From positions 1 to 37,461 of the forward strand of contig DVJV01000122.1 in assembly GCA_018716525.1 (NCBI GenBank): 37,461 bases of DNA. The letters are read 5' to 3'. The DNA comes from Candidatus Ventricola gallistercoris. GTDB taxonomy: Bacteria; Bacillota; Clostridia; Christensenellales; Aristaeellaceae. The notes under the pieces were generated by a model. It was given only the letters and a program-made list of their open reading frames with translations. It had not been told where the DNA came from and did no database searches. The position numbers were made by a program, and so were the translations under genes. This document shows positions 1 to 37,461 of this stretch, piece after piece; within the stretch, counting starts at the first letter, position 1; each line of letters starts with the position of its first letter.

Positions 1-130
1 GGCGGGAAACGGCGCAAGGAAACCTTGCACAGCAAGGCTTCCGAATCCGCCGCACATGTCGCCGGATTCGGATTGCATTTGGAGGGCTTTAGCCCTCCAA
101 ACCTCCCGGATGGGTTTTTTGACAGTCTGA
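1..130. repeat. Modular palindromic repeat, partial copy 1 (modules A-B-C plus linker; continues beyond the left window edge)
   Basis: ggcgggaaacggcgcaagga...gacagtctg matches 18394-18519 almost base for base; contains ccttgcacagcaagg (23-37), ccgaatccg..cggattcgg (41-71) and tttggagggc-ttta-gccctccaaa (78-101). Confidence 0.9.
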
Positions 131-153
131 GCCTCCCCCAAGGGAGGCTTTTT
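131..153 (+). terminator. Rho-independent terminator
   Basis: gcctccc-ccaa-gggaggc followed by TTTTT. Confidence 0.75.
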
Positions 154-651
154 ACGTTGAATCCACTTGGGAAGCGTGGACGGCGGGCAAAGCAATGCAT
201 TGGCGCAGGCGAAGGCTGGGGAACTGCGGGAAAGCGGCGGGCAGATAAGCGCCGGAGGCGGCAAACAGGGGAGCGAGGCGAACGCAAAACCCCCACTCAT
301 CAGACGTCCGATGGAAATGCTTCACTCTAGTAAACTGATGATGCGCTTTGGCGCGCTTCCAGCGGATTCACACAGCGAAGGGGAAACGAAAACATACGGA
401 TTGCACAAAAGTCTGCGCGAAAGAGGCGAAAAAGTTCTGCAAAACTGACGGGGCAAGCATGATGACACGCAGGGATGCGTGTGCATGAATGGGATGTATG
501 ACACGCCTGGAATCGTGGATATAACGGGCGGATTAAGGGGCGACAAAGGGACCTGAAAAACATTGATACTTGTTCGTTTTTTCGCGGATGGAGCCGGATG
601 CGCCGCGACAGAAAAAACCGAAAAAAGATCAAAAAAACTTTCAAAAAGGGC

Positions 652-680
652 TTGCATAATCGCACAAAATCGAATATAAT
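652..680 (+). promoter_or_regulatory. Sigma-A type promoter of the S10 operon
   Basis: TTGCAT (652-657), 17-nt spacer, TATAAT (675-680), about 160 nt upstream of rpsJ. Confidence 0.8.
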
Positions 681-840
681 ATCGAAGATGTCTGCAAAGG
701 GGATGAAGCGGCAGATTGCTCACTGGCCGGTGAGGGAACTGTCGCGGACCATGTCCGCCAATCGGACGACGGCTCAAGATCCGTCATGCAGGGCAACAGC
801 CAAGCAAGTCGTACTTGAGTACGAACAAGGAGGAAATGAA

Positions 841-1149
841 ATGGCCAGCAAGAAAATCCGCATCAAGCTCTGGGCTTACGAGCACAGCCTCGTCGACCAG
901 GCTGCCGGGCGCATCGTCGAGACCGCCCGCCGCACCGGTTCCAAGGTGTCCGGCCCGATCCCGCTTCCCACTGAGAAGGAAGTCGTGACGATCCTGCGCG
1001 CGCCGCACAAGTACAAGGATTCCCGCGAACAGTTCGAGCAGCGCACCCACAAGCGCCTGATCGACGTTCAGAACCCCACCCGCGCCACCTTTGACGCGAT
1101 GGAGAAGCTCGATCTCCCCGCTGGTGTGGAGATCGAAATCAAACTGTGA
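841..1149 (+). CDS. rpsJ: 30S ribosomal protein S10
   Basis: [33 protein letters not shown]...; AAGGAGG RBS; start is internal to the 598..1149 ORF. Confidence 0.98.
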
Positions 1150-1166
1150 TCAGGAGGTAAGGTAAG

Positions 1167-1808
1167 ATGAAGAAAGGTATCGTCGGCAAGAAGATCGGCA
1201 TGACGCAGATCTTTACCGAGGACGGCCGCCTGATCCCGGTCACGGTCATTCAGGCAGGCCCCTGCCCGGTCGTGCAGAAGAAGACGGCCGAAAACGACGG
1301 CTACGAGGCTATTCAGGTCGGCTTTGACGCCTACGCGGAGAACCGCGCCGAGAAGCTGGTCAACAAGCCCCTCAAGGGTCACTTCGCCAAGGCGAATGTC
1401 GCGCCCTGCCGCAAGCTGCGCGAGCTGCGCCTGGAGGATTGCTCCGCCTACAACGTGGGCGATGAGGTGAAGGTCGATGTGTTCGCCGCCGGCGACAAGG
1501 TTGACATCACCGGCACGTCCAAGGGCCACGGCTTCACCGGCGCAATTGCGCGTTGGAACCACCACACCGGCCCGATGGCGCACGGCTCCAAGTATCACCG
1601 CGGCGTCGGCTCCCTGAGCGCGAACTCCACGCCGTCCCGCGTGTTCAAGAACAAGAAGATGTCCGGCCACTACGGCGTCGACCGCGTCACGGTGCTGAAC
1701 CTGAGCGTTGTGCGCGTGGATGCCGAGCGCAACCTGCTTCTGGTCAGGGGCGCCGTGCCGGGTCCCAATGGCGGAACCCTCGTGATCCGCGATTCCGTCA
1801 AGGCCTGA
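1167..1808 (+). CDS. rplC: 50S ribosomal protein L3
   Basis: [28 protein letters not shown]...; S10 operon order. Confidence 0.98.
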
Positions 1809-1828
1809 TTGAAGGAGGAACCGTCACA

Positions 1829-2452
1829 ATGCCTAAGATTGCAATGCTGAATCAGGAAGGCGCCAAGGTCGGTGAGATCGAGCTGAGCGAAGCGATCTTC
1901 GCCTCCGAGGTCAACGAGAGCGTCATGCACCTGGTCGTGCGCAGCCAGCTGGCCGCCCTGCGCCAGGGCACCCAGAGTGCCAAGACCCGCGGCGAAGTCC
2001 GCGGAGGCGGCCGCAAGATCTACCGCCAGAAGGGCACCGGCAACGCGCGTCACCATGGCAACCGCGCTCCGCAGTTCACCCACGGCGGCGTCGTGTTCGC
2101 GCCCAAGCCCCGCGATTACGTGGTCAAGGTGCCCCGCAAGGTGCGCCGCCTGGCCCTCAAGGGCGCGTTGACCTCCAAGGTCAACGAGGGCGAGATGATC
2201 GTCCTGGACAAGATCGCCCTGACCGCCCCCAAGACCCGCGAGGTTGCCGCGATCCTCAAGAACCTGGGCGTCGCCAAGACCGCGCTGCTGGTGCTGGCCG
2301 GCCCGGATGACACCATCACCCGCGCGTCCGCGAACATCGCGGGCCTGAAGACCGCTTACGTCGGCACCATGAACGTGCTGGATATCCTGAGGAACGAAAA
2401 GTTCATCATCACCCAGGATGCGGTCAAGCTCGTTGAGGAGGTTTACGCGTAA
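1829..2452 (+). CDS. rplD: 50S ribosomal protein L4
   Basis: MPKIAMLNQEGAKVGEIEL... GGGRKIYRQKGTGNARHHGNRAPQFTHGG; start internal to the 1553..2452 ORF. Confidence 0.97.
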   Translation: MPKIAMLNQEGAKVGEIELSEAIFASEVNESVMHLVVRSQLAALRQGTQSAKTRGEVRGGGRKIYRQKGTGNARHHGNRAPQFTHGGVVFAPKPRDYVVKVPRKVRRLALKGALTSKVNEGEMIVLDKIALTAPKTREVAAILKNLGVAKTALLVLAGPDDTITRASANIAGLKTAYVGTMNVLDILRNEKFIITQDAVKLVEEVYA

Positions 2453-2748
2453 TGAAGAATCCTCATGATATCATCCTCCGCCCCGTGCTCACGGAGAAGG
2501 CCTACGACGGCCTGGCGGACAAGCGCTACGTCTTTGAAGTGGCGATCGGCGCCAACAAGATCGAGATCAAGCAGGCGGTCGAGGCCGTCTTCGGTGTGAA
2601 GGTCGAGAGCGTCAACACGCTGCGCACCCTCGGCAAGATCAAGCGCCAGGGCCGCTACGCCGGCCGCACCCCCGAAATCAAGAAGGCTTACGTCACGCTC
2701 AAGAAAGACTCCAAGACCATTGAGTTCTTCGACGGCATGGCGCAGTAA
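2452..2748 (+). CDS. rplW: 50S ribosomal protein L23
   Basis: [21 protein letters not shown]...; TAATG overlap with rplD. Confidence 0.97.
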
Positions 2749-2765
2749 CAGGGAGGTTAAAAGAG

Positions 2766-3599
2766 ATGGCTATTCGTGTCTATAAGCCGACTTCCCCGGC
2801 CAGACGTTTCATGTCGGTGCTCACCTTCGAGGAAGTCACCAAGACGACGCCGGAAAAGTCCCTTCTGCAGACCAAGAAGAACAACGCCGGCCGCAATAAG
2901 CAGGGCAAGATCACCGTTCGCCACCAGGGCGGCGGCAACAAGGTTAAGTACCGCGTGATCGACTTCCGCCGCAATAAGGACGGTATCCCCGCCAAGGTCG
3001 CCGGCATCGAGTACGATCCGAACCGCACCGCTTTCATCGCGCTGCTGCACTACGCCGACGGCGAGAAGCGCTACATCCTGGCGCCCATCGACCTGAAGAC
3101 CGGCGACACGGTCATCAGCGGCGAGAATGCCGACATCAAGCCCGGCAACGCGCTGCCCATCCGCAACATCCCTCTGGGCACGCTGATCCACAACATCGAG
3201 ATCGTTCCGGGCCGCGGCGGCCAGCTGGTGCGCAGCGCCGGCGATGCTGCTCAGCTCATGGCTAAGGAAGGCGCCAACGCGCAGGTCCGCCTGCCCTCCG
3301 GCGAAGTCCGCATGATCCCGATGGATGCCAAGGCCACCATCGGCACCGTGAGCAACGCCGATCACAGCAACGTGCGCATCGGCAAGGCCGGCCGCAGCCG
3401 TCACATGGGCATCCGTCCGAGCGTGCGCGGCGTGGTCATGAACCCGTGCGATCACCCGCACGGCGGCGGCGAGGGCAAGAGCCCCGTGGGTCTGCCGGCG
3501 CCTGTCACCCCGTGGGGCAAGCCGGCTCTCGGCCTGAAGACCCGCAAGCACAACAAGTACTCTGACAAGAAGATTGTCAAGCGTGCGGGCAACAAGTAA
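2766..3599 (+). CDS. rplB: 50S ribosomal protein L2
   Basis: [18 protein letters not shown]... [29 protein letters not shown]. Confidence 0.98.
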
Positions 3600-3614
3600 T
3601 AGGAGGACTCATCA

Positions 3615-3893
3615 ATGAGCAGATCGGTCAAGAAGGGCCCCTATGTAGCTGCGAAGCTGCTCAAGAGGGTCGAGGAAATGAACGAATCCGGCAAGAAGAG
3701 CGTGCTGAAGACCTGGTCCCGCGCGTCCACCATCTTCCCGCAGATGGTCGGTCACACCATCGCGGTGCATGACGGCCGCAAGCATGTGCCGGTTTACATC
3801 GTGGAAGAGATGGTTGGCCACAAGCTGGGCGAGTTTGCCCCGACGCGCACCTTCAAGGGTCACGCCGGTGAGAGCGCCAGCGGCCGCAAGTAA
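3615..3893 (+). CDS. rpsS: 30S ribosomal protein S19
   Basis: [23 protein letters not shown]...[16 protein letters not shown]. Confidence 0.98.
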
Positions 3894-3907
3894 AGGAGTG
3901 AAATCGC

Positions 3908-4291
3908 ATGGCTACCAGAATTCGTGAAAAAGCGAAGGTCCGCAAGGAGACTGCGGACAAGCGTCCCCGCGCGACCGCTCGTTACGTGCGCATCTCTTCC
4001 CGCAAGGTGAAGATCGTCATCGATCTGATCCGCGGCAAGAAGGTTGACGAGGCGCTTGCCATCCTCATGTACACGCCCAAGGCCGCCGCGCCTATCGTGG
4101 AAAAGCTGCTGCTCTCCGCGATCGCCAACGCCGAAAACAACCTGAGCATGGACCGCGGCTCCCTGTACGTCGCCGAGGTGTTTGCCAACCCGGGCCCGAC
4201 GCTCAAGCGTTACGTCGCCCGCAGCCGCGGCAGCGCTTCCCCGATGCTCAAGCGCACGAGCCACATCACCGTCGTGCTCGACCAGAAGTAA
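3908..4291 (+). CDS. rplV: 50S ribosomal protein L22
   Basis: [32 protein letters not shown]...; operon order. Confidence 0.97.
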
Positions 4292-4303
4292 GGAGGTTTT
4301 CGG

Positions 4304-5029
4304 ATGGGCCAGAAAGTGAATCCGCATGGCGCCCGCGTTGGCGTCATCAAGGATTGGAGCACCCGCTGGTATGCGGATAAGAAGAACTTCGCCGACAACC
4401 TGGTGTCTGACGCGAAGCTCCGCAAGATGATCAAGAATCTGGAGTTTGTCGACGACAAGAGCAAGAAGCCCGTCAAGCTCTATGATGCCGGCATCTCCGC
4501 CATCGAGATCGAGCGCCGTTTTGACAACGACAAGGCGCGCGTCACCGTGACGCTCAACGTCGCCAAGCCGGGCATCGTCATCGGCGCCAACGGCGCGAAC
4601 ATCGAGAAGATCAAGGCCGCCATCGTCAAGGAACTGGGCGCCAACAACGCTCAGGTTGTCCTCAATGTGCAGGAGATCAAGAACCCCGACCTGGATGCCC
4701 AGCTCGTCGCCGAGAACATCGCCGCGCAGCTCGAGAACCGCGTATCCTTCCGCCGCGCGATGAAGAAGTGCCTGCAGAGCTCCATGCGTGCGGGCGCCAA
4801 GGGCATCAAGACCAGCGTCTCCGGCCGCCTGGGCGGCGCGGACATCGCCCGCAGCGAGGGCTACCACGAGGGTTCCATCCCGCTGCAGACCCTGCGTGCC
4901 GACATTGACTACGGCTTTGCCGAGGCGAAGACCGCTTACGGCCGTCTGGGCGTGAAGGTCTGGATTTACAAGGGCCAGGTTCTTCCGACCGCGAAGAAAG
5001 CTCCGGCCAAGACCGAAGGAGGCAAATAA
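4304..5029 (+). CDS. rpsC: 30S ribosomal protein S3
   Basis: [29 protein letters not shown]...; KH domain region [12 protein letters not shown]. Confidence 0.98.
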
Positions 5030-5032
5030 ACC

Positions 5033-5470
5033 ATGTTGATGCCCAAGAGAGTGAAGCGCCGCCGCGTCTTCCGCGGCCGCATGAAGGGCAAGGCCCAGCG
5101 CGGCAACTTCCTGGCTTACGGCGATTTCGGCATTGTTGCCACTGAGCCGTGCTGGGTGACCGCCCGCCAGATCGAGGCTGCCCGTATCGCCCTGACCCGC
5201 TACACCAAGCGTGGCGGCAAGGTTTGGATCAAGATTTTCCCGGATAAGCCCATCACCGAAAAGCCCGCTGAGACCCGAATGGGTTCCGGCAAGGGCTCGC
5301 CCGAGTACTGGGTGGCGGTGGTGAAGCCCGGCCGCGTGCTCTTTGAGATCAAGGGTGTTGCCGAGGCTGATGCCCGCGAGGCCCTGCGCCTGGCGCAGCA
5401 CAAGCTGCCGCTCAAGACCAAGATCATCGCGCGCGAGACCGCGAAGACCAGCGAAGGTGGTGAAGCGTAA
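5033..5470 (+). CDS. rplP: 50S ribosomal protein L16
   Basis: [25 protein letters not shown]... [25 protein letters not shown]. Confidence 0.98.
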
Positions 5471-5670
5471 TGAAGAAGAATCAGTTCAGCGAGATGACCG
5501 CTGCCGAGCTCAATGAGAAGGTTGTGGAACTCAAGAAGGAGCTCTTCAACCTGCGCTTCCAGCTGGCAACCGGCCAGCTCCAGGACACCATGGCGATCGC
5601 CAACACCAAGCGCGACATCGCCCGTGCCAAGACCGCGCTGCGCAGCCTCGAGCTCAAGGCTCAGGCCTAA
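5470..5670 (+). CDS. rpmC: 50S ribosomal protein L29
   Basis: [42 protein letters not shown] overlap with rplP. Confidence 0.96.
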
Positions 5671-5691
5671 CCTGGAAAGGAGTCTGCAACC

Positions 5692-5952
5692 ATGTCTGAA
5701 GTAAGAGGAATGCGCAAGACCCGCGTCGGCGTCGTCGTTAGCGACAAGATGGACAAGACCATCACCGTCGCGGTCAAGTACCGCGTCCGCCATCCGCTGT
5801 ATGGCAAGATCATGAACCGCACCACCAAGCTCAAGGCCCATGACGAGAAGAACGAGTGTGGCATTGGCGACACCGTGCGCGTCATGGAGACCCGCCCGCT
5901 GAGCCACGACAAGCGCTGGCGCCTGGTCGAGATCATCGAGAAGGCGAAGTAA
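5692..5952 (+). CDS. rpsQ: 30S ribosomal protein S17
   Basis: [34 protein letters not shown]. Confidence 0.97.
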
Positions 5953-5980
5953 GCCCTGTCGCAGAAGGAGGAAATACTCA

Positions 5981-6349
5981 ATGATTCAGCCGCAAACGCG
6001 TCTTAAGGTCGCCGACAACACCGGCGCCAAGGAAATTATGTGCTTCCGCGTCATGGGCGGTTCCTTCCGCCAGACCGGCTCGGTCGGCGATATCATCATG
6101 GCTTCGGTCAAGAGCGCAACGCCCGGCGGCGTTGTGAAGAAGGGCGACGTCGTGAAGGCCGTCATCGTGCGCGTGCATAAGAGCTACCGCCGCAAGGACG
6201 GCTCCTACATCCGCTTTGACGACAATGCCGCCGTCATCATCAACAACGACAAGCAGCCCAAGGGCACCCGCATCTTTGGGCCGGTCGCCCGTGAGCTGCG
6301 CGAGCACGACTTCATGAAGATCGTCTCGCTGGCTCCCGAAGTGCTGTGA
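5981..6349 (+). CDS. rplN: 50S ribosomal protein L14
   Basis: [28 protein letters not shown]... Confidence 0.98.
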
Positions 6350-6367
6350 GGAGGAGGCGAAAGAAAC

Positions 6368-6682
6368 ATGCATATCCGTTCCAAGGATCAGGTGGTCGTG
6401 ATCACCGGTAAGGACAAGGGCAAGGAAGGCAAGGTTCTTGAAGCCTTCCCGAAGACCGGCAAGGTCATCGTCGAGGGCGTCGCCATCGCCACCAAGCACC
6501 AGAAGCCCCGTCAGCAGGGCGTGCCGGGCGGCATCATCAAGAAGGAAGCCGCCATCGACGCCAGCAACGTGATGCTCGTTTGCCCCAAGTGCAAGAAGGG
6601 TGTCCGCGTTGGCTACAAAGTGCTCGAAAACGGCACCAAGGTTCGCGTGTGCAAGAAGTGCGGCGCGACCATCGAAGCGTAA
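6368..6682 (+). CDS. rplX: 50S ribosomal protein L24
   Basis: [33 protein letters not shown] (KOW). Confidence 0.97.
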
Positions 6683-6700
6683 GGCAGGAGGAATGTAAGC

Positions 6701-7243
6701 ATGGAAGCGCGTCTTTACGATAAGTACGTGACCGAAGTCGTTCCTGCCCTGCAGCAGAAGTTCGGTTACAAGAACGTCAACCAGATCCCCAAGATCGACA
6801 AGGTCGTCATCAACATGGGCCTGGGCGATTGCAAGGACAACCCCAAAGCCCTCGAAGCTGCCGTCAAGGAGCTCGAGGCCATCGCCGGCCAGAAGGCCGT
6901 GACCACCAAGGCCAAGAAGTCCATCGCCAATTTCAAGCTGCGCGAGGGCATGAACATCGGCGCCAAGGTCACCCTGCGCGGCGAGCGTATGTACGAGTTC
7001 ATCGACAAGCTCATGAATATCGCCCTCCCGCGCGTGCGTGACTTCCATGGCGTGTCCGACAAGGCCTTCGACGGCCGCGGCAACTACGCCCTAGGCATCC
7101 GCGAGCAGCTCCTCTTCCCCGAAATCGACTACGATAAGGTGGAGAAGGTCCGCGGCATGGAAATGATCTTCGTGACCACCGCCCACACCGACGAGGAGTG
7201 CAAAGAGCTCCTGCGCCTGCTGGGCATGCCGTTCTCGAAGTAA
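6701..7243 (+). CDS. rplE: 50S ribosomal protein L5
   Basis: [43 protein letters not shown]. Confidence 0.98.
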
Positions 7244-7257
7244 GGAGGAGGACAATC

Positions 7258-7443
7258 ATGGCTAAGACCAGTATGATCAACAAGCAGCAGAAGGAGCCGA
7301 AGTTCTCTACTCGTGCTTACACCCGCTGCCGCCTGTGCGGCCGTCCGCACTCCGTGCTCCGCAAGTACGGCGTCTGCCGCATCTGTTTCCGCGAACTGGC
7401 GTACAAGGGAGAAATTCCCGGCGTCCGCAAGGCCAGCTGGTAA
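7258..7443 (+). CDS. rpsN: 30S ribosomal protein S14 type Z (zinc-binding)
   Basis: [61 protein letters not shown] with CxxC...CxxC. Confidence 0.97.
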
Positions 7444-7455
7444 GGAGGGACTCAA

Positions 7456-7854
7456 ATGCTCGTTAACGATCCCATTGCAGATATGCTCACCCGCATCCGC
7501 AATGCTCACATCGCCAAGCATGACAGCGTGGTGATCCCGGCCTCCAACATGAAGAAGGCCATCGCCAAGATCCTGCTCGACGAGGGTTATGTCAAGAGCG
7601 TCGATCTCATCGACGACGGCCTGGCCGGCCAGATCAAGATCGGCCTCAAATACACCGATAAGAAGCAGAGCGTCATCGTTGGCCTCAAGCGCATCAGCAA
7701 GCCCGGCCTGCGCGTTTACGCGCAGTGCGAGGAGCTGCCCCGCGTTCTTGGCGGCCTGGGCATTGCCATCGTCTCCACGTCCAAGGGCGTGATGACCGAC
7801 AAGCAGGCCCGCGAGGCCAAGGTCGGCGGCGAAGTGCTCGCCTACGTCTGGTAA
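7456..7854 (+). CDS. rpsH: 30S ribosomal protein S8
   Basis: [37 protein letters not shown]. Confidence 0.98.
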
Positions 7855-7882
7855 CCACGACGCTGAAACGGAGGTAATTATC

Positions 7883-8425
7883 ATGTCTCGTATTGGCAGA
7901 CATCCGATCGCAATTCCGGCTGGCGTCACGGTCACCGTTTCCGACGACAACCTCGTCGTCGTGAAGGGCCCCAAGGGCCAGCTCGAGCAGGCGGTCAACA
8001 AGAACATCACCGTCAAGGTGGAGGGCAATGAGGTGCTCGTCACCCGCCCCAACGATGAAAAGCAGAACCGCGCGTTCCACGGCCTGTACCGCTCGCTGAT
8101 CGCCAACATGGTGACCGGCGTGACCACCGGCTTCAAGAAGACGCTGACGCTCGTGGGCACCGGCTACCGCGCCGAGGCCAAGGGCAACACCCTGAACATC
8201 ACCATCGGCTACAGCCATCCGGTGATCATGCAGGCGCCGGCGAACATCACCTTCGCCACCCCGAACCAGACGACCATCGAGGTCAGCGGCATTGACCGCC
8301 AGCAGGTGGGCAACGTCGCCGCCGACATCCGCGCTGTGCGTAAGCCGGAGCCGTATCACGGCAAGGGCATCCGCTATGCGGATGAGGTCGTCCGTCAAAA
8401 GGAAGGCAAGACCGGTAAGAAGTAA
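7883..8425 (+). CDS. rplF: 50S ribosomal protein L6
   Basis: MSRIGRHPIAIPAGVTVTVSDDNLVVVKGPKGQL. Confidence 0.98.
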   Translation: MSRIGRHPIAIPAGVTVTVSDDNLVVVKGPKGQLEQAVNKNITVKVEGNEVLVTRPNDEKQNRAFHGLYRSLIANMVTGVTTGFKKTLTLVGTGYRAEAKGNTLNITIGYSHPVIMQAPANITFATPNQTTIEVSGIDRQQVGNVAADIRAVRKPEPYHGKGIRYADEVVRQKEGKTGKK

Positions 8426-8443
8426 GAAAGGGAGTGAGCGCTA

Positions 8444-8812
8444 ATGTTCGCAAAACGTGATCGCAATGAGATCCGTAAGATCCGTCATGAGCGTGTGCGT
8501 AAGAAGATCAGCGGCACGCCCGAAATGCCGCGCCTGTGCGTGTATCGCAGCCTCAACCACATCTATGCGCAGGTGATCGACGACGTGGCCGGCAAGACCC
8601 TGGTCTCCTGCTCCACCCTCGACCCGCAGGTCAAGGGCCAGCTCGAGGGTCTGGACAAGAAGGGTGCCAGCAAGCTCGTGGGCAAGACCGTTGCCGAGCG
8701 TGCCATGCAGGCCGGCATCAAGCAGGTCGTCTTCGACCGCGGCGGCTACGTGTACACCGGCCGCGTGGCGGAGGTCGCCGCAGGCGCCCGTGAAGCGGGC
8801 CTCGACTTCTGA
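8444..8812 (+). CDS. rplR: 50S ribosomal protein L18
   Basis: [29 protein letters not shown]... [25 protein letters not shown]. Confidence 0.97.
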
Positions 8813-8831
8813 TTCAAGGAGGATACACATC

Positions 8832-9389
8832 ATGCCTCAGGATATGGAAAAGAAACCGCAGGAGCGCGGTGAGCGCCGTGAGCGCGGCCCGCGCCGTGAG
8901 CGCCGCCCGGAGAGCGAGTTCCAGGAGAAGATGGTCTCCATCAACCGCGTGACCAAGGTGGTCAAGGGCGGCCGTAACTTCCGCTTTGCCGCGCTGGTCG
9001 TCATCGGCGATGGCAAGGGCCGCGTCGGCTGCGGCATCGGCAAGGCCACCGAGATCCCGGAGGCCGCCCGCAAGGCCGCCGAGGACGCCAAGAAGCACCT
9101 GGTGCACGTCAGCCTGAAGGGCACGTCCATCCCGCATGAGACGGTCGGCCGCTTCGGCACTGGCGAGGTCGTGATGCTGCCCGCTCCGGAAGGTACCGGC
9201 GTTATCGCCGGCGGCCCCGCCCGTGCGGTGCTTGAGCTGTGCGGCGTCAAGGACATCCGCACCAAGAGCTACGGCTCCAACAACCCGATCAACATGGTGA
9301 AGGCGACCATCGAGGGTCTGGCTTCGCTGCGCAACGCCGAGGACGTGGCCAAGATGCGTGGCAAGACCGTCGAAGAGCTGCTCGGCTGA
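8832..9389 (+). CDS. rpsE: 30S ribosomal protein S5 with Arg/Glu-rich N-terminal extension
   Basis: [38 protein letters not shown]; start internal to the 8664..9389 ORF with AAGGAGG RBS. Confidence 0.96.
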
Positions 9390-9406
9390 GAAGGAGGAAG
9401 AGACCT

Positions 9407-9589
9407 ATGAAACTGCAGGTTACGCTTGTGAAGTCTCCTGTCTCCAGCAAGCCCAACCACATCAAAATTGTGAAGGCTCTGGGCCTGCACAAGATCCGCG
9501 CCACCAAGGTGTTTGAAGATACCCCGTCCATTCGCGGCATGATCTTCAAGGTGAAGCATCTGGTGTCCGTGGTCGAAATCAGCGACTAA
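9407..9589 (+). CDS. rpmD: 50S ribosomal protein L30
   Basis: MKLQVTLVKSPVSSKPNHIKIVKALGLHKIRATKVFEDTPSIRGMIFKVKHLVSV. Confidence 0.96.
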   Translation: MKLQVTLVKSPVSSKPNHIKIVKALGLHKIRATKVFEDTPSIRGMIFKVKHLVSVVEISD

Positions 9590-9601
9590 GGAGGGTTCAC
9601 C

Positions 9602-10042
9602 ATGAAGCTGAATGAACTCAAGCCCGCACTGGGTTCCACCACCTCGCCCCGCCGCGTTGGCCGCGGCGTCGGCTCCGGCCTGGGCAAGACCTCCGGCAAG
9701 GGCCACAAGGGCGCCAAGGCCCGCAGCGGCGGCGGCAAGCGCCCGGGATTTGAGGGCGGCCAGATGCCCATGACCCGCCAGCTCCCGAAGCGTGGCTTTA
9801 CCAATATCTTTGCCAAGGAATACGCCACAGTCAACGTCGGCGATCTGGAGGTGTTCGACAACGGCACCGAGATCACCGCGGCCCTGCTCAAGGAAAAGCG
9901 CATCATCCGCAAGGAGCTTGATGGCCTGAAGGTTCTGGGCAATGGCGAGCTGACCAAGAAGCTCACCGTGAAGGCTGTGAAGTTTACTGGCTCTGCGAAG
10001 GAGAAGATCGAAGCTGTCGGTGGAAGTGCAGAGGTGATCTGA
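9602..10042 (+). CDS. rplO: 50S ribosomal protein L15
   Basis: [44 protein letters not shown]. Confidence 0.98.
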
Positions 10043-10043
10043 T

Positions 10044-11288
10044 ATGCTGGAAAAGATGAAGAGTGCCTGGCGCATTCCGGAGCTCCGCAAGAAGATCACC
10101 TACACGTTCCTGATGCTGCTGATCTACCGCCTGCTGAGCGTCGTGCCCGTCCCCGGCATGGATCTGTCTCAGGTCGCTGAGGCGATCGACCAGTTCTCCA
10201 TCCTCGGATTCATGAACATGATGACCGGTGGTTCGTTCTCGAGCATGAGCATCATGGCCATGGGCATCACCCCGTACATCAACTCCAGCATCATCCTTCA
10301 GCTGCTGACCGTCGCCATCCCGTCGCTTGAAAAGCTGGCGAAGGAGGGCCCGGAAGGCCGCAAGAAGATCAACGAGTACACCCGCTACCTCACCGTCGTG
10401 CTCGCCTTCATCCAGGCCGTCGGCCTGGTGTTCGCCATGCGCGCCACCGCCAAGGGCGGACTGTGGTACGTGGTCATCGGCGTCTCGATGGCTGCAGGCA
10501 CTGCCCTGGCCATGTGGATCGGTGAGCGTATCACCGAGAACGGCATCGGCAACGGCATCTCGCTGCTGATCATGGCCGGTATCGTCTCCAACATGTTCAA
10601 CTGGGCGACTTCCGCTCTGTCTGGCATGTTCGGCGGCACGGTCAATCCCCTCGCGGTGATCGTCATCGTGGTGGCGATGCTCGCCATGATCGTGGCCATC
10701 ACCTATGTGGATATGGGTGAGCGCCGCATCCCGGTGCAGTACGCCAAGCGCGTGGTGGGCCGCAAGATGTACGGTGGCCAATCCACCCACATCCCGATGA
10801 AGATCAACTCCACCGGCGTCATGCCGCTGATCTTTGGCTATGCCATCCTTCAGTTCCCGGCGACGATCTTCGCATTCTTCCCGACGTCCGGGCTCAACAA
10901 CTGGTGGATGTCGTTCCAGTCTGGCGTTTGGTATCAGCTGCTGCTCGCGGCGCTGATCATCGCCTTTACCTACTTCTATACGAGCATCACCTTCAACCCC
11001 GTAGATATCAGCAAGAACATGCAGCAGAACGGCGGCATCATCCCGGGCATCCGCCAGGGCCGCGCGACCAGCGATTACCTGGGCCGCGTTTCCAGCCGCC
11101 TGACCCTGTTCAGCGCTCTGTTCCTCGCCGTGCTGGCGACCATCCCCACTATGCTCACTCAGGTCTTCGGCGTCACGACTCCGTTTGCCGCCAGCTCTGT
11201 GCTGATCGCGGTTTCCGTGGGCATCGAGACGATTCGCCAGATCGAGGCGCAGATGGTCATGCGTCACCACAAGGGTTTCCTGGGCTAA
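10044..11288 (+). CDS. secY: Preprotein translocase subunit SecY
   Basis: PELRKKITYTFLMLLIYRLLSVVPVPGMD... GITPYINSSIILQLL; multiple TM segments. Confidence 0.98.
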   Translation: MLEKMKSAWRIPELRKKITYTFLMLLIYRLLSVVPVPGMDLSQVAEAIDQFSILGFMNMMTGGSFSSMSIMAMGITPYINSSIILQLLTVAIPSLEKLAKEGPEGRKKINEYTRYLTVVLAFIQAVGLVFAMRATAKGGLWYVVIGVSMAAGTALAMWIGERITENGIGNGISLLIMAGIVSNMFNWATSALSGMFGGTVNPLAVIVIVVAMLAMIVAITYVDMGERRIPVQYAKRVVGRKMYGGQSTHIPMKINSTGVMPLIFGYAILQFPATIFAFFPTSGLNNWWMSFQSGVWYQLLLAALIIAFTYFYTSITFNPVDISKNMQQNGGIIPGIRQGRATSDYLGRVSSRLTLFSALFLAVLATIPTMLTQVFGVTTPFAASSVLIAVSVGIETIRQIEAQMVMRHHKGFLG

Positions 11289-11314
11289 TCGTCCCTGCAG
11301 CGTGAGGTGTTGAC

Positions 11315-11937
<623 letters not shown>

Positions 11938-11941
<4 letters not shown>

Positions 11942-12711
11942 TCACCATCAAAAACGCTGCGCAGATCGCCAAAATGCGCGAGGCAGGCGCCATGCTGCAT
12001 GAGGTGCTCAGCCAGATCGAAAAGAAGATCGAGCCGGGCATCTCTACCAAGGAGCTCGACCGCTTTGCGGAAAAGCTCATTCGTTCCTACGGCGCCATTC
12101 CTTCCTTTCTAAACTATGAGGGATATCCCGCCTCCATCTGCACGTCTGTGGACAGTCAGGTGGTGCACGGCATCCCGTCCGCTTCCACCGTGCTCCGGGA
12201 GGGCCAGATCGTCTCCATTGACGCCGGCCTCATCCTGGACGGGTGGCAGTCTGACAGCGCGCTGACCGTGGGCGTCGGCGCCATCTCCCGGGAGGCTCAG
12301 CGGCTCATCGACGTGACCCGCGAGAGCTTCTTTGCGGCGCTGGCGTTTGCCCGCGAGGGCTACCGCATCAGCGACATCGGCCACGCCGTACAGCAGTATG
12401 TCGAGCAGCGCGGTTTTTCCACCGTGCGCGCGCTCTGCGGCCATGGCATCGGCCGGGAGATGCATGAGGAGCCCAGCGTGCCCAATTACGGCATTCCGGG
12501 ACACGGCGTGCGGCTTCGCCGCGGCATGACCATCTGCATTGAGCCGATGATCGCCGCCGGCGATTACCATGTCCGCACCCTCGCAGATGGCTGGACGGTC
12601 GTCACCACCGACGGCAGCCTGTGCTCGCATTACGAGCACACCGTCCTGATCACCGGCGATGAGCCCGAACTGCTCTCGCTGCCCGGCTATCATAAGGAGG
12701 AAAAGCGATGA
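11938..12711 (+). CDS. map: Methionine aminopeptidase type I
   Basis: MITIKNAAQIAKMREAGAMLHEVL... GHGIGREMHEEPSVPNYG; ATGA overlap with adk. Confidence 0.97.
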
Positions 12712-13010
12712 GCTCATTCCCCATGGAGGTCGGCCGCGTGGTCTTTTCCAAGGCCGGACGCGACCGCGGCCACTATTTTGTGGTCGTCGCCGTGCTCGAT
12801 GACAACCACGTGGCCATTGCCAACGGATGCCAGCGGAAGGTGGACAATCCCAAAAAGAAGAAGATCCGGCATCTGGTTGCCAAACCCGAAGTTCTTGAGG
12901 AAATTCGGGAAAAAATTTCTGCAAAAAAGAGGATTTTTGACTCGGAAGTGCGAAATAAACTGGATGCTATCGGCTATCAAGAGGCGTTGCCGCCTCGTAA
13001 GGAGGGTTAA
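12708..13010 (+). CDS. KOW-domain RNA-binding protein (L14e-like)
   Basis: [54 protein letters not shown] overlap with map. Confidence 0.8.
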
Positions 13011-13012
13011 CG

Positions 13013-13234
13013 TTGCCCAAGAGCGACAATATCGAAGTGGAAGGCGTCGTCGTCGAGGCGCTGCCCAACGCGAATTTCCGCGTAGAGCTGGCCAACGGGC
13101 ATAAAATCATCGCCCAGATCTCCGGCAAGATCCGCATGAACTTCATCAGGATTTACCCGGGCGATAAGGTCAAGGTCGAAATTTCCCCCTATGATCTGAC
13201 CAGGGGTCGCATCACCTGGCGCAGCAAGGGTTGA
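13013..13234 (+). CDS. infA: Translation initiation factor IF-1 (TTG start)
   Basis: [81 protein letters not shown] upstream of TTG. Confidence 0.96.
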
Positions 13235-13262
13235 GAAAACGAATTCGAGGAGGAACGGACTT

Positions 13263-13376
13263 ATGAAGGTTAGACCGTCTGTCAAGCCCATCTGCGAGAA
13301 GTGCAAGATCATCAAGCGCAAGGGCCGCATCATGGTCATCTGCGAGAATCCCAAGCACAAGCAGAAGCAGGGCTAA
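13263..13376 (+). CDS. rpmJ: 50S ribosomal protein L36
   Basis: [37 protein letters not shown] (37 aa, below the ORF-track cutoff); GAGGAGG RBS. Confidence 0.97.
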
Positions 13377-13501
13377 TAAGCTGTTTTGACAGGAAGGATC
13401 GCTTGGGCGGCTGCACAGGCTCTGCCTGTGAACCATGCGGCTTTTCATAGAGAAATCAAGCAGAAACTGATACTTACGGAATTAGGTTCGGAGGTAACAT
13501 A

Positions 13502-13879
13502 ATGGCACGTATTTCTGGCGTTGACCTGCCTCGCGAGAAGCGGGTCGAAATCGGACTGACGTACATCTTCGGCATCGGTGTGAAGACTGCCCAGCAGATC
13601 CTGGCCGCTACCGGCGTCAATCCCGACACCCGCGTGAAGGATCTCACCGAGCAGGACGTCAACAAGATCCGTGAATACATCGAGCACAACCTCAAGGTGG
13701 AAGGCGACCTGCGCCGCGATATCTCCCTGGATATCAAGCGCATGATGGAAATCGGCTGCTACCGTGGCGTGCGTCACCGCAAGGGCCTGCCCGTTCGCGG
13801 ACAGAACACCAAGCAGAACGCCCGCACCCGCAAGGGCCCCAAGAAGACCATCGCCGGCAAGAAGAAGGCAACCAGATAA
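13502..13879 (+). CDS. rpsM: 30S ribosomal protein S13
   Basis: [34 protein letters not shown]. Confidence 0.98.
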
Positions 13880-13894
13880 GAGGAGTGATTGACA

Positions 13895-14296
13895 ATGGCA
13901 CCCAAGCAGAAGCTCAAGAAAGTCGTCCGCAAGCGCCGCGAGCGCAAGGTCGTGGAGCGCGGTGCGGCGCACATCCGCTCCTCCTTCAACAACACCATCG
14001 TGACCCTGACCGATACCCAGGGCAATGCGCTGAGCTGGGCCTCCGCCGGCGGACTCGGTTTCCGCGGCAGCAAGAAGTCCACGCCGTTTGCTGCGCAGAC
14101 TGCCGCTGAGACCGCCGCCAAGGCCGCTATGGAGTATGGCCTGAAGACCGTCGAGGTCTATGTCAAGGGCCCGGGCTCCGGCCGTGAGGCTGCGATCCGC
14201 TCCCTGCAGGCTGCCGGCCTGGAGGTCAACATGATCAAGGACGTGACGCCGATTCCTCACAACGGCTGCCGTCCGCCCAAGCGCCGTCGCGTGTAA
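13895..14296 (+). CDS. rpsK: 30S ribosomal protein S11
   Basis: [49 protein letters not shown] at 13895. Confidence 0.98.
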
Positions 14297-14321
14297 GGTT
14301 TTGTAAGGAGGACGAAAGTAC

Positions 14322-14918
14322 ATGGCTAACAATAAAGAGCCGATCGCCAAGAAGTGCCGGAGCCTGGATATCTCTCCGGCCGTCATGGGCTATGGCAACA
14401 AGAAGTCTACTCGCAATCCCGGCGGCAACAGGCGCAAGAAGGTTTCCGAGTACGGCACCCAGCTCAAGGAAAAGCAGAAGGTCAAGTTCGTGTACGGCGT
14501 GCTGGAGAAGCAGTTCCACCGCTACTACCTGAAGGCGGCCAACATGAAGGGCATCACAGGCGAAAATCTGCTCAAGCTGCTTGAGCTGCGCCTGGACAAT
14601 GTGGTCTATCGCCTTGGCCTGGCCAAGACCCGCCGCATGGCGCGCCAGATTGTGGTGCACGGCCACATCCTGGTCAACGGCAAGAAGGTGGACATTCCCT
14701 CCTACTCCGTGAAGGTTGGCGACGTGATCACCCTGCGCGAGCGTTCCCGCGAGCAGGCGGCCTTCAAGGCTCTGCGCGAGGGCACCGGCGTGGTGACCCC
14801 CAAGTGGCTCACCTTTGATGCGCCCACCCTCACCGGCACCGTGGCTGCTATGCCGGCCCGCGAGGACATCGACTGCCCGATCGAGGAGCACCTGATCGTC
14901 GAGCTCTACTCTCGTTAA
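14322..14918 (+). CDS. rpsD: 30S ribosomal protein S4
   Basis: EKQKVKFVYGVLEKQFHRYYLKAANMKGITGENLLKLLELRLDNVVYRLGLAKTRRMARQIVVHGHILVNGKKVDIPSY. Confidence 0.97.
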   Translation: MANNKEPIAKKCRSLDISPAVMGYGNKKSTRNPGGNRRKKVSEYGTQLKEKQKVKFVYGVLEKQFHRYYLKAANMKGITGENLLKLLELRLDNVVYRLGLAKTRRMARQIVVHGHILVNGKKVDIPSYSVKVGDVITLRERSREQAAFKALREGTGVVTPKWLTFDAPTLTGTVAAMPAREDIDCPIEEHLIVELYSR

Positions 14919-14959
14919 TAGATGGCTGCTTACGGCAACTGTGAGGAGGAATCTGCCGA

Positions 14960-15898
14960 ATGATCGAAATCGAAAAGCCCCGCATCGAACGCGTGGAGGC
15001 CGGCGACAGCTACGGCAAGTTCGTTGTCGAGCCGCTGGAGCATGGCTTTGGCCAGACGCTGGGCAACTCCCTGCGCCGTGTGCTGCTGAGCTCTCTGCCG
15101 GGCGTTGCCGTTTCCAGCATCCGCATTGAGGGCATCCAGCATGAGTTTTCCGCCGTGCCCGGCGTGAAGGAAGACGTTGCAGAGATCATCCTCAACCTGA
15201 AAGAGCTTTCCGCCAAGCTGTATTGCGAAGGCGCCAAGACGGTGTCCATCAACGTCAAGGGCCCGTGTGAGCTGACCGCCGCCGCGCTGGAGGTGGACGA
15301 CCAGATCGAGGTGGTCAACCGCGATCTGCACATCGCTACCCTCAACGAGGATGCGGATCTGATCATGCACCTGACGCTGGAGAAGGGCCGCGGCTATGTG
15401 AGCGCCGAACACAACAAGACGCCCAATACGCCGATCGGCGTGATCCCGACGGACTCCATCTTCACCCCCATCCGCAAGGTGAATTACACCGTGGAAAACA
15501 CCCGCGTCGGCCAGGAGACCGATTACGATCGCCTGACCCTCGAGGTGTGGACCGACGGCAGCATTCAGCCGGATGAGGCGATCAGCACCGCTGCGAAGAT
15601 CCTGGGCGGGCACCTCAAGCTGTTCATGGATCTGACCGACCAGGTGGTGACCATCGGCTTCAACGAGAAGGAAGACGATCACCGCGAGAAGGTGCTGGAG
15701 ATGACGATCGAGGAGCTCGATCTGTCCGTCCGCGCCTACAACTGCCTCAAGCGCGCGGGCATCAACACCGTGGCCGAGCTTGTGCAGCGCAACCAGGAAG
15801 ACATGATGAAAGTGCGCAACCTGGGCAAGAAGTCCCTGGAGGAGGTCGAGCAGAAGCTCGCCGCCCTGGGTCTCGCTCTGCGTGCCAACGACGAGTGA
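14960..15898 (+). CDS. rpoA: RNA polymerase alpha subunit
   Basis: [70 protein letters not shown]. Confidence 0.98.
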
Positions 15899-15899
15899 T

Positions 15900-15917
15900 C
15901 CGGCGAATGCCGGTTTT
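15900..15917 (+). terminator. Terminator-like hairpin after rpoA
   Basis: ccggc-gaat-gccgg followed by TTTT. Confidence 0.55.
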
Positions 15918-15950
15918 CTCTGCCGCGCGGTGAGCGCGCGGTGCAAGACG

Positions 15951-15970
15951 CCCCCCTGTGAGGGGGCTTT
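15951..15970 (+). terminator. Second terminator-like hairpin in the rpoA-rplQ spacer
   Basis: gccccc-ctgtga-gggggc followed by TTT. Confidence 0.5.
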
Positions 15971-15987
15971 ACCAAGGTCGCGCCTAA

Positions 15988-16101
15988 GGGAAATATGGGC
16001 GCGGCGATGCGGCCTGATTTGCCTTGTGCAAGCAGGCGGAGTGCACGCCGCGTGAAGAACTGTATTTGCAGGAGGCGGACCAAAAAAGGAGGATATTTCC
16101 C
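15988..16101 (+). promoter_or_regulatory. Candidate structured 5' leader of rplQ
   Basis: Nested inverted repeats: gggaaatat (15988-15996)/atatttccc (16093-16101); cgcggcg (16000-16006)/cgccgcg (16046-16052); gcctg (16012-16016)/caggc (16033-16037); ttgc/gcaa. Outer 3' arm lies between the SD and ATG. Confidence 0.45.
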
Positions 16102-16614
16102 ATGGCTCATCAGCGTAAACTTGGCCGCACGGCCGCTCAGCGCAAGGCGCTTCTGCGCAATCAGGTGACCAACCTCATTTGGTATGGCCGCATCGAGACG
16201 ACTCTGGCCCGCGCCAAGGAAGTTCGCAGCATCGCCGAGCACCTGATCACCCTCGCCATCCGCGAGTGCGACAACAATGTGTCGGTCGAGAAGACCTTCA
16301 ACAACGACAAGGGTCAGTCCGTGACCGTCACCGTGCAGAACGATGCTCCGAGCAAGCTGCATGCCCGCCGTCAGATCATGGCGTATCTGTACGACGTCAA
16401 GGAGCCCAAGCAGGACGACGAGTCCAAGAGCGCGTACCGCGCCCGCACCAAGGATGTCAAGCATCCGTGTGTGGAGAAGCTCTTCCGCGAAATCGGCCCG
16501 AAGTACAAGGCCCGCAATGCGGAGAAGAACTGCGCCGGCGGCTATACGCGCATCCTCAAGAAGGGCCCGCGCCGCGGCGATGCTGCCGAGATGGTCATTC
16601 TCGAGCTGATCTGA
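16102..16614 (+). CDS. rplQ: 50S ribosomal protein L17 (with internal insertion)
   Basis: [42 protein letters not shown] ... [25 protein letters not shown]. Confidence 0.96.
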
Positions 16615-16626
16615 TCCTTCGTTACG

Positions 16627-16663
16627 AAAGAAGCTGTTTCGCCATGCGGAGCAGCTTCTTTTA
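16627..16663 (+). terminator. Rho-independent terminator after rplQ
   Basis: aaagaagctg...cagcttcttt, 10-bp stem with the T-tract in the 3' arm. Confidence 0.7.
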
Positions 16664-16702
16664 CACCCGGCTATGTGGAAAGCCGCTGGGAAGGGGATAT
16701 AC

Positions 16703-18157
16703 ATGGACATCATGCAGGGAAACGATATGATTCTCATCCTCAATTACGCCGACGCATTCGCGGCTGAGGCCGCGCAGCGCCTGCGTGATGAGCGGATCTA
16801 CACCCGGATTATCAGCGGCATGACGACGGCCGGCCAGATCCGGGCGATGGAGCCCAAGGGAATCATCCTCTGCGGAGAGCCCGTCAGCGCGCAGGGCGTG
16901 TTTGATGCGCAGATTCTCAATCTGGGCATTCCTCTGCTGGCGATGGGGCACGCCGCACATATGCTGCTGGTGGCGATGGGCGGTGCGTGCGCAGGTACGG
17001 CGTTCGCACGGAAAAAGGCATATGTCGAGTATGGAAAGAGCCCGCTGTTTGCCGGTTTGGGCGGCGGAGAGCGGTACTTTGAAGAGGCGCTCACGCTGAT
17101 GCTGCCCGCCGATGTGCGGGTCACGGCCAGCGCGGGCGGCACGACCATCGCCTTTGAAGACGCCGCGCGCAACCTGTACGGGACACAGTTTGAGCTGGAG
17201 CGCAACGATCCCGAGGGCACGCAGATCCTGACCAACTTCGCGCGCGACGTGTGCCAGTGCAGCGCGTGGTTTACGCTCAAGGCAGCGCTTGAGCGGGTGG
17301 AGCAGACGCTTGCCGACGCCGCGGCGAAGGGCGGTCAGGCGATCTGCGCGGTGAGCGGCGGCGTGGATTCGACCGTCGCAGCCGTGCTGGCACACCGCGC
17401 GTTTGGCGAGCGCATGACGGCGATCTATGTGGAAACGGGCCTCATGCGCGAAGGCGAGAGCGCAGCGGTGCACGAGGCATTCCGCGAGATGGGCATCGGC
17501 CTGCGCAGCGTGGACCGCTCGGGCGTGGTGCTCGATGCACTGGCGCACCGGCGCAGCATGCGCGAAAAGCGGGAGGTCGTCTCCCGGTGTATGCATGAGG
17601 AGATGACCAGCCAGGCAGCGTCTATCAGCGGGGAGAAGGTGCTCATTTTGGGCACCAATTACAACGACCTGTTGCGTGGACGGCTCTCATCCGATCTGGT
17701 GGATAGCGACATGCCGCTTCTGGAGCCGCTTGCCTGCTTCTTTAAGGAAGAGGTGCGCTCGCTGGCCAGGGAGCTGGGGCTGGGCGAGGCGGTCGCGCAG
17801 CGCAAGCCGTTCCCACTGCTGGGACTGGGCGGACGCATACTGGGCGAGGTTACCGGCGAGCGCCTGGAGGCGCTGCGCACGGCGGAGGCGATCTTTGACG
17901 AGGAGATCCGCCAGGCCGGACTGGCACGCAAGCTGTACAAGTACTTCCCCGTGCTGGCCGATGCCGACGCTTTGCAGGGGAGCACCACCATCATCCTGCG
18001 GGCGGTGACGCTCTCGGGCGGCATGCTGGTGCCTGCGCGCCTGCCGTATGACTTGGTGGAGCGCACCGTGCAGCGCATTTTGAGCGAGACGCCGGCAGTG
18101 ATGCGCGTATTTTACGACCAGACACCCACACCTGTGGGACGGGAGACATTTGCATAA
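16703..18157 (+). CDS. GMP synthase-like protein: degenerate class I GATase domain fused to ATP-pyrophosphatase and GuaA C-terminal domain
   Basis: SGGVDST P-loop; RKPFPLLGLGGRILGEVTGERL and RAVTLSGGM..YDLVERTVQRIL resemble GuaA, but the Cys, His and PPGTIEWE motifs are not conserved. Confidence 0.8.
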   Translation: MDIMQGNDMILILNYADAFAAEAAQRLRDERIYTRIISGMTTAGQIRAMEPKGIILCGEPVSAQGVFDAQILNLGIPLLAMGHAAHMLLVAMGGACAGTAFARKKAYVEYGKSPLFAGLGGGERYFEEALTLMLPADVRVTASAGGTTIAFEDAARNLYGTQFELERNDPEGTQILTNFARDVCQCSAWFTLKAALERVEQTLADAAAKGGQAICAVSGGVDSTVAAVLAHRAFGERMTAIYVETGLMREGESAAVHEAFREMGIGLRSVDRSGVVLDALAHRRSMREKREVVSRCMHEEMTSQAASISGEKVLILGTNYNDLLRGRLSSDLVDSDMPLLEPLACFFKEEVRSLARELGLGEAVAQRKPFPLLGLGGRILGEVTGERLEALRTAEAIFDEEIRQAGLARKLYKYFPVLADADALQGSTTIILRAVTLSGGMLVPARLPYDLVERTVQRILSETPAVMRVFYDQTPTPVGRETFA

Positions 18158-18159
18158 GA

Positions 18160-18190
18160 GACGGGCCGGAGGTTTTCTCTCCGGCCCGTC
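18160..18190. other. 12-bp perfect hairpin abutting the repeat array
   Basis: gacgggccggag-gttttct-ctccggcccgtc, no following T-run. Confidence 0.7.
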
Positions 18191-18617
18191 AGCATGTCGA
18201 AAAAGTCCGCCTGAAGCGTCCTTTTTCGAATGTGAACGCTGTTTCCCTCTCGCCCCTATGGGTCTCCCGGGCGGGAAACAGCGCAAGGAACCCTTGCACA
18301 GCAAGGGTTCTGCAGCGTGTCGGAAAAGTCCGCCTGCGGCGTCCTTTTCCGAATGTTAACGCCGTTTCCCTCTCGCCCCCATGGGGCTCCCGGGCGGGAA
18401 ACGGCGCAAGGAAGCCTTGCGCGGCAAGGCCCGAATCCGCCGCGCATGTCGCCGGATTCGGATTGCATTTGGAGGGCTGCGGCCCTCCAAACCTCCCGGA
18501 AGGGTTTTTTGACAGTCTGGGAACCCTTGCACAGCAAGGGTTCCGAATCCGCCGCACATGTCGCCGGATTCGGATTGCATTTGGAGGGCTGCGGCCCTCC
18601 AAACCACCCAAAGTGGT
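18191..18617. repeat. Modular palindromic repeat array (order D-E-A-D-E-A-B-C-linker-A-B-C, plus a terminal accac/gtggt hairpin)
   Basis: Two D-E units at about 123-bp period (from 18191 and 18314); A hairpins 18288-18310, 18414-18430, 18521-18543; B 18431-18461, 18543-18573; C 18468-18491, 18580-18603. Confidence 0.9.
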
Positions 18618-18688
18618 CGTTTGATGCAGATGGAAGCCTCAGGGGTTTTGCGCATACCGCCTGATTTGATCGGGGATGTGCATACCGC

Positions 18689-18717
18689 TTGCCAACGAAG
18701 CCAAAATGGAATACAAT
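18689..18717 (+). promoter_or_regulatory. Putative promoter of the ATP-grasp/radical SAM genes
   Basis: TTGCCA, 17-nt spacer, TACAAT. Confidence 0.55.
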
Positions 18718-18798
18718 GGATGCGGAAAGATGCAGGCGTATGCCGGGATGCATTTTCACAGAAGCTAGGGAAAACAAAGAAATGGGGATATCAAGAGA

Positions 18799-19803
18799 AT
18801 GGGCAGGCTTTCTTATGTGATCCGGCGCGCGGCGAAGATGGACTACGGCGCGATGCTCAAGACCGCCAACATGCTGCACAAGAAGACGGGCAAGAGCCGT
18901 CTTTACCTGATGGCGGATATGGCCCGGTGTGCGGCCAAGTACAATGCGGGCTATATCGACTACAAGATCGCCGAGATGTACCGCTTAAACGATGCGCAGC
19001 GCGCTACGCAGATCACCCGCGGCATCTCCAACAGCATCGTGGCGCGGATGAACGACAAGAAGTTCTGGCACTTCTTTGACAACAAGACGGAGTTCAACGA
19101 GCTGTTTCACGATCAGGTGCGGCGTGAGTGGCTGAACCTGACAACCGCCAGCGAGGAGCAGTTTGCCGCTTTCCTCAAGGGGCGCGGCGATATCATCTGC
19201 AAGCCGATCGACGGCTCCAGCGGACAGGGCATCCTCAAGTGCACGCCCGAGCAGTACGGCGATCCGGCGGCGCTCTATGCGCAGCTCAAGGCGGCGGGCA
19301 TTGGCATTGTGGAGGACAAGGTCATCCAGCACGAGGCGATTGCGGCGCTGTGCCCCACATCGGTGAACACCATCCGCGTGGCCACGCTGTTGGGCGACAA
19401 GAAGGAAGGCATCGTCTATGCCTATATCCGCATCGGCAATGGCAAGGTCATGGACAATGTGGATTGCGGCGGCATGGCCGCGCCGGTGGATCTTAAGACG
19501 GGCATCATCAGCGGCGTGGGCGCCAACAAGGCGGGCGAAACCTATGAGTATCACCCGATGACGGGCAAGCGCATCCCCGGCACGCAGATTCCCTACTGGG
19601 ACGAGGTGCGCAGCATGTGCCTTTCGGCCATGCATGTAGTGCCGCAGGTGCGCTTTGTCGCCTGGGACGTGGCCATCACGCCGGATGGGCCCGTGTTCAT
19701 CGAGGGCAATTCCTTCCCGAGTCACGCCATTCCGCAGTTTGCCGCCCACTTCCCGGATGGCATTGGCATTCTGCCGCGGTTTGAGGAGTTTATCGACCTA
19801 TGA
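18799..19803 (+). CDS. ATP-grasp protein, sugar-transfer-associated type
   Basis: ITRGISNSIVARMNDKKFWHFFDNKTEFNELF, ICKPIDGSSGQGI, TSVNTIRVATLL, WDVAITPDGPVFIEGN. Confidence 0.75.
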   Translation: MGRLSYVIRRAAKMDYGAMLKTANMLHKKTGKSRLYLMADMARCAAKYNAGYIDYKIAEMYRLNDAQRATQITRGISNSIVARMNDKKFWHFFDNKTEFNELFHDQVRREWLNLTTASEEQFAAFLKGRGDIICKPIDGSSGQGILKCTPEQYGDPAALYAQLKAAGIGIVEDKVIQHEAIAALCPTSVNTIRVATLLGDKKEGIVYAYIRIGNGKVMDNVDCGGMAAPVDLKTGIISGVGANKAGETYEYHPMTGKRIPGTQIPYWDEVRSMCLSAMHVVPQVRFVAWDVAITPDGPVFIEGNSFPSHAIPQFAAHFPDGIGILPRFEEFIDL

Positions 19804-20729
19804 TCTGCACGCTTTGTCCGCGCCGCTGCGGGGTAGAGCGCACGCCCGAGGCGGGGGCGGGCATCTGCCGCATGGGCACGCTGCCCAAAATCGCCCGCGC
19901 GGCGCTGCACCGGTGGGAAGAGCCCTGCATCAGCGGCACGCGCGGCAGCGGAACGGTGTTTTTCTCCGGCTGCGGGCTTCGGTGCGCATTTTGCCAAAAT
20001 GAAGCGATCAGCCAGCGCGAAGAGGGGCAGATCGTATCGGTTGAGCGGCTGAGCGAGATCTTCCGCGAGCTGGAGGCACAGGGTGCGCACAACATCAACC
20101 TGGTCACGGCGGCCCACTTTGTGCCCGCGGTGATCGAAGCGCTGGAGCGCTACCGGCCGTCCATTCCCATCGTCTACAACAGCAGCGGGTATGAATCCCT
20201 CGACACGCTGCGCAGGCTCGAAGGAATTGTGGACATCTACCTGCCGGACTTTAAATACATCGACCCGGATATGGCCGCGCTGCTCTCCGGCGCGCGGGAT
20301 TATCCGCAGGCCGCCATGGAGGCGCTGCGCGAGATGCGCTGCCAGACAGGCCCTGCGGTATACGATGAGACGGGCGTCATGCAGCGCGGCACGCTCGTCC
20401 GCCATCTGGTGCTGCCGGGGCTGACAGGGGATAGCATGCGCATCCTCACGTGGATTCGCGATGAGCTGCCGGATACGCCCGTCTCGCTCATGGGGCAGTA
20501 CACGCCCTGCGGCCGCGCGCTGACGATCCCCGGCATGAACCGGCGCGTCACCAAAAAGGAGTACGCGCGCGTGCTGGCACATATGCAGGCCATCGGCCTT
20601 GATGGCTACCGCCAGGAGCTGACGGCGGCGGACGATGCCTTTATCCCCGCGTTTGACGGCACGGGGGTAGGCACTGCGGATGCGGGGGAAGCGCACGCGG
20701 ACCCCATGCCACAACACCGCTCGGCTTAA
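19800..20729 (+). CDS. Radical SAM protein (PflX/COG1313-like, putative activating enzyme)
   Basis: MICTLCPRRCGVER...GICRMG... FFSGCGLRCAFCQNEAIS (CxxxCxxC); ATGA overlap with the upstream ATP-grasp gene. Confidence 0.85.
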   Translation: MICTLCPRRCGVERTPEAGAGICRMGTLPKIARAALHRWEEPCISGTRGSGTVFFSGCGLRCAFCQNEAISQREEGQIVSVERLSEIFRELEAQGAHNINLVTAAHFVPAVIEALERYRPSIPIVYNSSGYESLDTLRRLEGIVDIYLPDFKYIDPDMAALLSGARDYPQAAMEALREMRCQTGPAVYDETGVMQRGTLVRHLVLPGLTGDSMRILTWIRDELPDTPVSLMGQYTPCGRALTIPGMNRRVTKKEYARVLAHMQAIGLDGYRQELTAADDAFIPAFDGTGVGTADAGEAHADPMPQHRSA

Positions 20730-20872
20730 CGCGCCCTGCGGATGCCTGAACGGGCGCCGGGGAAAACGAAGGGAAACCGTTCCCTACATCAAAGCAGAAC
20801 CCGGCGTCAAGCCGGGAGCCGATGCACATGCCGGCGCAAAGCGATGCGCCGGTGCAGAAAGGAAGAAATGCC

Positions 20873-22093
20873 ATGCAAGCCTGTTTTCTGCCCGCGGATA
20901 TCCTGCTGCCCGCCAAAGGCGTGGATGCCGGAAAGTGGGCGGTGATCGCCTGCGACCAGTTCACCAGCCAGCCGGAATACTGGCAGGAAGCGGCGCGCAT
21001 CGTGGGGGATGCGCCCAGCGCGCTGCACATCGTCTACCCGGAGGTATATCTTTCCGAGGGGGATGCGCGCATTCCGGGTATCCGAGAGGCCATGGCGCGC
21101 TATCTGTCCGACGGCATGCTTGTGCAGCGGGTGACAGATGGCTTTGTCCTTGTCCGGCGCACGACGCAAAGCGGCGAGCGGCTGGGGCTTGTGGGCCGGC
21201 TCGACCTGGATCAGTACGACTTTGCGCCCGGCACAAATGCGCCTGTGCGTGCGACGGAGGGAACGATTCTCTCGCGCATTCCGCCGCGGGTGCGCATTCG
21301 CCGCGGAGCGCCGCTGGAGAGCCCGCATGTGATGATGCTGCTCGATGATCCCGGCATGACGCTGATTGAGCCGCTGGCGCAGAAAGCCCTGCCTGCCTTG
21401 TACGAGGCGGAGCTGATGCTCGGCGGCGGGCACATCAGCGGCTATGCGGTGGAAGGTGCGCTGGCCCAGCAGACGGCGGCGCGCATTGCGCAGATGCAGC
21501 AGGAGAGCGGCGGCTTTTTCCTGGCGGTGGGGGATGGAAACCACTCGTTGGCGACGGCCAAGGCCTGCTGGGAGGAGATCAAGCCCACACTCACGGCGCA
21601 GGAGCGCGCGCAGCATCCGGCGCGCTATGCCTTGGTGGAGCTGGTGAACCTGCACAGCCCTGCCATGATCTTCAGGCCGATTCACCGGGTGGTGTTTTCG
21701 GCGGATATGCATGGGCTGATTGCCGCGTTTGACGAGGCCGTGTGCGCGCAGGGCATGAAGCTGCTGCCGGGGGAGGAGGAGATCGTCTTTGCCCGGGGCG
21801 ACATGCGGCGCGGGTTTGAGGTGCATGGACGGGGCGACCGGCTGCCTGTGGATGTTCTCCAGCATTTCCTGGATGCGCAAAAGGACATGTCCCTTGACTA
21901 TGTGCACGGGGAAGCGGATGCTGTGAACCTGACGCGGACAGGCGATGCCACCGCCATATTGCTGGGGGCGATCGACAAGCACAGCCTGTTCCCGGCGATT
22001 GCGGCAGGCGGCGTGCTGCCGCGCAAGACGTTTTCCATGGGAGAGAGCACGGAAAAGCGGTATTACATGGAGTGCCGGCGAATCGGCGGGTGA
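20873..22093 (+). CDS. DUF1015 family protein
   Basis: WAVIACDQFTSQPEYWQE... GDGNHSLATAKACWEEIK; start chosen after RBS aaaggaag. Confidence 0.8.
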   Translation: MQACFLPADILLPAKGVDAGKWAVIACDQFTSQPEYWQEAARIVGDAPSALHIVYPEVYLSEGDARIPGIREAMARYLSDGMLVQRVTDGFVLVRRTTQSGERLGLVGRLDLDQYDFAPGTNAPVRATEGTILSRIPPRVRIRRGAPLESPHVMMLLDDPGMTLIEPLAQKALPALYEAELMLGGGHISGYAVEGALAQQTAARIAQMQQESGGFFLAVGDGNHSLATAKACWEEIKPTLTAQERAQHPARYALVELVNLHSPAMIFRPIHRVVFSADMHGLIAAFDEAVCAQGMKLLPGEEEIVFARGDMRRGFEVHGRGDRLPVDVLQHFLDAQKDMSLDYVHGEADAVNLTRTGDATAILLGAIDKHSLFPAIAAGGVLPRKTFSMGESTEKRYYMECRRIGG

Positions 22094-22144
22094 CAGGCGC
22101 TGTATCTTGCGCCGAAAGGCGGATCAATAGGAACAAAGGAGACG

Positions 22145-23101
22145 ATGGCGATGTTTACGGCAACAAAGGGCACGCTGGAAGGCTACGGCTATGAACTGGT
22201 GACCCTGGCAGGCGCGGGCCATGAGGTGCGCATCCTGCCGCAGGCGGGCTTTAACCTCTACTACTGGACGTTTGAGGGCGGCGAGATCTTCATGGAGCCG
22301 GTGGATATCACCCAGTTCGGCACCAAGTACGGCAATCCGATTCTGTTCCCGACGCCCAACCGCATCCCCAATGCCACCTATACCTGGAACGGGCGCGAGC
22401 ATGTGATGACCAAGCGCGGAGAAAAGGTGCTGATTCACGGCCTGGTGAAGGATGAGCCTTTCACCGTCACGCAACTGGAAGCGGATGAGGACAGCGCCGT
22501 GTGCGAGGCGCAGATCGCCATCGCGCCGGGCAATGCGCTCTACGAGGGCTATCCCTTTGCATGCACGCTCACGGTGCGCTACACGCTCACGGCCGCGGGC
22601 GTGCATCTTGATGCCACCGTGCACAACGACGGCGGAGAGCAGATGCCCTTCGGCTTTGCGGTTCACCCCTACTTCTCCAAGCGCGGGGATGCCAACAAGG
22701 TGGAGCTCACCATGCCGTGCCGCCGCTATTATGAGGCGGACGAGGCGCTGATCCCCACCGGGCGCATTCTGCCCGTGGAGGCGGACAAGACCGTTTACGA
22801 TGGCTATCACACGGTGGAGAGCCTGTATCTGGACAACGTGTTCCGCGGCATGACGTCGGATATGGAGTCCAGCGTGCGCTATGAGGATGTCATCGTCCAC
22901 ATCCGCGCGTCGGATTGCTTCCGCAATGCCGTCGTCTATACGCCGCACAACCGCCCGGGCTTCTGCATCGAGCCGCAGACCTGCGCGACCAACTTCATCA
23001 ACATGCATGCACAGGGGCTGGTGGATGAAAGCGGCCTGATGGTGCTGCCCGCGGGAAAGACGTTCACCTGCGCGGTGGATATGATCGTGGAAAAGCGTTA
23101 A
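22145..23101 (+). CDS. Aldose 1-epimerase family protein
   Basis: GNPILFPTPNRI, FGFAVHPYFSK, RPGFCIEPQTCATNFINMH. Confidence 0.8.
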   Translation: MAMFTATKGTLEGYGYELVTLAGAGHEVRILPQAGFNLYYWTFEGGEIFMEPVDITQFGTKYGNPILFPTPNRIPNATYTWNGREHVMTKRGEKVLIHGLVKDEPFTVTQLEADEDSAVCEAQIAIAPGNALYEGYPFACTLTVRYTLTAAGVHLDATVHNDGGEQMPFGFAVHPYFSKRGDANKVELTMPCRRYYEADEALIPTGRILPVEADKTVYDGYHTVESLYLDNVFRGMTSDMESSVRYEDVIVHIRASDCFRNAVVYTPHNRPGFCIEPQTCATNFINMHAQGLVDESGLMVLPAGKTFTCAVDMIVEKR

Positions 23102-23114
23102 TAGAAGCGCATAA

Positions 23115-23152
23115 GCCGCCTTTTTCTCCGGCTGGGGAAAGGCGGCCTTTTT
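23115..23152 (+). terminator. Rho-independent terminator
   Basis: gccgccttt...aaaggcggc followed by cTTTTT. Confidence 0.8.
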
Positions 23153-23257
23153 CGTGGTTTGACCGGGAATAGGCGCAGTTTTGCAAAAAAGAACGGGGAA
23201 AACGGGCGAAAAACCGAATATTATTTTGAAAATATCAAAAAAAGATCTGAAATCCGA

Positions 23258-23286
23258 TTGAAAACCGCGCAAAGTCTTGCTATACT
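23258..23286 (+). promoter_or_regulatory. Promoter of the purE cluster
   Basis: TTGAAA (23258-23263), 17 nt, TATACT (23281-23286). Confidence 0.8.
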
Positions 23287-23317
23287 AAACTGGATTTTGA
23301 AAAGGAGAGGTGCTCAT

Positions 23318-23809
23318 ATGCCGAAGGTTGCATTGATCATGGGTTCAAAGAGCGACTGGCCGTCCCTCAAGGGCTGTGTGGACGTGCTCAGCCGCTTTGG
23401 TGTGGAGACGGAGGTGCACGTGGCCAGCGCGCACCGCACGCCTGAGAAGGTGGCGTCCTTTGCGGATCACGCGCGGGAGAATGGCTTTGAGGTCATCATC
23501 GCGGCGGCGGGCAAGGCGGCGCACCTGGCCGGCGTCATCGCGGGCCACACGACGCTGCCGGTGATCGGCATCCCGATCAAGTCTTCGTTTATGGACGGGC
23601 TGGATTCGCTTTTGTCCACCGTGCAGATGCCCACGGGCATTCCGGTGGCGACGGTCGCCGTGGGCGGCGGGGACAACGCGGCGTATCTGGCCGTGCAGAT
23701 CCTGTCGGTGAAGTATCCGGCGCTGGCGGAGGCGCTTGCCGCGCACCGCGTGCAGATGGCCGAGGCCATTGAGGCGGACGACAGGCAGATCGCGCAGGAG
23801 ATCGGCTGA
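23318..23809 (+). CDS. purE: N5-carboxyaminoimidazole ribonucleotide mutase
   Basis: MPKVALIMGSKSDWPSLKGCVDVLSRFGVETEVHVASAHRTPEKV. Confidence 0.97.
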   Translation: MPKVALIMGSKSDWPSLKGCVDVLSRFGVETEVHVASAHRTPEKVASFADHARENGFEVIIAAAGKAAHLAGVIAGHTTLPVIGIPIKSSFMDGLDSLLSTVQMPTGIPVATVAVGGGDNAAYLAVQILSVKYPALAEALAAHRVQMAEAIEADDRQIAQEIG

Positions 23810-23845
23810 GCAGACGACGGCGCGCACGCGCGCGGGGAGGTTTTC

Positions 23846-24880
23846 ATGGTCACATATAAGGATGCGGGCGTGGATGTGGAGCGCGGCTATGAGGCCGTGC
23901 GCAGAATGAAGCAGCACGTCGCCACGACATTTGACGAGAATGTGCTCGGCGGCCTGGGCTCATTCGGCGGATTCTACTCCATCGAGAATGCAGGGGTGGA
24001 TAAGCCCGTGCTCGTCGCCGGCACGGACGGCGTGGGCACCAAGCTCAAACTCGCGTTTTTGATGGATAAGCACGATACGGTCGGCATTGACTGCGTCGCT
24101 ATGTGTGTCAACGATGTGGTTTGCCAGGGCGCAAAGCCGCTTCTGTTCCTTGACTACATCGCCACCGGCTACCTCGATCCGCAAAAGGTCGAGCAGATCG
24201 TCGCGGGCGTGGCCGAGGGCTGCCGTCAGGCGGGCTGCGCGCTCATCGGCGGCGAGACAGCCGAAATGCCGGATTTCTACCCCGCAGGAGAGTACGATCT
24301 GGCGGGCTTCACCGTGGGTATAGTGGGCCGCGACCGGTCCATCTCCGGCGAGCGCGTGGCCGAAGGCGATGTGCTCATCGGCGTGGCGTCTTCCGGCGTG
24401 CATTCCAACGGCTATTCGCTGGTGCGCAAGCTCGTGCTCACCGAAGGCCGCGACCTGTCTGCCCCCGTTGAGGCGCTGGGCGGCAAGAGCTGGGGCGAAA
24501 CGCTGCTCACCCCCACGAAGATCTATGTCAAGTCCGCCCTGGCGGCGTGCGCCGCGGCGGATGTGCACGGCATTGCGCACATCACCGGCGGTGGTTTCAT
24601 CGAGAACATTCCGCGCATCCTGCCCGAAGGTCTGTGCGCCCGCATCGAGCGCGGCACGTGGCCGGTGCTGCCGGTGTTTGCCGAGCTTCAGCGCATGGGC
24701 GGCCTGACCGACAGGCAGATCTACAACACGTTCAACATGGGCATCGGCATGGTTTACGCCGTTGCGCCGGATCAGGCGGATGCGCTCATGGCTTCCCTGC
24801 GCCAAAGCGGCGAGCAGGCTTACCGCATCGGCAGCGTGCAGCCGATCGCAAGCGACGGCGAAAGGCTGGTGCTGGCGTGA
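23846..24880 (+). CDS. purM: Phosphoribosylformylglycinamidine cyclo-ligase
   Basis: [22 protein letters not shown]... [16 protein letters not shown]... [11 protein letters not shown]. Confidence 0.98.
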
Positions 24881-25497
24881 GCACGAGGATCGCGGTGCTC
24901 TGCTCCGGCGGAGGCACCAACCTGCAGGCGCTCATCGACGCCGTGGAACGCGGCGCCATCGACGGCAAGATCGTGCTGGTGATCTCCAACGCCTCCAAGG
25001 CCTATGCGCTTGAGCGCGCGCGGCAGCACGGCATTCCCGCTGTCTTCGTCAGCAAGAAGCAGGCTGGAAGCGATGAGGCGTTTAACGACGCCATTCTTGA
25101 AAAGCTGCAGGAGGCTGGTGCGCAGCTCGTCGTGCTGGCGGGTTACCTGCCCATTGTGGGCGCGCAGATCGTGCGGGCGTACGAGCACCGGATCATCAAC
25201 ATCCACCCGGCGCTGATCCCCGCGTTCTGCGGCCCGGGCATGTATGGTCACCACGTGCACGAGGCGGTGCTGCGCTATGGGGCCAAGATCTCGGGGGCAA
25301 CCACGCATTTTGTCGATGAGCAGGTCGATCACGGCGGGGTGATCATGCAGCGCAGCGTGCCTGTGCTGGAGGATGATACGCCCGACACTCTGGCTGCCCG
25401 CGTGCTTACAGTTGAGCACGAGATTCTGCCCGAGAGCGTGCGCCTTTTCTGTGACGGAAAATTAGGAGTAGATGGAAGACGGGTACATGTGCTATAA
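24877..25497 (+). CDS. purN: Phosphoribosylglycinamide formyltransferase (GTG start)
   Basis: [23 protein letters not shown]... [23 protein letters not shown] overlap with purM. Confidence 0.96.
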
Positions 25498-25498
25498 T
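25490..25498 (+). promoter_or_regulatory. Extended -10 promoter element at the purN 3' end
   Basis: TGCTATAAT (TGnTATAAT); no good -35. Confidence 0.4.
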
Positions 25499-25587
25499 AA
25501 ACTGCTAACATGTATGTGGATCACGGGCGGCACATCCGCGGGGCTTGCGCCGGCGGGAAACCGCTCTATGAAGGGTGTCTTCCAGAG

Positions 25588-26403
25588 ATGAGAATTTATC
25601 AACCTGTCAGAGGGGTAGGCGGCGCGCTGCGCGAGAACAGCTTTGTCATCATCGACGATGCGGGTGTGGAGATCGGGCAGGGGGGCCTTGAATACAGGGT
25701 GCTCAAAAAAATGATGGCCGACAGGCCGCTGGATATCGAGATGACCATGAGCGCGCACCCCATGGCCAGCGATACGCTTTTTGGCGCGCTTTTTGCGCGT
25801 GCCGAGCGCATTCGCGACGAGCAGGGCGGTCTGCCCGCACGGCTGTACACGCGCTGCGCCATTGACGATGCCGAGCGCCACGAGTATTTCACCCGCATGG
25901 GCTTTGACGACTACGACGGCGAAGAGCTCTTTGTGCTCAATGTGCCGCAGGATATGAGCACCCGCCGCCGCAATTACAGCCCGGTGGGCACCAAGAGCAT
26001 CGACGTGGATCTGCGTACGCGCACCAGGCGGGAGGAATTCCTGCTGAGCCTCAAGAGCTTTGGCTGCGTGGAGCACGCCAACGAGTGGCTGGAGGAGCGC
26101 ATGAAGGGGCCGGTGTTTATCGCCAAGGCGATGTACTACGGCAGCGACTTCGTGGGGCAGATGCTGGTCACCGGCACGCAGAACGAGGCGACACTGGAAA
26201 TGGTCTGCGTGGAGCAGAAGTGGCGTGGGCGCGGCGTGGCCAGCGCCATGGTGGATGAGGCGCTCATGCAGCTGAACCGCCAGCAGGTGCCCTACCTGAC
26301 GGCGCGCGCGGCGCGGCGCAATGCGAGCGCGATGAAGTTCTTCAAGCGCAGCGGGTTTGACTGGGTGCGCACGGAGGAGTATTTGCTCGGGCGGGATATC
26401 TGA
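25588..26403 (+). CDS. GNAT-family N-acetyltransferase, probably two GNAT-like domains
   Basis: TLEMVCVEQKWRGRGVASAMVDEALMQL, ARRNASAMKFFKRSGFDW; N-terminal half also GNAT-like (FTRMGFDDYDGEELFVL). Confidence 0.8.
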   Translation: MRIYQPVRGVGGALRENSFVIIDDAGVEIGQGGLEYRVLKKMMADRPLDIEMTMSAHPMASDTLFGALFARAERIRDEQGGLPARLYTRCAIDDAERHEYFTRMGFDDYDGEELFVLNVPQDMSTRRRNYSPVGTKSIDVDLRTRTRREEFLLSLKSFGCVEHANEWLEERMKGPVFIAKAMYYGSDFVGQMLVTGTQNEATLEMVCVEQKWRGRGVASAMVDEALMQLNRQQVPYLTARAARRNASAMKFFKRSGFDWVRTEEYLLGRDI

Positions 26404-26499
26404 TGCGCCGCGCGGCGCATCAGACAAAGCCGGCGAATTGGCGTCGGGCAGCCCGGATGGGAACAACAGGGTATGAACGACCAAAGAGAGGGAGAGCAT

Positions 26500-28050
26500 A
26501 TGATTAAGCGTGCGATTTTGAGCGTTTCGGATAAGACCGGCATTGTGGAGCTCGCCCGCCGTCTGGCGGACAAGGGCGTGACGCTGCTGTCCACCGGCGG
26601 CACGATGAAGGCGATCGCGCAGGCAGGCATCCCCGTGACGGGCGTGAGCGATGTGACGGGCTTCCCGGAGTGCCTGGACGGCCGCGTCAAGACGCTGCAC
26701 CCCATGATCCACGCGGGCCTTCTGGCCGTGCGGGATAACCCCGAGCACATGGCGCAGATCCGCGAGCTGGGCGTGGAGCCCATCGACATGGTGGTCATCA
26801 ACCTCTATCCCTTCCGCCAGACGATCGAGAAGCCGGGCGTGACGTTTGAAGAGGCGGTGGAGAACATCGACATTGGCGGCCCGACGATGCTGCGCGCGGC
26901 GGCCAAGAATGCGCAGGACGTGGTGGTCGTCATCGACCCGGCTGACTATGACCGGGTGATGGATGAATTCGAGGCCACGGGCGATGTGTCGCTTTCCACC
27001 AAGCGGTATTTGCAGTACAAGGTGTTTGAGCACACCGCGCAGTATGACTGCATGATCCAGCAGTACCTGCGTTCGCAGCTGCCCGACGCGCCCGAGTTCC
27101 CGCAGAACCTGACGGTTACCTTTGAAAAGGTGCAGGAGATGCGTTACGGCGAGAACCCGCACCAGAAGGCGGCGTTCTACCGCGACCTGGGCGACATTGC
27201 GGGCACGCTTCCGGCGGCCAAGCAGCTGCACGGCAAGGAGCTCTCCTACAACAACATCAACGATACGAACGGCGCGCTGGAGCTGCTGCGCGAGTTTGAC
27301 ACGACGGCGGTTGTAGCCGTCAAGCATGGCAACCCGTGCGGCGTGGGCGTGTCCGACGAGGTCAGCGAGGCATACCGCCTGGCGTATGAGGCCGATCCGG
27401 TGAGCGTGTTCGGCGGCATCGTGGTGACCAACGGCACGGTGGATGCGGCGACGGCCGAGCAGATGAGCAAGATCTTCCTGGAGATCATCGTGGCTCCGAA
27501 GTTTACCGACGAGGCGCTTGCCATCCTCACCCGCAAGAAGAACCTGCGCCTGCTGGAGCTGGATACGACCATCCGCGCCTACCCCAAGGGCGAGCGCGTG
27601 ATGCGCAAGGTGTCCGGCGGCCTGCTGGTGCAGGAGATTGACGACAAGCTCCTGCCGGAAGACGGCGAGCTGCGGGTCGTCACCGAGAAGGCGCCCACGG
27701 CCGAGCAGATGAAGGACTTGCTCTTTGCCTGGAAGGTGGTCAAGCACACCAAGTCCAACGGCATCGCCATCGCCAAGGACAACCAGAGCCTGGGCATCGG
27801 GCCGGGACAGGTCAACCGCATCTGGTCCACACAGATGGCCATCGAGCGCAGCGGCGAGAAGGTGCGCGGCGCGGCGCTGGCCAGCGATGCGTTCTTCCCG
27901 TTTGACGACTGCGTAAAGGCCTGTGCCGAGGCGGGCATCGCCTGCATCATCCAGCCGGGCGGCAGCGTGCGTGATCAGGATTCCATCGATGCGTGCAACC
28001 GCTATGGCATCGCGATGGTCTTCACCGGGATGCGCCATTTCAAGCACTGA
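26500..28050 (+). CDS. purH: Bifunctional AICAR transformylase / IMP cyclohydrolase
   Basis: MIKRAILSVSDKTGIVELARRLADKGVTLLSTGGTMKAI... RYGENPHQKAAFY... PGGSVRDQDSIDACN. Confidence 0.98.
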   Translation: MIKRAILSVSDKTGIVELARRLADKGVTLLSTGGTMKAIAQAGIPVTGVSDVTGFPECLDGRVKTLHPMIHAGLLAVRDNPEHMAQIRELGVEPIDMVVINLYPFRQTIEKPGVTFEEAVENIDIGGPTMLRAAAKNAQDVVVVIDPADYDRVMDEFEATGDVSLSTKRYLQYKVFEHTAQYDCMIQQYLRSQLPDAPEFPQNLTVTFEKVQEMRYGENPHQKAAFYRDLGDIAGTLPAAKQLHGKELSYNNINDTNGALELLREFDTTAVVAVKHGNPCGVGVSDEVSEAYRLAYEADPVSVFGGIVVTNGTVDAATAEQMSKIFLEIIVAPKFTDEALAILTRKKNLRLLELDTTIRAYPKGERVMRKVSGGLLVQEIDDKLLPEDGELRVVTEKAPTAEQMKDLLFAWKVVKHTKSNGIAIAKDNQSLGIGPGQVNRIWSTQMAIERSGEKVRGAALASDAFFPFDDCVKACAEAGIACIIQPGGSVRDQDSIDACNRYGIAMVFTGMRHFKH

Positions 28051-28154
28051 CGTTTTGCACCCCTTCGCACAGCCCGTGAAGGGCGGCGGAGGGGCGTTTT
28101 CTGACCGACCACGGCATCGCGCGGCAGGCGCGCATGCAAAGGAGGATTGCACCG

Positions 28155-29420
28155 ATGAAGGTACTGGTGATTGGCGGCGGCGGACGCGAGCACGCCGTGT
28201 GCAAGAAGCTGAGCGAGTCCCCGCTTGTGACGGAGCTGCTCTGTGCGCCGGGCAATGCCGGCATCGCGCAGGTGGCACGGTGTGTGCCGGATGTGAAGGC
28301 CACGGATGTGCCGGCCATTGTTGCGCTGGCCAAGGCGGAGCAGGTGGATTTTGTCTGCGTCACGCCGGATGACCCGCTGGCGCTGGGGTGCGTCGATGCG
28401 CTGGAGGAGGCGGGCATCGCGGCCTTCGGCCCGAATGCGCAGGCGGCTCAGATGGAGGCCAGCAAGATCTTCTCCAAAAACCTCATGCATAAATATGGCA
28501 TCCCCACGGCGAAGAGCGAGGTCTTCACCGATGCGGATGCGGCGCTCGCCTATCTGGCTACGCAGCAGGCGCCCATCGTCGTCAAGGCCGACGGCCTGGC
28601 GCTGGGCAAGGGCGTGGTGGTTGCGCAGACGATTGAGGAAGCCCGGCAGGTCGTCGAGGAGATGATGCGCGGCGGCAAGTTCGGAAAGAGCGGCGCGCGC
28701 GTGCTCATCGAGGAGTGCATGTTTGGCCGCGAGGTGACGGTGCTTTGCTTCTGCGATGGCAAGACCATCGTGCCCATGCGTGCGAGTCAGGATCACAAGC
28801 GCGTGTTTGACGGCGACAAGGGCCCCAACACCGGCGGCATGGGCGCGTTTGCGCCCAGTCCGCTGTACACTGAGGAGATTGCAAAGCGCACCGAGCAGGA
28901 AATCCTGCTGCCGACGCTGCGCGCGATGAATGCCGAAGGCATCACGTTCAAGGGCGTGCTCTACGTGGGGCTGATGCTCACGGCGCAGGGGCCGAAGGTG
29001 GTCGAGTACAACGCGCGCTTTGGCGACCCGGAGACGCAGGCCGTGCTGCCGCTGCTTGAAAGCGACCTGATGGAGATCATGATGGCCGTGCGTGAGCAGC
29101 GCCTGTCCGGCATGGATATCCGCTGGAAGGAGCAGGCAGCGGCCTGCATCGTGCTGGCCAGCGGGGGATATCCGGGCAAGTACGAGAGCGGCAAGGTGAT
29201 CAGCGGGCTTGAAGATGCGCAGGCGATGGGCGCAACGGTCTACCATGCGGGCACAAAGCTCGTGGATGGCGCCTATGTGACTGCGGGCGGACGCGTGCTG
29301 GGCGTCACCGCGCTGGGGAACACGCTTGCCGACGCGGTGCATGGCGCGTATGCGGCGGCGGAAAAGATTCACTTTGAAGGCGCGCACATGCGCAGGGATA
29401 TCGGCAGCCGGGATCTGTGA
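28155..29420 (+). CDS. purD: Phosphoribosylamine-glycine ligase
   Basis: [23 protein letters not shown]... [33 protein letters not shown]. Confidence 0.97.
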
Positions 29421-29550
29421 TCGGTGTGGCGTACGGCGCTTTTCATTTCATAATGGAAAAGCGCGCGGGCGCAGCGCCGTTTCAGCCCTTGCCGGGCTTG
29501 AATCAATCATACCGGGGGCCGTCTGGCTCTCCGGCCAGGAGGATGGAACG

Positions 29551-30423
29551 ATGAAATTTTCCGGCAGCTATGTGGCGCTGGTCACGCCGTTTCACGCGGA
29601 TGGCAGCGTCAACTTTGACAAGCTGAAGGAGCTGGTGAACTGGCAGATCACCCAGGGCACGGACGGCATTGTCGCGCTGGGCACGACCGGCGAGTCGAGC
29701 ACCATGACCCACGAGGAGGACGACGAAGTCGCCCGCTGCGTCATCGAGACGGTGAACGGGCGCATTCCTGTCATCTGCGGCGCGGGGTCTAACTGCACAA
29801 AGACGCAGCTTGAAAAGAGCCGCCGCTACTGCGAAATGGGCGCAGACGGCCTGCTGCTCATCACGCCGTACTACAACAAAGCCAACGACGAGGGCATGTA
29901 CCGCCACTTTGCGACCGTGGCCGACTCGGTGGATGCGCCCATCATCCTCTACAATGTGCCGGGGCGCACGGGCTGCTCGATCTCGCCTGCGTGCTGCGCG
30001 CGCCTGGCGGCGCACCCGAACATCGCGGGCATCAAGGAGGCCAGTGGGAACATCGGCTACACGGCGCGGATTGCGCACCTGGTCGGGGAGGACTTTTGCA
30101 TGTTCTCCGGCAACGATGACATGATCGTGCCCGTCATGAGCCTGGGCGGCTGCGGCGTGATTTCGGTGCTGGCCAACGTCTGCCCGGCGCAGACGCACGA
30201 GCTGGTCGCCTCCTTTGCCGCCGGGGATGTCGCCCATGCGCGCGCGTTGCAGCTTCGGTATCTGGATCTGATTGACGCGCTGTTTTGCGAGGTCAACCCG
30301 ATTCCGGTTAAGGAAGCGATGAACCAGCTGGGCATGGAGGTGGGCGGCTACCGCCTGCCGCTGTGCGAGATCTCCGCGGCGGGGCGGGAGCGTGTGCGCC
30401 GCGCGCTGGAGGTGCTCGCATGA
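29551..30423 (+). CDS. dapA: 4-hydroxy-tetrahydrodipicolinate synthase
   Basis: FSGSYVALVTPFHADGSVNFDKLKELVNWQITQGTDGIVALGTTGESSTM; ITPYYNKAN. Confidence 0.97.
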   Translation: MKFSGSYVALVTPFHADGSVNFDKLKELVNWQITQGTDGIVALGTTGESSTMTHEEDDEVARCVIETVNGRIPVICGAGSNCTKTQLEKSRRYCEMGADGLLLITPYYNKANDEGMYRHFATVADSVDAPIILYNVPGRTGCSISPACCARLAAHPNIAGIKEASGNIGYTARIAHLVGEDFCMFSGNDDMIVPVMSLGGCGVISVLANVCPAQTHELVASFAAGDVAHARALQLRYLDLIDALFCEVNPIPVKEAMNQLGMEVGGYRLPLCEISAAGRERVRRALEVLA

Positions 30424-31139
30424 ACATCGCGCTGATTGGCAATGGCAAGATGGGCCGGGCGATCGACGCCCTCTGCGCGCAGGATGATGCGCTGCATGTG
30501 GCGGGCTTTGTGGGCCCGGGTGCGTGCGCGTCGCTTGATGAGATGCTGGCGGTCGACGTCGCCATCGACTTTTCCTACCCGGGCAATCTCGAAGACTTGC
30601 TTGGGTGTGCGGTGCGCCGGGGCATTCCGCTGGTCATCGGCACCACGGGGCTTTCGCAGCAGCAGGAGGAGGCAATCCGCGCTGCGAGTGCGCAGATTCC
30701 CATCGTGCGGGCGAAGAATTTCTCTACCGGCGTTGCGGTGATGCGCCGCCTTTCGCGCATGGCTGCGCAGGCGCTGGGGGAGGAGTTCGACATCGAGATC
30801 GTGGAGACGCACCACAACCGCAAGGAGGATGCGCCAAGCGGAACGGCGCTTGCCCTGCTGGAGGCGGTTGATCCCGAGGAGCGCTATGCACGCGTGTATG
30901 GCCGCGAGGGGCGGCCGGGTGCGCGCGGCCACGAGATCGGCATCCACGCCGTGCGCGGCGGCACGGTGGCCGGCGAGCACAGCGTGCACTTCTTCGGCCC
31001 CATGGAGGAGATCGAGATCCGCCACCGGGCGGACAGCCGCGAGATTTTTGCCCGCGGCGCGCTGCGGGCGGCGGCGTTTGCCGTGGGGGCAGAGCCGGGG
31101 CTGTACACCGTGGACGATGTGTTGTTTGGAGGGCTGTGA
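30420..31139 (+). CDS. dapB: 4-hydroxy-tetrahydrodipicolinate reductase
   Basis: [16 protein letters not shown]... [22 protein letters not shown] overlap with dapA. Confidence 0.97.
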
Positions 31140-31834
31140 ATATGGACGCATTTGAGATCATCGAGGCCATCCGCTCGGCGAAGAAAAAGACGCCGGTCAA
31201 GGCGTATATCCGCTCGGGAAGGCCGCTTCAGTTTGAAAATTGCCACGTCTTCACGGGGGCGGATACGATCGTGATGGGCGATCTGAGCGATATTGCGCCG
31301 GTGCTGGAGCAAAACCGCGATGCCATCGAAGACCTTGTCATCGAAAACGACCGGCGCAACAGCGCGCTGCCGCTGCTGGATCTCACGCACGTGAACGCGC
31401 GCATTGAGCCGGGCGCCATCATCCGCGACCGCGTGGAGATCGGCGACGGTGCGGTGATCATGATGGGCGCCATCATCAACATCGGCGCGGTGATCGGCGA
31501 GGGCACGATGATCGACATGGGCGCGGTGCTCGGCGGGCGCGCCATCGTGGGCCGGAACAGCCATGTCGGCGCGGGTGCGGTGCTGGCCGGCGTCGTGGAG
31601 CCGCCCAGCGCAAAGCCCGTGACCGTGGGCGACGATGTGCTCATCGGCGCGAATGCGGTGATCATCGAGGGCGTGAGCGTGGGCGATGGCGCGGTGGTCG
31701 CGGCGGGCGCGGTGGTCACGCAGGATGTGCCGCCGCACGCGGTGGTCGCGGGTGTGCCTGCCCGCGTCATCAAGATGAAAGACAGCAAGACAGAGTCCAA
31801 AACCGCGCTGGTTGAGGCGCTCAGGGAGATGTAA
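31136..31834 (+). CDS. dapH: Tetrahydrodipicolinate N-acetyltransferase (GTG at 31136 or ATG at 31142)
   Basis: [49 protein letters not shown]; hexapeptide repeats. Confidence 0.93.
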
Positions 31835-31878
31835 GCGGGATTGCCGGCCCGGCTGCCAGAGGGGAAGGAGAGAGTGCG

Positions 31879-33507
31879 ATGCGGCTTCGGTTGTTTTTTC
31901 CCATCCTGGCGCTTACTGCCCTGCTGGTGGGAACGGTGCTGCTGGCATCGCCGTATGCGCCTGTGGTGGGTGCGTTCAGGCCGATCGAGGAGATCTGGGC
32001 GATTGAGGATGAGCGGGTGCTGAGCGAAACCCCGCTGGTGACGGCGCTCTCCAACAACAACGTGCCGCTGGCCTACGACGCGCAGCAAAACACGTTTTAC
32101 TGCACGCTGGGGCTGAATCACGAAGGCGAGTGGCCGGATATCCACCTGACGGCGCCGGGCGCATCGGGAATCACGCTGTGCTTTACGGACGATTACACGT
32201 TTGACTCGTGCGATACGGCGATCCGGGAGGGCTATCCGTATGAGATCATGGCGTATACGGACGAGGAATATGCCTACTTTTACATCGTCTTTACCGGTTT
32301 GCCGGTGCTCAGCGTGCAGGCCCAGCAGGAGATTGGGCAGGAAGACACGCTCATAAGCGCGCAGATGAGCGCATATGGCGAGGAGCCGCTTTCCAGTTAC
32401 GGCTGGATGCATGTGCGGGGCGCCTCGACGTTTGAGGCGGCGAAATCGGGCTACCTGGTCAAGTTTTCCAAGGGCGCGGGGCATAGCAAGAAGGTCATCC
32501 AGCAAGTGCCTGGCTTTGGCATGGCCGATAACCTGGTGCTGCTGCCGCTCAACTATGACGACACCAAGATGCGCGACCGCCTCAGCTGGGATGTCTATTC
32601 GCAGCTGGCCGAAAACGTGGCGAGCTTTGGCGCTCGAAAATCGGGCTATGTGGAGCTGTTCATCGACGGGCGGTATGAAGGATTGTATTTGATGCTGGAG
32701 CCGTACGATGAAGAAGAGGAGCTGCAAAACACGGGCAGCATGCACGTGCTCACGGACAGCATTTACCGCACCGCGGTGCTCAGTTTTTCGCGCGACAGGC
32801 TCTACTGTGATCATCCGCGGCGGGGAAACACGGGCTTTGAGCTCTACTACACGCAGGAGAGTGAGGCGCACGCGTTTGACCTGCTCAATAGCTATATGGA
32901 GATGCTCTACGAGGAGGACGACGCGGTCTTTGCGCAAAAGGCGCTTGCGTGCATGGATATCGACTCCATTGTGCGCATGGAGGTGCTCGTGCAGGGCGGC
33001 GGCCTGACTGACAATCTCTACAACAACCTCTATGTATGGGCCAGCCCGAATGGAAAGGGCGTGACTTACCGTTTTGCGCCGTGGGATATGGATCTCACCT
33101 GGGGACTTAAGAAAGAAGATATTGGCGAACTGTACGAAAACTGGATGACGTTTGGCGTATTTGACCGGATGATCGCCCTTGACGTGGGCGGCATCCGCGC
33201 AAAGCTTTGCGACGCCTGGCAGACGTGGCGCAAGACGGCGTTTTCAGAGGAAGAGATCGCCAAGCGGATTGAACAGTACACGTTTGAACTCAATGAGTCC
33301 GGCGCGATGCGGCGCAATGCCGAGCGCTGGGGGCTGGAGATGTCGTATGCCGACGGCTATGAGATCATCTCCTATTGTGCGGTGCGCTTTGCGCTGCTCG
33401 ACGGGCTCTTTGCGGCCATGGCTGCGTCGCCCGAGGTGGGGAATGACTTTCTGACATCGGCCACTTTTGAGCAAAAAGCGGTGCCGATTGGCGAGTTCTC
33501 TTTGTAA
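31879..33507 (+). CDS. CotH kinase family protein with N-terminal TM/signal segment
   Basis: WMHVRGASTFEAAKSGYLVKF, NLVLLPLNYDDTKMRDRLSWDVY, YRFAPWDMDLTWG. Confidence 0.8.
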   Translation: MRLRLFFPILALTALLVGTVLLASPYAPVVGAFRPIEEIWAIEDERVLSETPLVTALSNNNVPLAYDAQQNTFYCTLGLNHEGEWPDIHLTAPGASGITLCFTDDYTFDSCDTAIREGYPYEIMAYTDEEYAYFYIVFTGLPVLSVQAQQEIGQEDTLISAQMSAYGEEPLSSYGWMHVRGASTFEAAKSGYLVKFSKGAGHSKKVIQQVPGFGMADNLVLLPLNYDDTKMRDRLSWDVYSQLAENVASFGARKSGYVELFIDGRYEGLYLMLEPYDEEEELQNTGSMHVLTDSIYRTAVLSFSRDRLYCDHPRRGNTGFELYYTQESEAHAFDLLNSYMEMLYEEDDAVFAQKALACMDIDSIVRMEVLVQGGGLTDNLYNNLYVWASPNGKGVTYRFAPWDMDLTWGLKKEDIGELYENWMTFGVFDRMIALDVGGIRAKLCDAWQTWRKTAFSEEEIAKRIEQYTFELNESGAMRRNAERWGLEMSYADGYEIISYCAVRFALLDGLFAAMAASPEVGNDFLTSATFEQKAVPIGEFSL

Positions 33508-33533
33508 AATAAGGGAAAAATGCGTTTTATTGA

Positions 33534-33562
33534 TTGACAGATCGCCCCGGAAATGGTATCAT
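33534..33562 (+). promoter_or_regulatory. Promoter of the str operon
   Basis: TTGACA (33534-33539), 17 nt, TATCAT (33557-33562). Confidence 0.8.
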
Positions 33563-33633
33563 ACTCTTGTTTGCTGTGTAGATGCTCCCCGTGGGCTTGT
33601 ACGCAGAAAACAAAGAAAGGGAGAAAATGTTCT

Positions 33634-33879
33634 ATGCATGATAGTCTCGCCGATGTGGACCGACGAGTTGTCGGAACCAAGCAGGTGCTGCGCGCGCTGG
33701 ACGAGGGCCGGGTTGCCCACGCCTATGTGGCACAGGATGCAGACCTGCTGCTGACCAAGCGCGTTGTGGACCGCTGCTATGAGATGGATATCCCCTGCAC
33801 GCAGGTGGAATCCATGGAGAAGCTCGGCCGGGCGTGCGGCATCGACGTAAAAGCGGCTGCCGCCGGTTTGCTCAAGTAA
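33634..33879 (+). CDS. L7Ae-family ribosomal protein (YbxF-like)
   Basis: VVGTKQVLRALDEGRVAHAYVAQDADLLLTKRVVDRCYEMDIPCTQVESMEKLGRACGIDVKAAAAG. Confidence 0.88.
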   Translation: MHDSLADVDRRVVGTKQVLRALDEGRVAHAYVAQDADLLLTKRVVDRCYEMDIPCTQVESMEKLGRACGIDVKAAAAGLLK

Positions 33880-33901
33880 GCGGGGTACCGGTGCGCGGTT
33901 T

Positions 33902-33931
33902 GCCGGCTGCTGTGAAGCTGCCGGCTCTTTT
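33902..33931 (+). terminator. Terminator/attenuator-like hairpin between the L7Ae-like gene and rpsL
   Basis: gccggc...gccggc followed by tcTTTT. Confidence 0.45.
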
Positions 33932-34036
33932 GGCGCGTAAGCAAAGGCGCTATGACCCCGGGTGACCGGGTTCATATAGATTCATCAGCAAGCAAGTGTT
34001 CCAGAATTTTGAAGAAGAAACATAGGAGGTGCTTCC

Positions 34037-34411
34037 ATGCCCACGATCAACCAGTTGATCCGCAACGGAAGAAAAGCGATCGCTGCCAAGCCGACCGCAC
34101 CCATCCTGCAGAAGTGCCCGCAGAAGCGCGGCGTGTGCCTGTCTGTGAAGACCACCACGCCCAAGAAGCCGAACTCTGCGCTTCGTAAAATCGCCCGTGT
34201 TCGCCTGACGAACGGCGTTGAAGGTACCTGCTACATCCCTGGCATCGGCCACAACCTGCAGGAGCACTCCGTGGTGCTCATCCGCGGCGGCCGTGTCCGT
34301 GATCTTCCTGGCGTTCGTTACCACATCATCCGCGGCGCGCTTGACGCCGCCGGTGTGGCCAAGCGTATGCAGGCCCGCTCCAAGTACGGCGCGAAGCGCC
34401 CGAAGAAGTAA
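34037..34411 (+). CDS. rpsL: 30S ribosomal protein S12
   Basis: [18 protein letters not shown]... [23 protein letters not shown]. Confidence 0.98.
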
Positions 34412-34687
34412 TCTTCGGGCCGCCCGGGGGCGGTAACCAAGGAAAGTGGCGCCCTCCCAGTATCGGAGGTGTCGTCGGTCCGAGACGGGTGGCCGGTCGC
34501 GAAGCAGGGTCACGGCGGCGCGTGTTGGAACAGCGCGCCGCATACGCCTGCCGGCAGGACCGTGTGCTAGATCCATGCAAGCAGCCGCTTTTGCTGAGGC
34601 GGCGGGCTTTCGTGGCCGTTCGGGCCATGCTGCAAGAAAACAGGGGCGGCGGTTTGCTGCTCCAGACAATGTCCAGGAGGTAACCCC

Positions 34688-35158
34688 ATGCCAAGACGTG
34701 GTTTTGTACCCAAGCGTGAAGTGCTGCCGGATCCGATTTACGGCAACACCGTCGTCACCAAGCTGATCAACCAGATCATGCTCGATGGCAAGCGCGGCAT
34801 CGCGCAGTCCGTCTGCTATGAAGCGTTCTCCATGCTGGCCGAGAAGACCGGCAAGGACGCCATGGAAGTGTTCACCGCGGGCCTGCAGAACATTCTGCCC
34901 AGCCTCGAGGTGAAGGCCCGCCGCGTGGGCGGCGCGACCTATCAGGTCCCCATCGAGATCCGCCCGGAGCGCCGTCAGACCCTGGCGCTGCGCTGGTTGG
35001 TGGATTTCTCCCGCAAGCGCGGCGAGAAGACCATGGCTGAGCGCCTGTGCGCGGAGATCATCGACGCCAGCAACAACACCGGCGCGGCGGTCAAGCGCAA
35101 GGAAGAAATGCATCGTATGGCCGAGGCCAACAAGGCTTTCGCTCACTATCGCTGGTAA
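34688..35158 (+). CDS. rpsG: 30S ribosomal protein S7
   Basis: [40 protein letters not shown]. Confidence 0.98.
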
Positions 35159-35217
35159 TTGCGCGGGGTGGCGCGGCCTGAATGCCGTGGCCGCTTAGAC
35201 AAGAAGGAGTATTGAAC

Positions 35218-37296
35218 ATGCCCAGAGACCATGAATTGAAGATGGTTCGCAACATCGGTATCATGGCGCATATCGATGCCGGCAAGACGACCACGACCGA
35301 GCGCATCCTGTTCTACACGGGCAGGAACCGCAAGATCGGCGAGACGCATGAAGGCACCGCGACCATGGACTGGATGGCTCAGGAGCAGGAGCGCGGCATC
35401 ACCATCACGTCTGCCGCGACGACCTGCTACTGGAAGGACTATCGTCTCAACATCATCGACACCCCCGGCCACGTCGATTTCACCGTCGAGGTCGAGCGTT
35501 CCCTGCGCGTGCTGGACGGCTCTGTCGCCGTCTTCTGCGCCAAGGGCGGCGTCGAGCCCCAGTCTGAAACCGTGTGGCGCCAGGCCGAGCACTATCAGGT
35601 GCCGCGCATGGTGTACGTCAACAAGATGGACATCATGGGCGCCAACTTCTACCGCGTGGTGGACATGCTCCACGAGCGTCTGCACGCCAATGCGCACCCG
35701 ATTCAGCTGCCGATCGGCGCGGAGAGCGATTTCCGCGGCATCATCGACCTGCTGACCATGCGCGCCGAGGTCTACTACGATGACCTGGGCAAGGATTTCC
35801 GCGATGAGGACATCCCCGCCGACATGCTCGACGACGCCAAGCTCTATCGTGAGCAGCTCATCGAGGCGCTCGCCGACGTGGACGACACCATCATGGAGAA
35901 GTTCATGGAGGGCGAGGAGCCGACCGTCGATGAGATGAAGGCTGCCATCCGCAAGGGCACCATCGAGTGCAAGTTCTTTGCCGTGCTGTGCGGCACGTCC
36001 TACCGCAACAAGGGCGTGCAGCCGATGCTCGACGCTGTGGTGGCGTACATGCCCTCTCCGCTGGATATCCCGCCGGTCAAGGGCTTCGATCCGCACACCG
36101 ATGCCGAGATCGAGCGTCCCGCCAGCGACGATGCGCCCTTCTCTGCGCTCGCCTTCAAGATCATGACTGACCCGTTCGTCGGCAAGCTGACGTTCATCCG
36201 CGTGTACTCCGGCCACATCTCTTCGGGCTCCTACGTGCTCAACTCCACCAAGGGTAAGCGTGAGCGCATCGGCCGCCTGCTGCAGATGCACGCCAACGAG
36301 CGCAAGGAGATCACCGATGTGTACACCGGTGAGATCTGCGGCGTCGTGGGCTTCAAGGACACGACCACCGGCGACACGCTGTGCGACGACAAGAACCAGA
36401 TCATTCTGGAGAAGATGGAGTTCCCGGAGCCGGTTATCCAGGTTGCCATCGAGCCCAAGACCAAGGCGGGTCAGGAGAAGATGATCCTGGCGCTGCTGCG
36501 TCTGGCCGAGGAAGACCCCACCTTCAAGACCTACACCAACCAGGAGACGGGCCAGACGATCATCGCCGGCATGGGCGAGCTCCATCTGGAGATCATCGTC
36601 GACCGTCTGCTGCGCGAGTTCAAGGTCGAGGCGACCGTCGGCGCGCCGCAGGTTGCCTACCGTGAGACCATCCGCAAGGCGGCGAAGGCCGAGGGCCGCT
36701 ATGTCCGCCAGACCGGTGGTAACGGCCAGTACGGCCACTGCTGGATCGAGATCTCCCCGGTCGAGCCGGGCGAGGGCTACTCCTTCAGCAACGACACCGT
36801 CGGCGGCTCCATCCCCAAGGAGTTCATCGCCCCGATCGATGCCGGTATCCGCGAGGCCGCCAAGAACGGCCCGCTGGGCGGCTACGAGGTTGTGGACTTC
36901 CACGTCTCCGTGTACGACGGCTCCTACCACGATGTCGACTCCTCTGAAGTGGCGTTCAAGATCGCCGGTTCCATGGCCTTCAAGGCGGCTATCGCCAAGG
37001 CGGATCCGGTGCTGCTGGAGCCGATCATGAAGGTCGATGTCACCGTGCCGGAAGACTACATGGGCGACGTTATCGGCGACCTGAACTCCCGCCGCGGCCG
37101 CATCGAGGGCATGGATCACAACGGCACCACCGAGGAGATCCACGCCATGGTGCCGCTCTCCGAGATGTTTGGTTACTCCACCGCGCTGCGTTCCCGTACG
37201 CAGGGCCGTGGCGTGTACACCATGCAGCCCGAGCACTACGAGCCGGTGCCCAAGTCCATCCAGGAGAAGGTCTGCGGCACGAAGGCTGCCAAGTAA
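35218..37296 (+). CDS. fusA: Elongation factor G
   Basis: [60 protein letters not shown]. Confidence 0.98.
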
Positions 37297-37307
37297 CAAT
37301 ATGAATT

Positions 37308-37348
37308 GCGGGGGATTCCCGCGCGTTTGCCGCGCGGGAACCCGCTTT
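37308..37348 (+). other. Long fusA-tuf intergenic hairpin followed by a short T-run
   Basis: gcggg..ttcccgcgcg-tttgc-cgcgcgggaa-cccgcTTT. Confidence 0.6.
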
Positions 37349-37391
37349 CAAATTCAGTCTGCCGGGATGACCGGCACATGGAGGAACAGTT

Positions 37392-37461
37392 ATGGCGAAG
37401 CAAAAGTTTGAGCGCAACAAGCCTCACGTAAACATCGGAACGATCGGCCACGTTGACCACG
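37392..37461 (+). CDS. tuf: Elongation factor Tu (5' end only; truncated by the window)
   Basis: [32 protein letters not shown]. Confidence 0.96.

Follow-up and report, generated by a model that had tools for sequence, protein, structure and literature searches.

A glutaminase-dead, lid-less GMP-synthetase paralogue (GuaA2) in Candidatus Ventricola gallistercoris and its family

GMP synthetase is an essential enzyme as well as a drug target, and the label 'GMP synthase' is easily given to GuaA-like frames of the kind considered here. The present frame, termed GuaA2, lies in a 37,461-nucleotide stretch of the Candidatus Ventricola gallistercoris genome (the window, to which all positions refer unless a locus is named). 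A preliminary description of this DNA held that the product is not a standard glutamine-dependent GMP synthase and named three candidate roles: ammonia-dependent GMP synthesis, an ATP-pyrophosphatase with another acceptor, and a regulatory pseudoenzyme. The locus raises the question of whether GuaA2 still makes GMP and, if not, what it may do instead.

A GuaA-like frame after the alpha operon

GuaA2 occupies positions 16703–18157 on the forward strand and encodes a protein of 484 aa, its 484 codons being open without an internal stop; AAGGGG precedes the start at 16703, and a further in-frame ATG is present at 16673. Residues 10–477 match NCBIfam NF000848 (268.6 bits, cut-off 400), which bears out the end-to-end colinearity with GuaA that had been read by eye. 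Together with the scores for TIGR00884 (201.8 bits, cut-off 338.75) and TIGR00888 (66.3 bits, cut-off 172.15), this places the protein below all three GuaA equivalog thresholds by a wide margin. Pfam GMP_synt_C gives 32.6 bits, and the best sequence match in the PDB is a GMP synthase (E 2.4e-56). The AF2 model, built from 66 relatives, is confident (pLDDT 92.4, pTM 0.88) and displays the three-domain GMPS fold (Foldseek E 2e-42 to GMPS); in the fold search, the closest structures are the GMP synthetases 2ywc, 7sbc and 1gpm, with TM scores of 0.72–0.77.

Upstream, the last gene of the alpha operon, rplQ (L17; 16024–16614, forward strand), is followed by a terminator-like hairpin of 17 bp at 16626–16662 (forward strand), with a T run on its 3' side and a folding energy of −24.9 kcal/mol for the stretch (z −4.9). 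The hairpin, which was not picked up by a simple terminator scan, separates GuaA2 from the alpha operon. An Rfam search upstream of GuaA2 found no riboswitch; at one relative's locus a drum RNA (RF02958, 76 bits) was detected on the minus strand (L060:12994–13107). Downstream, about 5 kb with ATP-grasp, radical SAM, DUF1015 and aldose-epimerase genes lie between GuaA2 and purE. The ATP-grasp (sugar-transfer type), radical SAM and DUF1015 genes span 18799–22093, and relatives have no counterparts of them next to GuaA2. The purine genes follow on the forward strand: purE (23159–23809), purM (23846–24880, by profile), purN (24868–25497, start approximate), a gene for a protein judged GNAT-like on inspection of its sequence (25510–26403), which is a recurrent neighbour of GuaA2 in the family, and purH and purD (26473–29420, by profile). 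The window's cluster is devoid of purF, a gene that lies between purE and purM in congeners. A CotH-kinase family protein is encoded at 31879–33507, and its family recurs near many congeners' loci.

A function could not be read from the neighbours. MazG-like and GNAT-like proteins do recur, but every one of the 29 genomes of the genus, whether or not it has a GuaA2 match, contains the GNAT-like protein. About 15 genomes, for the most part ones whose GuaA2 is less changed, encode the small MazG-like protein, with intact ExxE and ExxD motifs, upstream of GuaA2 (L048–L050, L065, L066, L072, L074–L076, L079, L080, L082 and L224, assigned by reading the sequences).

Changes in the glutaminase and synthetase halves

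Motifs were compared in an alignment of 44 GuaA and 66 GuaA2 paralogues, and each motif difference quoted in the preliminary description proved to be real. The class-I glutamine amidotransferase (GATase) domain covers residues 7–190 (16721–17272, forward strand); it is confidently modelled by AF2, and its fold matches the human GATase domain 2vpi. At codon 82 (16946–16948) the nucleophilic Cys is replaced by Gly, as had been noticed; Gly occupies this position in 65 of the 66 paralogues, and Cys in all 44 GuaA. The reported exchange of the catalytic His of QFHPE for Glu was likewise found, at codon 164 (17192–17194), and the position is not kept as His across the clade. The WMSH stretch, said to have no counterpart, is replaced in GuaA2, and the SVGVMGD loop is partly deleted relative to GuaA. 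Of the Cys-His-Glu triad the Glu alone is kept (65 of 66 paralogues); a triad at shifted positions was looked for in the GuaA2 alignment and is absent. Among the 18 sequences of the clade that contains the window protein (the window clade), none (0%) of the glutamine-pocket residues tested has been kept.

The ATP-pyrophosphatase domain, at residues about 191–395 (17273–17887; profiles and PDB match), presents a different picture. The P-loop SGGVDS (residues 218–223, 17354–17371) is invariant in the 18 window-clade sequences, and the catalytic-Asp motif is kept as GTNYND, with Asp322 (17666–17668) corresponding, when the GTIYPD motifs are aligned, to Asp371 of Plasmodium GMPS, a catalytic residue (PMC9312489). 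In the Plasmodium enzyme, Asp371 is required for adenyl-XMP formation, and Glu374 couples the glutaminase and synthetase active sites (PMC9312489, PMC4673825). The equivalent of Asp371 is Asp in 59 and Glu in 6 of the 66 GuaA2 proteins, while that of Glu374 is retained in only 6 of 66; the coupling residue has been lost along with the glutaminase, as expected if the two sites no longer communicate. Lys348, Glu350 and Arg352 are, like Asp322 and SGGVDS, nearly invariant across the window clade.

The acceptor side is remodelled. The IKSHHN lid, described earlier as absent, is deleted at residues about 327–340 (17681–17722), is missing from nearly all GuaA2 and has 0% of its residues kept in the window clade. 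Every key step of GMP synthesis is described as depending on this lid, with two of its His residues required for adenyl-XMP formation (PMC9312489, PMC4673825), and the IK(T/S)HH motif was reported in all of 600 GMPS sequences (PMC4673825). The XMP-phosphate loop reads PFPLLGLG (residues 369–376, 17807–17830), and the change noted there recurs in the clade as PFPGPGLA to PFPxLGLG; the former acceptor loop has been refixed as KPFPxLGLG, with K368, L373 and G376 fixed in the window's genus. At the C-terminus, TPTPVGRETFA (18125–18154) takes the place of the KPPxTxEWE signature, the clade pattern being TPTxxGxExF, which agrees with the tail difference first seen against PPATIEWE. In that signature, Glu553 is critical for XMP binding (PMC9312489, PMC4673825).

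With both the lid and the XMP tail lost, GMP synthesis by GuaA2 is unlikely, judging from its sequence. Of the three candidate roles proposed earlier, ammonia-dependent GMP synthesis fares worst, since the lid and the XMP-binding Glu are gone; the other two remain under consideration. That GuaA2 is an ammonia-dependent GMP synthetase we regard as very unlikely, although Plasmodium GMPS with a mutated glutaminase Cys still forms GMP from ammonia (PMC4673825) and one basal GuaA2 member (L065) keeps the GTIYPDVIES motif, the HHNVGGLP lid and PPATIEWE: the lid and tail are absent from the window protein and from nearly all others.

Relatives, sister form and ancestry

The window genome is a draft of 2.37 Mb and 84.6% completeness. 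The suggested search for a second guaA returned a canonical gene with intact triad, lid and tail on another contig of the same genome (C98), and IMP dehydrogenase is present as well. The canonical gene elsewhere, the absence of a shifted triad and the clade-wide substitutions support the view that GuaA2 is not a standard glutamine-dependent GMP synthase. GuaA genes of the genus often stop 60–170 bases short of the end of a contig, as though followed by a repeat (G000:C98:171, G001:C209:66, G028:C24:136, G003:C69:151 and others), which may explain drafts that seemingly have no guaA.

GuaA2-like proteins occur in most genomes of the window's genus and are widespread in the family, being present in 85 of 131 genomes (counted by hand among those at least 90% complete plus the window's own). 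In these 131 genomes, GuaA2 (at least 152 bits) and GuaA (at most 145 bits) are told apart by a profile built on the dead glutaminase domain. An order-level scan of 396 genomes identified just one further family (f23) with GuaA2, and none was found elsewhere in the class among 393 genomes sampled; there, outside-family matches reach 155 bits but are of GuaA length, and the two top ones, when translated, are canonical GuaA. A pattern scan of named genomes with P0001 alone gave no matches. The scan with alignment A1 gave two true GuaA2 records (L113 and L114), both from 'Clostridia bacterium' MAGs and one of them from sheep rectum; the remainder show 29–36% identity, the level of ordinary GuaA, and the 20 of them that were translated have the catalytic Cys. 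No GuaA paralogue of this kind was found in the open literature searched.

Ten good genomes carry GuaA2 as the sole GuaA-like gene, and the co-occurrence of GuaA2 and IMP dehydrogenase in some good genomes without another GuaA would suit ammonia-dependent GMP synthesis. Against this, the ten are scattered across genera, in a pattern as from draft gaps, and the GuaA2 of the four that were read has no lid and mostly altered P-loops. Replacement of GuaA by GuaA2 in these genomes was rejected as the likely reading, other members of their genera mostly having a GMP synthetase; draft gaps explain most of the cases, though ten is somewhat above expectation.

The preliminary description proposed to test whether such homologues form a conserved clade with the same substitutions, and they do: in the full-length tree all GuaA2 fall in one clade (SH 1.0), and an IQ-TREE analysis of the synthetase half (53 sequences) recovered the same clade with SH-aLRT 97 and UFBoot 100. 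Its sister in the latter tree, with support 99/100, is a synthetase-only GuaA form that is widespread in the family and whose GATase domain is truncated or absent, with the lid and KPxxTIEWE tail intact (for example L193:12960–14267, L237 at about 7500–8789, and L228–L239). It is this sister form that combines an intact synthetase with the lack of a glutaminase; the window GuaA2, having neither lid nor XMP tail, does not. In about 25 good genomes the synthetase-only or a similar glutaminase-less form is the sole recognisable GMP synthetase, and these bacteria hence probably make GMP from free ammonia. Further, two full-length GuaA with an intact synthetase half (L240, G167:C50; L241, G061:C167) are devoid of the glutaminase Cys, LALGDAM and LGIGYGF replacing LGICYGM, and probably represent separate losses; in all, we infer that the glutaminase was lost at least three times in the family. 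Across the 131 genomes, a glutaminase domain exceeds the TIGR00888 cut-off in only 95, while a synthetase exceeds that of TIGR00884 in 120. Ammonia-dependent GMP synthesis may be common in the family, as these sequences suggest, and would suit an ammonia-rich gut. A stand-alone class-I GATase-like gene of about 210 aa was observed about 14 kb from guaA in one genus, g27 (G150:C1:3337694–3338251, G158:C1:1142843–1143400).

The family accordingly has as many as three GuaA lineages (the glutamine-dependent one, the synthetase-only form and GuaA2), and their distribution bears on whether GuaA2 is an obligate subunit of its synthetase-only sister. The sister relationship of the two forms and the dimerisation of GMPS through a domain that both retain would allow such a pairing; the distribution largely refutes it and makes it highly implausible. 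GuaA2 occurs without the synthetase-only form in 42 of its 85 genomes and the reverse holds in 41 genomes, numbers that are approximate since genomes with the synthetase-only form were recognised by subtracting one match count from another. By genus, GuaA2 is alone in 11 and the other form alone in 4. The anti-correlation of the two forms per genome (p 8e-6) is absent by genus and so reflects kinship.

Gene order points to where GuaA2 came from. The next branch in the synthetase-half tree, with weak support (74.5/88), is a canonical guaA located between larE-larB-larC and purE-purF-purM (G113, L216; lar names assigned by reading the sequences), and GuaA2 itself follows larB in one genome (G066). 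In Lucifera butyrica and Desulfotruncus alcoholivorax, a canonical guaA heads guaA-purE-purF-purM-purN-purH-purD. The placement of GuaA2 after the alpha operon and outside the purine cluster, as first described, holds only for the window; it fails in several congeners, where GuaA2 is immediately followed by purE-purF-purM in the order rplQ-GuaA2-purE-purF-purM-(purN)-GNAT-purH-purD (purE is directly downstream of GuaA2 in L033, L034, L038 and L113). Since tree and gene order both trace GuaA2 to a guaA at the head of the purine operon, the gene is best interpreted as a descendant of the guaA resident there, displaced by another guaA. The glutaminase was probably lost before the acceptor site was remodelled: a working glutaminase is present neither in GuaA2 nor in its sister, which makes loss before the duplication the most economical order. 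The ancestral purine-operon guaA would thus have lost its glutaminase and then duplicated, one duplicate giving rise to the synthetase-only form of relatives. The other, GuaA2, would have kept a full-length dead glutaminase domain, the ATP site and the dimer core, and lost the lid and XMP tail. The family offers a natural series, from GuaA through proteins with a dead glutaminase and an intact or nearly intact synthetase (L240, L241, L065) to GuaA2 and finally to its members without the P-loop; along this series one can read, and test, the order in which coupling, lid and ATP site were lost.

Selection, possible roles and known systems

GuaA2 proteins diverge about 3–6 times as much as GuaA of the same genome pairs in most comparisons, and dN/dS is 0.14–0.37 for GuaA2 in all 12 pairs tested, against 0.05–0.12 for GuaA. 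GuaA2 is fast-evolving yet under purifying selection. A decaying relic without function would fit the rapid evolution, the several independent P-loop losses and the patchy presence in 85 of 131 genomes. We consider it improbable, given the dN/dS values in 12 of 12 pairs, the absence of frame breaks in the GuaA2 copies examined, the retention of the gene over dozens of genera and the non-random placement of the residues that do not vary. Within the window clade, invariance extends to 15 of the 19 ATP-site residues, which were selected from known GuaA motifs, compared with 104 of all 478 columns (hypergeometric p 9e-8). Among the 168 columns that GuaA conserves, 58 are unchanged in this clade, 15 have changed and become refixed (three of them within the XMP-phosphate loop), 17 are deleted and 78 are variable.

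GuaA2 has lost the glutaminase triad; the ATP loop, intact in the window clade, has been lost in several other lineages under selection. The P-loop Asp is replaced at five places of the sampled tree (L021/L022, L057, L073, L081 and L086/L087) and is also lost in L224 and L243. The reading frames nevertheless remain intact; one of these cases, L021/L022, belongs to the window's own genus, outside the window clade, and has a dN/dS of 0.14. The repeated loss of the Asp from genes that were kept suggests that ATP turnover is not what is selected in every member.

Two readings of the window protein have to be weighed against this record. GuaA2 may be an active ATP-pyrophosphatase in which a new acceptor, bound in the remodelled XMP pocket, is adenylated by ATP, and AMP is then displaced by ammonia or a different nucleophile, the dead GATase domain serving as a scaffold. 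The near-invariance of SGGVDS, Asp322, Lys348, Glu350 and Arg352, the refixed KPFPxLGLG loop and a fold common to LarE and NAD synthetase, both with other acceptors, all speak for such an enzyme. We nevertheless hold it to be possible but doubtful, because at least six lineages, one of them in the same genus, break the ATP loop and keep the gene, because nearly all members are without the lid that adenylation requires in GMPS, and because no conserved neighbour points to a substrate. The repeated loop losses favour a regulatory pseudoenzyme. Our leading proposal, put forward tentatively and at somewhat short of an even chance, is that GuaA2 is a displaced GMP synthetase which in the window lineage has become an ATP-binding, nucleotide-responsive regulatory or structural pseudo-GMP-synthetase that makes no GMP. 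On this proposal, the window-lineage protein would bind ATP, as its retained ATP site suggests, and would serve purine metabolism as a regulatory or structural protein. Two observations pull the other way: the ATP-pyrophosphatase site is preserved so well in the window clade that the protein could plausibly be an active enzyme, and the former XMP site is not merely lost, the fixation of K368, L373 and G376 in the genus resembling adaptation to a new ligand. A broader account, which we likewise offer with reserve, would have a GMP synthetase turn ammonia-dependent in ammonia-rich guts and duplicate, one copy becoming, with a remodelled acceptor pocket, either a novel ATP-dependent enzyme or a regulator of purine synthesis that reads ATP; GuaA2 would then be an undescribed GuaA-derived family, placed in some members at the head of the purine operon.

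Among known systems, the two-domain bacterial GuaA (TIGR00884/TIGR00888; 1GPM, 2YWC, 7SBC) shares with GuaA2 the fold, domain order, ATP P-loop, catalytic Asp and dimer core, whereas GuaA2 is without the glutaminase Cys and His and the IKSHHN lid, and has altered PFPGPGL and KPPxTxEWE motifs. The synthetase-only GuaA of the same family, its sister clade, resembles subunit B of archaeal GMPS (6JP9/2DPL) and has, like GuaA2, no working glutaminase; unlike GuaA2, it keeps the lid and the KPxxTIEWE tail and presumably still makes GMP. The LarE sulfur transferase and NAD synthetase share the ATP-pyrophosphatase fold, and the matches of GuaA2 to them are weak: 51 bits against a cut-off of 150 for TIGR00268 (LarE), 34.5 bits for PF02540 (NAD synthetase), and scores below the equivalog cut-offs for NAD+ synthase (45.3 against 255 bits) and nadE (31.9 against 63.65 bits). 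Both differ in their acceptors, and GuaA2 has the C-terminal domain of GMPS. Human carbamoyl-phosphate synthetase 1 is the classic example of a glutaminase domain that has been inactivated (Cys to Ser) and is kept in the protein (PMC4655335); it is still an active, ammonia-using enzyme, whereas GuaA2 has also lost its acceptor lid.
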